Shown in pieces: positions 1 through 58,144 of a stretch of 58,144 nucleotides of DNA. Source of the DNA: an uncultured Clostridia bacterium. GTDB taxonomy: Bacteria > Bacillota > Clostridia > Christensenellales > Borkfalkiaceae. The translations under genes and the position numbers were made by a program. The notes under the pieces were generated by a model that saw only the letters and a program-made list of their open reading frames with translations, did no database searches and was not told where the DNA came from. The stretch covers positions 1 through 58,144 of the forward strand of contig CALVPX010000006.1 in the NCBI GenBank assembly GCA_944354265.1, read 5' to 3'. Within the stretch, counting starts at the first letter, position 1. Each line of letters begins with the position of its first letter.

Positions 1-49
1 AGCGACGTTGTCTCTTTTTTTATAGGTGTTGCACTTCAAATTATAATCT
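1..49 (+). mobile_element. Right terminus of an IS30-like insertion sequence (partial)
   Basis: The window opens inside an element whose terminal repeat runs to about position 49. It begins GTGTTGCACTT and ends AATCTGTC, the same 11-nt and 8-nt blocks found in inverted orientation at the right end of the window beside a recognisable IS30 transposase C-terminus. The element lies to the left and is cut by the window edge. It abuts a CCCCCCTTTACACAAGGGGG repeat. Family assignment rests on the right-hand copy; the coding remnant here is too short to identify. Confidence 0.5.
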
Positions 50-51
50 GT

Positions 52-76
52 CTTCCCCCCTTTACACAAGGGGGGC
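52..76. repeat. D repeat: CCCCCC/GGGGGG short hairpin
   Basis: A C6-TTTACACAA-G6 hairpin, one of at least five related copies in the window (near 8965, 31540, 31650, 38790 and 57980). This copy directly abuts the IS terminus. It opens the gene-free stretch 1-544, which also holds a hairpin array, an A repeat with a nested B element, and a terminator. Confidence 0.75.
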
Positions 77-120
77 TGCAATATGGTTCTGCGCCGAAGG
101 CGCATAAATTTTACCATAAC

Positions 121-218
121 TTGCCCGTCAGAGACGGGCAAACTTCACAAAAGCCGAGAGGCTTTTACTTCACAGCGCAGTGCGCTACTTCACACGCGGT
201 TATGTCTGCGTACTTCAC
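121..218. repeat. Hairpin array 1 with ACTTCAC linkers
   Basis: Four short hairpins (121-141, 149-166, 174-186, 194-211) are each followed by the same heptamer ACTTCAC (142-148, 167-173, 187-193, 212-218). Stems differ completely from one another but remain self-complementary, for example AAAAGCCgagaGGCTTTT and AGCGCagtGCGCT. The linker is the reverse complement of GTGAAGT in array 5 (33782-33860), which even contains the same AAAAGCC/GGCTTTT stem. Confidence 0.85.
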
Positions 219-226
219 TTCTTAAG

Positions 227-401
227 ACTTCGTTTGGGAGATTTCTCCACTTCGCGCAATTATTGCGCTTCTCGTGTGGCGTAAGGACAACGCCACACTC
301 GGTCACCGCTCGCACGTTATTAGGTGCTCGCTCATCTCACAACGCTCAAACAGTGGGTAACCACTGTTTGAAGAACAGCGTTGTTCGTCGGTCGAAATGA
401 C
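227..401. repeat. A repeat (GTCATTTCGA family) interrupted by a B element
   Basis: The half-units GGGAGATTTCTCC and GGTCGAAATGAC of the A family are seen, but the second is displaced by a B element at 271-389. An intact copy such as 2453-2572 shows what the undisrupted arm looks like. A repeats are the commonest intergenic element in this window. Confidence 0.8.
271..389 (-). ncRNA. B element copy 1: structured ~120-nt repeat
   Basis: Read on the minus strand, this starts GACGAACAACGC and ends CACACGAGAAG. Constant blocks GAGATGAG, CGGTGACCGAG and TCCTTAC are shared with copies at 24025 and 30231. Predicted stems are CAACGC/GCGTTG enclosing a perfect CAAACAGTGG/CCACTGTTTG hairpin, then GAGCAC/GTGC, then GTGTGGCG/CGCCACAC. 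Stem sequences change in a compensatory way between copies. It is inserted inside an A repeat, so it has been mobile. No ORF is linked. Whether it acts as RNA is inference. Confidence 0.65.
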
Positions 402-465
402 AGGGTAAGGGGTTGGGCAGGCTTGGTCGAGATGACGCACTTAATTTTTCGACCAACATTATAAT

Positions 466-518
466 AAATAAAAAACCGCGCGGGGAGGAAAGTGAAAACT
501 TTCCTCCCCGCGCGGTTT
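466..518 (-). terminator. Rho-independent terminator of the DtxR-like gene
   Basis: Perfect 21-bp arms (473-493 and 498-518) with a 4-nt loop. On the minus strand the hairpin is followed by a T-rich tract (TTTTTTATTT), directly downstream of the regulator stop at 545. Confidence 0.9.
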
Positions 519-544
519 AATTTTGCGCTATTACATTATTATAA

Positions 545-919
545 TTATTTGCCGTTGGACGCCACATATTCCTCCATCATTGCAAATGTGGCGGGCGAAA
601 TTACATGCTCGAATTCGCAGGCGTCGCGGTCGGCGTCCTGCTCGTTTACGCCGTGGAGAAGCAGGAACGTGCGAATTACGCAGTGGCGGTTATAGACGGC
701 CGAGGCGTATTCACTGCCGCGTTCGGTGAGGTATATGTGCATGCCGTCGGTGGTGATATATCCGCCGTCGATTAAAATTTTGATGGCCTTTTGCACGGCG
801 GGTTGGGACACGCCCATTTTGCGGGCTATGTCTATGCGGTGGACAAATTCAAGCTCGCGGGAAAGGAGCAATATTGCCTCGAGGTAATCTTCGCTTGAAC
901 GGTTGTTGGTGTTTTTCAT
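545..919 (-). CDS. DtxR/MntR-family metal-dependent regulator
   Basis: A 124-residue winged-helix protein related to DtxR/MntR iron and manganese regulators. The N-terminal helix-turn-helix is visible in the stretch DIARKMGVSQPAVQKAIKIL, followed by a wing and a dimerisation/metal-binding domain containing H, E, C and D side chains. It lacks the C-terminal SH3-like domain of DtxR, so it is MntR-sized. The start chosen is the ATG at 919, which precedes the conserved start of the family (NRSSEDYLEAI); a longer frame to 982 has no family similarity. It stands alone and ends in a strong terminator. The P-type ATPase at 35640 lies behind a Mn2+ riboswitch, so manganese control may involve both, but a link is inference. 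Confidence 0.85.
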   Translation of the reverse strand: MKNTNNRSSEDYLEAILLLSRELEFVHRIDIARKMGVSQPAVQKAIKILIDGGYITTDGMHIYLTERGSEYASAVYNRHCVIRTFLLLHGVNEQDADRDACEFEHVISPATFAMMEEYVASNGK

Positions 920-959
920 AGTATTAACTCTGTATAGAATTTTGGGGTGATATATGCCG

Positions 960-1208
960 ATGAATTGCAAGCAAGCTTGCATGAATTGCCGTCATAGCCT
1001 TGTCATTTCGACCACCGCGGAGAAATCTCGGAACTACCATTGTCGCGCTTATTGCGCAGATTTCTCGACTTACGCTCGAAATGACAATGGTAGCGACGGA
1101 CAAGGCTATTGGCGGCATGAATTCTCGCAATCTGCGATTGCTCCATTGTGGTGGGAAATATTTTAAATAACTACTCACCTCAACGCGTAGCAAAGCTACG
1201 CAATTCAT
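960..1208. repeat. Hairpin array 2 with ATGAATT linkers, interrupted by an A repeat
   Basis: ATGAATT occurs at 960-966, 981-987 and 1117-1123 and as its complement AATTCAT at 1202-1208. Between them lie short hairpins such as GCAAGCaaGCTTGC (967-980), TCGCAatcTGCGA and GCGTAGCaaaGCTACGC. One hairpin (GCCG at 988 to GGCGGC at 1111) is opened by an A repeat at 995-1108. This and array 3 make up the gene-free stretch 920-1321. Confidence 0.75.
995..1108. repeat. A repeat copy inside a hairpin of array 2
   Basis: GTCATTTCGACC and GAGAAATCTC half-units enclose an inverted second A half (GAGATTTCTCG-type to CGAAATGAC). The element is bracketed by TAGCCTTGTC (995-1004) and its perfect complement GACAAGGCTA (1099-1108). 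Inside, CTACCATTGTC pairs with GACAATGGTAG, so the whole unit can fold into one long stem. Confidence 0.8.
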
Positions 1209-1253
1209 GCGCCCGAGCTATAATGTAAGTGCAATGTGAGGAGTGCGGGGCGC

Positions 1254-1326
1254 AATTCACAAACGCACAGCGTTTAATTCACGCACCGAAGGTGCAATTC
1301 ACCGTTAACGCATATTATGCGTTAAC
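1254..1326. repeat. Hairpin array 3 with AATTCAC linkers, overlapping the prfA stop
   Basis: Linkers AATTCAC at 1254-1260, 1276-1282 and 1296-1302 separate the hairpins AAACGCacaGCGTTT and GCACCgaaGGTGC. The last hairpin (GTTAACGCATA/TGCGTTAAC, 1304-1326) includes the prfA stop codon at 1322-1324, so it may double as the prfA transcript end. Confidence 0.8.
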
Positions 1327-2410
1327 TTTCTTCACTCGCCGCCAAGGCGTTTTCGCGCTCGGCGACGGCGAGGGCCTCTATCATCTCGTCTATGTCGCCC
1401 ATGATGAAGCTGTCGAGCGAGTAGAGCGAAAGCCCTATGCGGTGGTCGGTCACCCTGCCCTGAGGGAAGTTGTAAGTTCTTATGCGCTCCGAACGGTCTC
1501 CGCGGCCGACAAGGCTCTTGCGGCGGGCGTCCTGTTCGGATTGGTTGCGGCTGTTATAGTAGTCGTACAGGCGGGAGCGGAGCACTTTGAAGGCCTTGTC
1601 CTTGTTTTTAAGCTGACTGCGCTCGTCCTGACAGGTGACAACTATGCCCGTGGGGAAGTGGGTTATTCTTATGGCGGTTTCGGTCTTGTTTACCTTTTGG
1701 CCGCCCGCACCCGAGGAGCGGTAGACGTCCACCCTGATGTCCTCGTCGCGGATTTCAACGTCGACGTCCTCGGCTTCGGGAAGAACGGCGACGGTGGCCG
1801 TGGAGGTGTGTATTCTGCCCTGCGATTCGGTTTCGGGCACGCGCTGAACGCGGTGGACGCCGCTTTCGAACTTGAGCTGTTTGTAGGCGCCCTTGCCCGT
1901 GATGTTTAAGACGACTTCCTTTATGCCGCCGAGCTCGGTCTGATTTTTGTCGACCTCCTCAATCTTAAGGCGGTGGCGCTCGCAGTAGTTGATGTACATG
2001 CGGTAGAGCTCGTATGCGAAAAGTGCCGCCTCCTCGCCGCCGGCGCCCGCACGGATCTCCATAATGCAGTTGCGCTCGTCGTTTTTGTCCTTGGGGAGGA
2101 GAATGATTTTTATCTCCTCGCGCAGGGAGGCAAGCTCGTCCCTGCAGGAGTAGATTTCGTCGTTCAAAAGCTGACGCATTTCGGGGTCGGTTTCGCTCTT
2201 CAAAGCGTCTTCGGCCTGAGTCATGCGGCGCTCCACCCCGACGTACTCGGAGTATTTTTGGGCGGGCTCGGCAAGTTCGGACTGTTCCTTGGCGAGCTTT
2301 GACCACTCCGACGTATCGGCTATAACCGCGCTGTCCGAAAGCTTTTGGGACAGCGCGGTGTATTTGTCGTATATATCTTTAAGTTTTGTCAGTAAATTAT
2401 CTGAGGACAT
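1322..2410 (-). CDS. prfA: Peptide chain release factor 1
   Basis: A class-I release factor (362 residues, normal length) that recognises UAA/UAG and triggers peptidyl-tRNA hydrolysis in the ribosome. The catalytic GGQ is at residues 236-238 within [14 protein letters not shown]. The stop-codon-reading tripeptide of RF1 (P-x-T) is at 192-194 in [13 protein letters not shown] and reads PET here, against PAT in E. coli. It is last in the cluster rpmE, DUF1385-prmC, prfA. Its partner PrmC, which methylates the GGQ glutamine, is encoded just upstream. The start ATG at 2410 fits the family start. Confidence 0.97.
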
Positions 2411-2452
2411 ATATTACAGGGGTTAGGGGATAATATAAAATTAATTCTTTCA

Positions 2453-2572
2453 TGTCCTTTCGACTAAGCGAACGATAGTGAGCGCACGGAGAAATCTGCG
2501 TGAACGCAGTCTGACTTCGTTCGGGAGATTTCTCCGCTTCGCGGCCTTGCGGCCGCTTCGGTCGAAATGACA
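2453..2572. repeat. A repeat between the DUF1385-prmC fusion and prfA
   Basis: A full-length A repeat. Half-unit GGAGAAATCT is followed by the small hairpin GCGTGAACGC, then TTCGTTCGGGAGATTTCTCC and a terminal GGTCGAAATGAC. It lies between two genes expected to be co-transcribed, so it would be part of their mRNA. Confidence 0.8.
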
Positions 2573-2600
2573 ATTAATCCTGTCAACTCGCGTTAACTTT

Positions 2601-4433
2601 TTAAAAAGCAATTTTTAATATCCTGTCCACGCCCTGATAGTCCTTGACGACCATGGCGTAGTCACGCTTTTCAAAGAGCTTTAAGACCTCTTCGGCCTGA
2701 CCTTCGCCCACTTCGAGCATCAACATGCCGTTTTTGGCGATATAGCGGGAAATTTCGCGCGCCAAGCGGCGGTAGAAGTCGAGGCCGTCGGCACCGCCGT
2801 CCAAGGCGATGCGCGGTTCATAGTCGCGCACTTCGCGGTCGAGCGTGGCGATTTCTGCCGACTTTATATAGGGCGGGTTGCAGACGATGAGGTTGAACCT
2901 GCCGTGAATTTTTTCAAACAGGTCGCTCTGAACAAAGTTGACGTCGACCGAGTTGAGGTTGGCGTTCTCCTTGGCGAGCATTATTGCCGCATCCGACACA
3001 TCCGAGGCGGTGACCTGAATGTGCTTTGAGGAGCAGTGTTTGGCTATTGCAATGGCAAGGCAGCCGCTGCCCGTGCAGAGGTCGAGCACTTTGTCGCCCT
3101 CCTCCACCGTCTTTATGGCGTGTTCGGCCAAAATTTCGGTCTCGGGGCGGGGAATTAAAACGCGCTCGTCCACCTTTATTTTGCAGTCGTAAAACTGCGT
3201 GTCGCCCATGATATACCACAGCGGTCTGCCGGTTAAACGCTTTTGAACAATTTCTTCTATCTTCTTTGCCTCGGAGGGCTTCACCACGGCAGACTTTTCT
3301 TCAAGCTTGCTGCGGGGAATGTTTAAAACGAGGGAATATATCCACTCGGCGTCGCTCTCGTCGATGCCCTTTTGCGAAAAGAGTTTTTTGGTTTCGTCGA
3401 GCATGGGCTTGAGCACGCCGCCCGTGACAAAGTGAGTCTCCTCCATATCGGGGTTTGCGTCCATATCCATGGCGGCGTTGAAGGCGGCGATGGCCACCTC
3501 TATCATCTCGAGTTCGGGTTCGCGGGTGGTGAATACCTTTTGCAGGAGTATGCCCGGCCACTTGAAGATGAGGGAAACTTTGCCGTGAAAGCGGGCGAGG
3601 AGCTTTAAGATTTCGTAGCTGACGCCGGCGATGACGGGCAGAAGGACAATTTCCATGCCGAGGCGCGCAAGAAAGCGCAGCACCCCGTTTTCAATTCTGA
3701 CATCTATGCCGATGGCCCACGAGATGACCGAAAAGATGGCAATGTTTATTATGAGTACGATAAATAAAAAGGACGTGCCGCAGCGGTCGTGTATGCGCGA
3801 GCAGCTTTGCACGTTTTCAGGCGTAAGGGGCAGACCCTTTTCGTAACAGTTTATCGTTTTATGTTCCGCCCCGTGGTAGCGGTAGAGCCGCCTTATGTCC
3901 TTTAAGAGGAGAATGAGGCCGAGATATGCCAAAAAGATGATGAGCTTGAAAAGGCCTAAGAGGAGATATTCCCAAATTTGACCGGCGAGCGAGGGGAACA
4001 GCCCTATTATGCCGCTGATGGCGAGTTGGGGAAGGATCATGAACAGCCCCACGGCGAGCGCAACGCCCAAGAGCGCGGAGATGTAAGTTGCCACCTCCAT
4101 TATGTCGGCGTTAAACTTTTCGGCCAACCAACTCTGCACCCTGCCGGGTTCGCTGTCGTCTGCGCCGTAGACCTGCGCGCTGCGCATGAGCGTCTTGGTG
4201 CCGCGGACGAGGGAGGAGAACATGTTGACGACGCCGCGCACAAAGGGGATTTTGGCGGCTTTTTGGGCTGCGGGCGAGCGGTTGAGGCGGAGGCGCTCAA
4301 CCTGAATGGCGCCTTCGGGATCGCGGACGGCAGTGCAATAAGCCGTTGCGCCCTGCATCATTACCCCCTCCATTACGGCCTGACCGCCGATCGACGTGCA
4401 GTTTTTTTGCGTTTTATTATGCTTATTTGACAT
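2601..4433 (-). CDS. prmC: DUF1385 membrane protein fused to PrmC (release factor glutamine methyltransferase)
   Basis: A 610-residue fusion. Residues ~10-325 match DUF1385 (YqhQ-like): SIGGQAVMEGVMMQG near the start, a HGAEHKT motif at 187-193 and several membrane segments (about 115-180 and 220-285). Residues ~333-610 form a complete PrmC: an N-terminal helical part, the SAM-binding DLCTGSGCLAIA from 451, and the NPPY catalytic motif at 519-522, which transfers methyl to the GGQ glutamine of release factors. No stop or start separates the halves. DUF1385 proteins and PrmC are commonly separate neighbours between rpmE and prfA. The start ATG at 4433 gives the usual short lead before SIGGQAV; the open frame to 4526 adds a basic tail without similarity. 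Fusion would place PrmC at the membrane (inference). Confidence 0.9.
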   Translation of the reverse strand: MSNKHNKTQKNCTSIGGQAVMEGVMMQGATAYCTAVRDPEGAIQVERLRLNRSPAAQKAAKIPFVRGVVNMFSSLVRGTKTLMRSAQVYGADDSEPGRVQSWLAEKFNADIMEVATYISALLGVALAVGLFMILPQLAISGIIGLFPSLAGQIWEYLLLGLFKLIIFLAYLGLILLLKDIRRLYRYHGAEHKTINCYEKGLPLTPENVQSCSRIHDRCGTSFLFIVLIINIAIFSVISWAIGIDVRIENGVLRFLARLGMEIVLLPVIAGVSYEILKLLARFHGKVSLIFKWPGILLQKVFTTREPELEMIEVAIAAFNAAMDMDANPDMEETHFVTGGVLKPMLDETKKLFSQKGIDESDAEWIYSLVLNIPRSKLEEKSAVVKPSEAKKIEEIVQKRLTGRPLWYIMGDTQFYDCKIKVDERVLIPRPETEILAEHAIKTVEEGDKVLDLCTGSGCLAIAIAKHCSSKHIQVTASDVSDAAIMLAKENANLNSVDVNFVQSDLFEKIHGRFNLIVCNPPYIKSAEIATLDREVRDYEPRIALDGGADGLDFYRRLAREISRYIAKNGMLMLEVGEGQAEEVLKLFEKRDYAMVVKDYQGVDRILKIAF

Positions 4434-4740
4434 TTGCTTTGTATATAAAAAGCGCGTGCGCCGACTACGACAGAGGCGGCCGTCTTTGTTCGGCCGCACA
4501 CTGCAGATAAATGTGCGGGCGCGCACGCGCGCGTATTAGCTTGCCCCGCTTGCGCGGGGTTTGGAGTAAAATACAATCAAGGCTTAACCCGCAGGAAATT
4601 GCAAAAAGCGGGGCCAAGAATGTTCATAAGTAGGTTGCCCGCCGCATTTTAAGCGGCAGGGCGGTTGTTTTGCCGTTGCAGGTATTGACTGAATTTTTTG
4701 CAAAACAGGCCTCAAAATTAAGTTTTGAAGCCTGCAGTCT
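4434..4740 (-). other. Gene-free leader between rpmE and the DUF1385-prmC fusion
   Basis: About 300 nt holding the rpmE terminator (4701-4734) and several GC-rich hairpins, e.g. CCCCGCttgcGCGGGG near 4543 and GCCCGCCGC/GCGGCagGGCGG near 4640. I found no ORF, no convincing promoter and no recognisable riboswitch. It probably forms a structured 5' leader of the fusion gene. Confidence 0.4.
4701..4734 (-). terminator. Terminator after rpmE
   Basis: On the minus strand CAGGCTTCAAAA pairs with TTTTGAGGCCTG around a 5-nt loop and is followed by TTTT. It lies a few bases past the rpmE stop, so rpmE may be transcribed alone, with part of the transcripts reading into the fusion gene. Confidence 0.7.
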
Positions 4741-4944
4741 TTAGATATTGTATCTTTTCTTGAACTTATCTACACGGCCGCCGGTATCAACAAGCTTCTG
4801 TTTGCCGGTGAAGAAGGGATGGCATTTATTGCAGATATCAACCTTTAACGTATCCACTTTTTTGGTCGTACCGGTCTTGAAGGTTGCGCCGCATGCGCAC
4901 ACGACCGTCACCTCGTGATAATCGGGATGTATATCGGGCTTCAT
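4741..4944 (-). CDS. rpmE: 50S ribosomal protein L31, zinc-binding type
   Basis: A 67-residue L31 of the large ribosomal subunit. It opens MKPDIHPDY and carries cysteines at 16, 18, 38 and 41 (CAC and CNKC), so it is the zinc-containing C+ form, which can act as a zinc store. RBS GAGGTGAG lies 4 nt before the ATG. It is preceded by a near-consensus promoter at 4983-5011 and followed by a terminator. It heads the release-factor cluster. Confidence 0.98.
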
Positions 4945-4982
4945 TTATCTCACCTCGCTAATATTTCTTATGATGCTAAATC

Positions 4983-5011
4983 ATTATATATAAAAATTAA
5001 CCTTAAGTCAA
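4983..5011 (-). promoter_or_regulatory. Promoter of rpmE
   Basis: On the minus strand, TTGACT (5006-5011) and TATAAT (4983-4988) with a 17-bp spacer. It is divergent from the promoter at 5091-5119. Confidence 0.85.
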
Positions 5012-5090
5012 TTAATTTGCCGCCTTAAATGAAATTTTTTGTAAACAAGCACAAATTTAAGTAAAATTTGCTGAATTCATAAAAATAGGG

Positions 5091-5119
5091 TTGATTTAAA
5101 AGCGGCTTTGTCGTATAAT
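5091..5119 (+). promoter_or_regulatory. Promoter placed for a leaderless transcript
   Basis: TTGATT (5091-5096), 17-bp spacer, TATAAT (5114-5119). The expected start of transcription (~5126) falls 2 nt before the ATG at 5128, and no ribosome binding site is present. Confidence 0.8.
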
Positions 5120-5127
5120 AACCATGT

Positions 5128-6144
5128 ATGGATAACTGGGTATTAATGGGTCCCAAGACCTTGAACAACCAACCGCAGGGAGAACTGTCACTTTCTCCCG
5201 AGCAGGTCAAGATCAAAGTAACCTATGTGCTTTTGTCAAATTTCGACGCGCTTTGCTACGCGGGCGAGCTGCCCGTGGCCTACCCCAAGACGGTGGGCAG
5301 GTTTGCCGTGGGCATCGTCACCGACTGCGGAGAAAAGGTTTACGGCGTGGAGAAGGGTTCGCGCGTGTATATAAAGGGCGCGCGCCCGTGCGGCAAATGC
5401 CTGCACTGCAAGCGGGGCGACACCAACAATTGCGAGCACATTCAGATCGCCGGCATAGACTTTGACGGCTTTTTGCGCGACTTTGTGGTATGCGACTACC
5501 GCAGGGTGGCCGTTTTGCCCGACGACGTGGACTATCTGCACGGGCTGTGCATAGAACACGTTGCTTTTGCCGAAAATATTTACGATCAACTACATCTGTC
5601 TGCGGGCAGCAAAGTGGCTATCGTGGGCGGAAACGCGCTCGCCTTTATCCTCGCGCAGGTGGCGATGTACCATAAGCTCGTGCCCGTCGTAATAGACGAC
5701 AGCCCCGTCGCCGTGGAAAAGCTTAAAAAGGCGGGCGTCTACTACTCCATTTTAAACGACGACGACCTTGACAGCAACATTGCCGAAGCGACGAGCGGAC
5801 TCAACTGCGACGCTTCCGTCTATATTTCGTGCTCAAAAATCAACCCCGACGTCGCCTCGCGCGTGCTTGCGCGCGACAAGACGCTCGTATTGGAGGGCAT
5901 GGCGTCGATGAAGTTCAAGCTCGATTCCATCCCCCTCTTCAGGCACAACACCCGCGTGATAACCGTGACCGACGGCTTCGGCTACACCGAATCGGCGATA
6001 AACATGATTTTGCACGGGGCAATTGACCTAAACATGTTCGAGAAGCAGATACTTACGGAATACAACCCCTCCGCCCTGTTCAACGACATGCTGAGCGACG
6101 TTTCGCACGGATTGAAGATGACGATAATTAAGCTGATTTTTTAA
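5128..6144 (+). CDS. Zinc-family medium-chain dehydrogenase lacking catalytic-zinc residues
   Basis: A 338-residue member of the medium-chain alcohol dehydrogenase superfamily. The structural zinc site is intact, with cysteines at 88, 91, 94 and 102 (CGKCLHCKRGDTNNC). A Rossmann fold for NAD(P) follows (VAIVGGNALAFILAQVA). The catalytic zinc site looks lost: the usual CGSD is replaced by SNFD near residue 37, and the GHE motif by GRF at 57-59. Substrate is unknown. The start at 5128 is the first in-frame ATG; an ATG at 5124 is out of frame and stops at once. It is followed at 35 nt by the cardiolipin synthase gene, probably co-transcribed. Confidence 0.8.
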   Translation: MDNWVLMGPKTLNNQPQGELSLSPEQVKIKVTYVLLSNFDALCYAGELPVAYPKTVGRFAVGIVTDCGEKVYGVEKGSRVYIKGARPCGKCLHCKRGDTNNCEHIQIAGIDFDGFLRDFVVCDYRRVAVLPDDVDYLHGLCIEHVAFAENIYDQLHLSAGSKVAIVGGNALAFILAQVAMYHKLVPVVIDDSPVAVEKLKKAGVYYSILNDDDLDSNIAEATSGLNCDASVYISCSKINPDVASRVLARDKTLVLEGMASMKFKLDSIPLFRHNTRVITVTDGFGYTESAINMILHGAIDLNMFEKQILTEYNPSALFNDMLSDVSHGLKMTIIKLIF

Positions 6145-6179
6145 GGGCAGATATTTGCGCCGCGCAGACCTTAAAGGTT

Positions 6180-7529
6180 ATGCGCGGTTTTTTTGCTTTT
6201 ATATTTTCAAAATTATTCCTCTGCATGCTGCTCATCGCGGCATATATAGGGGGCATTATATTTTTATGCCTCATTCTGCCCGCAGTGTTTTCGCTCGGGG
6301 CGGCGGTCGCGGGTGCCTTTTTGCTTGCGGCCGCGGCGGCGTTAAAGGCGGCTCTTGGCAACTACCCCGCCGAATTCAGGTGCGGTTGGCTCTTGGTCAT
6401 AGCCGCCCTGCCCGTGCTCGGGGCGGCGGCCTTCTTTATAACGCTGTACAGGCCGGGCAAATGCAAAAGGACGGTGTACCGCGGCGGTGCGGCAGTGTGC
6501 GCCTCGTTCAGTTATTTCGCGGACGGAAGCGCCTTTTTTGACGCCCTCAACGACGCCGTGGCGGGCGCGGGGAGCAAAGTTTATCTTGAGTTTTACATTG
6601 TCGCCAAGGGCGCAGTTTTCGACCGCCTGTGCGCTGCGCTTGAGGGCGCTCTAAGGCGAGGCGTGGAGGTAAAAATAATGACCGACGCCCTCGGGAGCGC
6701 CTTGAGGCTGCCCAAAAGGCAGCTCAAACGGCTGAAAAAGTTGGGCGCGGACATAAAAATTTTCAACAGGCTTGTGCCCCCTCCCCTCTCCCGGCTCAAT
6801 TTCCGCGACCACCGCAAGATTGCCGTGATAGACGGCAAAGTCGCCTTTTCGGGCGGGATGAACATAGCCGACGAATATGCCAACCTCACCCGCCCGCACG
6901 GGCATTGGAAGGACAGCGCCTTTGCCGTCACGGGACAGGCCGCGCGCTTTTTTGAAGAGCTGTTCATGGCGGCGTGGAAGGGCGGCGGGCGCATGGATGA
7001 GCTCCCTCCCGAACAGGGCGGCATTGCCATGGCGCCCGTGTTTGACGACCCGCCCCTCGACTGCGGCAGGGCGAGCGCGCTTTTATGCCGCGAAATTGCG
7101 CGGGCGAACGGGCGGGTTTGGATATTTACCCCCTACCTATGCCCCGACGAACGCATTTTTGCAGCCATTGCCGACGCCGCCGAAAGGGGCGTTGACGTAA
7201 AAATTTTGCTGCCCGCCGTGCCCGACAAGAGGACGGCCTACGCCATAACGGGCGACTGCGCCGCGCGCCTTGCGGCGCGCGGCGCGCATCTCTACGCATA
7301 CACCCCCGGCTTTATGCACGCCAAGGCGGTGATATGCGACGACGGCTGTTTTTTGGGCAGCTACAACCTTGACTGCCGCTCGCTGTGGCTCAACCGCGAG
7401 TGCGGGGCGTATTTCCGCGGACAGCCCGCGGAGGAGGTCGCCCGCGACTTTGAGGCCTGCCTTGCCCTTTCGCAGCCCTTTGAAGGGCGCAAAAGAAAGC
7501 TTGCAAGGTTGTTTTCTCCGCTTGCCTAA
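6180..7529 (+). CDS. cls: Cardiolipin synthase (phospholipase D superfamily)
   Basis: A 449-residue membrane enzyme expected to condense two phosphatidylglycerols into cardiolipin and glycerol. Two N-terminal hydrophobic segments (about 5-55 and 68-90) are followed by two phospholipase D domains with HKD motifs: H211-K213-D218 in HRKIAVIDG and H380-K382-D387 in HAKAVICDD. A GG(M)N box (SGGMNIAD) and GSYNLD follow the respective motifs, as in the family. The sequence is very GC-rich. An AAAGG element lies a few bases before the ATG. Confidence 0.92.
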   Translation: MRGFFAFIFSKLFLCMLLIAAYIGGIIFLCLILPAVFSLGAAVAGAFLLAAAAALKAALGNYPAEFRCGWLLVIAALPVLGAAAFFITLYRPGKCKRTVYRGGAAVCASFSYFADGSAFFDALNDAVAGAGSKVYLEFYIVAKGAVFDRLCAALEGALRRGVEVKIMTDALGSALRLPKRQLKRLKKLGADIKIFNRLVPPPLSRLNFRDHRKIAVIDGKVAFSGGMNIADEYANLTRPHGHWKDSAFAVTGQAARFFEELFMAAWKGGGRMDELPPEQGGIAMAPVFDDPPLDCGRASALLCREIARANGRVWIFTPYLCPDERIFAAIADAAERGVDVKILLPAVPDKRTAYAITGDCAARLAARGAHLYAYTPGFMHAKAVICDDGCFLGSYNLDCRSLWLNRECGAYFRGQPAEEVARDFEACLALSQPFEGRKRKLARLFSPLA

Positions 7530-7550
7530 TCGGCCGCGTTATGGTAAAAT
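7522..7550 (+). promoter_or_regulatory. Promoter giving a leaderless start for the HAD gene
   Basis: TTGCCT (7522-7527), 17-bp spacer, TAAAAT (7545-7550), overlapping the end of the cardiolipin synthase gene. Transcription would begin at or next to the A of the ATG at 7557. No ribosome binding site is visible. Confidence 0.6.
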
Positions 7551-7556
7551 ATATAC

Positions 7557-8351
7557 ATGATAAAGTTTATTGCGAGCGACCTCGACGGCACGCTTCTGCC
7601 GCCGACTAAGATCATGCCGCCGCAGACCTTTCCCTACATTGAGCGCATGCACCAAATGGGGGTGACGTTTGCCCCGGCGAGCGGCAGACAGCTGCCCAAC
7701 CTTAAAAAATTGTTTGCGCCCGTGCTCGATAAAATTGCCATCATCGCCGAAAACGGCGGCCTTGCGTGGTACGGCGGGAAGATTATATTCCGCGACCCCA
7801 CTCCCGCCGCAGGCATAAAGTACGCGCTTGACATAATTGCCGAACACGAGGGGCTGTACCCCCTACTATCCTGCGCCGACTGCGCGTATTATGAGAGCGA
7901 CTACGAGCCCTTTGTGACTATATTGCACAAGTCCTACTCCTCGGCAAAGAGGGTGGAAAATTTGAAGGCGGTTGCCGACAGCGAGGAGGTTTTGAAAATT
8001 TCGGTGTGGGACAGCCAACCCTGTGCCGAGCACGGCGGAATTATTCTGCCGCCCCTCATCAAAGGCATGAGGGCGATGATTTCGGGCTACGATTGGCTTG
8101 ACGTCTCCGCCCCGGACGCCAACAAGGGCAAGGCGTTCGACGCGATCCTTACACACCTCGGCATAGACCGGGCGGACAGCGTGGCATTCGGCGACCACAT
8201 GAACGATTATGAAATGCTCAGGGCGGCGGGCAGGGCGTTTATACCCGAAAACGGCTTTCCCAAACTAAAGGAGAGCGGCGTGGGGCAAATTATCGGCCCC
8301 CACCGCGAGCTGAGCGTAATAAATAAGATAGGAGAATTGATGGGACTATGA
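7557..8351 (+). CDS. Cof-type HAD-IIB phosphatase
   Basis: A 264-residue haloacid dehalogenase-type hydrolase of the Cof subfamily, which dephosphorylates sugar phosphates, pyridoxal phosphate or flavin-type substrates in the cytoplasm. Motif I is DLDGTLLP (catalytic aspartates near residues 8 and 10), motif II lies around PASGRQ, and motif IV is GDHMNDYEML near 205. The cap domain sits between motifs II and III as in type IIB. The substrate cannot be told from sequence. Its end overlaps the next gene by 4 nt (ATGA), so the two are translationally coupled. Confidence 0.9.
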   Translation: MIKFIASDLDGTLLPPTKIMPPQTFPYIERMHQMGVTFAPASGRQLPNLKKLFAPVLDKIAIIAENGGLAWYGGKIIFRDPTPAAGIKYALDIIAEHEGLYPLLSCADCAYYESDYEPFVTILHKSYSSAKRVENLKAVADSEEVLKISVWDSQPCAEHGGIILPPLIKGMRAMISGYDWLDVSAPDANKGKAFDAILTHLGIDRADSVAFGDHMNDYEMLRAAGRAFIPENGFPKLKESGVGQIIGPHRELSVINKIGELMGL

Positions 8352-8881
8352 AGATACTTATCGCGTCGGACATACACGGCTCGGCATATTGGTGTGAAAA
8401 GCTTTTGAAGGCCTTTAAAAGCGAAGGAGCGGACAGGCTTGTGCTGTTGGGGGACATACTCTACCACGGCCCGAGAAACCCCCTGCCGGACAATTATTCG
8501 CCCAAAAAGGTGGTTGAAATGCTGACGCCGCTTGCAAGCAAAATAACCTGCGTGCGCGGCAACTGCGAGAGCGAGGTGGACCAAATGGTGCTGCCCTTCA
8601 ACTGCTCTTCGGACTATGCCACGCTGTTTGTGGACGGATTGAACATTCACCTTTCGCACGGGCACAGGGCAGTGCCGCCCATGGGAAAGGGCGACATATA
8701 CCTGACAGGGCACACCCATGTGCCCCTGAACGTTGTTGAGGGCGCGGGATATGTGCACCTCAACCCCGGCTCCGTCTCCCTGCCCAAGGAGGGCAGCTGG
8801 CACGGCTACATTATTTATGACAAAAGGTCCTTCGTTTTCAAGGGGTTTGACGGCATAATAAAGGACGTGCGTAAAGTTTAA
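8348..8881 (+). CDS. YfcE-like metallophosphodiesterase
   Basis: A 177-residue calcineurin-like phosphoesterase of the YfcE/MJ0936 group. Metal-binding motifs are visible in order: SDIHG near residue 8, GDILYHGPRN near 36, GNCE near 74 and SHGH/GHTH at about 107 and 127. YfcE enzymes hydrolyse phosphodiesters with Mn2+; the natural substrate is usually unknown. Coupled by ATGA overlap to the HAD phosphatase, which suggests both act on phosphorylated small molecules. Confidence 0.9.
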   Translation: MKILIASDIHGSAYWCEKLLKAFKSEGADRLVLLGDILYHGPRNPLPDNYSPKKVVEMLTPLASKITCVRGNCESEVDQMVLPFNCSSDYATLFVDGLNIHLSHGHRAVPPMGKGDIYLTGHTHVPLNVVEGAGYVHLNPGSVSLPKEGSWHGYIIYDKRSFVFKGFDGIIKDVRKV

Positions 8882-8953
8882 AACTTTTTCCTGTCTGTCT
8901 TTTCGGCGTTGCACACCTTGAGTGACAGCGTCATTCGTCGCTCAGTAGAACAA

Positions 8954-8989
8954 TCCCCCCTTTAATCCCCCCTTTACACAAGGGGGGGC
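8954..8989. repeat. D repeat
   Basis: An AATCCCCCCTTT unit occurs twice and the second continues ACACAAGGGGGGGCT, the same hairpin as at 52-76. It lies in the gene-free stretch 8882-9338, which otherwise holds an A repeat and the promoter and leader of the small membrane protein genes. Confidence 0.7.
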
Positions 8990-9023
8990 TTGGGTTTCTA
9001 TCATTTCGACTGCGCTATGCATG

Positions 9024-9144
9024 ACGCCCCTTTGTCATTTCGACCAACGCGGAGAAATCTCGGAGCTACCATTGTCCGTCGCTTCGCTCCGAGATCTTTC
9101 GACTGCGCTCAAGATGACAATGGTAGCGACGGACAAAGGGGCGT
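9024..9144. repeat. A repeat with 13-bp matching flanks
   Basis: ACGCCCCTTTGTC (9024-9036) and its exact complement GACAAAGGGGCGT (9132-9144) bracket A-family half-units. Inside is the CTACCATTGTC/GACAATGGTAG pair also seen at 995, 33959 and 51206. A further A half-unit follows near 9160-9195. Confidence 0.8.
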
Positions 9145-9225
9145 AAAAGTACAACTTCGTTCACGCAGATTTCTCGGCTGCGCTCGAAATGACGGTAGCC
9201 AAGCTAAAGAATTTTATAAAATACT

Positions 9226-9253
9226 TTGACATAAGAAAAAAGTGTGATATAAT
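9226..9253 (+). promoter_or_regulatory. Promoter of the tandem small membrane protein genes
   Basis: TTGACA (9226-9231), 16-bp spacer, TATAAT (9248-9253). The ~80-nt leader contains the hairpins GCGCGcttcatGCGCG and CGGGCggcttGCCCG before the RBS. Confidence 0.85.
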
Positions 9254-9338
9254 ATAAATAGATTATATAAGTAATCTGCGCGCTTCATGCGCGGAACGGG
9301 CGGCTTGCCCGACCAATTAAAATAAGGAGATTTGGAAA

Positions 9339-9563
9339 ATGACTTGGTTTAACAGGCAGAGCCGTTTGGTTCAACTTCTTCTGTTGCTCATCCCCGTTGT
9401 CAACTGGATCGTTGAAATTGTTGTGAGATGGTCGACATTCCTTAAAAAGGGCGGCTTTATAAGGCTGATCGTCTGCATTTTGGTAACTATCCCCTCAGGT
9501 ATAGTTATCGGTTGGCTTGACTGCATTTGGGTATTGCTGTTCAAAAAGCTGTTCCTGCAGTGA
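9339..9563 (+). CDS. Small membrane protein, tandem paralogue 1
   Basis: A 74-residue protein with two hydrophobic segments (about 10-30 and 42-68) around a basic loop. It shares with the next gene the N-terminal pattern WFNxQSRLxQ, then a Leu-rich stretch ending LIPxVxWIVE. AAGGAGA lies 10 nt before the ATG. I do not recognise the family. The strong promoter, structured leader and terminator after the second copy indicate a real two-gene operon. Confidence 0.75.
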   Translation: MTWFNRQSRLVQLLLLLIPVVNWIVEIVVRWSTFLKKGGFIRLIVCILVTIPSGIVIGWLDCIWVLLFKKLFLQ

Positions 9564-9618
9564 TGTGATAAAAAGCGCCTTGATTTTCGGGGCGTAGATA
9601 ATAAGGAGAATATAAAAA

Positions 9619-9858
9619 ATGACTTTCGACAAATGGTTCAATTCGCAGAGCCGACTCATTCAGGTAATTCTTCTGCTCATCCCCATCGTGGGTTGGATAG
9701 TTGAGTGCCTTGTTCGCCTGAGCGTCATGCTACGCACGCAGAGCATTTTGCACATTGTTGTGTTCCTGCTCTTCCTGCTTGTAGGTTGGGGCTGGTTCCT
9801 CTGCATCATCGACCTCGTTTATCTTTTAGTTACGGGCCATCTCATCTTAGCTAAATAA
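9619..9858 (+). CDS. Small membrane protein, tandem paralogue 2
   Basis: A 79-residue paralogue of the preceding protein, 55 nt downstream with its own AAGGAG ribosome binding site. It has two hydrophobic segments (about 13-32 and 43-70) and the shared motif QSRLIQ then LIPIVGWIVE. The C-terminal half has diverged. The gene is followed by a strong terminator. No function can be assigned. Confidence 0.75.
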   Translation: MTFDKWFNSQSRLIQVILLLIPIVGWIVECLVRLSVMLRTQSILHIVVFLLFLLVGWGWFLCIIDLVYLLVTGHLILAK

Positions 9859-9871
9859 TGTAAAAAAGTGA

Positions 9872-9911
9872 GCCGACGGTTGCAATTTTCTTGCAACCGT
9901 CGGCTTTTTTA
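9872..9911 (+). terminator. Terminator after the small membrane protein operon
   Basis: AGCCGACGGTTGCAA and TTGCAACCGTCGGCT form a perfect 15-bp stem with a 5-nt loop, followed by TTTTTT. Confidence 0.95.
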
Positions 9912-9927
9912 ATAGTGGTTCCGCTTT

Positions 9928-10041
9928 GTCATTTCGAGCGAAGGGCGAAGCACGCAGTCGAGAAATCTCCCAAACGAAGTCAAACTCCGTTCACGCAGAT
10001 TTCTCCACGCGCCCGTCTGCGGCGGACTTGGTCGAAATGAC
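9928..10041. repeat. A repeat
   Basis: GTCATTTCGAGCG ... GAGAAATCTCCCAAACGAAG ... GCAGATTTCTCC ... GGTCGAAATGAC: a full A unit between convergent genes. Confidence 0.8.
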
Positions 10042-10065
10042 AGGTAGGAAAACTGAGATTAAATT

Positions 10066-11193
10066 TTAAATTATGCGCTTGAGTTCGGTATAGGCCATTA
10101 CGAACGGGCCCGTGCCCTTCGCGTCGTTTTCGACGACGGGTTCGGAGATGTAGTACTCAAACGTGCCGTCGCGGCGGCGGTTGTTTTCGGGGCCGAGGCC
10201 TGCGACGAGGCATATGCCGCCGAGGTTGAGCTTGCCGCCACTTCCGCCGAGGTACTTAGCGCATATGCCGTCGAACACCTGCTTGCCGACCTGCGCAAAG
10301 CGCTTATCGATTATGCCGAGGCGGGCACCCTTCATCATGGCATAGGAGATCATGGCCGAGCCCGAAGTTTCAAGGTAGTTGCCCTCCCTGCCGCCTTGGT
10401 CGATGACCTGATAGAACATGTGGCCGACGGGGTCAATGTACTGCTCAAGTCCCTCTATCGTGGTGCGGAAAATTTGGGAGAGCTTTGCCTTTGCCTGCTC
10501 GTCGGTAATATAGCTTATGGCGTCGACGAGGCCGACGGTGTACCATCCGTCTGCGCGCAGCCAAAAGGACTTTGAAAGTCCCGTATCCTTGTCCGCCCAA
10601 AAGGCCTGCTTGGAGTAGTCCCAACCGTGATAGTAGAGGCGCTTATTTTTGTCGTACATGTGCTCGTATACGTTTGTGAACTGATTTACGACGTCAGAAT
10701 AGTCGCCGCCGGCGCGCTCGCCTGCATAGCGGGTGGAGAACACCTGCGCCATGTAGAGGCCGTCTAACCACACCTGATTGGGGTATATCTTCTTGTGCCA
10801 AAAGTTGCCTATGGCAATGCGGGGCTGCCCTTCAAGCTGCCTGTGCAGCAGCTCTATGGCCTTGTTATACTTTTCCTTGCCCGTCTCTCTGTAGAGGTCG
10901 AAGAGTATTCTGCCCTCATTTATGTTGTCGAGGTTGTAGGTTTCAAGCTCATAACCCCTGATGGTTCCGTCGTCAAAGACGTAGTAGTCGACAAAGTTTT
11001 CTATGAAGTCGAGATATTTTTTGTCGCCCGTGCTCTGATAGATGGAATAGAGCGAGGTCATCATGCAACCGTCGATATAGTTCCATCCGGGTGCTTTGCC
11101 ATGACGGATATTTTCAATATTCCAAATGGGTGCCTCGGGCTTGGTGTCCTCTATCAGCCTGTCTATATATCTGTCAATTACTGAATAATCCAT
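10066..11193 (-). CDS. GH105 unsaturated rhamnogalacturonyl/galacturonyl hydrolase (YteR/YesR-like)
   Basis: A 375-residue (alpha/alpha)6-barrel enzyme that removes the unsaturated uronic acid left at the non-reducing end of pectin oligosaccharides after lyase cleavage. The family catalytic aspartate is D144 in QVWLDGLYMA. Other landmarks are WNYIDGCMM near 37 and FWLRADGWYTVG further on. There is no signal peptide, so it works in the cytoplasm on imported oligosaccharides. GGGGGAG lies just before the ATG. It is the last gene of the pectin ABC operon, 9 nt after GH28. Confidence 0.92.
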   Translation of the reverse strand: MDYSVIDRYIDRLIEDTKPEAPIWNIENIRHGKAPGWNYIDGCMMTSLYSIYQSTGDKKYLDFIENFVDYYVFDDGTIRGYELETYNLDNINEGRILFDLYRETGKEKYNKAIELLHRQLEGQPRIAIGNFWHKKIYPNQVWLDGLYMAQVFSTRYAGERAGGDYSDVVNQFTNVYEHMYDKNKRLYYHGWDYSKQAFWADKDTGLSKSFWLRADGWYTVGLVDAISYITDEQAKAKLSQIFRTTIEGLEQYIDPVGHMFYQVIDQGGREGNYLETSGSAMISYAMMKGARLGIIDKRFAQVGKQVFDGICAKYLGGSGGKLNLGGICLVAGLGPENNRRRDGTFEYYISEPVVENDAKGTGPFVMAYTELKRII

Positions 11194-11202
11194 ATCTCCC
11201 CC

Positions 11203-12738
11203 TTATTCTACTATGAGCTGACCGCAGTTCTTTTTGATGATTTCGGGGCCTTCCACGCCCTCTAAAGTGACGTTTTTGAGGGTGACCTTTTCGACGTTGT
11301 CGATATATATGCCCTCCTTGCAATATTCGCGCACAAATTCGAGCATGGCGGGCTTGAAGGGTTTGGCGTCCGCCTTGAAGTGGAAGGATACATTTTCGAG
11401 CACTATTTCCTTTACGGGCTGCTCGACGAGGCCGTCGAAGTAGGCGCACATGCACTCGCAGTCGACGCAGTCGATATCCCTGAAGGTGAACTTGCCCATG
11501 TAGGGCGTGTCGTCGCCGACGGGGCGCTTATCGCGCGACCAAACGTATTCGGTGTGGCCGTCGGGGTCGCAGAAGTAGTACATGTTGATTACAAGGGGCG
11601 TGATCACGTTGATCATTTTGATATTTTCGAAGAGCACGCCGTCTATTATCGAGTCCTTGCCCCTGCCCCTGCGTGACTTTATTCTGAGACCCCTGTCGGT
11701 ATGTTTGAACATGCATTGGCAGACGGAGAGCTCCTCCACGCCGCCGGAAATTTCGCTGCCCAAAACTATGGCGCCGTGGCCGTCCTGAAAGAGGTCGTTG
11801 CGCAAAGTGTGGCGGCTTGCGGGCGTCTTATACTTGGAACCCATGTATATCTTGCCCGACTTGATGGCCACGCAGTCGTCGCCGACGGAGAACACGCAAC
11901 CGATTATATCTACCTTATCGCAGCTTTCGGGGTCGAGGCCGTCGGTATTGGGGCCCGTATAGGGGTTGCGCACGCGCAGATCGTAGAAGCCGAGGTTCTT
12001 CGAGAAGAAGGGATGAAGGTTCCACGCCGCGGAGTTCTTGCAGGTGACGCCGTGGAACGCCACGTTTTCACACTTATTTAAAAATACAAGCCGGGGACGG
12101 GCAACCGCCCTACCCTTGGGCGTCGCCCACCATGTGGACTTATCGGCGTTGCCGTTTATTGCGCCCTCGCCGACAATTTTGATGTTGTTCTGCTTATATG
12201 CCGAAACAAAGGACTGATGGCAGGGGTAGGGATTGCCCTCCCATGTGGCAAGGATCTCTTCGCTGCCGTCGTCGTGCTCAATTTTGGCGGGCACATAGGG
12301 GTAGTGCTCTTCGACGATGTCGCCGAGCAACTCGCCGCCCTTCTTGATTTCGATGGTGATGTCGCTCCTTAAGACGATGGGGCGGACATAGAACGAGCCT
12401 TCGGGGATAACAACCCTGCCGTCCTTGGGACAACTATCGATGGCCATCTGAACGTAGTAGGTATCGTCCGACGCGCCGTCGCCCTTTGCGCCGAGGTCTT
12501 TTACATTTATACAGGCGCTCTCTTTGAGCGTTGTGAATGTGCACTCCCCGCCGCAGGAAAGTTTGACCGTATATTGAGTGCCGGGCGAGAGATTGAAGAG
12601 GGAAAAGACGTTGGTATCCCTCACCTCCACCTCCTTGCCGTCGAGGTAGACGGTATATTTCTCCGGGCTGTAGTAAGGATTTTTATTTTCAAGTTCGAAA
12701 CATGCCGAAACACTCGACACAAAAAGCTGCTTAAACAT
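11203..12738 (-). CDS. GH28 polygalacturonase family hydrolase
   Basis: A 511-residue right-handed beta-helix pectinase. All four GH28 signatures are present: NTDG at 264-267, GDD at 286-288, GHG at 320-322 and RIK at 352-354, giving the three catalytic aspartates. An N-terminal ~75-residue fibronectin-like segment precedes the helix, resembling the arrangement of exo-acting members. No signal peptide is seen, so it probably trims imported oligogalacturonides inside the cell. It overlaps the preceding gene by 8 nt, with the RBS GAGGAGG inside that gene. Confidence 0.94.
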   Translation of the reverse strand: MFKQLFVSSVSACFELENKNPYYSPEKYTVYLDGKEVEVRDTNVFSLFNLSPGTQYTVKLSCGGECTFTTLKESACINVKDLGAKGDGASDDTYYVQMAIDSCPKDGRVVIPEGSFYVRPIVLRSDITIEIKKGGELLGDIVEEHYPYVPAKIEHDDGSEEILATWEGNPYPCHQSFVSAYKQNNIKIVGEGAINGNADKSTWWATPKGRAVARPRLVFLNKCENVAFHGVTCKNSAAWNLHPFFSKNLGFYDLRVRNPYTGPNTDGLDPESCDKVDIIGCVFSVGDDCVAIKSGKIYMGSKYKTPASRHTLRNDLFQDGHGAIVLGSEISGGVEELSVCQCMFKHTDRGLRIKSRRGRGKDSIIDGVLFENIKMINVITPLVINMYYFCDPDGHTEYVWSRDKRPVGDDTPYMGKFTFRDIDCVDCECMCAYFDGLVEQPVKEIVLENVSFHFKADAKPFKPAMLEFVREYCKEGIYIDNVEKVTLKNVTLEGVEGPEIIKKNCGQLIVE

Positions 12739-13447
12739 CAGGGGAAGCCTCCTCTATTTTTTTATTTTTACGCTTTTTTACGAGATACACAATGAGGTCC
12801 TTTATGCCTATAAATGCCATGTCGACCATAACGGTAAAGACGCCGAAGAGCAAGGGTTCAACACCGCTCCAAACCATGCTTGCTCCGCACAACTGAACGA
12901 GCAACTCTATTCCCCAATAGATGCAGAAGACGACAAACAGCACGCAGACATAATAAATTATGTTGGCGAAGAACGTCCAAAACTTTTTGAAGGGGAAGGG
13001 AAACATAATGTAATTGTCGTATTCGCCGTCATACTTTTCAAAGAAAGTCAACACGGGGTTGACCATCAAATCGACGATTGCGCCCATTACGACGCCGAGA
13101 ATCAACGCCCTGACTATGCCGAATTCATTTTCGAGGTATTCGCCGAGACCCCACATTATAAAATAGCATACGCAGCCGGCAAACCACCATTTTACGAACA
13201 GGGCCTTGAGCCATGTGGGGACTTTGCGAAAAATTTCGCTCTTGTAGGGGTCGAAATTTTTCTTTTTCTCGCTAGCGCCCTTGACTTTTTCGCCGGTGAT
13301 CTCCTCAATATCGGTTGTAACTTCCTTATTTTTAGCGGCAGCGTCGTCCTTGAGTATGGCGACGAGGTCGTCGACCTGCTCTATCTTGAGGTCATAGTAA
13401 TTTTCAATTGTTGTTTCTTTTTGCTGTTTCTTTTTTTTCTTAGACAT
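12731..13447 (-). CDS. Membrane protein of the pectin ABC operon, 238 residues
   Basis: An unrecognised protein with a very lysine-rich N-terminus (MSKKKKKQQK), a hydrophilic ~80-residue segment, then about four membrane segments (roughly 95-115, 120-140, 160-190, 200-222) and a basic tail. Gene order and overlap with GH28 place it in the sugar-uptake operon. It may be an accessory subunit of the ABC importer or help retain enzymes at the membrane; both are guesses from context. Confidence 0.7.
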   Translation of the reverse strand: MSKKKKKQQKETTIENYYDLKIEQVDDLVAILKDDAAAKNKEVTTDIEEITGEKVKGASEKKKNFDPYKSEIFRKVPTWLKALFVKWWFAGCVCYFIMWGLGEYLENEFGIVRALILGVVMGAIVDLMVNPVLTFFEKYDGEYDNYIMFPFPFKKFWTFFANIIYYVCVLFVVFCIYWGIELLVQLCGASMVWSGVEPLLFGVFTVMVDMAFIGIKDLIVYLVKKRKNKKIEEASPDV

Positions 13448-13463
13448 TTTACCCTTTTAGGAA

Positions 13464-13496
13464 AATAACCGACAAAATAAAATTTTGCCGGTTATT
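13464..13496 (-). terminator. Intercistronic hairpin
   Basis: AATAACCG-a-CAAAAT pairs with ATTTTG-c-CGGTTATT around three bases (one internal mismatch). On the minus strand it is followed by a short T-run. It may be a partial terminator or an mRNA-stabilising hairpin between two operon genes. Confidence 0.5.
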
Positions 13497-13521
13497 GAAC
13501 TTTATTTTGTTAAATTAATAT

Positions 13522-14175
13522 TTACTCATCTTCCACATCGATGGTTTCGTGGAGGTCGTTGCCTTCAATGTTCTTGGAGGTATTGATCTTCCTGATAAGA
13601 ACCGTATAAACGGGAAGAAGCGCAAGAATGACAATACATACGCCGACCAAAACCATATGTGCTATTGAAAGTGAAAACGACTGCTCTATCGAAGGGTTGC
13701 CTGCAAGTCCTGCTTCATTCATTTGAGGCGGAACTCCGTTCGCAGGATCTCCGTATGCAAAAACCGTAAATATGTCGTAATACACCACGTCGAGCACTAT
13801 CATTGCAGCAAGGAAGATGAACACGAGCACTATGAAGATAACCCTCGGCTTTGAAAGCTTGGGGAAGGCGTTGAGGAATAGAGGCAATACCAAAATGGAG
13901 AGCATGGTATTACCGAATACAAGCAACCCCGTCCAGCTTGCACCCTGAGCGCCGTACACTGCCCTCGAGAAGGTGAACAGCCAAAACAACCATAGGACAG
14001 ACGTTATAACAATCATTAAAAGCGGTATTCTGTGAGGCGCACGCTTTAAGGTAACTATTTGCTTACGCACCCACTCCTTGATACCTGCCCAAATTCTCTT
14101 ACCAAGGCTTTCATTCTGAACAGACTGCTCTTCGGGAGGTACTTGATTTACAACCATATTTTCATTTTCAGCCAT
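13522..14175 (-). CDS. Membrane protein of the pectin ABC operon, 217 residues
   Basis: An unrecognised four-helix membrane protein: a ~45-residue cytoplasmic-looking N-terminus (MAENENMVVNQVPPEEQ), hydrophobic segments near 50-70, 80-102, 110-130 and 170-192, and an acidic C-terminus. A Pro/Asn-containing external-looking loop lies between segments 3 and 4. AGGAGGT precedes the ATG and the gene starts 14 nt after the ATPase gene, so it is expressed with the importer. Function is unknown. Confidence 0.7.
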   Translation of the reverse strand: MAENENMVVNQVPPEEQSVQNESLGKRIWAGIKEWVRKQIVTLKRAPHRIPLLMIVITSVLWLFWLFTFSRAVYGAQGASWTGLLVFGNTMLSILVLPLFLNAFPKLSKPRVIFIVLVFIFLAAMIVLDVVYYDIFTVFAYGDPANGVPPQMNEAGLAGNPSIEQSFSLSIAHMVLVGVCIVILALLPVYTVLIRKINTSKNIEGNDLHETIDVEDE

Positions 14176-14189
14176 AATTTTTTACCTCC

Positions 14190-15275
14190 TTATTTGATAA
14201 CCTTTTGATATTCATGTCTGCCTTCGGGATCCTTTTCAAAGAAGTGCATATTTTCTTCCTGAAAGCCTACTTCGATGACATCACCATACTTGTAGTTGCA
14301 CCACTCGGCAAATTTGCAGACGGCAATCTTTTTGCCCTCAACCTTGCCGTGAACGAGGGTGTTCATACCAAGGTTTTCGTTGTTGGTGACGGTAAACTTT
14401 ATATGGCCGTCGCGGGTGAAGTTTTCGGGACGCACGCCGAGGATGACTTCCTTTCCCTCGTAATCGGCGAGAACTTCCTTCTGCTCTGCGTTGAGAGGAT
14501 AGTTGAAGAGTTCGCCCACAAAGTGGCCGTTTTCAATCTTACCGTCGAACAGATTCATCGGAGGAAGGCCGATGAAGGTTGCAACGAAGGTGTTTGCAGG
14601 CTTTTCGTAAAGCTCAATGGGTTTACCAATCTGCTGAATGTGACCCATGGACATGCAGACTATTCTGTCGGCAAGCGTCAACGCTTCGGTCTGGTCGTGA
14701 GTGACGTACATAATAGTAGCGTTGAGCTTTTTATGGAGAAGCATGAGTTCGCGCCTCATTGAACCGCGCAACTTTGCGTCGAGGTTGGAGAGAGGTTCAT
14801 CGAACAGGAAAACCTTGGGGTTACGGACGATTGCACGGCCTATTGCAACACGCTGACGCTGACCGCCGGAGAGCTGCTTGGGCTTTTTATTGAGCTGAGT
14901 CTTCAAATCGAGTATTTCAGCCGCAGCCATAACCTTGCGGTGAATGACGAGCTTATCTTCCTTACGCAGGGTGAGGGAGAATGCCATGTTCTCGTAAATG
15001 GTCATGTGACCATAGAGAGCGTAGTTTTGGAAAACCATGGCTATATCCCTGTCCTTGGGGGGAAGGCGGGTGCAGTTTTTGCCGTCGATTATGAGTTCGC
15101 CCTTGGTGATATCTTCAAGGCCGGCTACCATTCTTAAGGTTGTGGACTTGCCGCAACCGGAGGGGCCTACGAGGACGATGAATTCGCCGTCGTGAATGTC
15201 GAGGTTGAAATCCCAAACGGCCTGAACTCCGCCGTCGTAAATTTTATCGATGTGTTGAATGTTTACTTCGGGCAT
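14190..15275 (-). CDS. Sugar ABC transporter ATP-binding protein (MsmX/UgpC type)
   Basis: A 361-residue ATPase energising a carbohydrate importer. Walker A GPSGCGKST near 38-46, signature LSGGQRQR near 134, Walker B VFLFDEPLSNLDAK near 154 and the switch histidine (VTHD) near 192 are all seen, followed by a C-terminal TOBE/OB domain (about 240-361). It is embedded between membrane protein genes of the pectin operon and is probably the dedicated motor for the permeases at 19447 and 20419. A second gene of the same type lies at 28957. Confidence 0.95.
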   Translation of the reverse strand: MPEVNIQHIDKIYDGGVQAVWDFNLDIHDGEFIVLVGPSGCGKSTTLRMVAGLEDITKGELIIDGKNCTRLPPKDRDIAMVFQNYALYGHMTIYENMAFSLTLRKEDKLVIHRKVMAAAEILDLKTQLNKKPKQLSGGQRQRVAIGRAIVRNPKVFLFDEPLSNLDAKLRGSMRRELMLLHKKLNATIMYVTHDQTEALTLADRIVCMSMGHIQQIGKPIELYEKPANTFVATFIGLPPMNLFDGKIENGHFVGELFNYPLNAEQKEVLADYEGKEVILGVRPENFTRDGHIKFTVTNNENLGMNTLVHGKVEGKKIAVCKFAEWCNYKYGDVIEVGFQEENMHFFEKDPEGRHEYQKVIK

Positions 15276-15276
15276 C

Positions 15277-15894
15277 TCACTCTACCTCCTTTTCAGGTTG
15301 GGTATTAACGGCCTTATTTTCACCTGCTTCCATCTGCTTTTTCTCTTCCTCGAACAGAGCGTCAATGTCGATCTCACCGCTCTCTATAGATTTGAGGTGA
15401 TTTTCAAGCTTGGTGCAGTTAATGTAGCCGATAACTGCGGATGCAATGAGGCAAGCTGCCGAAGCGCACAGCCAAACAATCATCATTATTCCGGGGAACA
15501 CGCTGTTGTTTGTGCGGATCCAGAAATATGAAAGCACGAATTCACCCTCTGCCGTATGCTGAAGAACATAGGACACGGGATAGATAAATATGCGCGCTAT
15601 CTGAATTGCTGCAAGAATGAGAAGAACTATGCAGTAATTCTTTTTATATGACTTGATGCCCTCGCTTGCAAGGAAGTTAGTAAGCAGCATGACAAGCGTA
15701 AGTATTACCGAAGCGCCTATAAGTATTGTAGCGAACCATGAGGTCTCGTTATTGGCATCGGTAGGCTCCTTGAAGCCGTAAAGAATGCAGAAATACAATG
15801 CGCCGAACACAAGCCCTAAAAGCGCGAGGTTTGCGGGCAGTGAATTCTTTTTATAGCGGAGGACGTCGTTTTTCAAAATCTCGTTATGAGTCAT
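15277..15894 (-). CDS. Membrane protein of the pectin ABC operon, 205 residues
   Basis: An unrecognised protein with four hydrophobic segments (about 20-40, 52-75, 90-110, 140-165) and an acidic, Glu-rich C-terminal tail of about 45 residues. The start chosen is the ATG at 15894, 9 nt after AAGGAGG; a TTG three codons upstream is possible. The stop lies one base before the ATPase ATG. Together with the next gene it forms a pair of similar-sized four-helix proteins. Confidence 0.7.
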   Translation of the reverse strand: MTHNEILKNDVLRYKKNSLPANLALLGLVFGALYFCILYGFKEPTDANNETSWFATILIGASVILTLVMLLTNFLASEGIKSYKKNYCIVLLILAAIQIARIFIYPVSYVLQHTAEGEFVLSYFWIRTNNSVFPGIMMIVWLCASAACLIASAVIGYINCTKLENHLKSIESGEIDIDALFEEEKKQMEAGENKAVNTQPEKEVE

Positions 15895-15895
15895 G

Positions 15896-16492
15896 TTAAG
15901 CAACCTCCTTTACAAAGCCTTTGGAGAGCAGTTCTTTTTCGCCCTTCATGAGCTTGATTTTCCATATTAAATTATATATCCATGCAACGGCATTGATTAG
16001 CACAATGACATAAACTATCATGCCGATGATAAAGATCACGGGCGACTGCGATACCTCAGGGGCACCAATCGGTTCATTAATCTCGTAATACTCATTGAGG
16101 GCAGCCCAATCCATTCCATAAAAGGAACTCATGAGCATGGCAAGCATTATAGCGCCATAGATGGCAATCATGAGAGCGTAAGCCACAACAATACCTACCA
16201 TGATATAGTTGGTTATGTAATAATTGCGCCTTGAATTTGTGCTTGTGATATAAATGAAAGCAATGACCACAAAGTAAACGACGCACATATATACCATTGA
16301 ATTAATCATACCCTGAGCGAGATAAATAAAGTTGTCGGCCCCGTTAAACATGTCGCTTTGGTCGACACCCTTATACCACATCAGGTCTGAAAGATTACCG
16401 CTGAAAAAGCACAGGCTGTAAACAAAAGCGATTGCAGCCACAATTAATGTCAACAGCGATAATATTTTTTGAAATTTAATTTGAGTTTTCAT
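15896..16492 (-). CDS. Membrane protein of the pectin ABC operon, 198 residues
   Basis: An unrecognised four-helix membrane protein. Hydrophobic segments lie near 8-30, 55-80, 88-115 and 150-175, with a Tyr/Glu-rich loop (YYEINEP) between segments 3 and 4 and a basic cytoplasmic-looking end. It is the first gene after the binding-protein gene and the intervening hairpin. Only a weak ribosome binding site precedes the ATG. Confidence 0.7.
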   Translation of the reverse strand: MKTQIKFQKILSLLTLIVAAIAFVYSLCFFSGNLSDLMWYKGVDQSDMFNGADNFIYLAQGMINSMVYMCVVYFVVIAFIYITSTNSRRNYYITNYIMVGIVVAYALMIAIYGAIMLAMLMSSFYGMDWAALNEYYEINEPIGAPEVSQSPVIFIIGMIVYVIVLINAVAWIYNLIWKIKLMKGEKELLSKGFVKEVA

Positions 16493-16561
16493 CTATCAAA
16501 TTCCCCAAACTTTTTATTTGACTCCCTTTCGGGGGAAAAGCCATGCTGAAGCTAAAATTAT

Positions 16562-16596
16562 TTTCAGCCCGCCCCGCCTGAGGGGGCGGGCTGAAA
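16562..16596 (-). terminator. Hairpin downstream of the binding-protein gene
   Basis: TTTCAGCCCGCCCC (16562-16575) pairs perfectly with GGGGCGGGCTGAAA (16583-16596). On the minus strand it is followed by ATAATTTTAG, a weak T-tract. Such hairpins after binding-protein genes often stabilise the upstream mRNA and lower expression of what follows; that role is inferred. Confidence 0.75.
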
Positions 16597-16628
16597 TAAT
16601 CATTCAATTATTTCTATCAACAACCTTA

Positions 16629-19301
16629 TTATGACTGAGGGATATTGTAGAAAGAGCAGATCCTGTTCCATGCGGTGGAAAGGATGTTGATGCGGGTCTG
16701 AAGACCTGCGCCGTTGAGCCAGTCGATGGTAGCCTGTGCATTAGCGCGGAGGTTACCTGCAGTTGCACTGCCGCCGATGTACTTGGAAGTGTCGTAACCA
16801 TAGAACATGTAGTCGAGATAGAGGTTGGTCCTCTGGTTGGTTGACGAGCTGTTGAGGAAGTAAGTACCGGAGATCAGCGTCTGCTCGGTATTGCTCATGG
16901 TCGACTGGTTAGCAGTTGTAAGAGCATAAGCGGTAGGAGCAATGAGGTACCACGTACCCTGATTAGCAGTTACGTTGAGGGCAACGTGCTTGATGGCGCC
17001 GTTTACGAGTGCCTGTGAAACGATAGCTGCACCGTCGAGTGCGCAATCGGCCGTGCACTGATATTCAAAGCCCTGATCCTTGTTGCCGAGGGGAAGGGTT
17101 GTGCCGACTACCCAACGTGCATAGTTGGTGTAGTTGGTTGAACATCCCATGTTCTGAAGGGGAGAAGTGCCAAGCGTGTAGCCGTTGACAGACTGTCCGA
17201 GGAAGAAGTTCTGGTTAGCAGTAGTCATGATGGGCACTGCCCTTGAATAAGGCACCGTAGAGGTATAAACAGTTCCCTTATAGATGAAGTACTGACCTTC
17301 ATACTCGTCCTTGATCTGATACTGCGTAGAGGCAATATAGTTCTGCTGATTTACTGTTGCGGCCTTTACTACTTCAGCAACTTCGTCGATGTCGACATCG
17401 GCCTCTTCGCCGTACCACCAGCCATCGGGATTAGAGCTGTTGCCTGTTGTATCCATGGGGCCATAGGTCATGAGAAGCTGACCGTCGTTGGAGAACAGAT
17501 AGTCAATAAATTTGAGGGCAGCGGAAAGCCTGTCGGCATTGCCCTGAACGCCCTGAAGGGAGATGCAGAAGCCTGTATTCTTGACCGAACGCCAAGATTC
17601 AGTAAATCTCATTATGGTATCCTTTGTTCCGTCGTCATTGGTATCCCAATTGGAAACGGGGGTAAGGATGGGAGCGACATTGTAAGTATCGCTTGAGAAG
17701 CCGGTGGTCGTCTGCGTCTGCGAATAGTCGTGCATGAAGAGGGTCGAAGGACCTTCGGAAAAGTCACGGTTAGCGTCGACGTTGACAGTACCGGTGTAGA
17801 GCAGACCTTCGGTTGCAAGAGCGCTGAAAGCAACCATTGCGTCGTAGGACTCTGCATTCTGACGTGCATCCCTGATGTGACCGGTTGCGTCTACATAGGT
17901 ATATTCATAGCGGGATTCAAGGCCGCGGACGCCATAGAGTTCGCCGACGAAGGCGATGAGGTCTACACGGCGCTGAGTCGTACCCTGACGACCGGATACA
18001 CCGTAGATGTTTGCCTTCTGAGCATCGGTAGTTGCGCCGATGAGGTCGCCGCAGGTTACTGCACAGCGGGAAAGAGCAACGAGGAGGTCAACATCCCAGC
18101 AAGCTGAGATTGAATTGAACACGTCTGCACGATCCTCGTAAGCTTCGCCGTCGAGAGTGTAAGCCACATCGATATATTCCTGAAGGATCTTGAGGAGCTG
18201 ACCGCCGTTGACATTGCCGTTGGTAGAGTCGATTACATCATTCATAATGTCAACGATGTTGCCGCTGTCTTCTGTATAAGCCGAACCTTTAGCTGCCTGA
18301 ATGGCTGCACCGAGGCCGGAGCTTGCACTTCTTGCTGCCGCAAGAGCATCGTCGTAGTTGACTGTAGCAGTACCGAGGGTGTTGTCGTCGTCAGCACTTG
18401 TAGTTTCAACCGAGTAGCTGCCCGTAGTACCCATATAGGACTTAACGCTTGCCTTAGTGCCATCGAGAGTGAGCTCGGTATTGGAAGCCGTCTTGGAGGC
18501 AGCCTGTGCGGCATAAGTTGTGGTAGCCCTTGCAAGGTCGGCATCAGATGCATTGAGAAGAGTATTAATCCAAGTCTTTTGAGCGAGGACGTACTTTTCA
18601 ATATCGTTGAAGCCGTCGAAGTAAGGAGCATAGTACATTGCACCGTTAGAAGTGTTGGAAGTCAACGAATAGTAGATAGCGGGGTTAGCGTCGAGGAATG
18701 CCTTATAATTGGGCATATAGTCGAGATAATCCGTAAGATTGACCAACAGACCGGTGTTCTGCGTCATTGCTGCTGCAGAAGCGGAAATAAGGTCATATTT
18801 TGCCATTTCACCCTGTTCGTTAGCCTGAGTAATCTGATTGTCGCCCGACCTGTTCTGGAAAACATCCGTAAATTCGATATCGAGTTCATCGGAAAGAGCC
18901 TGCCATGCGGGTTTAAGATTATCTGCGTTATATTCTTTGCCGTCAGGAAGGGTTACTGTAGCGCCGAGCTCGTCCTGCTGGAAGCTGATGGAAGCGGGGT
19001 GTGAGCTGTTCTGGTTACCCATGTTGATTCTGAGCTCTGTGCCTGCTGCATAGGTGAGCTCAACTTCGCCGTTCTCGTTGGTTGTTACGTTGGGCCTCAT
19101 GTTGGCAGCATGTTTGGAAGTATCTACCGAAGTGAGAGGATCCAATGTAGACAGATCGACGTCGTTGCCGAGAAGGGGACGATCGCCGTCGTTGCCTGAA
19201 GGCGTCTCACCCTGAGGCGTGCAAGCCGCCATGGACAACCCAAGTGTGCCTGCCATTACCACGGCAACCGCGGCAAAAGCAATTTTTTTGGTTTTGTTCA
19301 T
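16629..19301 (-). CDS. Very large carbohydrate-binding lipoprotein of an ABC importer
   Basis: An 890-residue extracellular solute-binding protein. The start is the ATG at 19301 preceded by AGGAG. The signal peptide MNKTKKIAFAAVAVVMAGTL leads to the lipobox SMAAC, so cysteine ~26 would be lipidated and membrane-anchored. Typical sugar-binding proteins of this class have 400-560 residues. The extra length includes an Ala/Ser/Thr-rich stretch (roughly residues 260-380). It lies directly after the two permease genes of the LplB/YtcP type, whose partners bind complex oligosaccharides. Pectin oligosaccharides are the likely ligand, from the neighbouring GH28 and GH105. Confidence 0.9.
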   Translation of the reverse strand: MNKTKKIAFAAVAVVMAGTLGLSMAACTPQGETPSGNDGDRPLLGNDVDLSTLDPLTSVDTSKHAANMRPNVTTNENGEVELTYAAGTELRINMGNQNSSHPASISFQQDELGATVTLPDGKEYNADNLKPAWQALSDELDIEFTDVFQNRSGDNQITQANEQGEMAKYDLISASAAAMTQNTGLLVNLTDYLDYMPNYKAFLDANPAIYYSLTSNTSNGAMYYAPYFDGFNDIEKYVLAQKTWINTLLNASDADLARATTTYAAQAASKTASNTELTLDGTKASVKSYMGTTGSYSVETTSADDDNTLGTATVNYDDALAAARSASSGLGAAIQAAKGSAYTEDSGNIVDIMNDVIDSTNGNVNGGQLLKILQEYIDVAYTLDGEAYEDRADVFNSISACWDVDLLVALSRCAVTCGDLIGATTDAQKANIYGVSGRQGTTQRRVDLIAFVGELYGVRGLESRYEYTYVDATGHIRDARQNAESYDAMVAFSALATEGLLYTGTVNVDANRDFSEGPSTLFMHDYSQTQTTTGFSSDTYNVAPILTPVSNWDTNDDGTKDTIMRFTESWRSVKNTGFCISLQGVQGNADRLSAALKFIDYLFSNDGQLLMTYGPMDTTGNSSNPDGWWYGEEADVDIDEVAEVVKAATVNQQNYIASTQYQIKDEYEGQYFIYKGTVYTSTVPYSRAVPIMTTANQNFFLGQSVNGYTLGTSPLQNMGCSTNYTNYARWVVGTTLPLGNKDQGFEYQCTADCALDGAAIVSQALVNGAIKHVALNVTANQGTWYLIAPTAYALTTANQSTMSNTEQTLISGTYFLNSSSTNQRTNLYLDYMFYGYDTSKYIGGSATAGNLRANAQATIDWLNGAGLQTRINILSTAWNRICSFYNIPQS

Positions 19302-19446
19302 TATATTTCTCCTTATAATATTATTTATATTTTTGTATTTTTCCGCCCCCACCCGTAATTTATTGCCGCCGGGGGCGCATGGGGACGCTTTGTGCCGACG
19401 GCGGGCGCAGGCTATTGACGCTGCGCACCGATTAAATTATACCTGA

Positions 19447-20403
19447 TTATTCCTTTACGCCGCCCATGTTGACGCCCTTTGCAAAGTACTTCTGAATGAA
19501 GGGATAGATGCAAAGGATGGGGATGACGGCACATATGACCATTGCATAGACGACCGACATGACGCCGACTATATTCGAGTCGTAATCAGGGTTGCTTGCA
19601 AGATAGGTCACCCAATCGTCGCCTTCTGCAGGAGTTTTACCACCAAGGTCCGTGCGGATGTCAATGAAGTCTCGTATATAGACCTGTACGGGCCATGAGA
19701 ACTGCTGATCAGGCATCATACGCATTGCCCAGAAGTAGCCGTTCCAACGTGAGATGCCGAAGAACAGTGCGACTGTTGCAATTGTTGCCTTGCTCATGGG
19801 AATGTATACCTTGAAGAGTATCTGCATTTCGGTCGCGCCGTCTATTCTTGCGGCTTCCTCGATTTCAGCAGGGACGCCTTCGAAGGCGTTTCTCAAAAGA
19901 ATGACGTTCTGCGCATTCATGCCCATGGCGATGATTATCAGCCATTTCTGATCCATATTTGCATATGTAGTGCCCGTGAGTGAAGCGAGGATGTTACCTG
20001 TTGCCTGATAGTTGAGGTACTGAGGAACGACGCCAGCCGAGAACCACATCGTGAACACGAGGAAGAAGTTGAACGCCCTTCTGCCGATCAGTCTCTTTTT
20101 GGAGAGAGCATATGCGCCGAGCATGGTGTAAATCATGCACCACAGGGTACCTATGAACGCCATGAACAGCGTGTTCGAATACGAAATCCAGAAGGTGTTG
20201 TCAGTAAGTATATATCTGTAGGCGTCAGTCTGCCAGCCCATAGGCCAGAGGACGATATCGCCGCCGTCGACATATTCAGCCGTGCTGAACGACGAGCTGA
20301 TTGCATATATGAAGGGATATACGCACATTACCGCAAATATTATAAGAAAAACATAGGCGATAATTTTGAATATTAATTCGGATATTTCCATTTTTCTTTT
20401 CAT
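19447..20403 (-). CDS. Sugar ABC transporter permease (YtcP/MalG type)
   Basis: A 318-residue membrane subunit with six predicted helices. The coupling motif that contacts the ATPase is EAARIDGATEMQILFKVYIP, matching EAA-x3-G-x9-I-x-LP. AGGAGG precedes the ATG. It is the second permease of the heterodimer, 15 nt after the gene for its partner. It belongs to the group that works with LplA-like lipoproteins and MsmX-type ATPases. Confidence 0.95.
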   Translation of the reverse strand: MKRKMEISELIFKIIAYVFLIIFAVMCVYPFIYAISSSFSTAEYVDGGDIVLWPMGWQTDAYRYILTDNTFWISYSNTLFMAFIGTLWCMIYTMLGAYALSKKRLIGRRAFNFFLVFTMWFSAGVVPQYLNYQATGNILASLTGTTYANMDQKWLIIIAMGMNAQNVILLRNAFEGVPAEIEEAARIDGATEMQILFKVYIPMSKATIATVALFFGISRWNGYFWAMRMMPDQQFSWPVQVYIRDFIDIRTDLGGKTPAEGDDWVTYLASNPDYDSNIVGVMSVVYAMVICAVIPILCIYPFIQKYFAKGVNMGGVKE

Positions 20404-20418
20404 AGAGCAATATCCTCC

Positions 20419-21519
20419 TTAATACAGCGATACATCCGTCGCCTTGCGGGCGATTGTGTTTGCGCCGATGACCAAAATCATACCGATGAGGTTGTTGACC
20501 ATTTCGGCCGCGATACCGAGTGCGGCATTACCGCCCGTTTGGTCGCCGGTAGCCCATGCGTTGGAAAGGACTGCGACTATACGGCCCGCTTCGTAGTTGC
20601 CCGTATTGGTCATCAGGTAGACTTTCTCATATCCGACTGAGAGCAGGGTGCCGACCTTCATTATGAGCATTATGACGACGGTTGAAAGTATACTAGGCAG
20701 AACGACATAGCGCATCTGCTGCATCTTGCCCGCGCCGTCCATCTGCGCCGCCTCGTATGACGTGGGCGACACCGCGATGACCGCGGCGAAGAAGACAATC
20801 GAGTCGTAACCGCCGTGCTCCCAAATACCCGTTATCTGATAGATGGCCCTGAAGTAGTTATTGGAGTATACAAGGCCGCCGACCGAGTTGACGCCGGCTT
20901 CCAGTTCGGGGTTATCGAAGAGCGTAATCATCAGCTGTGAAAGGACGCCCATCTCATTCGTCTCACCGGGTGCGCGGAAGAGAGCGATAGCCAACGTGGT
21001 TATAATAACCGTCGACATGAACTTGGGCAGGTATACGCACACCTGAAGTATGCTACGCGTGATATTCGACTTGATTTCATTGAAGAACAGCGCAAGGATT
21101 ATGGGGAACGGGAAACCGAACAAGAGGCCGTAGAAGGCGATTATGAACGTGTTTCTGAACGCTGCCCAGAAAAGGTTGGCCTGTGCGCCGAAGAACAACT
21201 CGTCAAAGTTTGTTAGACCGTACCAATCCTGAAGTCCGACGTCGCTGCCCGCAGATATGCCGCTCGGCAACATTGTGTTGGGATTTTTGAAGGCCGCAAG
21301 AAGGTTCGTCATGGGCATGTAACGCCACAACAGATAGACGAGGAGCATGGGAATAAGCATGAGGTACAGACGCCAGTCTTTCAACAGCGTGAACCCGACT
21401 TCTTTCCAATGCGTCTTTTCGGCTTCATCCCTGACCTGCTGCTCGGCCGGCATATAATATGTGCCGCTGGCTTCGTCATACTCAAGGAAGTCGTCGCATT
21501 TGAGTTTGAACAACTGCAT
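20419..21519 (-). CDS. Sugar ABC transporter permease (LplB/YteP type)
   Basis: A 366-residue permease. A hydrophilic N-terminus of about 45 residues precedes six membrane segments. The coupling motif is YEAAQMDGAGKMQQMRYVVLP. The LplB/YteP group imports complex oligosaccharides such as rhamnogalacturonan fragments in Bacillus. GGAGGG lies 6 nt before the ATG. This is the first gene of the ABC operon. Confidence 0.95.
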   Translation of the reverse strand: MQLFKLKCDDFLEYDEASGTYYMPAEQQVRDEAEKTHWKEVGFTLLKDWRLYLMLIPMLLVYLLWRYMPMTNLLAAFKNPNTMLPSGISAGSDVGLQDWYGLTNFDELFFGAQANLFWAAFRNTFIIAFYGLLFGFPFPIILALFFNEIKSNITRSILQVCVYLPKFMSTVIITTLAIALFRAPGETNEMGVLSQLMITLFDNPELEAGVNSVGGLVYSNNYFRAIYQITGIWEHGGYDSIVFFAAVIAVSPTSYEAAQMDGAGKMQQMRYVVLPSILSTVVIMLIMKVGTLLSVGYEKVYLMTNTGNYEAGRIVAVLSNAWATGDQTGGNAALGIAAEMVNNLIGMILVIGANTIARKATDVSLY

Positions 21520-21556
21520 TATATCCCTCCATTATCATTTTATAATGTAAGTTTAA

Positions 21557-21595
21557 ATTGTATTGCAGCCGGCTTTTCCGCCGGTAATACACAAT
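21557..21595 (-). promoter_or_regulatory. Imperfect palindrome upstream of the ABC operon
   Basis: ATTGTATTGcaGCCGGC and GCCGGtAATACACAAT face each other around TTTTCC, about 40 nt before the first permease gene and followed on the minus strand by an A/T-rich segment containing TTATAAAAT. It could be an operator or a leader hairpin. The rest of the 200-bp gap shows nothing else recognisable. Confidence 0.4.
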
Positions 21596-21720
21596 TTTTT
21601 GCCCGTATGAGTCACTTTTATCCGCCGCAGAAGGCGGCAAATCCCGCCCGTTTTTACGCGAGCGGCCAATTATGAGTTTTCAGCGGGGCTCGTCCCCATT
21701 ATACATATTTTATATATCAA

Positions 21721-22404
21721 TCAATACAGATCGTTGTCGTTGTTGAGGATTGAAAGATTCTCTTCGTCGATTTCTTCAAGCTGCTCGCCGTAAGTGTCGA
21801 CGCGGCGCTTTTCTTCACGGATCTTGCCGAGGCGCAAAAGGTAAGCCTTCTGATCTTCGAACAATCCGTCAAAGCGGCGGACTATCAGGATGACGATTAT
21901 TCCCATCGCCAAAGACAGCAGTCCCGAATCGGCGAAGCCTGCCATAAGGCCGAGGGCGGTGACGAAGTCGTACACGCCGGTGGCCGCCAAAAGTCCGCTT
22001 CTGACCAAAACTTCAGCCGCCCAGCCGAGGATGACCATCAATACGGACAGATACCAACTCTTGGCCACCCTCTCCTTACCTATCGGCAGAAGATAGGCCA
22101 GCACAATAATTATCGCCGCATTGCCGACGGCATATGCAAGAAAAAACTGCCACGAAAGCGAATTGAGCGCACAATATATTATGCCGCTGCCGGCCGCATA
22201 AAAAACCGACGGCCATCCCCAACGCATCATGACGATGAGCACCAAGGGGAGCATAAACGAAAATGAAAAGTTAGCTTCGTCCGGAAACCATATCGTGGCG
22301 GCGAACGCGAAAAGCTCTGCAAGTCCGACTATTACAGCGAACAAAAACATATCGGTGGTGCGGTACTGACTGAATGAAATTTCCCTTGAACCGTTTTTTC
22401 GCAT
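21721..22404 (-). CDS. Multi-pass membrane protein (possible ECF S-component-like)
   Basis: A 227-residue protein with about six hydrophobic segments and a charged ~45-residue C-terminal tail. Size and helix count resemble substrate-binding S components of energy-coupling-factor transporters, but I see no diagnostic motif and no adjacent ECF module. It has its own promoter (22468-22496), divergent from the pectinesterase gene, and no clear ribosome binding site. The ABC permease operon lies 200 nt downstream in the same direction. Confidence 0.55.
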   Translation of the reverse strand: MRKNGSREISFSQYRTTDMFLFAVIVGLAELFAFAATIWFPDEANFSFSFMLPLVLIVMMRWGWPSVFYAAGSGIIYCALNSLSWQFFLAYAVGNAAIIIVLAYLLPIGKERVAKSWYLSVLMVILGWAAEVLVRSGLLAATGVYDFVTALGLMAGFADSGLLSLAMGIIVILIVRRFDGLFEDQKAYLLRLGKIREEKRRVDTYGEQLEEIDEENLSILNNDNDLY

Positions 22405-22467
22405 AGCTTTTTATTTCACACACTTTATATGTGCCGTTTGTGTTACATTATCACATTTAACGAACAT

Positions 22468-22496
22468 ATTATAACATGCAGTTTTTAAAAATGCAA
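22468..22496 (-). promoter_or_regulatory. Promoter of the 227-residue membrane protein gene
   Basis: On the minus strand, TTGCAT (22491-22496), 17-bp spacer, TATAAT (22468-22473). Confidence 0.75.
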
Positions 22497-22518
22497 TACA
22501 TATTTTGCAAATTTTTTA

Positions 22519-22547
22519 TTGTTTCACAAAAAATTTTGTGCTACAAT
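22519..22547 (+). promoter_or_regulatory. Promoter of the pectinesterase gene
   Basis: TTGTTT (22519-22524), 17-bp spacer, TACAAT (22542-22547), with AAAGGAG and the ATG at 22575 downstream. It is back-to-back with the promoter at 22468-22496. Confidence 0.8.
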
Positions 22548-22574
22548 GTATTTACCAACCCAAAGGAGCTTGTT

Positions 22575-23564
22575 ATGGATATTTTACATCTTACCCCCAA
22601 AGACGATTTACAGAAGATATTGGACAGCCTGACCGGGCCGACCACAATATATTTGGCAGAGGGCAAATATATAGACAAACTGTGGATTAAATGCGACAAC
22701 GTAAAAATTATTGGTGCAAATCGTGAAACAACTGTGATAACGTGGGATGATTTTGCTAGAAAAGCCCATTCTGACGGCGGAGAGTACAACACTTTCCGCA
22801 CCTACACCGTCTGCGTGACGGGCAACGGCTGCTCGCTTGAAAACCTTACAGTAGTCAATTCCAATCAGGACGCGCGCAAGGTGGGGCAATGCGTTGCGCT
22901 TTCGGTCAACGCCCCCCTGTTCTACGCAAAGAATATAAACCTCAGATCCGAACAGGACACCCTTTTCACCTCCCCCTTCCCCGACGACCTTGTGATAAGG
23001 TATTCGGGACTGACAGACGACCCCGCCTATTACGACGGATTCATCCCCAAAGAGCAGCTGTATATGGAGGGAAATTCGGTGCAGATATACGATAACTGCC
23101 GCATATATGGCACTGTAGACTTTATTTTCGGCTGCGCCGAAGCATATTTCAATGAGTGCGAAATCATATCGCTGCACGACGAAAGGGAGCACGGATTTAT
23201 CGCCGCGCCCGCGCACAGCCTCAAGCAGACGGACGGATACACCTTTATAAACTGCAAGCTTACCGACGGCGGCGCCGCGGAGGGCAGCGTGTATCTTGCG
23301 CGTCCGTGGAGAGACTTCGGCAAGTGTCAGTTTATAAATTGTACGCTTGGCAAGCACATAAACCCCGCCCTGTTCGACAGGTGGAACGACACCTACCGCA
23401 ACCACACGGCGCGATTTGCCTACGGCAATCTGACTTGCGAAAACCCTATAGACCCCGTAGTATGGTGCAGCCAACTGACAAAAGAGGGCATTAAGGCCGC
23501 CGAGGGCAAGGCCGCTTCGGCAATGACGATGTGGAACGAGTACGCCGAAACGCATTTAAAATAA
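22575..23564 (+). CDS. CE8 pectinesterase (pectin methylesterase)
   Basis: A 329-residue right-handed beta-helix esterase that removes methyl groups from homogalacturonan. Active-site landmarks are present in order: QD in SEQDTLF at 127-128, D182 in DFIFG, and R243/W245 in LARPWR. The start is the ATG at 22575, preceded by AAAGGAG; the upstream in-frame extension lies over the promoter. There is no signal peptide, so it would demethylate imported oligogalacturonides in the cytoplasm before GH28 acts. Confidence 0.93.
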   Translation: MDILHLTPKDDLQKILDSLTGPTTIYLAEGKYIDKLWIKCDNVKIIGANRETTVITWDDFARKAHSDGGEYNTFRTYTVCVTGNGCSLENLTVVNSNQDARKVGQCVALSVNAPLFYAKNINLRSEQDTLFTSPFPDDLVIRYSGLTDDPAYYDGFIPKEQLYMEGNSVQIYDNCRIYGTVDFIFGCAEAYFNECEIISLHDEREHGFIAAPAHSLKQTDGYTFINCKLTDGGAAEGSVYLARPWRDFGKCQFINCTLGKHINPALFDRWNDTYRNHTARFAYGNLTCENPIDPVVWCSQLTKEGIKAAEGKAASAMTMWNEYAETHLK

Positions 23565-23656
23565 CGCCGTACCCCTCACCCCCTTGTCTTTTGCAAAGAC
23601 GGGACAAGCCTGTATATATTTTATGGGTTGACCCCCTGATATATGCCGATTAAAAG

Positions 23657-23684
23657 CGCCCGCACGGAAAAATCCGTGCGGGCG
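23657..23684 (+). terminator. Hairpin after pectinesterase
   Basis: CGCCCGCACGGA pairs perfectly with TCCGTGCGGGCG over a 4-nt A loop. No T-tract follows, so it may belong to the hairpin array that begins just after it. Confidence 0.5.
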
Positions 23685-23694
23685 TCCGGTAAAT

Positions 23695-23893
23695 GCGCGG
23701 GATATGCCCGCGCGTGAAATACGCCTTTGGCGTGTGAAATGCCGCCTCTACCTCTAACAACGATTGGCCTCAGCACAGGGCGGCGTGAAATGCAACCCTT
23801 TGGGTTGCGTTGCGGTGAGAGACATGCGCACTTTGTGCGCTAAACATAATGTAAAAATATCGCTCAGGTTGTGCGTTGCACAACCTGAGCGAT
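23695..23893. repeat. Hairpin array 4 with GTGAAAT linkers
   Basis: Linkers GTGAAAT at 23714, 23734 and 23785 separate the hairpins GCGCGGGatatGCCCGCGC-type (23695-23713), ACGCCtttGGCGT (23721-23733), GCCGCC...GGCGGC (opened by a ~30-nt insert) and GCAACCCtttGGGTTGC (23792-23808). GCGCActttGTGCGC and a perfect 16-bp hairpin (23859-23893) follow. The gene-free stretch 23565-24196 is made entirely of such hairpins plus a C and a B element. Confidence 0.8.
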
Positions 23894-23925
23894 TTCAATT
23901 ACTTATGTTTTGCCCCAAAACCGCG

Positions 23926-24022
23926 CTTTTGGGGCAAAGGCCCCAATTTGCGCATACCTGCGCCTCAGCGGGGTGAATTGCCGCGATTATTTAATCGTGG
24001 GCTAAATCAAATCGCGGCAAGA
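23926..24022 (-). repeat. C element copy 3
   Basis: On the minus strand: CTCTTGCCGCGATT ... AATCGCGGCAATTCAC ... GCGCAGGTATGCGC, AAATTGGGG. Relative to copies at 30118 and 51008, the CCGCGAC/GTCGCGG stem reads CCGCGAT/ATCGCGG, a compensatory change. A B element lies immediately beside it. Confidence 0.65.
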
Positions 24023-24024
24023 GG

Positions 24025-24146
24025 GACGAACAACGCACTTCTGCAAATAGTGGTCACCCACTGTTTGCGCGTTGTGAGATGAGCGAGCACCTAACAACGT
24101 GCGAGCGGTGACCGAGTGCGGCGTTGTCCTTACGCCGCACGAGAAG
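24025..24146 (+). ncRNA. B element copy 2: structured ~120-nt repeat
   Basis: Starts GACGAACAACGC and ends CGCACGAGAAG. It is close to copy 1 (271-389) but one stem reads GTGCGGCG/CGCCGCAC instead of GTGTGGCG/CGCCACAC, a compensatory T-A to C-G change. Constant loops GAGATGAG, CGGTGACCGAG and TCCTTAC are kept. Confidence 0.65.
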
Positions 24147-24196
24147 GCCCTAAAATAACGGCGAGTTGGTGCATATCCTCCTATGCACAACGAGCG

Positions 24197-25609
24197 TTAA
24201 AATCCAAAATACTCTTTCGCGTTATTGTAGCAGACGTCCTCTACTATCTTGCCCAAAGTTTCAAGCTCTTCCTTGGGATACTGTCCGTTTTCAACCAAAT
24301 GGCCGAGCATTTGGCAGAGCAGTCTGCGGTAGAGTTCGTGGCGGGGATATGAGAGGAAGGAACGGCTGTCAGTGAGCATGCCGACCGACTGTGCGATGAG
24401 GCCGACCTGCATGAGCGTCTCCAAATTCTGCTTCATGCCGTCGAGCTGATCGAGGAACCACCACGCTGTGCCGACCTGAACGCGACCCTTTACGCCCTCC
24501 TTTTGGAAGCAGCCTGCAAGGACTGTGAGCGCATAGTTGTCGCGGGGGTTGAGGCAATACAAAATTGTCTTGGGCAGGGCGTCCTGCTCGTCGAGGGCAC
24601 CGAGGAGGGCGGACAGTTTTTCCATGTAGACCGCATCCTCAATGGCGTCGAAGCCCGTATCGGGGCCGATTTTCTTGAGCATGGACTTGGAGTTGTTGCG
24701 GAGAGCTCCGATGTGGTACTGCTGTACCCAACCGTACTTTACATACTGCTTGCCGAGGAAGAGAAGGATGTAACCCTTGTACTTATCCTGCTCCTCATCG
24801 GAGATGTCCTCGCCCTTTAGGCCCTTCTGATATATAGCGTTTGCCTCCTCATAGGTTGCGGGGGCGTAGTGAACGACGTCGAGGGCGTGGTCGGAGAGCT
24901 TGGAGCCCATGGAGTCGAAGAAGGCTATTCTCTCTGCGAGGGCGCCTGTGAAGTCCTCAAGCGTGGGCAGTTCGCGGCCGACGACGGCGGCGAGCTGTGC
25001 CACCCAATCCTTGAACCACGAAAGCTCTACATTTATGGCCTTGTCGGGTCTGAATGCGGGACGGACGCTGACCTTCAAGGTGGGATCCTCGTTCATCTTC
25101 TTGTGCCATTCGAGCGAGTCGACGGGGTCATCCGTCGTGCACACCGTCTTGACGTTGAACTTTTCCATCATCTTGCGGGCGGTGAGAGTTTCGAGAACTT
25201 TGTTGGCCTCGTCCCATATCTTCTTAGCGTTCTTGGGGCAGATGACGTCGTTTATGCCGAAATACCTCTGCATTTCGAGGTGCGACCACAGATACAGGGG
25301 ATTGCCCACAAAGTAGGGCATGGACTCGACGAACTGCATATACTTTTTGTAGTCGTCGTCGGGACCGGAGATGGAGTCCTCCTCGTATCCCCTTGCGCGG
25401 AGGGCGCGCCACTTGTAGTGGTCGCCAAACCTGTCGCCCGCACCAAGCCATACCTCGGTGAGGTTGCGGAACTTTTTGTCCTCGTAGATCTCCTTGGGAG
25501 GAAGATGGCAATGGTAGTCGATTATGGGCATGTCTTCGGCATGCTCGTGATAGAGTTTTTTGGCAGTTTCGGTGTCAAGCAAAAAATCTTTATCCATAAA
25601 AGCTTTCAT
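24197..25609 (-). CDS. uxaC: Uronate isomerase
   Basis: A 470-residue amidohydrolase-superfamily enzyme converting D-galacturonate to tagaturonate and D-glucuronate to fructuronate. The metal-binding motif IDYHCHLPPKEI is near residue 30, with further conserved blocks such as TTDDPVDSLEWH and RPDKA downstream. Length is normal. Its ATG shares one base with the uxaA stop (TAATG), so translation is coupled. First enzyme of the galacturonate branch. Confidence 0.97.
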   Translation of the reverse strand: MKAFMDKDFLLDTETAKKLYHEHAEDMPIIDYHCHLPPKEIYEDKKFRNLTEVWLGAGDRFGDHYKWRALRARGYEEDSISGPDDDYKKYMQFVESMPYFVGNPLYLWSHLEMQRYFGINDVICPKNAKKIWDEANKVLETLTARKMMEKFNVKTVCTTDDPVDSLEWHKKMNEDPTLKVSVRPAFRPDKAINVELSWFKDWVAQLAAVVGRELPTLEDFTGALAERIAFFDSMGSKLSDHALDVVHYAPATYEEANAIYQKGLKGEDISDEEQDKYKGYILLFLGKQYVKYGWVQQYHIGALRNNSKSMLKKIGPDTGFDAIEDAVYMEKLSALLGALDEQDALPKTILYCLNPRDNYALTVLAGCFQKEGVKGRVQVGTAWWFLDQLDGMKQNLETLMQVGLIAQSVGMLTDSRSFLSYPRHELYRRLLCQMLGHLVENGQYPKEELETLGKIVEDVCYNNAKEYFGF

Positions 25610-27081
25610 TATAAGGTAACCCCCGTTTTAAAGATTGCAATTTCTCTTGTGTTGTTTATTTCGTTTTTGGTCTTCTTGCCGCCTGCGACGTCGACTATGA
25701 GGTCGATGAGCTTTTCAAGCTGAGTATTGAAGTCGCTGTCGAGCACGGCGCCGGCGTTGAAGTCTATCCAATTGGACTTTTTGGCGGCGAGCTCGTTGTT
25801 GGTGGCAATTTTGAGAGTGGGAACAAATCCGCCGAAGGGCGTGCCGCGTCCCGTGGTGAAGAGCACGAGGTGGCAGCCCGCAGCGCCGAGATTGGTTACG
25901 GCGCACATGTCGTTGCCGGGGCCGTTGAGAAGATTTAAGCCCTTCTGCGTAACATATCCGTCGTCGAACACGACGTCGGTTATGGGACCCGAGCCCGACT
26001 TCTGCGTGCAGCCGCACGACTTGTCCTCGAGCGTGGTTATGCCGCCCGCCTTGTTGCCGGGCGAAGGATTTTCGCCCACGGGCTGACCGTTGGCGCGGAA
26101 ATAGTCCTTGAAGTCGTTGATGAGTTTGACCGCCTTTTCGAAGGTAGCCCTGTCCTTGCAGCGGTTCATGAGCTGCTGTTCGGCGCCGAACATTTCGGGC
26201 ACTTCCGTAAGGACGGACGTGCCGCCGACGGAGACGAGGTAGTCCGAGAAGAAGCCGACCAAGGGGTTGGCGGTGATGCCCGAAAGACCGTCAGAGCCGC
26301 CGCACTTCAAGCCGACCTTGAGGCAGGAGATATCTGTCTCCTCCCTCCTGTCCTTTCTCATGACTTCGGCGATCTGCCTGCACAGCTCGACGCCCGTGGC
26401 AATTTCGTCCTCAACTTCCTGACAGATGAGGAACTTTATGCGGCTGCCGTCCACTTCGCCGAGGCCTGCCTTGAAGGCGTCCATCTGATTGTTTTCGCAG
26501 CCCAAACCGATTACGAGCACGCCGCCTGCGTTGGGGTGTTTGACCATCTTCTGCAGCATGAACTTTGTGCGCTCGTGGTCGTCGCCCAATTGGGAGCACC
26601 CGTAGGGGTGCGGGAAGGTGAAGATGCCGTCTATGCCGTCCTCGCCGCACTCGGCCTTGAAGGTTTCAACGATCTCCTTGGCCTGTCCGTTGACGCAGCC
26701 GACGGTGGGGATTACCCACAGCTCGTTGCGGATGCCGACGTCGCCGTTGGCGCGGTGATATACGTTGACCTTTCTCATCTTGCCCTTGGGCAGGGTGCAG
26801 TCGACGGGCGAATAGGTGTATTCAAGATTTTCGTTGAGGTTGGTGGCCACGTTGTGGGTGTGAACGTGTTCGCCCGCGGATATGTCCCTCGTAGCATGGG
26901 CTATGGGCGTGCCGTACTTGATTATATTTTCGCCATTCTTTATGGGGCGCAGGGCAAACTTGTGGCCTTCGGTTATGTCCTCGATCAGCGTTATGCCCTC
27001 GTGCACTTCGCCCTTTTTGAGGTTGGTGAGGGCGACTGCCACGTTGTCGGCAGGGTTGATTATAATACTCTGTTTAGCCAT
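25609..27081 (-). CDS. uxaA: Altronate dehydratase
   Basis: A 490-residue iron-dependent dehydratase turning D-altronate into 2-keto-3-deoxygluconate. An N-terminal SAF domain (about 1-95, GVTL-type NVAVALTNLKKGE ... HTHNVATN) is fused to the large UxaA/GarD catalytic domain, with typical PTVGCVNGQA, HPYGCSQLGDDH and GGSDGLSGITANP blocks. It overlaps the end of uxaB by 8 nt. Confidence 0.96.
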   Translation of the reverse strand: MAKQSIIINPADNVAVALTNLKKGEVHEGITLIEDITEGHKFALRPIKNGENIIKYGTPIAHATRDISAGEHVHTHNVATNLNENLEYTYSPVDCTLPKGKMRKVNVYHRANGDVGIRNELWVIPTVGCVNGQAKEIVETFKAECGEDGIDGIFTFPHPYGCSQLGDDHERTKFMLQKMVKHPNAGGVLVIGLGCENNQMDAFKAGLGEVDGSRIKFLICQEVEDEIATGVELCRQIAEVMRKDRREETDISCLKVGLKCGGSDGLSGITANPLVGFFSDYLVSVGGTSVLTEVPEMFGAEQQLMNRCKDRATFEKAVKLINDFKDYFRANGQPVGENPSPGNKAGGITTLEDKSCGCTQKSGSGPITDVVFDDGYVTQKGLNLLNGPGNDMCAVTNLGAAGCHLVLFTTGRGTPFGGFVPTLKIATNNELAAKKSNWIDFNAGAVLDSDFNTQLEKLIDLIVDVAGGKKTKNEINNTREIAIFKTGVTL

Positions 27082-28522
27082 TTACAAATTCCTCTACGGC
27101 GGCCCTCATGCCCTTTTCTTCGATATTCTTGAGGTCCTGAGCCACGGTGTCAGCGAGGGCGGGGTGAATGGTGTTCATATCCATCTCCCATGCGTCCTTC
27201 CATCCGAGCACTTGCTTTGCAAACTTCTTGTAGTCGGTGCCGCATTCGGCCCAAAGCTTTGCCCAATGTTCGAGGTACTGAGGGTCGTCCTTGAGGGCGA
27301 TGTCCTCCTCTCCCCTCTTGCCCTTGTAGAATTCGCAGAGAGCCGCGAACGAGAACACGAGGTGCAGGGGCAACTTGCCGTTTATGCGCACATAGTCCAC
27401 AAGCGTGGGCAGAAGGCGCGTTCTGAACTTTGTGGTGGAGTTGAGAGCTATGGACATGAGCTCGTGACGGATATAGGGGTTCTGATATCTTTCGATTACC
27501 GAGGTTGCAAACGCCACCATCTGATCCTGAGGAAGGTCGATTGTGGGATTGACTTCATCGAACACGAAGTCGCGCACATACTTGCCTATGGTGGGGTCGT
27601 TGACCGACTCGCCTACGGTGTCTATGCCGCAGAGGTAGGCGACGGGCACCATTGCCGTGTGCGAACCGTTGAGAATTTTAACCTTGCGCTGCTTGTAGGG
27701 CTTGATGTCGTCTGCAAAGATGACGTTTAAACCCGTGGAGTCTGCGGGGAACACCTTCTGAACGTGCTCTTCCTTCTTGAGCACCCAAAGGTGGAAAATT
27801 TCGCCCTTGACTACGTTGTTGTCGATATAGCCGCACTCCTCGCGTATGGCCTCTATCTCGTTCTTGGGATAGCCGGGAACTATGCGGTCTACTAGCGTGG
27901 AAGTGAAGTGGTTTGCCGTCTGCATCCACTTGATGAAATCCTTGTCGTAGCCGACGTGCTCGGCAAGTTGGGTGAGAACTTTATACAGCTCCTCGCCGTT
28001 GTTGTCGATGAGTTCGCAGGGGATGATTGCAAGCCCCTTGCTCATGTCGCCCTTGTAGTGGTCATACCTGTGCTTTAAGAAGGCCAAAAGCTTGCCGGGG
28101 AAGGACTTGGGGCACTGCGAGAAATCGGTGTCCGTGGGGTCGTAGGCGATGCCCGCCTCGGTGGTGTTGGATATGATTATCTCAAGGTCGTCGCTTTCGG
28201 CATACGAAAGATAGTGCTCGTATTGGGTAAAGGGGTTGATGTAGTCGCCGAGGACGTCGATTATCTGACTCTTCTTGACCTTTTCGCCCTTGTCGATGCC
28301 CTCGAGACGGAGGGTGTAGAGGCCGTCCTGTGCGGCGAGGTCTGCCACCCTGCCCATGGGCATGGGCTGAACTACGGCGACAGCCGAATTGATGGCGCCG
28401 TTGTCGTTGAGGTTCTGAATGATCCAATCTACGAATGCGCGGAGGAAGTTACCTTCGCCGAACTGCATTATTTTGATGGGTCTTTGAGGTTTGTTGTATA
28501 TTTTTGCGCTTAATGTTTCCAT
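27074..28522 (-). CDS. uxaB: Tagaturonate reductase (altronate oxidoreductase)
   Basis: A 482-residue polyol dehydrogenase of the mannitol dehydrogenase family, reducing tagaturonate to altronate with NADH. The nucleotide-binding region lies in MQFGEGNFLRAFVDWII near residue 20, and the catalytic lysine region in KILNGSHTAM near 282. It is the first gene of the uxaB-uxaA-uxaC operon; AAAGGAG precedes the ATG. Confidence 0.95.
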   Translation of the reverse strand: METLSAKIYNKPQRPIKIMQFGEGNFLRAFVDWIIQNLNDNGAINSAVAVVQPMPMGRVADLAAQDGLYTLRLEGIDKGEKVKKSQIIDVLGDYINPFTQYEHYLSYAESDDLEIIISNTTEAGIAYDPTDTDFSQCPKSFPGKLLAFLKHRYDHYKGDMSKGLAIIPCELIDNNGEELYKVLTQLAEHVGYDKDFIKWMQTANHFTSTLVDRIVPGYPKNEIEAIREECGYIDNNVVKGEIFHLWVLKKEEHVQKVFPADSTGLNVIFADDIKPYKQRKVKILNGSHTAMVPVAYLCGIDTVGESVNDPTIGKYVRDFVFDEVNPTIDLPQDQMVAFATSVIERYQNPYIRHELMSIALNSTTKFRTRLLPTLVDYVRINGKLPLHLVFSFAALCEFYKGKRGEEDIALKDDPQYLEHWAKLWAECGTDYKKFAKQVLGWKDAWEMDMNTIHPALADTVAQDLKNIEEKGMRAAVEEFVNG

Positions 28523-28654
28523 ATCTGATTACATGTCTCCTTTTACATGCTTTTGCTTAAAAATTGGCGTTTACGCCCGCAACGTGCCGTTATCTGCCGC
28601 ATACTACGGGGGCAATTGCAGTCTTGGCAAAATGACATAAATGGTTGGTACCAT

Positions 28655-28817
28655 GTCATCTTGAGCGGAGCCATAGGCGGAACCGGGCTAGGAGGCACAG
28701 CCGACGACGCTCTGCCGAGGGGACCCCTTCAGGGGTTTCGGCAGTAGGATCTTGCATGGTTTCATATCAGGCAAGATACATTCGACTGCGGCACTTCGTG
28801 CCTTCGCTCAGTATGAC
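28655..28817. repeat. A' repeat, long form
   Basis: Terminal blocks GTCATCTTGAGCGGAG and GCTCAGTATGAC with an internal TAGGATCTTG ... GCAAGATACATTCGACTGCG pair. An internal hairpin CTGCCGAGGGGACCCC with its complement is shared with the inverted copy at 56770-56937. A small CCTCCCTT/AAGGGAGG hairpin follows near 28868. Nothing else is seen in the gene-free stretch 28523-28956. Confidence 0.8.
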
Positions 28818-28956
28818 AATAAGGTACAAATTTAATATATCCCGCCGCCTCACTCACGTTCGGCACCCTCCCTTCGCAAGGGAGGCTTAGGATAAAACGG
28901 CAAAACACAGCAACGCCCGCCGTGCTGAAATTGCGCGGCGGAGCGCAGATATTAAA

Positions 28957-30066
28957 TCAGTTTCTCTTTATGCTTGAAGGCACAACCTTTTCGGTCTCCG
29001 CATCGAATATGTATGCGGCCTTGTGGGGAACGACAAAGTCGAACTCGTCGCCCATCTTGGGTGCGTGGTGAGGGTTGACCTTTAAGATAATATTGACCGA
29101 ACCGACGTTTGCATATACGTTGGTGGTATCGCCGAGCAGCTCGGTAAGCTCTACCTTGGAGGTGACGAGGAATTCGTCTGCGGCGGCCTTGCCGTTCTTG
29201 GGAAGGCGTATTGCCTCGGGACGGAAGGCAAACACTACCTTCTTGCCCTCGATTGAAGCTATGTCGTCAACAATTTCGGAGATGTCGTAGTCGACGTCGT
29301 CGTTGACGAAGTGGCCGTCCTTAACTTCGCCGCGCAGGAAGTTCATGGGAGGTTCGCCTATGAAGCCTGCAACGAAGAGGTTTTCGGGGTTGAAGTACAG
29401 CTCGTAGGGGGTGCCTATCTGCTGAACGTAGCCGCCCGATTTCATGACGACTATTCTGTCGGACATGGTCATCGCCTCGGTTTGGTCGTGGGTGACGTAG
29501 ATGGTGGTTGCGCCCACGGAGCGGTGAATCTGTTTGATTTCCGAACGCATGGTGACGCGCTGTTTTGCGTCGAGGTTGGACAGAGGTTCGTCCATAAGGA
29601 ATATGGAAACCTTTCTTATGAGCGCGCGGCCTACGGCGACACGCTGACACTGACCGCCCGAAAGGTTGCGGGGGAATCTGTCGAGATAGGGCGTAAGACC
29701 CAAAATTTCCGCCGTTGCAGCGACCTTTTTATCGATGACGTCCATATCGATGCCCTCGAGCGTAAGGCCGAAGCCGAGGTTTTCGGCGACGGTGAGGTGG
29801 GGATAGAGCGCGTAGGATTGGAATACCATGGCTATTCCCCTCTCCCTTGAGGACATTTGGTTGGCGAGCTTGCCGTCGATATAGAACTCGCCCGCGGTGA
29901 TCTCCTCGAGGCCGGCTATCATGCGGAGCGTTGTCGACTTGCCGCAGCCCGAATCGCCTACGAGGCAGATAAATTCGCCGTCCTTGACGTCCATGTTGAA
30001 GTCGTGCACGGCATGGTATCCGTTGGGATACACTTTGTTAACATTCACAAATTTAAGTTGTGCCAT
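28957..30066 (-). CDS. Second sugar ABC transporter ATP-binding protein (MsmX/UgpC type)
   Basis: A 369-residue ATPase with Walker A GDSGCGKST near 37, signature LSGGQCQR near 134, Walker B IFLMDEPLSNLDAKQR and the switch VTHDQTEAMT, plus a C-terminal TOBE region. It resembles the ATPase at 14190 but is clearly different in sequence. It stands alone without permease genes, like stand-alone MsmX proteins that serve several importers; it may be the shared motor for other sugar transporters in the genome. AAGGGGA precedes the ATG. Confidence 0.95.
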   Translation of the reverse strand: MAQLKFVNVNKVYPNGYHAVHDFNMDVKDGEFICLVGDSGCGKSTTLRMIAGLEEITAGEFYIDGKLANQMSSRERGIAMVFQSYALYPHLTVAENLGFGLTLEGIDMDVIDKKVAATAEILGLTPYLDRFPRNLSGGQCQRVAVGRALIRKVSIFLMDEPLSNLDAKQRVTMRSEIKQIHRSVGATTIYVTHDQTEAMTMSDRIVVMKSGGYVQQIGTPYELYFNPENLFVAGFIGEPPMNFLRGEVKDGHFVNDDVDYDISEIVDDIASIEGKKVVFAFRPEAIRLPKNGKAAADEFLVTSKVELTELLGDTTNVYANVGSVNIILKVNPHHAPKMGDEFDFVVPHKAAYIFDAETEKVVPSSIKRN

Positions 30067-30117
30067 TTTTTATTTCCCCTTATTGAATTTTCACAAAAGT
30101 CTTGGTTGGCGACACCG

Positions 30118-30390
30118 GCGACTTTTCGTGATTTTGAGGAGCCCGCTCCTCTTGTCGCGACCTTATGATAGCACTCATATTATATAGTCGCGGCAATTCA
30201 CCACGGTGAGCCGCAGGTATGCGCAAATTGTGACGAGCAAGGTTTTCTCAAAACAGCATACTATGCTGTTTTGCCTTGCGAGATGAGTGAGGGCATCAGG
30301 TCGCCCGAACGGTGACCGAGGCGGCTGCCCTCCTTACTGCCGCCGAGAAAGCTAACGGGGAAGTGAATTCCCCTCGTAACGTTAATTATT
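30118..30390 (+). repeat. C element copy 1 interrupted by a B element
   Basis: GAGGAGCccGCTCCTC hairpin, CTTGTCGCGACC ... GGTCGCGG-type stem, AATTCAC, then GCAAATTG. The B element at 30231-30350 splits it before GGGGaagtgaattCCCC. Copy 2 at 51008 shows the uninterrupted form. Confidence 0.65.
30231..30350 (+). ncRNA. B element copy 3: diverged stems, same loops
   Basis: Compared with copies 1 and 2 almost every stem is different yet still pairs: GCAAGG/CCTTGC, AAACAGCATA/TATGCTGTTT, GGGC/GCCC (was GCAC/GTGC) and GGCGGC/GCCGCC. The single-stranded blocks GAGATGAG, CGGTGACCGAG, TCCTTAC and GAGAA are kept. This is the strongest covariation evidence that the folded form is what is conserved. Confidence 0.7.
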
Positions 30391-30436
30391 TTATTTTCAC
30401 AAAAGTCTTGGTTAGCGCTGTTCGCCGCCTCTTACT

Positions 30437-30566
30437 GTCATTTCGACCGAAGTGAGCCTGCGCGAACGGAGCGGAGAAATCTCCCAAACGAAGTCGTATT
30501 CTCCCTTTTGTCCGTCGCTATGCTCCGAGATTTCTCCACGTTGGTCGAAATGACAAAAGGGAGAAT
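30437..30566. repeat. A repeat with 15-bp matching flanks
   Basis: A first half-unit (GTCATTTCGACC...GGAGAAATCTCCC) is followed by a second one bracketed by ATTCTCCCTTTTGTC (30498-30512) and the exact complement GACAAAAGGGAGAAT (30552-30566). Confidence 0.8.
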
Positions 30567-30595
30567 GCTCGTTTGCGCCGTGCAACGCAGCTTGC

Positions 30596-31465
30596 TTATC
30601 TCAGATCTTCAGTCTTGATATTGTCCATATCGTCGTAGGTTTGGTTTTCGCCGCACATGCCCCAAATGAAGGTGTAGTTCATGGTGCCGACGCCCGTGTG
30701 GATTGACCACGAGGGGGAGATGACTGCCTGCTCGTTGTGCATGACGATGTGGCGGGTCTCCTGAGGGGTACCCATGAGGTGGAACACTGCCTGATCGGCG
30801 GGGAGTTCGAAGTACATGTAAACTTCCATTCTTCTCTCGTGGGTGTGCGAGGGAAGGGTGTTCCATGAAGATCCCACTTCAAGCTCTGTCATGCCCATGG
30901 AGAGCTGACAGCTTTCGCAAACGCCGCCGATTATGAACTGATTGATGGTGCGCTTGTTCATGCCCTCAACCGTGCCGAGGTGGCGCTGAATGCAGTACCT
31001 TGTGCCTTCGGGGGGCTCCTTCCCCTCCACCGGCTTTGTTATTTTGACGGTGGGATATTCCTTGTGTGCGGGGCTCGAGTTGATATAGAACTTGGCGGGA
31101 TTGGAGGCATCGACCGAAGAGAATGTCACTTCCTTGGTGCCCTTGCCGATATAGATGCCCTCTTTGAAGCCTATTTCGTACTTTTTGCCGTCGAGCTCGA
31201 TTACGCCCGCGCCGCCAATGTTGATTACGCCCATTTCGCGCCTTTCAAGGAAATAGTTGGTTGCAAGCTCCTTGAAGGTGCCGAGGGACAGAGCCTTGTT
31301 GACGGGCATTGCGCCGCCGGCGATTATTCTGTCCTGATGGGAATAGGTGAGTAAAATATCGTCGGGCTCAAAAAGTTTTTCAATCAGATACTTTTTTCTG
31401 AGCTCGGTTGTGTCGTAATGCTTGGAATCATCGGGATGATTTGCATATCTGACGTCGAATTTCAT
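30596..31465 (-). CDS. kduI: 5-keto-4-deoxyuronate isomerase (5-dehydro-4-deoxy-D-glucuronate isomerase)
   Basis: A 289-residue cupin-fold isomerase converting the 5-keto-4-deoxyuronate released from unsaturated pectin ends into 2,5-diketo-3-deoxygluconate. The zinc-binding [16 protein letters not shown] block (His, His, Glu) is clear and length is close to the usual 278. The start is the ATG at 31465, ten bases after AGGAG; a TTG six codons upstream is less likely. KduD, the next enzyme, is at 38962. Confidence 0.96.
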
Positions 31466-31534
31466 ATTTAAAATCTCCTGCAAATAAACAGCTTGTTATA
31501 TTAAATGTTGTTATAAAATCTGAAATGCTCCTCT

Positions 31535-31672
31535 TAAGAGCCCCCCTTGTGTAAAGGGGGGACGGTTTGGAATACCCAAACCGAGGGGGGATTGTAGGCG
31601 CAAAGCGCCGTAGTATACTATAAACAATCCCTCAGGCGCGTCCGCGCCAGCTCCCTTTACACAAGGGAGCCT
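31535..31672. repeat. D repeats (two variants) in the kduI upstream region
   Basis: CCCCCCTTGTGTAAAGGGGGG, then GGTTTGGaataCCCAAACC, then GGGGGGATTG; about 50 nt later CAGCTCCCTTTACACAAGG completes an AATCCCTCAGG... unit. Both are forms of the D hairpin family. They fill most of the gene-free stretch 31466-31860, with a short hairpin array after them. Confidence 0.75.
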
Positions 31673-31692
31673 GAAGGGCGGCACAATTTCTC

Positions 31693-31731
31693 AGGCGCTC
31701 TGTGCCATTTCACGCGGCGCATAGCCGCATT
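31693..31731. repeat. Hairpin array 6 (short), ATTTCAC linker
   Basis: GGCGCtctgtGCC, ATTTCAC (31707-31713), GCGGCgcataGCCGC. The linker is the complement of GTGAAAT in array 4. Confidence 0.55.
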
Positions 31732-31860
31732 TTTAGCAATCGTTTGGATAAAAGTTGCGAGTCAGACGCGGAGCGCGCGGAAGGTGTGAAGGAGCATACA
31801 AAGACGTATGTGACTGAACACACCCGCAAGCGCGACAAAGTATCACGAAGCAAATTTTAT

Positions 31861-32700
31861 TCAAACGCTCGCCCATGTACTCTTTACAAACTCTATCGCC
31901 GGCACAATGTCGTCGCCCGTGGTGCCTTCGAGCACCAACACGGCTTCAGGGTCGTACGCCTTTATCTTGCGGAGTATGGCGGGGTAATCAAAGTTGCCCT
32001 TGCCGGGCGCAACCTGCTTTATCTTGCCCTCCTCCACCACGAAGTCCTTCATGTGGAATACGACTATCTTGCCCGCGAAGGTTGCAAGGCCCTCGTCCAA
32101 AATGTCCATATATTTATCGTAATTGGACATGTCGAGGTAGTTGTACAAATCGAAGATTACCTTTACGTTGGGGCGGTTTATGCCGTCGATGGCGCGCTTT
32201 AATTGCTTTACGCAGTAACAGCAGTGGCCCGCGGCGCCCTCCATGCCGATATACACGCCCTGTTCGGCGGCGTAGTCGGCAAGTTCGGTAAAGGTTTCAA
32301 TGACCGTCTGCAGAGCCTCGTCGGTGCGGTTGAGGGGGTTGTAAGTCCACTTGTCGTCGTTGAACGAACCCGTTTCGCTGCCGACTATGTTGGAGCCAAG
32401 CACCTTTGCGTACTTTAAATAGTCCTTGAAGGTGGCCTTGCAGTCGGCCACTTTTTGCTTGTTGGAGTGGACGGGGTTGAAATAGGCGCCTATGAGGGGG
32501 ACGGAGACGCCCGCCCCCTTCAACGCTGTGCCTATGTATTCGGCCATTTGGGGCGTCAGGCTGCCCGGAAGCTGCTTTACGCCCTCCATGAATTTATATA
32601 CGACGAGCTGAACGGCCTCTATGCCGCACGATTGAAGGCGGTATATTACGCCGTCTATGCCCTTTGCACCGAGGTCGTGGGTGCGGAAAGCTATCTTCAT
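31861..32700 (-). CDS. Sugar phosphate isomerase/epimerase-like TIM-barrel protein
   Basis: A 279-residue xylose-isomerase-like TIM barrel (AP endonuclease family 2 fold). Metal-ligand blocks are seen: NIVGSETGS near 98, GMEGAAGH near 152, VIFDLYNYLDM near 185, FHMKDF near 219 and LEGTTG near 257. Its ATG overlaps the kdgK stop by one base, so it is translationally coupled to KDG kinase. It may interconvert keto-uronates or related sugars; the substrate cannot be named from sequence. Confidence 0.85.
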   Translation of the reverse strand: MKIAFRTHDLGAKGIDGVIYRLQSCGIEAVQLVVYKFMEGVKQLPGSLTPQMAEYIGTALKGAGVSVPLIGAYFNPVHSNKQKVADCKATFKDYLKYAKVLGSNIVGSETGSFNDDKWTYNPLNRTDEALQTVIETFTELADYAAEQGVYIGMEGAAGHCCYCVKQLKRAIDGINRPNVKVIFDLYNYLDMSNYDKYMDILDEGLATFAGKIVVFHMKDFVVEEGKIKQVAPGKGNFDYPAILRKIKAYDPEAVLVLEGTTGDDIVPAIEFVKSTWASV

Positions 32701-33731
32701 TATCTCTGAACGCGGCCGGAACCGTCGCCGCCTGCGAGGGCTTCGACTTCCTTGCGGGAGACGAGGTTGAAGTCGCCGGGGATGGTGTGCTTGAGTGCGG
32801 ATGCAGCTACGCCGAATTCAAGGGCGGACTTGAAGTCCTTGCCGTCGAGGAAGCCGGTGATTACGCCGCCTGCAAACGAGTCGCCGCCGCCGACGCGGTC
32901 GACGATGGGATGGATGGAATATGTCTTGGAATGGTAGAATTCCTTGGTCTCTGCGCAATAGATGCAGGCCGACCATCCGTTATCCGACGCGGAGTGGGAT
33001 ACGCGGAGGGAGGAAATTGCATACTTGAAGCCGAACTTTGCGACCATCTGTTCGAAGATGGACTTGTAACCTGCAAGCTCGAGTTCGCCGCTCGTTACGT
33101 CCGTCTTGCCGGGCTTGAAGCCGAGGACGAGTTCTGCGTCCTCTTCGTTGCCGATGCAGACGTCTACATACTTCATGAGGCCGGTCATGACCTTCTGAGC
33201 CTTTTCGCTCGACCACAGCTTTTTGCGGAAGTTGAGGTCGACGGAGACGGTTACGCCGTGCTTTTTGGCAGCCTTTAAAGCTTCCTCGGTGAGAACGGCG
33301 GCGCTGTCCGATACGGCGGGAGTGATGCCCGTGAAGTGGAACCAATCGGCGCCCTCGAAGATGGCGTCAAAGTCGAAATCCTTGGCGGTTGCGGTTGTTA
33401 TTGAGGAGTGCGCTCTGTCATAGACGACCTTGGAGGGACGCATGGACGAACCTGTTTCGAGGTAGTAGATGCCCAATCTTTCGCCGCAACGTGCGATATG
33501 GTCGGTCTGAACGCCGTACTTGCGGAGAGCGGCAATTGCGCAGTCGCCAAGTTCGTTGTCGGGAAGGGCGGTTACGAATTCAGCCTTGTGGCCGTAGTTG
33601 GCGCAGGACACTGCAACGTTAGCTTCGCCGCCGCCGTAGTTGATGTCGAACTCGTCGGCCTGAATGAACTTTTCGTTGTTGGGGGTGGAAAGGCGGAGCA
33701 TGATCTCGCCCATGGTTACGATTTTTTTCAT
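32700..33731 (-). CDS. kdgK: 2-keto-3-deoxygluconate kinase
   Basis: A 343-residue PfkB-family kinase phosphorylating KDG to KDPG. It starts KKIVTMGEIMLRLS, carries GGGEANVAVSCA near 33 for substrate binding and the C-terminal GGGDSFAGGV motif with the catalytic aspartate. AGGAGA precedes the ATG. It lies immediately before the TIM-barrel gene and about 400 nt after the KDPG aldolase gene on the same strand. Assignment to KDG rather than another sugar rests on the surrounding uronate genes. Confidence 0.92.
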   Translation of the reverse strand: MKKIVTMGEIMLRLSTPNNEKFIQADEFDINYGGGEANVAVSCANYGHKAEFVTALPDNELGDCAIAALRKYGVQTDHIARCGERLGIYYLETGSSMRPSKVVYDRAHSSITTATAKDFDFDAIFEGADWFHFTGITPAVSDSAAVLTEEALKAAKKHGVTVSVDLNFRKKLWSSEKAQKVMTGLMKYVDVCIGNEEDAELVLGFKPGKTDVTSGELELAGYKSIFEQMVAKFGFKYAISSLRVSHSASDNGWSACIYCAETKEFYHSKTYSIHPIVDRVGGGDSFAGGVITGFLDGKDFKSALEFGVAASALKHTIPGDFNLVSRKEVEALAGGDGSGRVQR

Positions 33732-33781
33732 TATATATCTCCTGAATTTTATTCAAAAATTTTTATTTACGATATAATTTA

Positions 33782-33860
33782 GTGAAGTTTTGCGGCCACG
33801 CCGCAAAGTGAAGTAGTGCTTTCGCACTGTGAAGTAAAAGCCTCACGGCTTTTGTGAAGT
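33782..33860. repeat. Hairpin array 5 with GTGAAGT linkers
   Basis: The clearest array: GTGAAGT at 33782, 33808, 33829 and 33854 with the hairpins TTTGCGGCcacGCCGCAAA, AGTGCtttcGCACT and AAAAGCCtcacGGCTTTT filling the gaps exactly, with no spare base. It lies in the gene-free stretch 33732-34134, the rest of which is A repeats. Confidence 0.9.
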
Positions 33861-33864
33861 TTGT

Positions 33865-33937
33865 CTTTTTCTTTTGTCATATTGAGCGAAGTCGAACATA
33901 TCTAGCGGGGTTTTGACCCCGCCGACAAAAGAAAAAG
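33865..33937. repeat. Mini A/A' repeat with 14-bp matching flanks
   Basis: CTTTTTCTTTTGTC (33865-33878) and its exact complement GACAAAAGAAAAAG (33924-33937) bracket ATATTGAGCGAAGTCGAACA and a GCGGGGttttgaCCCCGC hairpin. Confidence 0.8.
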
Positions 33938-33958
33938 GCAAGTTATGGTAATATATTC

Positions 33959-34070
33959 CCCTTTGTCCGTCGCTACCATTGTCATTTCGAGCGTAAGTCG
34001 AGAAATCTGCGCTGTAAGCGCGACAATGGTAGCTCCGAGATTTCTCCGCGTTGGTCGAAATGACAAAGGG
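33959..34070. repeat. A repeat with nested matching flanks
   Basis: CCCTTTGTC/GACAAAGGG form the outer arms and CTACCATTGTC/GACAATGGTAG the inner arms; A half-units fill the middle. It is the inverted counterpart of the copy at 9024-9144. Confidence 0.8.
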
Positions 34071-34134
34071 AAAGGTACAAAACGATAAAGGGGTGGGCGC
34101 GCCTGCGACGCTTATGGACGCAAATTATCGGCTG

Positions 34135-35118
34135 TTATTTTTTCAGTACCAAGTGAACTGCAAACCCGCCGAAATCGTCCTTCAAATAAGCCACCGTGGG
34201 GTTGCCCTTGGCGTCGTACTTTATGGATTCCTCATCGATGGTATAGCCGCGCATCTTGAGCTGATACATTGCCCTCTTGACCGAGTTGGTGGCGACGGCG
34301 ATGTGACCCATCTTGCCCTTGAAGGGCTTCTTCATGCACTCGACATATGTGGAGGCGAAGACTGAGCTGTTGCCCACCTTTTTGGTGAAGCCGAAGGCGT
34401 GGTCGAACATGTCCGCAACGCTTTCCGCCTCCTCGGGATTGGCGCAGTTAATGCCGACGTGAACCATTTGGAAGCCGAGCATCTTGTCGACGGCTTCGCG
34501 GCAGAGGGCGGTTATGCCCTCCCAATTCTCCTCGTCGAGGAGCTTGCCGGGAACTATCCAACTGCCGCCGCAGCAGACGATTTTTTCGTATGCGAGGTAT
34601 GTGTTGAGGTTGTCCGCGGTGACGCCGCCCGTGGGCATGAAGCGCATGGACGTGTAGGGGCCGCAGACCGACTTTATGTAGGGAAGGCCGCCGGCCTGTT
34701 CGGCGGGAAAGAATTTAACAAAGTCGAGGCCGAGCTCGATTGCCTGCTCGATTTCGCTTGCGGAGGAGAGACCGGGGGCGAAGGGTATGCCCTTGTCGAG
34801 GCAGTGCTTTACAACCTTGGGATTGAGGCCGGGGGCGACGCAGAACTTTGCGCCTGCGGCATATGCCGCGTCGGCCTGTTCGCATGTAAGCACCGTGCCG
34901 GCGCCGACGAGCATGTCGGGATAGGCCTTGACCATGCGGGAGATGACCTCGTCCGCACCCTTTGCGCGGAAAGTGACTTCTGCACAGTTGATGCCGCCGT
35001 CGCGCAGAGCCTTTGCAAGCTTTTCGGCGTTTTCAACCTTGTCGAGTTTGATGACAGGCACAATGCCGATGCAGTTGAATTGCTCGACAATTGCGTCTAT
35101 TTTTTCTTTTATTGTCAT
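34135..35118 (-). CDS. eda: KDPG aldolase fused to a VOC/glyoxalase-like domain
   Basis: A 327-residue two-domain protein. Residues ~1-210 are a class I KDPG/KHG aldolase: IGIVPVIKLD, EVTFR, GAGTV, the Schiff-base lysine in FVKFFPAE near 135, and TGGV near 167. It cleaves KDPG into pyruvate and glyceraldehyde-3-phosphate, the last step of the uronate route here. Residues ~215-327 form a vicinal-oxygen-chelate domain (MVHVGINC, MGHIAVAT, GGFAVHLV). Its role is unknown; it might handle methylglyoxal-type by-products (guess). AGAGAGG precedes the ATG. Confidence 0.92.
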   Translation of the reverse strand: MTIKEKIDAIVEQFNCIGIVPVIKLDKVENAEKLAKALRDGGINCAEVTFRAKGADEVISRMVKAYPDMLVGAGTVLTCEQADAAYAAGAKFCVAPGLNPKVVKHCLDKGIPFAPGLSSASEIEQAIELGLDFVKFFPAEQAGGLPYIKSVCGPYTSMRFMPTGGVTADNLNTYLAYEKIVCCGGSWIVPGKLLDEENWEGITALCREAVDKMLGFQMVHVGINCANPEEAESVADMFDHAFGFTKKVGNSSVFASTYVECMKKPFKGKMGHIAVATNSVKRAMYQLKMRGYTIDEESIKYDAKGNPTVAYLKDDFGGFAVHLVLKK

Positions 35119-35290
35119 ATAAACCTCTCTTGCGCCGCATTGGGCGCACTAATAATTATGCGATATTATTATAAATAATAAAGGGCAACATGTCCATATA
35201 CAAAACGGATAGAAATATGTAAAATTTGGACGCCGCTTCCCCTCCCTTGTCATGTTATTTTACTCTTTTACATTAATTTACCAAAATTGT

Positions 35291-35322
35291 TTGACAGCGT
35301 GAAAGTTGTGTGATAATATAAT
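35291..35322 (+). promoter_or_regulatory. Promoter of the riboswitch-P-type ATPase unit
   Basis: TTGACA (35291-35296), then overlapping -10 candidates GATAAT (35312), TAATAT (35314, 17-bp spacer) and TATAAT (35317). It gives a leader of about 310 nt. Confidence 0.8.
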
Positions 35323-35345
35323 CGCGTAAAAACTTAAACGTATTT

Positions 35346-35480
35346 AAAAGGGAGTAGTTATAAGTGCGTAGCCGACAATCACGGGTATTCCCCCGGTTGC
35401 GCCGCCGTTATAAGCTTTCGGCAACAAGACTTTTAGCATTGCCTCCTCTTCGGGGCACTGTGCTTGAAGTCTTTTTTTAT
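35346..35480 (+). ncRNA. yybP-ykoY (manganese) riboswitch
   Basis: The leader shows the family pattern: AAAGGGAGTAGT at the 5' end, an internal GCCGACAATCACGGG block, then GGCAACAAGACTTTTAGCATT with a hairpin CCTCtTCGGGG. The expression platform is a hairpin between AAGACTT and AAGTCTT followed by T7, a terminator that Mn2+ binding would relieve. Position in front of a P-type cation ATPase is the classic context. High Mn2+ should switch the pump on. Confidence 0.85.
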
Positions 35481-35639
35481 ACCCTTTTATTTGAAAATTT
35501 GCACATACTGATTGGGAATTTGTGCAATTGACCCCGCAATATACCGCATTCAATGCGCTTGCGGCTGTATATTTTACGTAATACGAAATTCTTGCCCGGG
35601 GCTGTGCCGCGGGTGAAAATAATATTTTTGAGGTGAAAG

Positions 35640-38294
35640 ATGTTTCATAACAAGAGCATTGAGGAAACCTACGAGGCCGTAGGCTCCTCGGGTGCGGGTC
35701 TTTCTACCGCGGAGGCTCAAAAGCGCCTTGCCGAAAACGGCAAAAACGCCTTGGCCGAAGCCAAGAAGAAGCCCGCCATCTTAAAGTTTTTGGGGCAGTT
35801 TACCGACCCCATGATCATCGTTCTGCTTGCGGCGGCCGTCGTTTCTGCCGTGCTTGCCATTGTGCAGAGCGAGTGGATCGAACTTATAGACAGCGGCGTC
35901 ATCCTGCTCATCGTCGTGATAAACGCCATAATCGGCTTTATTCAGGAGAACAAGGCCGAAAACGCGCTTGAAGCGCTGAAGGCCAAGAACAAACCCTTTG
36001 TTAAGGCCCTGCGCGACGGCGAACAGGCGGTTATACCCTCCGAGGAACTTGTGGTAGGCGACGTGGTAATACTTGAAGCGGGCGACGTTGTTCCCGCCGA
36101 CATGCGCCTTATACAGTCGGCTTCCTTAAAGATAGAAGAGGCCGCCCTGACGGGCGAGTCCGTTCCCGTTGAAAAGGACTGCCACGAGGTCGTGGACGAA
36201 AAGGCGCCCTTGGGCGACAGGCACAACATGGCCTTCTCGGGCAGCACCGTGACATACGGCCGCGGCCGCGGCGTTGTGACCGCCACCGGCATGGCCACGG
36301 AGATGGGCAAGATTGCGCAGATGCTGACCGAGGTCAAGGAGGACCCCTCCCCCCTCAACAAGCAGCTCGGCAAGACTGCAAAGATACTCTCCTTCCTCGT
36401 GCTCGGCATAGCCGTAGTTATATTCATAGTAAATATCTGCGCGCACATATCAACCGGGCTGACCACCGACATATTCATGGAAGCCTTCATGACGGCGGTA
36501 GCAATTGCCGTTGCGGCCATACCCGAAGGTCTGCCCGCGGTCGTCACCATAGTGCTCGCCATGGGCGTGCAGAAGATGTCCAAGCGCAACGCCATTGTAA
36601 AGAACCTGCCCTCGGTTGAGACTTTGGGCTGCTGCGAAGTTATATGCTCGGATAAGACGGGTACCCTTACTCTCAACAAGATGACCGTAAAGGACGGCTA
36701 CTGCCCCTCCGGCGACGACGAGCTTTTGAAGCGCATAATGGCGCTGTGCAACGACACCGTAGTTACCAAGACGGGTCTGCAGGGCGACCCCACAGAGACG
36801 GCGCTTGTAGATTACTTCATCAATCAGGGCGGCGACTACAGCGAGCTCGCCGCGGCATATCCCCGCGTCAACGAAAAGCCCTTCGATTCGGGCCGCAAGC
36901 TGATGACCACCGTGCACACCTGCGCGGGCAAGACGCAGAGCTACACCAAGGGCGCGCCCGACATGCTCATCGCGCGCTGCACGCACATTCTTACAAACAA
37001 GGGCGTTATGCCCATAACCGACGCCGACAAGGAGGCCATAAAGAACGCCAACAGCGCCATGGCGCACAGGGCGCTGCGCGTGCTTGCGGCGGCATATAAG
37101 GACGGCGACAACATCACTGAAGAGGGCATGATATTTGTGGGCCTGATAGGCATGATAGACCCTCCCCGCCCCGAAGTAAAGGCAGCCGTTGCCGAGTGCA
37201 GAACGGCGGGCATAAAGGCGCTGATGATCACGGGCGACCACATGGACACCGCCTGCGCCATTGCAAAGGAGCTCGACATTCTGCGCGACGGCGACCTGAC
37301 CGCCACGGGCGCCGAGCTCGACAAGATGAGCGACGAATATCTGTACGAAAACATAGGCAAATTCTCCGTATTCGCGCGCGTGTCGCCCGAAAATAAGGTG
37401 AGAATAGTAAAGGCTTTCCGCGCCAACGGCAAGGTGACCGCCATGACGGGCGACGGCGTAAACGACGCGCCCTCCATAAAGGAAGCCGACATAGGCATAG
37501 GCATGGGCATCACGGGCACGCAGGTAAGTAAGGAAGCCGCCGACATGGTGCTGACCGACGACAACTTTGCAACAATCGTCGGCGCCGTGGAAGAGGGCAG
37601 AAAGATATTCTCCAACATAACCAAGGCCATACAGTTCCTGCTCTCCGCAAACATTGCAGAAGTTATGTGCCTGTTCATAGTTGAGATGATTTCGCTCATT
37701 TCGGGCAATCCCCAAACCTTCCTTTCGCCCATAATGATACTTTGGGTAAACCTTGTAACCGACTCCTTCCCCGCCCTTTCGCTTGGCACCGAGAAGGCCG
37801 AACGCGACGTAATGAAGATGCCGCCGAGGAAGAGCGATACCTCGCTGTTTGCCGGGCAGATGGGCAAGGACATTATAATTCAGGGCATAATGCAGACGGC
37901 GCTTGTAATGCTTTCGTACCTGCTCGGACAGTATGTGCTGACCGACGGCTACCAACACCACGCAGAGCCCATGACCATGGCGTTCATATCGCTGTGCTTC
38001 ATACAGCTCTTCCACGCGTTCAACCTGCGTTCGCAGCGCAACAGCGTGCTCAACAGCAAGTTCTTCTCCAACAAGCCCCTCAACCTCTCCGCCCTCGTGG
38101 GCATTGCGCTTACGCTGTTCGTAGTGCTTACCCCCGGCGTAAAGACGATATTCATCGAAGGCGCAGACAACAGCTTCATGCTGTCGTGGGTTGAATGGTT
38201 GGTTGCAATAGCCGTTGCAGTTGCAATTATTCCCCTCGTTGAAATTCAGAAGCTCATCGAAAGGCTGATCGCAAAGAGCAAAAAGAATAAGTAA
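35640..38294 (+). CDS. P-type cation ATPase (Ca2+-ATPase family, probable Mn2+/Ca2+ export)
   Basis: An 884-residue P2-type ATPase of normal length. The phosphorylation motif DKTGT starts at residue 338, actuator TGES is near 165, the ion-binding AIPEGLPAVVT lies in membrane helix 4, and the hinge motif TGDGVNDAPSIKEADIG follows near 605. Ten membrane helices are expected. SERCA/PMR1-type pumps export Ca2+ and Mn2+; the yybP-ykoY riboswitch upstream favours manganese. GAGGTGA precedes the ATG. It interrupts the run of uronate genes and is unrelated to them. Confidence 0.95.
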   Translation: MFHNKSIEETYEAVGSSGAGLSTAEAQKRLAENGKNALAEAKKKPAILKFLGQFTDPMIIVLLAAAVVSAVLAIVQSEWIELIDSGVILLIVVINAIIGFIQENKAENALEALKAKNKPFVKALRDGEQAVIPSEELVVGDVVILEAGDVVPADMRLIQSASLKIEEAALTGESVPVEKDCHEVVDEKAPLGDRHNMAFSGSTVTYGRGRGVVTATGMATEMGKIAQMLTEVKEDPSPLNKQLGKTAKILSFLVLGIAVVIFIVNICAHISTGLTTDIFMEAFMTAVAIAVAAIPEGLPAVVTIVLAMGVQKMSKRNAIVKNLPSVETLGCCEVICSDKTGTLTLNKMTVKDGYCPSGDDELLKRIMALCNDTVVTKTGLQGDPTETALVDYFINQGGDYSELAAAYPRVNEKPFDSGRKLMTTVHTCAGKTQSYTKGAPDMLIARCTHILTNKGVMPITDADKEAIKNANSAMAHRALRVLAAAYKDGDNITEEGMIFVGLIGMIDPPRPEVKAAVAECRTAGIKALMITGDHMDTACAIAKELDILRDGDLTATGAELDKMSDEYLYENIGKFSVFARVSPENKVRIVKAFRANGKVTAMTGDGVNDAPSIKEADIGIGMGITGTQVSKEAADMVLTDDNFATIVGAVEEGRKIFSNITKAIQFLLSANIAEVMCLFIVEMISLISGNPQTFLSPIMILWVNLVTDSFPALSLGTEKAERDVMKMPPRKSDTSLFAGQMGKDIIIQGIMQTALVMLSYLLGQYVLTDGYQHHAEPMTMAFISLCFIQLFHAFNLRSQRNSVLNSKFFSNKPLNLSALVGIALTLFVVLTPGVKTIFIEGADNSFMLSWVEWLVAIAVAVAIIPLVEIQKLIERLIAKSKKNK

Positions 38295-38314
38295 GCATAT
38301 ATATGCATATACGC

Positions 38315-38349
38315 AAAAATAGCGAACTGCAAAGCAGTTCGCTATTTTT
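38315..38349 (+). terminator. Terminator after the P-type ATPase gene
   Basis: A perfect 16-bp stem (38315-38330 with 38334-38349) ending in TTTTT within the descending arm. Confidence 0.9.
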
Positions 38350-38414
38350 ATACCACGGATTAGTGAAAGTACTTCCTGTCATTTCAACTAAGCCCGCCGC
38401 AATTCCCCACCTTT

Positions 38415-38704
38415 GTCATTTCGACCGAAGCACCCGCAGGGTGCGAAGTGGAGAAATCTGCGTGAACGCAGTTCCTCCAACCGTCATCTTGAGTGGAGCG
38501 AATGTAATGAGCGCAATCGAAAGATCTTGTTTAATGTCATATCCTGCAAGATACATTCGACTACGGGCTGTCGCCCTTCGCTCAGTATGACTTGATTTTT
38601 ATAAAACTTTCATAACTTCGTTTGGGGGATTTCTCCGCTTCGGCGCGTTCCGCACCTTCGGTCGAAATGACAACAGGGGCGCACTAAAAGGTGCGCCCCT
38701 GTTG
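38415..38704. repeat. A repeat split by an A' repeat, then a GC hairpin
   Basis: The first A half (GTCATTTCGACCGAAG...GAGAAATCTGCG) and the second half (38616-38671, ending GGTCGAAATGAC) are separated by an A' unit at 38483-38591. A 14-bp hairpin CAACAGGGGCGCAC/GTGCGCCCCTGTTG follows. A D hairpin lies near 38768-38812. These make up the gene-free stretch 38295-38961; the last ~130 bp hold only minor hairpins. Confidence 0.75.
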
Positions 38705-38961
38705 AGTTTACAGTTATGAGCGCGGCGCAGCCGCGCATAAAGTTACGCTATTTAATATAAACAATCCCTCAGTCACCCTTCGGGTGACAGCTCCCTTTAC
38801 ACAAGGGCGCCTAAATTTTGGTATTGCGCCGCCGCGCTTTCTTTCGATAAATATACGCCGAGGCGGTGTAGGCGGAATTGACTTCCGCCGTAAGCAACGC
38901 CCGACAACTCACCTCGCTGCAAGTCGCACGGAGCAAAGCGAGTACGACTTGAGCGAAAAAA

Positions 38962-39717
38962 TCACCTTCCAAGCCAACCGCCATCAACAGCGATGGTGAA
39001 GCCGTTTACATAGTCCGAGGCGGCGGAGGCGAGGAATACTGCCGCGCCCTCTAAATCTGCGGGGGTGCCCCAACGGCCGGCGGGTATGCGCGCCAAAATG
39101 TCGGCACTGCGCTCCTCGTCCTGACGGAGAGCCTGAGTATTGTTGGTGGCCATATATCCCGGGGCTATGCCGTTTACGTTTATGCCGTACTTGGCCCATT
39201 CGTTGGCGAGCGTCATGGTTATGCCGCGGATTGCCGACTTGGAAGCCGTGTACGAGGGCACGCGTATGCCGCCCTGATAGGACAGCATGGAGGCGATGTT
39301 GATTATTTTGCCGCCCGTGCCCTGCTTTAAGAACTGCTGTGCGACTGCCTGCGTGAGGAAGAACACCGTCTTTAAGTTGACGTTGATTACCGAATCCCAA
39401 TTTTCCTCGGAGAACTCTATGGAGTCCTGCCTCTTGATTATTCCGGCGTTGTTGACGAGGATATCTATTCTTCCATAATGTTCGATCGACTTTTGAATGA
39501 CGCCGGGTATGACGTCGGTAGACGAAAGGTCGGCGATGACGTTGTAAAAATTGTCCTTGCCGAGCATTTCCTCCGTTTCGGTGGAAGGCCTGCGGGAGAC
39601 GCCGACGACCTTTGCGCCCGCCTCGACAAACGCCCTTGAGACGCCCTGACCGAGACCCGTATTGGAGCCCGTGACTATGGCAACTTTGCCCTTTAAGCTG
39701 AATTGATCTAAAATCAT
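38962..39717 (-). CDS. kduD: 2-keto-3-deoxygluconate oxidoreductase (SDR)
   Basis: A 251-residue classical short-chain dehydrogenase that reduces 2,5-diketo-3-deoxygluconate to KDG. The cofactor motif TGSNTGLGQG is near 14, NNAGI near 86 and the catalytic YxxxK (YTASK) near 155. The start is the ATG at 39717, 11 nt after GGAGG; an ATG six codons earlier overlaps that ribosome binding site. Identification as KduD rather than another SDR rests on the strong match to the family opening (FSLKGKVAIVTG) and on KduI nearby. Confidence 0.9.
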   Translation of the reverse strand: MILDQFSLKGKVAIVTGSNTGLGQGVSRAFVEAGAKVVGVSRRPSTETEEMLGKDNFYNVIADLSSTDVIPGVIQKSIEHYGRIDILVNNAGIIKRQDSIEFSEENWDSVINVNLKTVFFLTQAVAQQFLKQGTGGKIINIASMLSYQGGIRVPSYTASKSAIRGITMTLANEWAKYGINVNGIAPGYMATNNTQALRQDEERSADILARIPAGRWGTPADLEGAAVFLASAASDYVNGFTIAVDGGWLGR

Positions 39718-39857
39718 TTTATGTATTCCCTCCATGGTTTTGCTTTAACTGTATATATTTTACAACATTTGTGATAATAAATCAAGAGGGAATATAAAAA
39801 AAGTTATGAACTGCGCGCCCTTTGGCGCGCATAATGGGTGGGCTGGTGGGCGCTTCT

Positions 39858-40041
39858 GTCATGTTGAGCGGAGGTGTAAGCGATAGCGCGCACCGCAGTC
39901 GAAACATCTTGCTCGGTTTTTTGCCCCGCAAGATACATTCGACTCCGCCTTCGGCTACGCTCAGTATGACAATAAGGTGCATAACTTCGTTTGGGGGATT
40001 TCTCCGCTTCGGCGCGTTCCGCACCTTCGGTCGAAATGACA
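39858..40041. repeat. A' repeat followed by an A half-unit
   Basis: GTCATGTTGAGCGGAG...GCTCAGTATGAC (39858-39970), then an A half-unit ending GGTCGAAATGAC. The last ~60 bases match those at 38613-38672 almost exactly, so the A'+A-half combination has been copied as one block. With the hairpin at 40109 it fills the gap 39718-40213. Confidence 0.75.
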
Positions 40042-40108
40042 TTATTGGTGGGCGGCGCGTTATGATTGCGGCACCGCCGCAAACCAAAGCAACAGATAAA
40101 AGTATAGG

Positions 40109-40159
40109 CACATCGCCGCAAAAACGGGGGCGAAGTGCCCCCGTTTTTGCGGTGATGTG
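40109..40159 (-). terminator. Long hairpin after the polysaccharide deacetylase gene
   Basis: Perfect 23-bp arms (40109-40131 and 40137-40159) with a 5-nt loop, about 55 nt past the stop at 40214. A five-base A/T run sits inside the stem rather than after it, so it may instead be one of the repeat hairpins. Confidence 0.55.
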
Positions 40160-40213
40160 CGCGGCGTGCGAACTGCGCGGCAAATTATGTCCGTACCGCG
40201 CCGCTGAAACCGC

Positions 40214-41077
40214 TTATTCCAAACCGAAAAGTACGCTCTCCCCCGAAGGGATTTTGTAAACTTTGCCGCGGATTTCAATATACACGGGCATGCACGAGGG
40301 GTTGAACACCCTTTCGCCGTCGAGCGAGAATACGAGCGATTTATACGCCTGAACGTAGGAATATACCTCGCCGTTGGTGGCAAACCATATATCGCCCCTG
40401 CCCGAAAGAGTCTTGCAGAAGTCCTCTAAGAGGTTCCAATTGTTTTGATCGTCGTATTCGTAGCTGTGCCCCCACATATAGAACAGCCAAGGTTCGCGGT
40501 GCTTGAATTCGTCCTCGGGCGAGGCGGACACAAAGCGCTGCACAAGTTCGCCGAGCTGAGCTTCGTTGTGGTGTACTGTGGGGTTCCACTCGAGGAAGTC
40601 TTGGGGCAGGCCGAAGGAATAAGCAGACTTTGTAGTGCGCGCATAGGCGACCCCGAGGTCGGCGAGCATGCGCTTTATGTCGTCATTGTAGCCGTTGTAG
40701 GCGTAGGCCATGCCGCGCACTATGCGGCCGAAATTGTGCTCCAACCAATCGCGGTTCAAGAGCACCTCCCTTGCCGCCTCCGGCAGGGGAACTTTGTTGA
40801 GGAATATGTGGCGGGCGCCGTGGATTGCGACCTCGTGGGGGCCGTCCTTAAAGGCGGCGATGGTCTGCTCCTCGTCCATGCGGTCGTGCCAATTTGCGCA
40901 GTCGAAGAGGGTTGAATTGAGGTTGAAGGTGCACTTCAGGCCGTATTTATCTATTATCTGCAGCAGGCGCTTATCGGCCTGAACGCCGTCATCGTAACTT
41001 AAAGTGACCGCCTTTGAAAGGCCGCCGGGGAAGCGCATGTATTTTTCTTCGAACATCTGACGGAAAACTTTGGACAT
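40214..41077 (-). CDS. Polysaccharide deacetylase-like protein (CE4/NodB fold)
   Basis: A 287-residue protein with the NodB-type opening AVTLSYDDGVQADKR near 24, carrying the catalytic and metal-binding aspartates, and HGARH near 87 for the metal histidines. FYMWGHSYEYDD near 195 matches a later conserved block. No signal peptide is visible, unlike peptidoglycan deacetylases, so a cytoplasmic oligosaccharide substrate is possible, perhaps acetylated pectin fragments given the neighbourhood. GAGGTGA precedes the ATG. Confidence 0.85.
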   Translation of the reverse strand: MSKVFRQMFEEKYMRFPGGLSKAVTLSYDDGVQADKRLLQIIDKYGLKCTFNLNSTLFDCANWHDRMDEEQTIAAFKDGPHEVAIHGARHIFLNKVPLPEAAREVLLNRDWLEHNFGRIVRGMAYAYNGYNDDIKRMLADLGVAYARTTKSAYSFGLPQDFLEWNPTVHHNEAQLGELVQRFVSASPEDEFKHREPWLFYMWGHSYEYDDQNNWNLLEDFCKTLSGRGDIWFATNGEVYSYVQAYKSLVFSLDGERVFNPSCMPVYIEIRGKVYKIPSGESVLFGLE

Positions 41078-41135
41078 GGAATTTCACCTCAATTATTCAT
41101 TATTCATTAATTATTCATTCTTCATTATTCACTAT

Positions 41136-42623
41136 TCATTCGCCATCGGCCGGCAGTTCCTCTGCCTTGGCGTCGTCGCGGATGAGCCCCGAAGCCGTCT
41201 TCCACCTGCCCGTAAGCAGGCGGGCCACAAAGAGAATGGAGCGACCGCACCAATCGGCGCACATGCCTATCCAATAGCCCATGGCGCCGAACTCAAGCTT
41301 GAAGCCGAAGGTGGACATAAGCCAGGGGCTGAGGAGGTCGCTCGTGAACAGGAAGCACAGACCGACGCGCAGGATTATCATGGAAGATATGGCAGACCAC
41401 ATTACATACTTTACGTCCGACGTGGCCTTTAAGATTGCGGGCGTAGTAAATGACAGGGGATATGTAACAAACTGGAATGACAGGCAGAAATACAGGCACC
41501 TCAAGGCTATGGGATAGGCCTCCTCCGGCTGTTGCCACAGATATATGAGCCACTGACTTGTGCCCATAATTACGGCGACGGTTATAGCATTGGCGATGAA
41601 GGAGATGATAAACATCTTCTTTATGTAATATTTTACACAGTCGATATCGCCCGTGCCCACAGCCTGGCCTATTACCGTCAGGCAGGACGTGCCTATGCCG
41701 CTGCCGACGACCGAAGCAATGTTGTTCAAGCTGTTTGCAATGGTGTTGGCGTTGCCCTGAACGTTTACTTCCTTTCCGAGTGTAGCATCGTAGACATAGT
41801 AGCAACCAGAATTGACAAAGGAAACCGTCATGAGCTTGCCGAGCTGGAAGAGGCAACTCTCCACACCGCTGGGAATGGCGAGGAAGAGTATCTTTTTTAC
41901 CATTGCGCCTTCGAAGCGGAACTTTGTAAACAGTTTTACCGTGAGCGTGTTTTTGTCGCTCATGAGCAGGGCGCGCATATACACGGCGGGTATTGCGCGG
42001 GCAATTAAGGTTGCAAGCGCCGCGCCGGCAACGCCCATATTGAAAACCCAGATAAAGAGGGCGTTGAGACCTATATTTATAACGCAGCTCGCGCCGGAGC
42101 TGACCATGGTGGACATGCTCTTGCGCTGTATGCGGAGGAGAGCCGCGCTGCCGTTGAAGATGCCTATTAAAGGGAATGACGCGGCGGTTATGTAGAAGTA
42201 TGTGCGCTGCATGGCCATTACGTCGTCGCTGACGTCGCCGTAGAAGAGGCGCAGCAGATATGGATTGAGGGCAAGGCAGAGGCCGCCTATTATGCAGGAG
42301 AATATGAGCACGAGCACGAGCATGTGCTTTGCGCTCTTTTGGGCGCTCTCTATATCCTTGGCGCCGAGGTACTGCGAAGTTATTATGGCGCCGCCCGTGG
42401 CAAACGCCGAAAAGAGCTGTATTACAAGGTTGTTTAATTGGTCAACGTTGCCAACGGCGAGGTTGGCATAGCCATATTCATCTATGCTGGAGACCATCAT
42501 AGAGTCGAACATGCCCAGCGACGTCGAAAAAATCTGCTCAATGACGATGGGCAGAATGAGCCACAACAGCTGTTTGCCCGTAAACAGCGAATATCTCTTT
42601 TTTGTCTTTTGCACTGTCTGCAA
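41136..42623 (-). CDS. MATE-family efflux transporter
   Basis: A 495-residue, 12-helix antiporter of the MATE (NorM/DinF) superfamily, exporting drugs or metabolites against Na+ or H+. Family features include PIVIEQIFSTSLGMFDSMMV in helix 1 and repeated FNGSAALLR/SGASCVINIGLNALFI blocks. The likely start is TTG at 42623, since GGGAGG lies 6 nt upstream and the nearby ATG is in another frame. It is divergent from the AraC gene, which may control it. Confidence 0.9.
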   Translation of the reverse strand: MQTVQKTKKRYSLFTGKQLLWLILPIVIEQIFSTSLGMFDSMMVSSIDEYGYANLAVGNVDQLNNLVIQLFSAFATGGAIITSQYLGAKDIESAQKSAKHMLVLVLIFSCIIGGLCLALNPYLLRLFYGDVSDDVMAMQRTYFYITAASFPLIGIFNGSAALLRIQRKSMSTMVSSGASCVINIGLNALFIWVFNMGVAGAALATLIARAIPAVYMRALLMSDKNTLTVKLFTKFRFEGAMVKKILFLAIPSGVESCLFQLGKLMTVSFVNSGCYYVYDATLGKEVNVQGNANTIANSLNNIASVVGSGIGTSCLTVIGQAVGTGDIDCVKYYIKKMFIISFIANAITVAVIMGTSQWLIYLWQQPEEAYPIALRCLYFCLSFQFVTYPLSFTTPAILKATSDVKYVMWSAISSMIILRVGLCFLFTSDLLSPWLMSTFGFKLEFGAMGYWIGMCADWCGRSILFVARLLTGRWKTASGLIRDDAKAEELPADGE

Positions 42624-42696
42624 ATCATACCTCCCGCAGGCCGCACGGCGATGGTGCGCGACCTTTATTTATGCGAATATTTTACAACAGTTTTTC

Positions 42697-42725
42697 TTGA
42701 TTTTCTACTGTTTATATACTATAAT
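42697..42725 (+). promoter_or_regulatory. Promoter of the AraC-type regulator gene
   Basis: TTGATT (42697-42702), 17-bp spacer, TATAAT (42720-42725), followed by a ~35-nt leader with GGAGAGG. Confidence 0.8.
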
Positions 42726-42766
42726 TATAAAAAAGTACTGATTTTTTAACACACGGAGAGGCAATT

Positions 42767-43606
42767 ATGGCAACGGCAAGGCAGCCGAGGATTTCAAATG
42801 AGCAGATAAACAAAATTTATGCGGGCAGCCGCCTGAATGAAGCGGGCTTTGTTATGCCCGCGCCCCACTGCCACCCCTACTTTGAACTGTTCTATGTGGA
42901 CAGCGGCGCGTGCAGTTTTTTTGTGGGCAACAACATGTACGACATGAGCGAGGGCGACTTTATGCTCATACCCCCCAACGTCTTTCATTACACGAGGTAC
43001 GAACGCTGCGCATGCCGGCGCAGCAACGTGTTTTTCCGCGCAGAGGACGTGGACGGCAACGTTGCGGCGGCACTGCCCGGCGAAGGAGAGTTTTTTGACA
43101 GGCAGCGCATATTTCAGGTGCCCGAAGCCTTCCGCGGACAGATAATCGCCCTGCTTTCGCGCATGCTCAAGGAGGACAGAATAGACGATATGCAGGCGGC
43201 AATAATGCTCAGGCTGCAGCTCAACGAGCTCTTTTTGCTGTGCAGCCGCGAGTGTAAATTTTTGGACGATTTGCCTGCGGATATACATACGACATACGGC
43301 CCTATAGTCAGGGCGGCGCAGTTCATGAGCGACAGATATATGGACGACATCTCCATGGCGGACATAGCCGCCGCGGCGGGGTACAGCCCCAATTACCTGA
43401 GCAAGAAGTTCAGGGAGGCGACGGGCACGGGCGTGCACGAATATCTTGTGTTCACCCGCCTGCAGCATGCCGCGCTTGAATTGCTGTCAACCGACCATAC
43501 TATTACCGAAATAGCGGCGAGGTGCGGCTTTTCGGACGGAAACTATTTTAAGGATGCATTCAAGAAAAAGTACGGCGTCACCCCGCGGGAATACCGGCGG
43601 AGTTGA
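42767..43606 (+). CDS. AraC-family transcriptional regulator
   Basis: A 279-residue regulator. The N-terminal cupin sensor (about 25-110; HCHPYFELFYVDSG, EGDFMLIPPNVFHY) is typical of sugar-responsive members. The C-terminal double helix-turn-helix (about 182-279) includes DDISMADIAAAAGYSPNYLS and ITEIAARCGFSDGNYFKDAF with the final KKYGVTPREYRR. The nearest candidate target is the divergent MATE gene. It is also the only sugar-type regulator seen in the window, so a role in the uronate genes is possible. Confidence 0.93.
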   Translation: MATARQPRISNEQINKIYAGSRLNEAGFVMPAPHCHPYFELFYVDSGACSFFVGNNMYDMSEGDFMLIPPNVFHYTRYERCACRRSNVFFRAEDVDGNVAAALPGEGEFFDRQRIFQVPEAFRGQIIALLSRMLKEDRIDDMQAAIMLRLQLNELFLLCSRECKFLDDLPADIHTTYGPIVRAAQFMSDRYMDDISMADIAAAAGYSPNYLSKKFREATGTGVHEYLVFTRLQHAALELLSTDHTITEIAARCGFSDGNYFKDAFKKKYGVTPREYRRS

Positions 43607-43633
43607 ATAAAGGGACAATATTTCAAATACATA

Positions 43634-43662
43634 TTGACTTGGGGGCATTTTGAATATAAAAT
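43634..43662 (+). promoter_or_regulatory. Promoter giving a leaderless start for the YitT-family gene
   Basis: TTGACT (43634-43639), 17-bp spacer, TAAAAT (43657-43662). Transcription should begin near 43669, three bases before the ATG at 43672. No ribosome binding site is present. Confidence 0.75.
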
Positions 43663-43671
43663 AGTAATGCA

Positions 43672-44598
43672 ATGGACATCGAACGAAAAACAATTGTAAA
43701 GGAATATGTAAAAAAATACCTGCTGATAACGCTTGGCTGCGTGCTCTACCCCATAGGCGTGGTAATGTTTTTACAGGCGGGCGGGCTCGCCGGCGGCGGC
43801 GCCACGGGCATTGCGCTGATAATCAATCAGGTGACGGGCGTGAGCACGGGTCTGATTGCCTTCATCATAAACGTCCCCCTGCTGCTGTGGGGAGGGAAGG
43901 TATTCGGCAGGGAATTTTTCATATCCACGCTGTATGTAATAGGCCTCTCCTCCCTCTTGATGTGGCTGACCGAATACGTCTTCTTCACATGGCTGCCCTC
44001 GGCATACGGGCTAAGCCTTTTGCCCTTCACTAACGACAGGCTGATAAACTCCGTGACGGGCGGGGCGATATTCGGCTTCGGCATGGGGCTTATCTTCAGG
44101 TGCGGTTCGTCCTCGGGTGGCACGGACATACCCGTCAAGGTGCTCAAAAAGAAGTTTCGCCACATAAGCACGGGCTTTATAACCATGACGTCGGACATAA
44201 TTATTGTGGCGTGCTCGGTTTTTGCCTACAAGGAGGACACGCTTGAGGTGCTGTTCTTCACCGTGCTTTCGGTGGTGGTGTTCACCCTCGTGTTCGATTG
44301 GGTGCTGTACGGCGGAAATTCTGCCAAAATGGTGTTCATAATCTCCGAAGAGGAGCCTGCGCGCAGGATATGTGCGAGGGTTTTGAAGGAGCTGGACGCA
44401 GGCGCCACCTTTATCGACGCCGAGGGAGCATACACGGGCAAGCTCAAAAAGGTGCTGCTGTGCGTGGTAAAGCCCATAGTATACCCCAACCTGCGCGACA
44501 TCGTGCGCGAGGAGGACAAAAAGGCGTTTATGATAGTTTCCTCCGCAAAGGAGATCTACGGCGAGGGGTATCTTCCGCAGGATAAGGAGGAGATATGA
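43672..44598 (+). CDS. YitT-family membrane protein
   Basis: A 308-residue protein with about six membrane segments in the first 210 residues (GGATGIALIINQVTG, GGAIFGFGMGLIFRCGSSSG and the conserved SGGTD block) and a soluble C-terminal DUF2179 domain of about 90 residues (MVFIISEEEPARRI, GAYTGKLKKVLLCVV). Length is normal. Family members are widespread in Firmicutes and their transport role is not settled. The consensus promoter sits so close to the ATG that the mRNA would lack a leader. Confidence 0.92.
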   Translation: MDIERKTIVKEYVKKYLLITLGCVLYPIGVVMFLQAGGLAGGGATGIALIINQVTGVSTGLIAFIINVPLLLWGGKVFGREFFISTLYVIGLSSLLMWLTEYVFFTWLPSAYGLSLLPFTNDRLINSVTGGAIFGFGMGLIFRCGSSSGGTDIPVKVLKKKFRHISTGFITMTSDIIIVACSVFAYKEDTLEVLFFTVLSVVVFTLVFDWVLYGGNSAKMVFIISEEEPARRICARVLKELDAGATFIDAEGAYTGKLKKVLLCVVKPIVYPNLRDIVREEDKKAFMIVSSAKEIYGEGYLPQDKEEI

Positions 44599-44668
44599 AG
44601 CCTAAGGAGAGGCTTACTACTCCAATCAGGTAAGAATAGCAAACTCGGACAGAGAGCGAAGAGGCGGC

Positions 44669-44702
44669 AGGTGCGCAAAGTTTGCGCGCCCGCCGCCTTA
44701 AG
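44669..44702. terminator. GC-rich hairpin after the YitT-family gene
   Basis: AGGCGGC-GG-GCGCAAA pairs with TTTGCGC-CC-GCCGCCT (two internal mismatches). It closely resembles the hairpin at 47202-47243. No T-tract follows on the plus strand, so termination is uncertain. Confidence 0.5.
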
Positions 44703-44781
44703 TCGATTATAGTCAAAAAAAGTAGACAACACAAGGTTGCCTACCGCCATTTATGTTGTTGAAATATGTCATGCAGCTATA

Positions 44782-45138
44782 TCATACGTAATAATGTGTT
44801 GGCTTGAAGAGAAGAACCCAAAAATCAATGAAACAGCCTATACCGCAAAGTCCCAAAGTCAGGAGATAAAGCACTCCCATACCAATTTTACCCTCGTAAA
44901 ACTTGTGAGCACCCAGACAACCCAAAAAGAACAAGAGTAGTAGTGCCACCCACTTGTTTTTGGGTTCGCCGGTACTTTTATCTCCTACATTGTTGTTAAC
45001 ATTTTGATTTTCAACATTAACAATAATAGGAGACCCCTGAGCCTGAGCAGGTTCACTCTCAATCATCTTGCCACAACTGGGACATGCTTTTGCGCCCAAG
45101 GGCAATTCCTTGCCGCACTCTTTACAATATTTTGCCAT
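44782..45138 (-). CDS. Zinc-ribbon TM2-domain membrane protein
   Basis: A 118-residue protein. An N-terminal zinc ribbon (CKECGKELPLGAKACPSCGK, cysteines at 5, 8, 20, 23) is followed by a polar Asn/Val linker and a C-terminal TM2 domain: two helices around GCLGAHKFYEGKIGMGVLY. TM2 proteins are small membrane proteins of unsettled function. GGAGGTAACAA precedes the ATG. It is last of three same-strand genes in an AT-rich island, about 90 nt after the second. Confidence 0.88.
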   Translation of the reverse strand: MAKYCKECGKELPLGAKACPSCGKMIESEPAQAQGSPIIVNVENQNVNNNVGDKSTGEPKNKWVALLLLFFLGCLGAHKFYEGKIGMGVLYLLTLGLCGIGCFIDFWVLLFKPTHYYV

Positions 45139-45231
45139 TTGTTACCTCCAAAAATTTTTTATGCCTGTAAAGCATAGTCGCGGCAGATCTGCCTGACTTT
45201 GCCTCACCATTGCTTGCATTTTTGCGCCGAA

Positions 45232-45939
45232 TTATTCCCAAAGATGAAACGTATCTGCCACCTGGTTGCGGAATTTGATAAAATATATGAACATAAGATT
45301 GAGGAGCGACAGCAAATTTACTCCAAATGCCACAGCCACCAAAATCATTTGTATGTGACCGCCCGCAGTAACCCCAAAAACCATAAGCAACAACTGAATA
45401 ATGCTCTGAACAAACAATAATGCTATGGAAAAAAGCACGCTGCGTATCTTGATGTCGGGATGGATAAGTAACAGCAGCATGACCGTGCAACACACAATGA
45501 GGCTTACGGGAATAAAGTAATCAAAAGCCCAATCCATAGTATTCAGATGCAAAACGCGATACACTAAGTTGAACACGCCCACCACAAAGTTAAATATAAG
45601 TATAGTGTTGCGAAAGCGCGTAAAAAAACGCCTGACGCTGCCCGAGGCACAGGCAAATACAAAGAAGTATGCTAAAAATAAACCGCATACGGGATAGTGA
45701 CACCAGCCTACGCCCCCAAGTATGACATTGATAAGCACAAGAACAACGGCAATGTTACACACAAATATAAATGCCAATTCCCACGCGCCAATCTTTACAT
45801 TGCCGAGCCTCAGCACTTTATGAATAGAACGAGATTCTTCCTCCTCGGAGACGAGATTGACGTTAGTCCCGCACTTTGGGCAGACGCTGTAAAGTCCGCC
45901 AACGGGCAAGCCGCATTTGGGACACTTTTTAATTGACAT
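45232..45939 (-). CDS. Zinc-ribbon multi-pass membrane protein
   Basis: A 235-residue protein with an N-terminal zinc ribbon (CPKCGLPVGGLYSVCPKCG, cysteines at 5, 8, 19, 22) and about six hydrophobic segments from residue ~52 to the end. I do not recognise the membrane part. AAGGAGG precedes the ATG. The start overlaps the end of the patatin-like gene by 11 nt, so the two are translationally coupled and may work together at the membrane. Confidence 0.75.
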   Translation of the reverse strand: MSIKKCPKCGLPVGGLYSVCPKCGTNVNLVSEEEESRSIHKVLRLGNVKIGAWELAFIFVCNIAVVLVLINVILGGVGWCHYPVCGLFLAYFFVFACASGSVRRFFTRFRNTILIFNFVVGVFNLVYRVLHLNTMDWAFDYFIPVSLIVCCTVMLLLLIHPDIKIRSVLFSIALLFVQSIIQLLLMVFGVTAGGHIQMILVAVAFGVNLLSLLNLMFIYFIKFRNQVADTFHLWE

Positions 45940-46873
45940 ATCTTTGAACCTCCTTGTTAAGGCGAAGTCTTGTCACTCCGCCGTGAACGGACAGATCACG
46001 CATTTTTATCTTAAATTGAGATACGTAAGGGTAGAAAATTTCATTCAATCTCTGTACCCAAGTTTCAAAGGTGGCGCCATCCAATCTTCTGTCTGTCTCT
46101 GATTCCCGCTGGCGCTGCGCCGCCGCGCATACCTCTTCAATAGAAGCCTTGCAGCCGCCAAAGAGATTATTTATCAGCTCTCCGCCGTATTCATAGCCGT
46201 GTTTTAGACGTGCCTGAAGCGTATCTGAGTGAAAGTCAAATGAATGCTTTCTAAACTTGTCGGCGATAGATATATCAAAATCAAATACGGGAATACCTGA
46301 GAGCAGATACTTACGCCTCGGCCTGTAGCCTGACTCAAAGTGGAGTATCAAAATAAGATCCGGCCGCTCGAACTCAATGAGGGGAAAAACCGGAATATTG
46401 TCCATTGCACCGCCGTCAAAAGTTATTTGTCCTCTGAAAAAGTGGATACCCCCGGATATAAACGGATAAGATGTTGCACCTAAAATAAATTTGCTCCACG
46501 TTTTTATGTACTCCCCATAGAGCTTGCAATACTCCATACGAATGAACGGCAACACATAACATATCGGCGCATATACAGGGATGCGGAGCATATCGTCAGT
46601 TCGGATAAACTCGGCCATAAGTTCCTTTAAATAGTGCTTAAACCATACCTCATATGTAAGATCGGCGAAGGAATCAAAATGAATTTGCTGCCATATATCA
46701 TAGAGCTTTTGCACCTTGCCCGCCGACAGCGCGTAGCCGCTAAACAAACCTATAGAGGCACAGGATATGCTGCCAATAGAGCTAACTATCCCGCTATCGA
46801 CCACTGCGCGTAAAAAACCTGCCTGGTACGCGCCCTTTGCTACCCCGCCGGAGAGCACCAATCCTATCTTCAT
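45929..46873 (-). CDS. Patatin-like phospholipase
   Basis: A 314-residue patatin-fold lipid acyl hydrolase. The oxyanion-hole loop LSGGVAKGAYQAG is at 7-19; the nucleophile is Ser40 in SCASIG, so the first glycine of GxSxG is a cysteine here; the catalytic aspartate is Asp153 in DGG. Both dyad residues are therefore present. The start is the ATG at 46873; a TTG five codons upstream is possible. It is transcribed from a perfect consensus promoter overlapped by two operators, divergent from a small XRE repressor. Patatin lipases occur as membrane-attacking effectors in some anti-phage systems, but no nucleotide cyclase is seen here. Confidence 0.87.
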   Translation of the reverse strand: MKIGLVLSGGVAKGAYQAGFLRAVVDSGIVSSIGSISCASIGLFSGYALSAGKVQKLYDIWQQIHFDSFADLTYEVWFKHYLKELMAEFIRTDDMLRIPVYAPICYVLPFIRMEYCKLYGEYIKTWSKFILGATSYPFISGGIHFFRGQITFDGGAMDNIPVFPLIEFERPDLILILHFESGYRPRRKYLLSGIPVFDFDISIADKFRKHSFDFHSDTLQARLKHGYEYGGELINNLFGGCKASIEEVCAAAQRQRESETDRRLDGATFETWVQRLNEIFYPYVSQFKIKMRDLSVHGGVTRLRLNKEVQRYVN

Positions 46874-46891
46874 TCTACGTAACCCCAATAT

Positions 46892-46941
46892 AAGAAGTTT
46901 TCTTCTTAGATGATTATATCAGAAGTTTTCTTCTTTGTCAA
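46892..46941 (-). promoter_or_regulatory. Consensus promoter with two operator palindromes
   Basis: On the minus strand TTGACA (46936-46941), 17-bp spacer, TATAAT (46913-46918): a perfect consensus. One palindrome (AGAAG-TTTT-CTTCTT, 46921-46935) fills the spacer; a second (AAGAAG-TTTT-CTTCTT, 46892-46907) covers the transcription start. The arrangement predicts tight repression, most simply by the divergent XRE protein. Confidence 0.85.
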
Positions 46942-46995
46942 GGTTTTTATATATTTTTTCGCTAAAATACAACTTAAAAAAGGGGATGCTTTATA

Positions 46996-47190
46996 ATGAG
47001 AGTAGGAGAAATAATCAAGGAATTGCGTACAGAGCGCAATATATCGCAGGCTTTTTTGGCGCAGCAAATCGGTGTAAGCCAAAAGGCTGTTGACTACTGG
47101 GAGAGGGGTATAAATGAACCCAAAGCAAGTTACATTGTTAAGCTCGCAGACTATTTTGACGTGTCTGCCGATTACCTGTTGGGCAGATAG
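46996..47190 (+). CDS. Small XRE-family (Cro/CI-type) regulator
   Basis: A 64-residue protein consisting of little more than one helix-turn-helix: NISQAFLAQQIGVSQKAVDYWERG at about 16-39, ending DYLLGR. AAGGGGA precedes the ATG. It lies divergent from the patatin-like gene, whose promoter carries two matching palindromes, and is followed by a strong hairpin. Likely a repressor of both itself and the patatin operon (inference). Confidence 0.9.
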   Translation: MRVGEIIKELRTERNISQAFLAQQIGVSQKAVDYWERGINEPKASYIVKLADYFDVSADYLLGR

Positions 47191-47201
47191 ATAAAAGCAT
47201 A

Positions 47202-47243
47202 ATAGGCGGCGGGCGCGCAAAAATTTGCGCGCCCGCCGCCTAT
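47202..47243 (+). terminator. Terminator/hairpin after the small XRE gene
   Basis: Perfect 20-bp arms (47202-47221 and 47224-47243) just after the stop codon, followed by an A/T-rich stretch but no clear T-tract. Confidence 0.7.
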
Positions 47244-47395
47244 AAAATAATTTGCTTAAATGGAGTTTTTTTCCATTAATATAATAGATATAGTCAACTT
47301 AAGGAAACAACTTATTGAGGTGAGTATCTTGCGCGGCTTTGCCACATAAACCTACCATAATGCGCGACGGAAGGATTCACTTGCCCCCCTCCCTT

Positions 47396-47511
47396 GTCAT
47401 TTCGACCAAGCCCGCCTTTAGCGGGCGCGTGGAGAAATCTGCGTGAATGTAATTAGGACTCCGTTTGGGAGATTTCTCGACTACAGGCTACGCCCTACGC
47501 TCGAAATGACA
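47396..47511. repeat. A repeat
   Basis: GTCATTTCGACCAAG...GGAGAAATCTGCGTGAATG...CCGTTTGGGAGATTTCTCG...CTCGAAATGAC. Together with the two flanking hairpins it accounts for the gene-free stretch 47191-47586; an unassigned A/T-rich part lies near 47250-47390. Confidence 0.8.
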
Positions 47512-47546
47512 CCTACCCAACATAAGCAATGTGCAATTCATTTTTT

Positions 47547-47584
47547 AAAGCGCGGGCGCGGCCGAATGGCCGCGCCCGTGCTTT
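47547..47584 (-). terminator. Terminator of the iron-dependent alcohol dehydrogenase gene
   Basis: GCGCGGGCGCGGCC (47550-47563) pairs with GGCCGCGCCCGTGC (47568-47581) with one G-T pair. On the minus strand it is followed by TTTAAAAAA, just past the stop at 47587. Confidence 0.8.
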
Positions 47585-47586
47585 TA

Positions 47587-48771
47587 TTACTTTGCGTTGC
47601 GGAGTATGCGCTCGATGTCGTCGGCGTACAGAATTTTGGCGCTGCCCTTTTTGCCGTTGCCCGTGGCGGCGCAGCGTTCGGCCATAAGTTTATACTGCTC
47701 CGCGGTGGGATTTACGCCCAATTCGGTCAGCGTTGTGGGCATGCCTATCTCCTTTAAAAAGGCGTTGAAGGCATCTATGCCCTCGCGGGCGATTTCCTGA
47801 CGGGTGCCGCAGGGGCGCACGCCCATGACCTGCACGGCAAATTTATAGAAGCGCGCAAGACAATCCTTGTAGACATAATATGCCCACGCCGTCCATACCG
47901 CGGCTAGGCCTGCGCCGTGGGCAACGTCGTACAGGCCGCCAAGTTCGTGTTCGATGCCGTGCACCGCCCAATCGCCGCCGTTGTTTCCGCAGCCCGTGAG
48001 GCCGTTGTGCGAAAGCGAGCTAGCCCACATGACCTCGGCGCGGGCGTCATAGTCGTGCGGTTTATTCTTGAGCACTCTCGCGTTGGCAATGACGGTGCGC
48101 ATGAGCCCCTCGGCGAGGGCGTCGGTCAGCTCCATGTTGCCGCCTGAGGTGAAGTAGCGCTCCATGGTGTGCATGAGGATATCCGTACAGCCGCAGGCCG
48201 TCTGATAGTCGGGCAGGGTGAAGGTGAGCTCGGGATTCATGACGGCGAAGCGCGGGCGGGCATAGTTGCTGTTGCAGCTGCGCTTTAAGTCGCCCCCCTC
48301 TGCCTCCTTGGTAATTACGGAGGAATTGCTCATCTCGCTGCCGGCGGCGGCAATGGTGAGCACCACGCCGACGGGCATGCAGGCCGTAGGTCTGCGCGTG
48401 CCCTCGTAAAAGTCCCACACGTCGCCGTCGTCTTTGAGGCCGTAACCTATGGCCTTGGCGGAGTCGATGACCGACCCGCCGCCGACGGCTAAAATGAAGT
48501 CCACCCCCTCTGCCCTGCACAGCTCAATGCCGCGGTAGACGAGGGATAGTCTAGGGTTTGGCTGAACGCCGCCAAGTTCCACCCAACTGCAGCCCGCCTC
48601 GAGCATGGCCGAGCGGACGACGGCTAAAAGGCCGCTCCTTTCGGCGCTGCCGCCGCCGTAGTGCAGTAAAACCTTTTTGCAGCCCTGCTCTGAAAGGAGC
48701 ATGGCTAGCTTGCTTTCGCTGCCCTTGCCGAACTCCACCTTTGTGGGAGCATAGTATTCAAAATCGTACAT
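47587..48771 (-). CDS. Iron-containing alcohol dehydrogenase (butanol dehydrogenase-like)
   Basis: A 394-residue group III alcohol dehydrogenase, close to clostridial NADPH-dependent BdhA/YqhD proteins, reducing aldehydes to alcohols. The cofactor loop GGGSVIDSAKAIGYG is near 95, and metal-ligand histidines fall in the GIEHELGGLYDVAHGAGLA block near 270 with the downstream His. Length is normal. It stands between two AT-rich XRE islands with its own terminator. It could serve fermentation end-product formation. Confidence 0.93.
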   Translation of the reverse strand: MYDFEYYAPTKVEFGKGSESKLAMLLSEQGCKKVLLHYGGGSAERSGLLAVVRSAMLEAGCSWVELGGVQPNPRLSLVYRGIELCRAEGVDFILAVGGGSVIDSAKAIGYGLKDDGDVWDFYEGTRRPTACMPVGVVLTIAAAGSEMSNSSVITKEAEGGDLKRSCNSNYARPRFAVMNPELTFTLPDYQTACGCTDILMHTMERYFTSGGNMELTDALAEGLMRTVIANARVLKNKPHDYDARAEVMWASSLSHNGLTGCGNNGGDWAVHGIEHELGGLYDVAHGAGLAAVWTAWAYYVYKDCLARFYKFAVQVMGVRPCGTRQEIAREGIDAFNAFLKEIGMPTTLTELGVNPTAEQYKLMAERCAATGNGKKGSAKILYADDIERILRNAK

Positions 48772-48867
48772 CTTATTTTTCCCCCGAAAAATTTATTGAT
48801 TTTATTATACAATAACTCCCCGCAATAATCAACAGAAAAAATAAAACCTCCGAAACTTACGGAGGTT

Positions 48868-49119
48868 TTAATCGGTTTGCTCATCTTCAAAACTGTACTC
48901 ATTGAGCTCGTCAAAATCAAGAAATTCGGCAAGCGTCATATTAAAGGCGTTGGCAATTTTATGAAGGGCGATAATGCCGGGATTTTTAGTAACTCCGCGC
49001 ATTATATTGTCGAGCGTAGACTGCCTGACGCCGCTGATGCCGGCAAGTTTATTGATCGAATAGCCCTTTTTATTGCATAGCTGTTTTATTCGGTTTACTA
49101 TTATTTCAGAATATTGCAT
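48868..49119 (-). CDS. XRE-family regulator, divergent to the SLOG gene
   Basis: An 83-residue regulator with helix-turn-helix GYSINKLAGISGVRQSTLDN at about 19-38 and an acidic tail. AT-rich codon use differs from the surrounding GC-rich genes. The intergenic region towards the SLOG-family gene contains three copies of the same palindrome (49135, 49172, 49241), the expected autoregulated arrangement. The ATG at 49119 fits the XRE family length. Confidence 0.9.
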   Translation of the reverse strand: MQYSEIIVNRIKQLCNKKGYSINKLAGISGVRQSTLDNIMRGVTKNPGIIALHKIANAFNMTLAEFLDFDELNEYSFEDEQTD

Positions 49120-49134
49120 GGCACCGTCTGATTA

Positions 49135-49258
49135 TTACCCAAATTCGGTTAATATAATAACAGACTATCAAAACGGTTTTACCCATATTCGGGTAAAACC
49201 GTTGACTTTATATGCCGTGTAGAATAAAATAATTCTAAAATTACCCGTTTTCGGGTAA
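49135..49258. promoter_or_regulatory. Three operators TTACCC-N6-GGGTAA between the XRE and SLOG genes
   Basis: Sites: 49135-49152 (TTACCC-AAATTC-GGTTAA, one mismatch), the centre of 49172-49203 (TTACCC-ATATTC-GGGTAA with arms extended to 13 bp), and 49241-49258 (TTACCC-GTTTTC-GGGTAA). The consensus TTACCCnnnTTCGGGTAA is slightly asymmetric in its centre. The middle site overlaps the -35 box and the last lies between the promoter and the start codon, so binding should block SLOG expression. Confidence 0.88.
49202..49230 (+). promoter_or_regulatory. Promoter of the SLOG-family gene
   Basis: TTGACT (49202-49207), 17-bp spacer, TAAAAT (49225-49230), bracketed by operators. Confidence 0.8.
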
Positions 49259-49269
49259 AAGGAGATATT

Positions 49270-49803
49270 TTGACTATGCAGACATGTATGTTTACCGGGC
49301 ACAGACCACAAAACCTGCCCTTCAGCCTCAATGAAAGAGAAAGGCGTTACACAGAATTAAAAGAAAGGCTTAAAGAATTGATTGAATTTAAAATTACCGA
49401 GCAAAATATCAGCAATTTTATTACAGGCATGGCAATAGGTATAGACTGTATTTGCGCTGAAATAGTAATTGCGCTGACAAAAAAATATCCTTATCTGTCC
49501 TTGACCGCCGTTATACCCTGCGCCGACCAAACAATCAGATGGCGAAGGAATGATGTTATAAGATATAATGCCATACTAAAGAAATGCTCGCAGATTATAA
49601 TTTTACAGCAACACTACACGACAGACTGTATGAACAGGCGAAATTTTTATATAGTTGAACATTGCGATTGCGTTATAGCAGTATGGGATGGTTCAAGGAG
49701 CGAGACGGGCAATACCGTGCGATACGCACTTGAAAAACGGCTGCCCGTGACGATTTTAAATCCCCGAACTTTTGATATCAGTAATTTAAACGGTAAAAGT
49801 TAA
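49270..49803 (+). CDS. SLOG-family protein (YpsA/DUF1273-like)
   Basis: A 177-residue Rossmann-like protein of the SLOG superfamily, related to YpsA and DUF1273. Landmarks are FTGHRPQNLPF at the start, TGMAIGIDCICAEIVIAL near 55 and AVWDGSRSETGNTVRYAL near 145, which form the nucleotide-ligand pocket in this fold. SLOG proteins bind or process nucleotide-derived molecules and several belong to bacterial conflict systems. GGAG sits 5 nt before a TTG at 49270 and 11 nt before the ATG at 49276, so either could be the start. It is AT-rich relative to its neighbours, suggesting transfer with the divergent XRE gene. Confidence 0.85.
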   Translation: MTMQTCMFTGHRPQNLPFSLNERERRYTELKERLKELIEFKITEQNISNFITGMAIGIDCICAEIVIALTKKYPYLSLTAVIPCADQTIRWRRNDVIRYNAILKKCSQIIILQQHYTTDCMNRRNFYIVEHCDCVIAVWDGSRSETGNTVRYALEKRLPVTILNPRTFDISNLNGKS

Positions 49804-49869
49804 TCAAATTATACCTACCTGAAAACGCTGACAGATTATCAATATTTACTGCCATTGACATTAAGAAAG

Positions 49870-49898
49870 TTGACAGACTATTGAGCGCAAAGTATAAT
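49870..49898 (+). promoter_or_regulatory. Consensus promoter of the asparaginase gene
   Basis: TTGACA (49870-49875), 17-bp spacer, TATAAT (49893-49898); leader of about 24 nt. Confidence 0.9.
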
Positions 49899-49928
49899 TA
49901 TTAGCGAAAAAATTGTGCGAGGATGCAG

Positions 49929-50951
49929 ATGAAAAAGCTTATAAAGGTGATATTCACGGGCGGAACTATCGGCAGCGCCGCCCGAGACGGCAAGGTGGAT
50001 TTGGACGGCAACGCAAACAGGCGGCTGATTGAAATGTACCGCGCCGTGCGCGGGGACGACATTGCTTTTGACTGCGACGAGCCCGTATCCATGCTGTCTG
50101 AAAACGTGCACGAGGAACAATTGCACGCCATATATACCGCGGTGAAGGCCGTTGACCCCAAAAAATACGACGGCATAATAATCACCCACGGCACCGATTC
50201 TCTGTGCATAAACGCGCACTATTTTTCGCTGACGCTGTGCGATTTGGAGCTGCCGATCATGCTTGTATCCTCACTCTATCCCCTCGAGGACCAAAGGCAG
50301 AACGGGCTGAAGAACTTTGTGGCCTCTGTAAACTTCATTGAAAAGGGCGGCGCCAAGGGCGTATTTGTGGCGTTTGCCAACGGCGCCGGCGCGCCCGTGG
50401 AGATTCACTTGGCCTCGCGCCTTATGTTCTGCGATCAGATAACGGGTTGGTACCGCAGCGTGCTTGGAGAGAGCCTTGCCACCGTTGAAAACGGCGAGAT
50501 AAAATACCTTGATGCCCCCTCCCTCCCCACCCGCGAAGAACTTGCCCGCGGCGGCAAAAAGGCCGTTGCCCCCGACATATGCCGCGACGTAATGCTGATA
50601 ACCGCCCGTTCGCTTTTAAATTTTTCGCTGTACGACTTTGACAGGCGCGCCCCCCGCGCCGTTGTGCTTGAGCCCTACCACAGCGACACCGTTTGCACCT
50701 CCGGCAGGAATTTGAACTTCAAGCAGTTTGCCGAATACTGCCGCGAGAGGGGCGTTGAGGTGGTGATAGCCTCGGTGGACAGCCGTTCCAACGTGTACGC
50801 AAGCGCCGTGGGACTGCCCGAGAGCGTAATTTGCGCCTACGACGAGTGCACGGAGAGCGCCCTGACAAAGGTTATGTGCGCGTTGGGCGCAGGCTTAAGC
50901 GCGGGGGCATACTTAAGCGACGACATTTTCTTTGAAAAATTACACAGGTAA
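49929..50951 (+). CDS. ansA: L-asparaginase (type I-like)
   Basis: A 340-residue asparaginase hydrolysing L-asparagine to aspartate and ammonia. The two catalytic threonine regions are FTGGTIGS near 9-16 and IITHGTDSLC near 90. There is no signal peptide, so it is the cytoplasmic type. The start is the ATG at 49929, six bases after GAGG; an ATG at 49923 overlaps that element. It has its own consensus promoter. Confidence 0.93.
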   Translation: MKKLIKVIFTGGTIGSAARDGKVDLDGNANRRLIEMYRAVRGDDIAFDCDEPVSMLSENVHEEQLHAIYTAVKAVDPKKYDGIIITHGTDSLCINAHYFSLTLCDLELPIMLVSSLYPLEDQRQNGLKNFVASVNFIEKGGAKGVFVAFANGAGAPVEIHLASRLMFCDQITGWYRSVLGESLATVENGEIKYLDAPSLPTREELARGGKKAVAPDICRDVMLITARSLLNFSLYDFDRRAPRAVVLEPYHSDTVCTSGRNLNFKQFAEYCRERGVEVVIASVDSRSNVYASAVGLPESVICAYDECTESALTKVMCALGAGLSAGAYLSDDIFFEKLHR

Positions 50952-51007
50952 AATCGTTAACGCAAGTTGTTTACTAGCGGCCGCAAACTAACTTGCCGTT
51001 AATTTGA

Positions 51008-51140
51008 GCGCCACGCGCTCTTGCCGCGACCTTAAATAGCCCACATATAATATAGTCGCGGCAATTCACTGTGCTGAGGCTGCTGACCGCAGCAAATTGG
51101 GGCTACTTCGGGGAAATCAATTCCCCTCGTAACGTAATTA
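51008..51140 (+). repeat. C element copy 2 (uninterrupted)
   Basis: GAGCGCcacGCGCTC hairpin, CTTGCCGCGACC ... TAGTCGCGGCAATTCAC, GCTGCtgaccGCAGC, AAATTGGGG, and GGGGaaatcaattCCCC. Versus copy 1 the first hairpin changes from GAGGAGC/GCTCCTC to GAGCGC/GCGCTC with pairing kept. It fills half of the gene-free stretch 50952-51375. Confidence 0.7.
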
Positions 51141-51205
51141 AAAGAATATGTTGCGGCGCAACGAGGGCAGAACCTCTTAAAACTTGTGCGCCTTTCTCCC
51201 TTTGT

Positions 51206-51330
51206 CATTTCGACCAAGCCCGCCAAAGGTGGGCGCGTGGAGAAATCTCGGAGCTACCATTGTCGCGCCTATTGCGCAGATTTCTCGACTTGCGCTCGAA
51301 ATGACAATGGTAGCGACGGACAAGGCTATA
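51206..51330. repeat. A repeat upstream of rarA
   Basis: GTCATTTCGACC, GGAGAAATCTC, CTACCATTGTC/GACAATGGTAG and TCGAAATGAC in the same order as at 995-1108 and 9024-9144. GCCCGCaaGCGGGC follows just before the rarA ribosome binding site. Confidence 0.8.
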
Positions 51331-51375
51331 GGCCGCAATTTATGCCCGCAAGCGGGCTTATTAAGGGAAAATTGT

Positions 51376-52707
51376 ATGAGCGACTATCAACCGACTTTAT
51401 TTGAAAGCAATGTGCCACAGCCGCTTGCGGAGAGGCTGCGCCCGAGGGATTTGGACGAATTCTGCGGGCAGGAACACCTTTTGGGCGAGGGCAAAATTTT
51501 GCGCAAGATAATTGAGAGCGACGCCGTGGGCTCCATGATATTTTGGGGGCCGCCCGGCGTGGGCAAGACGACGCTTGCGCGCATAATTGCCCGCAGGACG
51601 CAAGCCAAATTTGTGGACTTTTCCGCCGTGACGAGCGGCATAAAAGAGATTAAGAGCGTGATGGAGAACGCCGAAAACGACCGCAGATATGGCCGCAAGA
51701 CCATACTGTTCGTGGACGAAATTCACCGCTTCAACAAGGCGCAGCAGGACGCATTTTTGCCGTACGTTGAAAAAGGCAGCATAATACTGATAGGCGCGAC
51801 GACGGAGAATCCCTCCTTTGAGGTAAACGGGGCGTTGCTTTCGCGCTGCAAGGTGTTTGTGCTGCACGCCCTCTCAACGCAAGACATTGTAAAACTTTTG
51901 AAGCGCGCCCTGACCGACGAGCGCGGCTTCGGCGGGCAGCAGATTGAAATTGCCGACGAGCTGTTGGAGGCCATTGCCAACTTTGCCAACGGCGACGCCC
52001 GCGGGGCCCTTTCCACCCTTGAGATGGCCGTAATAAACGGCGAAAGCGACGGCGACAAAATTAAGGTGACGTCCGAAACGGTTGAGCAATGCACTTCGCG
52101 CAAGTCGCTCTTATACGACAAGAAGGGCGAGGAGCACTACAATCTGATTTCCGCCCTGCACAAGTCCATGCGCAACTCCGACCCCGACGCCGCCGTGTAT
52201 TGGCTTGCGCGCATGCTTGAGGCGGGCGAGGATCCCATTTACATTGCCCGCAGGGTGACGCGGTTTGCAAGCGAGGACATTGGCCTTGCCGACCCGAGGG
52301 CGCTTTCAATTGCAATTGACGCCTTTGAGGCCTGCCGCCTCATAGGCATGCCCGAATGTTCGGTGCACCTTACGCAGGCGGTGGTTTACATGTCGTTGGC
52401 GCCCAAGTCCAACGCGCTGTACATGGCGTACGAGAGCGCGAAGAGGGACGCTTTGACAATGCTGTCCGAGCCCGTGCCCCTTGTAATACGCAACGCGCCC
52501 ACAAAGCTGATGAAGGAGCTTGACTACGGCAAGGGATACCAATACGCGCACGACACGGCAGAAAAGCTGACCAACATGCAGTGCCTGCCCGACAGCCTTG
52601 AGGGAAAGAGGTACTACCACCCCGACGGCAAGGGCGAGGAGGCCGAACTAAAGGAGCGTTTGGAGCGCATTTTGGAGTGGAAAAAGCGGCATAAACGTGA
52701 CGAGTGA
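51376..52707 (+). CDS. rarA: Replication-associated recombination protein A (RarA/MgsA ATPase)
   Basis: A 443-residue AAA+ ATPase related to clamp loaders that acts at stalled replication forks with SSB. It shows LAERLRPRDLDEFCGQ at 17, Walker A GPPGVGKTT near 60, Walker B ILFVDEIHRFNK near 117, sensor GATTENPSF, and the C-terminal tetramerisation domain (ARMLEAGEDPIYIARR). The start is the ATG at 51376, after AAGGGA; the open frame upstream to 51184 is repeat sequence. Confidence 0.95.
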   Translation: MSDYQPTLFESNVPQPLAERLRPRDLDEFCGQEHLLGEGKILRKIIESDAVGSMIFWGPPGVGKTTLARIIARRTQAKFVDFSAVTSGIKEIKSVMENAENDRRYGRKTILFVDEIHRFNKAQQDAFLPYVEKGSIILIGATTENPSFEVNGALLSRCKVFVLHALSTQDIVKLLKRALTDERGFGGQQIEIADELLEAIANFANGDARGALSTLEMAVINGESDGDKIKVTSETVEQCTSRKSLLYDKKGEEHYNLISALHKSMRNSDPDAAVYWLARMLEAGEDPIYIARRVTRFASEDIGLADPRALSIAIDAFEACRLIGMPECSVHLTQAVVYMSLAPKSNALYMAYESAKRDALTMLSEPVPLVIRNAPTKLMKELDYGKGYQYAHDTAEKLTNMQCLPDSLEGKRYYHPDGKGEEAELKERLERILEWKKRHKRDE

Positions 52708-52724
52708 CGGCCCCCCGAAGCCTT

Positions 52725-52835
52725 GTCATACTGAGCGGAGTGAGGAGCTTTGCGACGAACGCAGTCGAATGTATCTTGTTAGATTTTAACCAAACAAGAT
52801 CTTTTGACTTCGCCTTCGGCTTCGCTCAAGATGAC
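52725..52835. repeat. A' repeat
   Basis: GTCATACTGAGCGGAG...GTATCTTG / CAAGATC...GCTCAAGATGAC, between convergent genes. Confidence 0.8.
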
Positions 52836-52887
52836 GCATAAACAGCGGATGGGCGGCACATATGTGCCGCCCATCCGCTGTTTATGC
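52836..52887. terminator. Perfect 52-bp palindrome between rarA and the YhaN-like gene
   Basis: 52836-52861 and 52862-52887 are exact complements with no loop (centre CATATG); the pairing extends one base further. It lies 13 nt past the stop of the minus-strand gene and directly after an A' repeat. It may work as a bidirectional terminator; no T-tract follows. Confidence 0.6.
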
Positions 52888-52900
52888 GCTCAGTTCATTG

Positions 52901-54775
52901 CTAAACCCTGCGCGAATTGTGACAGTAAAAATAAATTATCTGCCTGCCCATGGAAAGGTCGCGCAGCAGCTGTGCGGCGCGGACCATGTGCTCCTCGTCG
53001 AGGTCGGTGAAGGGGTCGTCCAAAACGACGAAGGGGCAGTCCTTGCCGAACACGTTGTCCACAAGTGCGAGGCGGAAGCACAGCGACACTACGGCGCGCT
53101 GACCGCCCGAGAGGTGCCCGTCGGGGCGCAGCTCGCCGCCGCCTTCGAAGGCGACGGAGAAATTTTTGTCGACGTATACCTTGCCGCCGAGAGCGCTCTT
53201 TAAGAGGGAAGAATAGCGCGAAAATGCCTCGCTGACGGGGCGGACGAAGTTGCTGCTGAGCGAACGCTGAGCCTCGCTGATGAACTGCGAGGCGGCAGTA
53301 TATGCCGCAAGCTTTGTTCTGCATTCCTGCAAGTCGGCTAACGCGCCGTCGAGCTCGGCCTGCTTTTCGCCAAGCGTTTCAACAATGGATTCGTCGTCGG
53401 ATATGTCGCGGTTGAGCGCGGCTATGGAGCGGCGGAGTTCGTCGGCGGCGGAGGGCTGAGCGTCCTGTGTGCGGGAGGGTCGCTCCGAGAGGCCGTTGTC
53501 ATGCGCATATGCACGAGCGGCGTCCTCCCCCCGTGCGGCCTCGCCGAACAGAGTCTGATACTCAAGCATGTCGCGCGAGATGCGGGCGGAAGCTTCTGTA
53601 TAGCTGTAGTTGCCCATGTTGAACTTTTTGAGCACGCCGTCGGCACGGGCGCGCACTCCGCTGCCCATATCGCCCTGCTTTTTGCCCTTTCTGCCTATGA
53701 GCAGTATGCACGAGGTGGCTATTATGAACAGTCCGCCTGCGCCGAGGGCGGCAATTCCTGCGAAAGTGCTGTGCGGCATGAGCAAGAACCCCACCACTAT
53801 CATTATTATTGACAGCGCGAAAGAAAGAGCTGAGGAGACGGCGAACCCGACCGGCTTTTTTGAGGAAGAGCCTTTGGCCCGCTGCCCGTCGGTCGATGTC
53901 TGCATTGCGGCAAGGCCCGCCGCGGCGTTGAGGGCGGAAATGTCGTCCTGAGAGGGAAAGCCCGCGGGATATGCCCCCTTTATTTGGTTGAGGCGGGCGC
54001 GCTTTTGCTCTACCTCGCGGCACATGTCGTCGTAGCGCGCCCACTTTTCGGCGGCGACGGCGTACTCGCCCTGCCTGCGTTCGCTCGCCTCTATGTCGGC
54101 GAGCCGCGCCGTGAGGGAAGAGCACTGCGCGTATTTTTCGCCGAGGCGGGCAGAGATTGCGTTTATGTTGGAGATGTCGGCCTGACAGCGCTTGACCTGC
54201 GCCTCGAGGCGGGGAATTTCGCCCTTGCCGCCACGCGACTGCAGGTTTTTGCAGGCCTTATCGAGGGCGGAGACGGCGCCCTCGGCGTCGTATTCGCCTG
54301 CGGCGGCCGAGGCATACTCGGCAAGCTTTGCATTTATGCCGCCCGTGGCGGACAGCTCGCCCCCCTCGGCCGTTATGAACAGGGTGCGGGCGAAGGACTG
54401 CTCGTCCAACCCGAACACCCTTTCCCCGACGCCGCCCGAAAATTCGCGGCAGACAGCGCCGTCGAGCAATACTTTTACGTCGTCGCCCGAAGTTTTATCG
54501 AAAAAGCGCTCTATGCGGTAGACCCCGCCCCGCCACTCAAATGTGAGGTTGCCGCCGAACTTGCCGCCCGAGAAGGGATAATAGTGCCTGCGCTCGTTGA
54601 ACTTTGCGCGGGAGGAGTCGGCGGGCAGGCCGTAGAACATGGCCTTTATGAAGGCGGCGAAGGTGCTCTTGCCGCCGCCGTTGGGCGAATAGAGCGAGTT
54701 CAGTCCGTCCTGAAAATCGTAGTCGAAGGCGTGGAGCGAGCCGAAATTTTCGACGTGGCAGTTTATAAGCTTCAT
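52901..54775 (-). CDS. YhaN/SbcC-like AAA ATPase with internal membrane segments
   Basis: A 624-residue ABC-type ATPase that pairs with the nuclease encoded just before it. The N-terminus is MKLINCHVENFGSLHAF with Walker A NGGGKST near 35. Two coiled-coil arms flank a pair of hydrophobic segments near 300-360 (SSALSFALSIIMIVVGFLLM and a second helix), a feature of YhaN rather than classical SbcC. The C-terminal signature LSGGQRAVVSLCFRLAL and Walker B FVVLDDPFTDLDEEH complete the site. The start at 54775 overlaps the nuclease stop (ATGA). It is short for the family. Likely a DNA end-processing complex at the membrane. Confidence 0.9.
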   Translation of the reverse strand: MKLINCHVENFGSLHAFDYDFQDGLNSLYSPNGGGKSTFAAFIKAMFYGLPADSSRAKFNERRHYYPFSGGKFGGNLTFEWRGGVYRIERFFDKTSGDDVKVLLDGAVCREFSGGVGERVFGLDEQSFARTLFITAEGGELSATGGINAKLAEYASAAAGEYDAEGAVSALDKACKNLQSRGGKGEIPRLEAQVKRCQADISNINAISARLGEKYAQCSSLTARLADIEASERRQGEYAVAAEKWARYDDMCREVEQKRARLNQIKGAYPAGFPSQDDISALNAAAGLAAMQTSTDGQRAKGSSSKKPVGFAVSSALSFALSIIMIVVGFLLMPHSTFAGIAALGAGGLFIIATSCILLIGRKGKKQGDMGSGVRARADGVLKKFNMGNYSYTEASARISRDMLEYQTLFGEAARGEDAARAYAHDNGLSERPSRTQDAQPSAADELRRSIAALNRDISDDESIVETLGEKQAELDGALADLQECRTKLAAYTAASQFISEAQRSLSSNFVRPVSEAFSRYSSLLKSALGGKVYVDKNFSVAFEGGGELRPDGHLSGGQRAVVSLCFRLALVDNVFGKDCPFVVLDDPFTDLDEEHMVRAAQLLRDLSMGRQIIYFYCHNSRRV

Positions 54776-55836
54776 AGCTCGTCCCCCCTGCCCGAAAGGG
54801 CCTTTAAACCCGCGTTTATGATGAGCGATTTCTGTTCGCCGCTGTACCCGCCCGCGGCGAGCACGGCGCGCACGAATGCGCCCTTGAGCGTTCTGTCGGC
54901 GGCGAGGGCGGCGGGGTCTATGGCGCGGCGTGTGGCGTCCTTTACCGAGACGCAGTAAAAGCGGGGCTCCAACTCCTTTTGCACGTCGGCGGCGAGGGTG
55001 GTATTGTCGAACGAGACCTCGCCTTTGAGGATTACCCTCAGCATATCCCGCGGCGAATCGGGGCAGGCCGCCAATGCGGCGCGTGCGGCGGACGGCCAAT
55101 CGCGGCAGGGAGATATATCGCACACCACCTCCCTGACCGTGCGCGAGGCGAAGGGGACAAATTGGCTGTAGACGGCGTGGCCGGCCTGCAGGGCGATGAA
55201 GCCCTTGGTGCCCGTTTCGTCGAATCCCCTGCCCTCGAGGCAGCCGCTGTAGGCGTAAACGCCGCGGTCGTCGAGGCGGCCGCTCTTGAACGAATGGACG
55301 TGGCCGAGGGCGAGATAGTCTATATTTCTGCCGCGCAGCTTTAAAAGGTTTATCAGGCCCGCGCCTTCGCCCTCAGATATCTGCCCGTGAAGCAGGACTA
55401 TGTTTGTCTTTACGGGGTCGAGGCTGAGGGTGGAATAAAAGGACTGAATGTTGCCCTCGTACAGCTCAATGCCTGCGATTATCACGTCGCCGTAGCTGTA
55501 ATAGGTCCACTCGCGGGAGAAGGTCTTTAAGTTGGGGAGCTCCTCGGTATAGCTTTCGCCGACGTCGTGATTGCCGCGCAGATAAAAAAACTGCAGGTCG
55601 GGGTGGACCTTTATTACGTTATAAAAGTACTCCTTGTCCTTTTTCAAGGGACGGTCTGAGTCGAAGGCGTCGCCGCAGATGAGCACGCCGTTGAAGGCGT
55701 TTTCGGCGGCGTAGTCGGCCATGCGGCCGAAGGTGGCACGCACTTCGCGGCGGCGTTCCTCGCTCTTGCCCGCGGGCAGGCGGGTGTTCATGGCCGAACC
55801 GAGGTGAATATCGGCCGTGTGGATGAATTTGATCAT
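54772..55836 (-). CDS. SbcD/YhaO-like DNA repair nuclease
   Basis: A 354-residue calcineurin-like phosphoesterase of the SbcD/Mre11/YhaO group. Metal-binding motifs appear in order: HTADIHLGSA near 6, CGDAFDSD near 54, RGNHDVGE near 85, LLHGQ near 148 and ALGHVHSF near 175. A C-terminal capping region follows. It starts 1 nt after the LysR gene with GGGAGG inside that gene, and overlaps the ATPase gene by 4 nt, so the three genes form one operon. Confidence 0.9.
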   Translation of the reverse strand: MIKFIHTADIHLGSAMNTRLPAGKSEERRREVRATFGRMADYAAENAFNGVLICGDAFDSDRPLKKDKEYFYNVIKVHPDLQFFYLRGNHDVGESYTEELPNLKTFSREWTYYSYGDVIIAGIELYEGNIQSFYSTLSLDPVKTNIVLLHGQISEGEGAGLINLLKLRGRNIDYLALGHVHSFKSGRLDDRGVYAYSGCLEGRGFDETGTKGFIALQAGHAVYSQFVPFASRTVREVVCDISPCRDWPSAARAALAACPDSPRDMLRVILKGEVSFDNTTLAADVQKELEPRFYCVSVKDATRRAIDPAALAADRTLKGAFVRAVLAAGGYSGEQKSLIINAGLKALSGRGDEL

Positions 55837-56670
55837 TTATTCCCTCCCCTTCCCCTCAGGGAGAAGGTTTTTATATTCTTCTTTTGTACAGACGTAAAAG
55901 ACCTGCTCTGCCCCGTCGTCCTCTATGGGAACGACCACCCTGCCCGCCATGCGGGAGGGGATGCAGGTCAAATCTGTGGTAAAGGACGGAAAGGAGGACT
56001 GACGGACGAGGTCGTCAAAGTCCTCGAAGCTGTTCTGCACGATAAAGCGGGTGTGCGCAAGTCTTTCGCTGACGGCGTGCCAAACGCCTATCCCCCCGTA
56101 GAGCAGCATGGTTATGCCATCGATATCGGCAAACGTAACCGTCTTTTTTGAGGCGAGGCGGTGCTCCGCAGGCAGGGTGAGCCACAGCCGTTCGCGGCAG
56201 TATTCGCGGCATACTATGCCCTCTTCTTCGACGGGACGGTTGACGATAATCATTTTATACGCGCCCGCCCTGAGGCCGGAGATGAGCTCCTCCACGCCGT
56301 TTGTACTAGTGGACACGCGCCTGTCGCCTATTGCTGTGCCGAGCTCGCGGCCGAGCTTCCACAGCGGCGCGGGCGCGCAGGAACCTATGGTAAAGGTGTT
56401 GCGCTCGCGGTCGAAGTCGCGCACGCGCTGCACGGCGCCTTCGCACTCTTCAACAATGCGGCGGGCTGCCTGCACAAAAAATTTGCCGTTTTCGTTGAGC
56501 TCCACCTTGTTTTTGGCGCGCGCGAACAGCTCCACGCCCAACTCTGACTCGAGCTTCTGCATGGAGCGGCTGAGCGCCGGCTGTGAGATGTAAAGCTCCT
56601 CAGCTGCGCGCGATATGGTGCCGCAGTCGGCAATTTTTATGAGTTGCTGCAGATCCTTTATTTCAAACAT
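55837..56670 (-). CDS. LysR-family transcriptional regulator
   Basis: A 277-residue LysR regulator. The N-terminal helix-turn-helix is GTISRAAEELYISQPALSRS at 17-36, followed by the linker helix and an effector-binding domain. It heads an operon with the SbcD/YhaN-like pair instead of being divergent from its target, which is unusual for LysR proteins. AAGGGGG precedes the ATG. Confidence 0.93.
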   Translation of the reverse strand: MFEIKDLQQLIKIADCGTISRAAEELYISQPALSRSMQKLESELGVELFARAKNKVELNENGKFFVQAARRIVEECEGAVQRVRDFDRERNTFTIGSCAPAPLWKLGRELGTAIGDRRVSTSTNGVEELISGLRAGAYKMIIVNRPVEEEGIVCREYCRERLWLTLPAEHRLASKKTVTFADIDGITMLLYGGIGVWHAVSERLAHTRFIVQNSFEDFDDLVRQSSFPSFTTDLTCIPSRMAGRVVVPIEDDGAEQVFYVCTKEEYKNLLPEGKGRE

Positions 56671-56688
56671 GCGCGCCCCCTTTTAATG

Positions 56689-56717
56689 ATTATACAACGG
56701 CGGAGGGCGGCTGTCAA
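56689..56717 (-). promoter_or_regulatory. Consensus promoter of the LysR-sbcD-yhaN operon
   Basis: On the minus strand TTGACA (56712-56717), 17-bp spacer, TATAAT (56689-56694), giving a leader of about 12 nt. Confidence 0.88.
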
Positions 56718-56769
56718 CAGTATGGGAAATAACTGAAAGGTGTGTATTTTAAATATTAAGCACCACAGC

Positions 56770-56937
56770 GTCATACTGAGCGAAGGCACGAAGTGCCGCA
56801 GTCGAACGTATCTTGCAGGGCAGTAACCGAACAAGATCCTACTGCCGAAACCCCTGAAGGGGTCCCCTCGGCAGAGCGTCGTCGGCTTCGCCTCCTAGCC
56901 CGACTCCACTTGTTTCACTCGTTCCGCTCAAGATGAC
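56770..56937. repeat. A' repeat, long form (inverted relative to 28655)
   Basis: GTCATACTGAGCGAAG...CGCTCAAGATGAC with the internal CTGCCGA/TCGGCAG and CCCCTGAAGGGG hairpins also found at 28655-28817. With the two promoters it accounts for the gene-free stretch 56671-57084. Confidence 0.8.
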
Positions 56938-57019
56938 AGGGGGGAAGAATAGAAATTAAACGCCATTCGGACTCTTCTTCAGTATGCGCCGAAGTTATGC
57001 TGCAATGCACAATCGGCAT

Positions 57020-57048
57020 TTTACATTGAGGGCATTTAAGGCTATAAT
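57020..57048 (+). promoter_or_regulatory. Promoter of the aldo-keto reductase gene
   Basis: TTTACA (57020-57025), 17-bp spacer, TATAAT (57043-57048); AAGGAGG follows before the ATG. Confidence 0.85.
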
Positions 57049-57084
57049 TAAAGCGTAAAACAAAAAAGCATTAAGGAGGCAAAA

Positions 57085-57936
57085 ATGATTTACCATACTT
57101 TAAACAACGGTGTTAAAATACCCGCGCTTGGATTCGGCGTATTTCAGGTACCCGACCCCGCGGTGTGCGAAAAGGCAGTGAGCGACGCGATAGCCGCGGG
57201 ATACCGCCTCATCGATACGGCTGCCGCGTACATGAACGAGGAGGCCGTGGGCAGATCCATTGCCAAGTGCGGCGTTGCGAGGGAGGAGCTGTTCATCACC
57301 ACAAAACTTTGGGTGCAGGACATGAGCTACGAAAAGGCCAAGGACGCGATAAATACATCGCTCAAAAATTTAGGGCTCGACTATATAGATTTATATATCA
57401 TTCATCAGCCCATGGGCGATTACTACGGCGCATACCGCGCCATGGAGGAGGCTTACCGCGCAGGCAAGCTAAAGGCCATAGGCGTTTCCAACTTCTATCC
57501 CCATATTCTTACCGACTTCTGCGAGACGGTGGACATTATACCCGCCGTCAACCAAATTGAAATACACCCCTTCTTTGCGCAGACCAAGGCGCTTGAGGTC
57601 ATGAAGGAGTACGGCGTTCAGCCCGAGGCATGGGGACCCTTTGCAGAGGGCAAGCACAGCATATTCACCCACCCCGTGCTGACCAAGATAGGCGAAAAGT
57701 ACGGCAAGTCCGCCGCTCAGGTGGCACTGCGTTGGAACATTCAGCGCGGCGTAGTGGTAATACCCAAATCGACGCACGTCGAGAGGATAAAGGCCAACAT
57801 AGACGTGTTCGATTTTGAGCTTACACCCGCAGATATGGCCGAGATAAACGCCCTCGACCTCGGCCACAGCGAGATAGTTGACCACACCGACCCCGCATTC
57901 GTGAAGATGATTCACTCCCTTAAAATCCACGGTTAA
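57085..57936 (+). CDS. Aldo-keto reductase
   Basis: A 283-residue AKR-superfamily TIM-barrel oxidoreductase using NADPH, related to 2,5-diketo-D-gluconate reductases. Catalytic residues fall in GYRLIDTAAAYMNE (Asp, Tyr near 44-49), TTKLW (Lys near 73) and IIHQP (His near 107; the usual motif is HWP). The cofactor motif IPKSTHVERIKANIDVFDF is near 232-250. Substrate is not predictable. It has its own promoter. Confidence 0.94.
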   Translation: MIYHTLNNGVKIPALGFGVFQVPDPAVCEKAVSDAIAAGYRLIDTAAAYMNEEAVGRSIAKCGVAREELFITTKLWVQDMSYEKAKDAINTSLKNLGLDYIDLYIIHQPMGDYYGAYRAMEEAYRAGKLKAIGVSNFYPHILTDFCETVDIIPAVNQIEIHPFFAQTKALEVMKEYGVQPEAWGPFAEGKHSIFTHPVLTKIGEKYGKSAAQVALRWNIQRGVVVIPKSTHVERIKANIDVFDFELTPADMAEINALDLGHSEIVDHTDPAFVKMIHSLKIHG

Positions 57937-57974
57937 AAATTTATCGGATAAAAAGGCGCTTATTTACCGCATTA

Positions 57975-58066
57975 CAGGCTCCTTTGTGCAAAGGGAGCTG
58001 GCACCCGAAGGGTGACTGATGGATTGTTCTCCTAATACGGCGCTTTGCGCCTACAATCCCCCCTTT
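57975..58066. repeat. D repeat interrupted by the IS terminus
   Basis: AGGCTCCTTTGTGCAAAGG, CACCCGAAGGGTG, GGCGCtttGCGCC and then AATCCCCCCTTT, where the usual ACACAAGGGGGG half is missing and the IS30-like element begins. Confidence 0.75.
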
Positions 58067-58070
58067 GATC

Positions 58071-58144
58071 GACAGATTGTCAAGCAAGTGCAACACATTA
58101 AGAGACAAAGACTTCAGCGGGAGTTAGCCAACCGAGACATTTGC
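58071..58144 (-). mobile_element. Right terminus of an IS30-family element with the transposase C-terminus (partial)
   Basis: On the minus strand a reading frame entering from the window edge encodes KCLGWLTPAEVFVS and stops at 58098-58100; this is the typical C-terminal signature of IS30-family transposases. It is followed by the terminal repeat GTGTTGCACTT...AATCTGTC ending at about 58071. The body of the element lies outside the window. It is related to, but not identical with, the terminus at positions 1-49. Confidence 0.85.

What the first reader, a model, noticed from the sequence alone, without database searches (positions are those of the whole stretch)
24025..24146. B element: a mobile ~120-nt repeat whose stems covary between copies
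Three copies (271-389 minus, 24025-24146, 30231-30350) keep the same unpaired blocks (GAGATGAG, CGGTGACCGAG, TCCTTAC, GAGAA) while at least four stems change sequence and still pair: GTGTGGCG/CGCCACAC, GTGCGGCG/CGCCGCAC, GGCGGC/GCCGCC; GCAC/GTGC versus GGGC/GCCC; and two nested 5' hairpins. One copy sits inside an A repeat and another inside a C repeat, so it moves. Selection on folding plus mobility without an ORF fits a non-autonomous structured RNA or DNA element. I cannot match it to a known family.
Basis: partly seen in the sequence, partly recalled or inferred. Interest (0 to 1): 0.82.

Follow-up and report, generated by a model that had tools for sequence, protein, structure and literature searches.

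The report
Folded mobile repeat nesting in repeats
A roughly 120-base non-coding DNA module, present in dozens of copies in one genus of gut Clostridia, sits inside other small repeats and keeps the same folded shape while its letters change; it looks mobile, but what moves it, and whether it works as DNA or as RNA, is unknown.

Summary
The three window copies belong to a family with at least 44 copies in this 1.75-Mb Clostridia genome and matches in 52 of 61 genomes sampled from its genus, 34 of 121 from its family and 13 of 248 from its order; in a 299-genome phylum sample only the window's own genome matched. With more copies the covariation is overwhelming: 29-30 of 31 consensus pairs change on both sides, and 0 of 500 shuffles reach the covariation score. 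In most copies each helix base carries a tandem GA/GA mismatch closed by pairs that covary. Mobility is supported: for 57 of 138 copies an unoccupied counterpart of the host repeat was found, with 2-4 bases where the module sits in 50 of 57. I saw no target duplication, terminal inverted repeat, Rfam match or clear strand bias. Y1, IS110, resolvase and reverse-transcriptase families do not track it. G.T pairs are rare (2-3% against 12% in SRP RNA of the same genus), which leans towards a DNA-level element; folding energies do not discriminate and slightly favour RNA. I read it as a non-autonomous structured mobile DNA module, a new family of a known broad kind with an unusual architecture.

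The parts
24025..24144 (+). B element, copy 2 (the finding)
   Evidence: CM R1 137.6 bits (the model was built from this and 26 other copies)
270..389 (-). B element, copy 1
   Evidence: CM R1 139 bits
30232..30348 (+). B element, copy 3 (GCAAGG-class helix 1)
   Evidence: CM R1 105.5 bits
24027..24078 (+). helix 1 of copy 2: C-GA-ACAACGC ... GCGTTGT-GA-G with an inner hairpin and a 5' bulge TTCT
   Evidence: covariation; DNA minimum-energy fold; limits checked
24083..24106 (+). helix 2 of copy 2: GC-GA-GCAC ... GTGC-GA-GC
   Evidence: limits checked
24113..24143 (+). helix 4 of copy 2: C-GA-GTGCGGCG, loop with CCTTAC, CGCCGCAC-GA-G
   Evidence: limits checked
238..402 (-). A-type host repeat holding copy 1 (TGTCATTTCGACC at 402-390; AGCGCAATAATTGCGCGAAGTGGAGAAATCTC at 269-238)
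   Evidence: unoccupied relatives at window 2572-2513 and 9927-9981
23978..24200 (+). C-type host repeat holding copy 2 (approximate limits)
   Evidence: unoccupied relative at window 51080-50987
30152..30383 (+). C-type host repeat holding copy 3 (approximate limits)
   Evidence: repeats D12 and D19 shared with 51036-51135
51022..51140 (+). C-type repeat without B (unoccupied counterpart; approximate limits)

Best explanation
B is a non-autonomous mobile DNA module of about 118 bases. It folds as one strand (the GA-containing one) into three main hairpin domains, each based on a 5'-YGAR-3' tandem G.A/A.G step closed by one or two covarying pairs, with fixed linkers ATGA and GGTGAC. It spreads mainly into other small stem-loop repeats, at purine-rich sites (..RG^G..), replacing about 2-4 target bases, and it can then also be amplified together with its host repeat. 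An enzyme supplied in trans, not identified, probably recognises the folded strand; this keeps Watson-Crick complementarity and the linkers while the stems drift. Shown: the family, the fold by covariation, unoccupied sites, distribution. Inferred: that the folded form is DNA, and that an enzyme reads it.
For: Copies: 27 by BLAST and 44 by CM in G000. Covariation. YGAR at helix bases in 122-140 of 163 copies per position, the closing pairs C.G/T.A covarying. Unoccupied sites: 65 of 88 copies, 95 of 140, and 57 of 138 with both flanks aligned separately (54 distinct loci); clean cases are L008 against L021 (100% over 46 bases) and L044 against L041 (97% over 116). Head-to-tail units about 118 bases apart in L084 and L080. 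Wobble test: G.T 2.4-3.0% of pair cells in B against 12.1% in SRP RNA of 30 genomes of the genus by the same procedure, and 6.6% in 35 tRNAs; in CM alignments G.T 35 and A.C 80 of 3565 (outer part of helix 1 left out). No clear orientation bias in 73 of the 80 matches: 32 of 73 on the G-rich strand, 39 of 73 on the main coding strand.
Against: Folding energies do not favour DNA: consensus pairs have mean probability 0.718 with RNA and 0.689 with DNA parameters, and the top strand beats the bottom strand only with RNA parameters (101 of 154; with DNA 77 of 154). In the MAFFT-based count G.T still exceeds A.C (20:5 and 21:8). With DNA parameters one of three window copies (30232) also departs from the consensus. 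No enzyme family tested tracks the copies: G044 (27 copies, 91% complete) has no match at E <= 0.001 to Y1_Tnp, RVT_1, IS110, Resolvase or PF05635. My idea that B enters unpaired helix junctions was not borne out: sites are more paired than other GAs nearby (0.26 against 0.45 unpaired, 80 distinct sites), and flanks do not close a stem around B within 20 bases.
Confidence: 0.55

Rival explanations
1. B acts as RNA: a transcribed structured RNA copied back into DNA (a SINE-like or intron-like retroelement using a reverse transcriptase in trans), the fold being selected in the transcript.
For: The GA-strand folds slightly better with RNA parameters than its complement (101 of 154); tandem sheared GA steps are common in RNA (recalled); RVT_1 proteins occur in 25 of 61 genomes of the genus, the window's own among them.
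Against: RVT_1 has no match in B-rich G002, G006, G016, G044 and G055. G.T is four to five times rarer than in SRP RNA of the same genus. No clear orientation bias to genes. For two of three window copies the RNA minimum-energy fold is not the consensus fold.
Confidence: 0.2
2. B has no mobility of its own: it is an optional domain of larger composite repeats, spread by amplification of the composites and by recombination or template switching between similar repeats.
For: In G192 and G263 groups of copies share the same host sequence on both sides, so host and B were amplified together. No target duplication. Tandem units exist.
Against: Copies 89-97% identical to copy 2 over their whole length sit in A-, C- and E-type hosts of the same genome, and one copy of a relative sits in a tRNA-Arg gene fragment (L083).
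Confidence: 0.15
3. The covariation is not selection but a by-product of replication: template switching within imperfect hairpins rewrites one arm as the exact complement of the other.
For: Watson-Crick pairs dominate and wobble is rare; hosts are hairpin-rich.
Against: The unpaired linkers, the bulge and, in 110 of 163 copies, the loop are conserved across copies whose stems differ, and single closing pairs outside the tandem GA covary too, which arm rewriting need not do.
Confidence: 0.07
4. B is a cis-acting regulatory RNA (attenuator or riboswitch).
For: A multi-helix structured RNA-like consensus. The nearest upstream ORF runs the same way for 43 of 71 copies, a weak excess (binomial p 0.10).
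Against: Dozens of copies per genome without a consistent orientation: of 73 copies, the nearest downstream ORF runs the same way for 36 and the other way for 35 (2 without). The identity of the neighbouring genes was not compared.
Confidence: 0.03

Closest known systems
REP/BIME elements mobilised by RAYT (Y1 HUH) transposases
   Same: Small, high-copy, non-coding, hairpin-forming, non-autonomous, no target duplication (features of REPs recalled).
   Different: About 118 bases with three GA-based helices instead of single palindromes; Y1_Tnp has no match in several B-rich genomes.
MITEs
   Same: Non-autonomous, high copy, dispersed.
   Different: No terminal inverted repeats and no target duplication seen.
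Gut-1 RNA (RF01706)
   Same: Covarying multi-hairpin motif of gut bacteria with GA-rich linkers; two sub-threshold Gut-1-like stretches lie near B copies in the window.
   Different: Different sequence and fold; B itself does not match. Listed among likely noncoding RNAs, human gut only, in PMC2864571 (passages seen).
Rickettsia palindromic elements (recalled; titles and abstract starts only)
   Same: Palindromic dispersed elements of 100-150 bases (recalled).
   Different: Typically described inside ORFs (recalled); no sequence comparison made.
HEARO/OMEGA RNAs and group II introns
   Same: Mobile structured RNAs that exist without an ORF (recalled).
   Different: No Rfam match at gathering score or at E up to 0.1 on B in the window; that Rfam holds these families is recalled.

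Membership tests
REP element (RAYT system) | Y1 HUH transposase in the same genome | tested here: not met
   PF01797 has no match in G002, G006, G014, G016, G038 and G044, which hold 27-59 B matches; one match in the window's own genome, with no B in the 3.4 kb fetched around it. These are draft genomes 81-97% complete.
REP element (RAYT system) | GTAG/GGAG tetranucleotide 5' of the hairpin (recalled) | not tested
   only the flank composition was tabulated
MITE | terminal inverted repeats | tested here: not met
   140 copies: 5' GACGA in 107, 3' CGAGA/TGAGA in 131; these ends are not reverse complements of each other
MITE | target-site duplication | tested here: not met
   57 unoccupied sites: 2-4 bases between the flanks in 50 of 57, first base G in 52 of 57, beginning GA in 18 of 57; apart from that possible shared G or GA no duplication
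HEARO / OMEGA RNA | match to the Rfam covariance model (its presence in Rfam recalled) | tested here: not met
   no match on B in the window or in the seven loci scanned
HEARO / OMEGA RNA | IscB ORF beside some copies | not tested
   no IscB search was made
Group II intron | intron RNA match, or reverse transcriptase tracking the copies | tested here: not met
   no Rfam match on B; RVT_1 without a match in several B-rich genomes
IS110-type element with bridge RNA | DEDD recombinase in the genome | tested here: not met
   PF01548 at E <= 0.001 in 4 of 61 genomes of the genus, over its cut-off in 1
Gut-1 RNA | match to RF01706 | tested here: not met
   matches lie at 137-220 and 23686-23745, not on B, and are below the gathering score
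Non-autonomous structured mobile repeat (broad kind) | multi-copy, conserved fold, occupied and unoccupied sites, no split form carrying an ORF | tested here: met

The most novel reading that the evidence does not exclude
B is a folded single-stranded DNA module that parasitises other DNA repeats: mobility depends on a three-domain fold built on tandem sheared G.A steps, giving RNA-like covariation in a sequence that works as DNA. Some orphan 'structured RNAs' known only from gut metagenomes might then be DNA elements of the same sort.
Probability: 0.35. Interest if true: 0.8.

Novelty: new variant of a known kind. Interest (0 to 1): 0.58.

Why it matters
Covariation is normally read as proof of a functional RNA. 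Here very strong covariation occurs in a mobile repeat with few wobble pairs and no consistent gene orientation, so the G.T against A.C ratio becomes a practical test of whether a covarying motif acts as RNA or as DNA. The family is also a tractable case of nested mobile repeats in uncultured gut Clostridia, with many occupied and unoccupied sites for finding the enzyme involved.

Tried and rejected
Rejected: (1) insertion at unpaired helix junctions: the sites are less unpaired than other GAs. (2) B capping a closed host stem: no clear excess flank complementarity within 15 or 20 bases, a small excess at 30 (5.10 against 4.70 bases, 91 distinct flank pairs). (3) a GA target duplication: suggested by early pairs, but with flanks aligned separately only 2 of 57 intervals read GA and 18 of 57 begin with GA. 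(4) HUH, reverse transcriptase, IS110, resolvase or PF05635 proteins as the partner: presence does not track copy number; 14 loci fetched around matches of these families, resolvases excepted, hold no B. (5) An autonomous form with an ORF between two B halves: none found in the window and 212 loci, 1.89 Mb, with exact patterns (19 unmatched 5' halves, mostly complete variant copies, none with an unmatched 3' half within 5 kb downstream; the 44 unmatched 3' halves were not listed). (6) Phage, plasmid or viral carriage: no match; the 8 viral pattern hits have no CM match. (7) Replication-strand bias: none seen, but skew is weak in these genomes. (8) Literature: seven searches listed no paper on this element. 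Only listings and abstract starts were seen, plus passages of PMC2864571; most subscription journals are not held.

Limits: copy numbers are lower bounds (at most 59, 14, 12 and 29 candidates scored per genome). One search was given 80 of the 114 genome-contig loci. Rows dropped before counts: the 88 copies are 26 of the 27 of this genome (L019 left out) and 62 of the 70 rows (tandem, cut or weak ones left out); one search used 73 of the 80 matches (the 7 weakest left out); one search used 163 of 169 distinct copies; one search used 154 copies with at least 20 Watson-Crick consensus pairs; one search left out the outer part of helix 1 (G.T 25, A.C 19, other 128 there) and the isolated closing pairs; one search dropped pairs with under 70% standard cells in both sets and used a random 30 of the A2 rows of 110-130 bases, and B is more diverged there (identity 0.69-0.71) than SRP RNA (0.84). 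Searches contain some loci twice (132 of 140 and 131 of 138 distinct; the 57 rows are 54 distinct loci). In R1 one closing pair of helix 4 was mis-set by one column (helix 6, the first pair of helix 5), so 30 of 31 and 29 of 31 are counted over one ill-placed pair. Alignments A2-A4 were fitted to the model. In one search, 14 of 73 copies lie inside and 27 of 73 overlap a mechanical ORF of at least 100 aa; whether these are genes was not tested, so 'intergenic' is not established.

Full report
What is there. A BLAST search of the window's own genome (1.75 Mb, 55 contigs, 86% complete) finds 27 copies at E <= 0.001; a covariance model (R1) built from those 27 finds 44. With R1, 52 of 61 genomes sampled from the genus match, with up to 59 matches each (the scoring cap). 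In wider samples the counts are 34 of 121 genomes and 7 of 18 genera of the family, 13 of 248 genomes of the order and 1 of 299 of the phylum, that one being the window's own. Named relatives are Candidatus Coproplasma species and uncultured Clostridia, many from animal guts. Pattern hits in Streptomyces, Arthrobacter, Rhodobacteraceae and the like have no model match (77 matches over the window, 80 of the 114 pattern loci and 8 viral loci).

Fold. The 27 copies (26 distinct) give 31 pairs, 22 of them changed on both sides. With 74 and 77 distinct rows it is 30 and 29 of 31, the covariation score is 0.61 against 0.21 and 0.19 in shuffles (0 of 500 reach it), and partners slid by 1-3 columns give 0.02-0.13. 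One of the five measures, the number of further pair types, is not unusual (437 and 59 of 500 shuffles reach it). Alignment to the model leans towards the structure; the MAFFT alignment, not so fitted, shows the same. The consensus is [C-GA-H1-GA-G] ATGA [GC-GA-H2-GA-GC] GGTGAC [C-GA-H4-GA-G]. H1 is a long hairpin with a 5' bulge TTCT or TTTCA and occurs in several sequence classes; H4 often carries a loop with C(C/A)TTRC (110 of 163 copies). At each helix base a YGAR/YGAR tandem GA mismatch is kept in 122-140 of 163 copies per position. The closing pairs outside it covary (C.G with T.A at 3-56 and 62-86).

Mobility. B copies sit inside other dispersed repeats. Joined flanks match an unoccupied repeat for 65 of 88 copies and 95 of 140 in the enlarged, partly redundant set. 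With both flanks aligned separately, 57 of 138 copies (54 distinct loci) show an unoccupied counterpart, with 2-4 bases between the flanks in 50 of 57 and a G first in 52 of 57. The left flank is purine-rich: G at -1 in 82%, A or G at -2 in 97% of 140. There is no target duplication beyond a possible shared G or GA, and no terminal inverted repeat. Head-to-tail copies about 118 bases apart occur in L084 and L080. In G192 and G263 host and B have been amplified together as one composite. One copy (L083) lies in a partial tRNA-Arg gene just upstream of the intact gene, by eye between the D-arm and the anticodon arm.

DNA or RNA. In a true RNA of the same genus (SRP RNA; 30 of the 39 genomes that matched, of 46 searched), aligned and folded the same way, 12.1% of pair cells are G.T and 0.7% A.C; in B they are 2.4-3.0% and 0.6-1.1% (on pairs that vary, 9.3% G.T against 2.0-2.7%). 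In the model-fitted alignments G.T is 35 and A.C 80 of 3565 cells in the four best-anchored helices, although part of the A.C count seems to come from register slips near the H1 loop. tRNAs give 50 G.T of 752 pairs (that method shows no A.C). This leans to Watson-Crick-only constraint, as for DNA. Against it, consensus pairs are slightly more probable with RNA than with DNA parameters (0.718 against 0.689, 154 copies), and the GA strand beats its complement only with RNA parameters. Single folds are mixed: z-scores run from -3.5 to -7.1 as DNA and from -2.7 to -6.0 as RNA over both strands of the three copies; the consensus is the minimum-energy fold of the GA strand for two of three copies as DNA and one of three as RNA. 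There is no bias to GC skew (32 of 73) or to coding direction (39 of 73); the nearest upstream ORF runs the same way for 43 of 71, p 0.10.

Partner. At E <= 0.001 Y1_Tnp is in 18 of 61 genomes, 23S_rRNA_IVP in 17 of 61 (6 over its cut-off), RVT_1 in 25 of 61, IS110 in 4 of 61 (1 over its cut-off) and Resolvase in 54 of 61. None tracks B: G000 has no resolvase, G002 has no Y1 or RVT_1, and G044 has none of the five. In the fetched loci no B split by an ORF was seen. The enzyme may be a family not tested here, may be missing from incomplete drafts, or may have been lost.

Known or not. There is no Rfam match at gathering score, and none on B at E up to 0.1 in the window or in L154, L171 and L172, where only a T-box and a tRNA were found; one search scanned four loci at E up to 5 with no match on B. 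There is no match in phage or plasmid records. Seven literature searches in an open-access library listed nothing on it. Gut-1 RNA is the nearest listed motif in kind, and two sub-threshold Gut-1-like stretches lie 49 bases from copy 1 and 279 bases from copy 2.

Verdict. That B is a mobile, structured, non-autonomous repeat family I hold at about 0.95; that it moves by itself and not only with its hosts at about 0.8; that the selected fold is DNA at about 0.55. It is a new family of a known broad kind with an unusual architecture, and its covariation is a warning for RNA-motif discovery.

Noticed in passing
window 238-402, 2509-2572, 9032-9199, 30435-30560, 38410-38672, 39980-40041, 47391-47482, 51199-51264: A-type host repeats (GTCAT-stem-GA..GA-stem-ATCT) also seem to keep a stem whose letters change (ATTTC/GAAAT, ATACT/AGTAT, ATCTT/AAGAT) next to GA steps, the same grammar as B (by eye, not counted). 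Similar words are recalled from many other bacteria.
   Followed up: partly
window 137-220 (-) and 23686-23745 (+): Sub-threshold Gut-1 RNA matches (31 and 35 bits, cut-off 50): chains of hairpins joined by TGAAAT/TGAAGT, near B copies 1 and 2. Gut-1 may itself be a dispersed repeat.
   Followed up: partly
L083 2615-2841: A partial tRNA-Arg gene interrupted by B, directly upstream of an intact tRNA-Arg(acg) gene.
   Followed up: partly
L084 7566-7803; L080 7587-7859: Head-to-tail B arrays with a period of about 118 bases.
   Followed up: partly
L193-L203 (G192), L205-L209 (G263): Bursts in which B plus the same host sequence on both sides occurs at several places, so composites spread as units.
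   Followed up: partly
L163 6633-6751: A B copy that seems to lie inside a diverged B-like element (unoccupied counterpart at L077 6524-6658).
   Followed up: no
G024:C4, G021:C175, G020:C213, G012:C25 and others: Weak 23S_rRNA_IVP-like proteins close to RVT_1 proteins, probably diversity-generating retroelements with an Avd protein (recalled).
   Followed up: no
L154 7951-8194: A T-box leader (104.6 bits) in a relative's genome.
   Followed up: no
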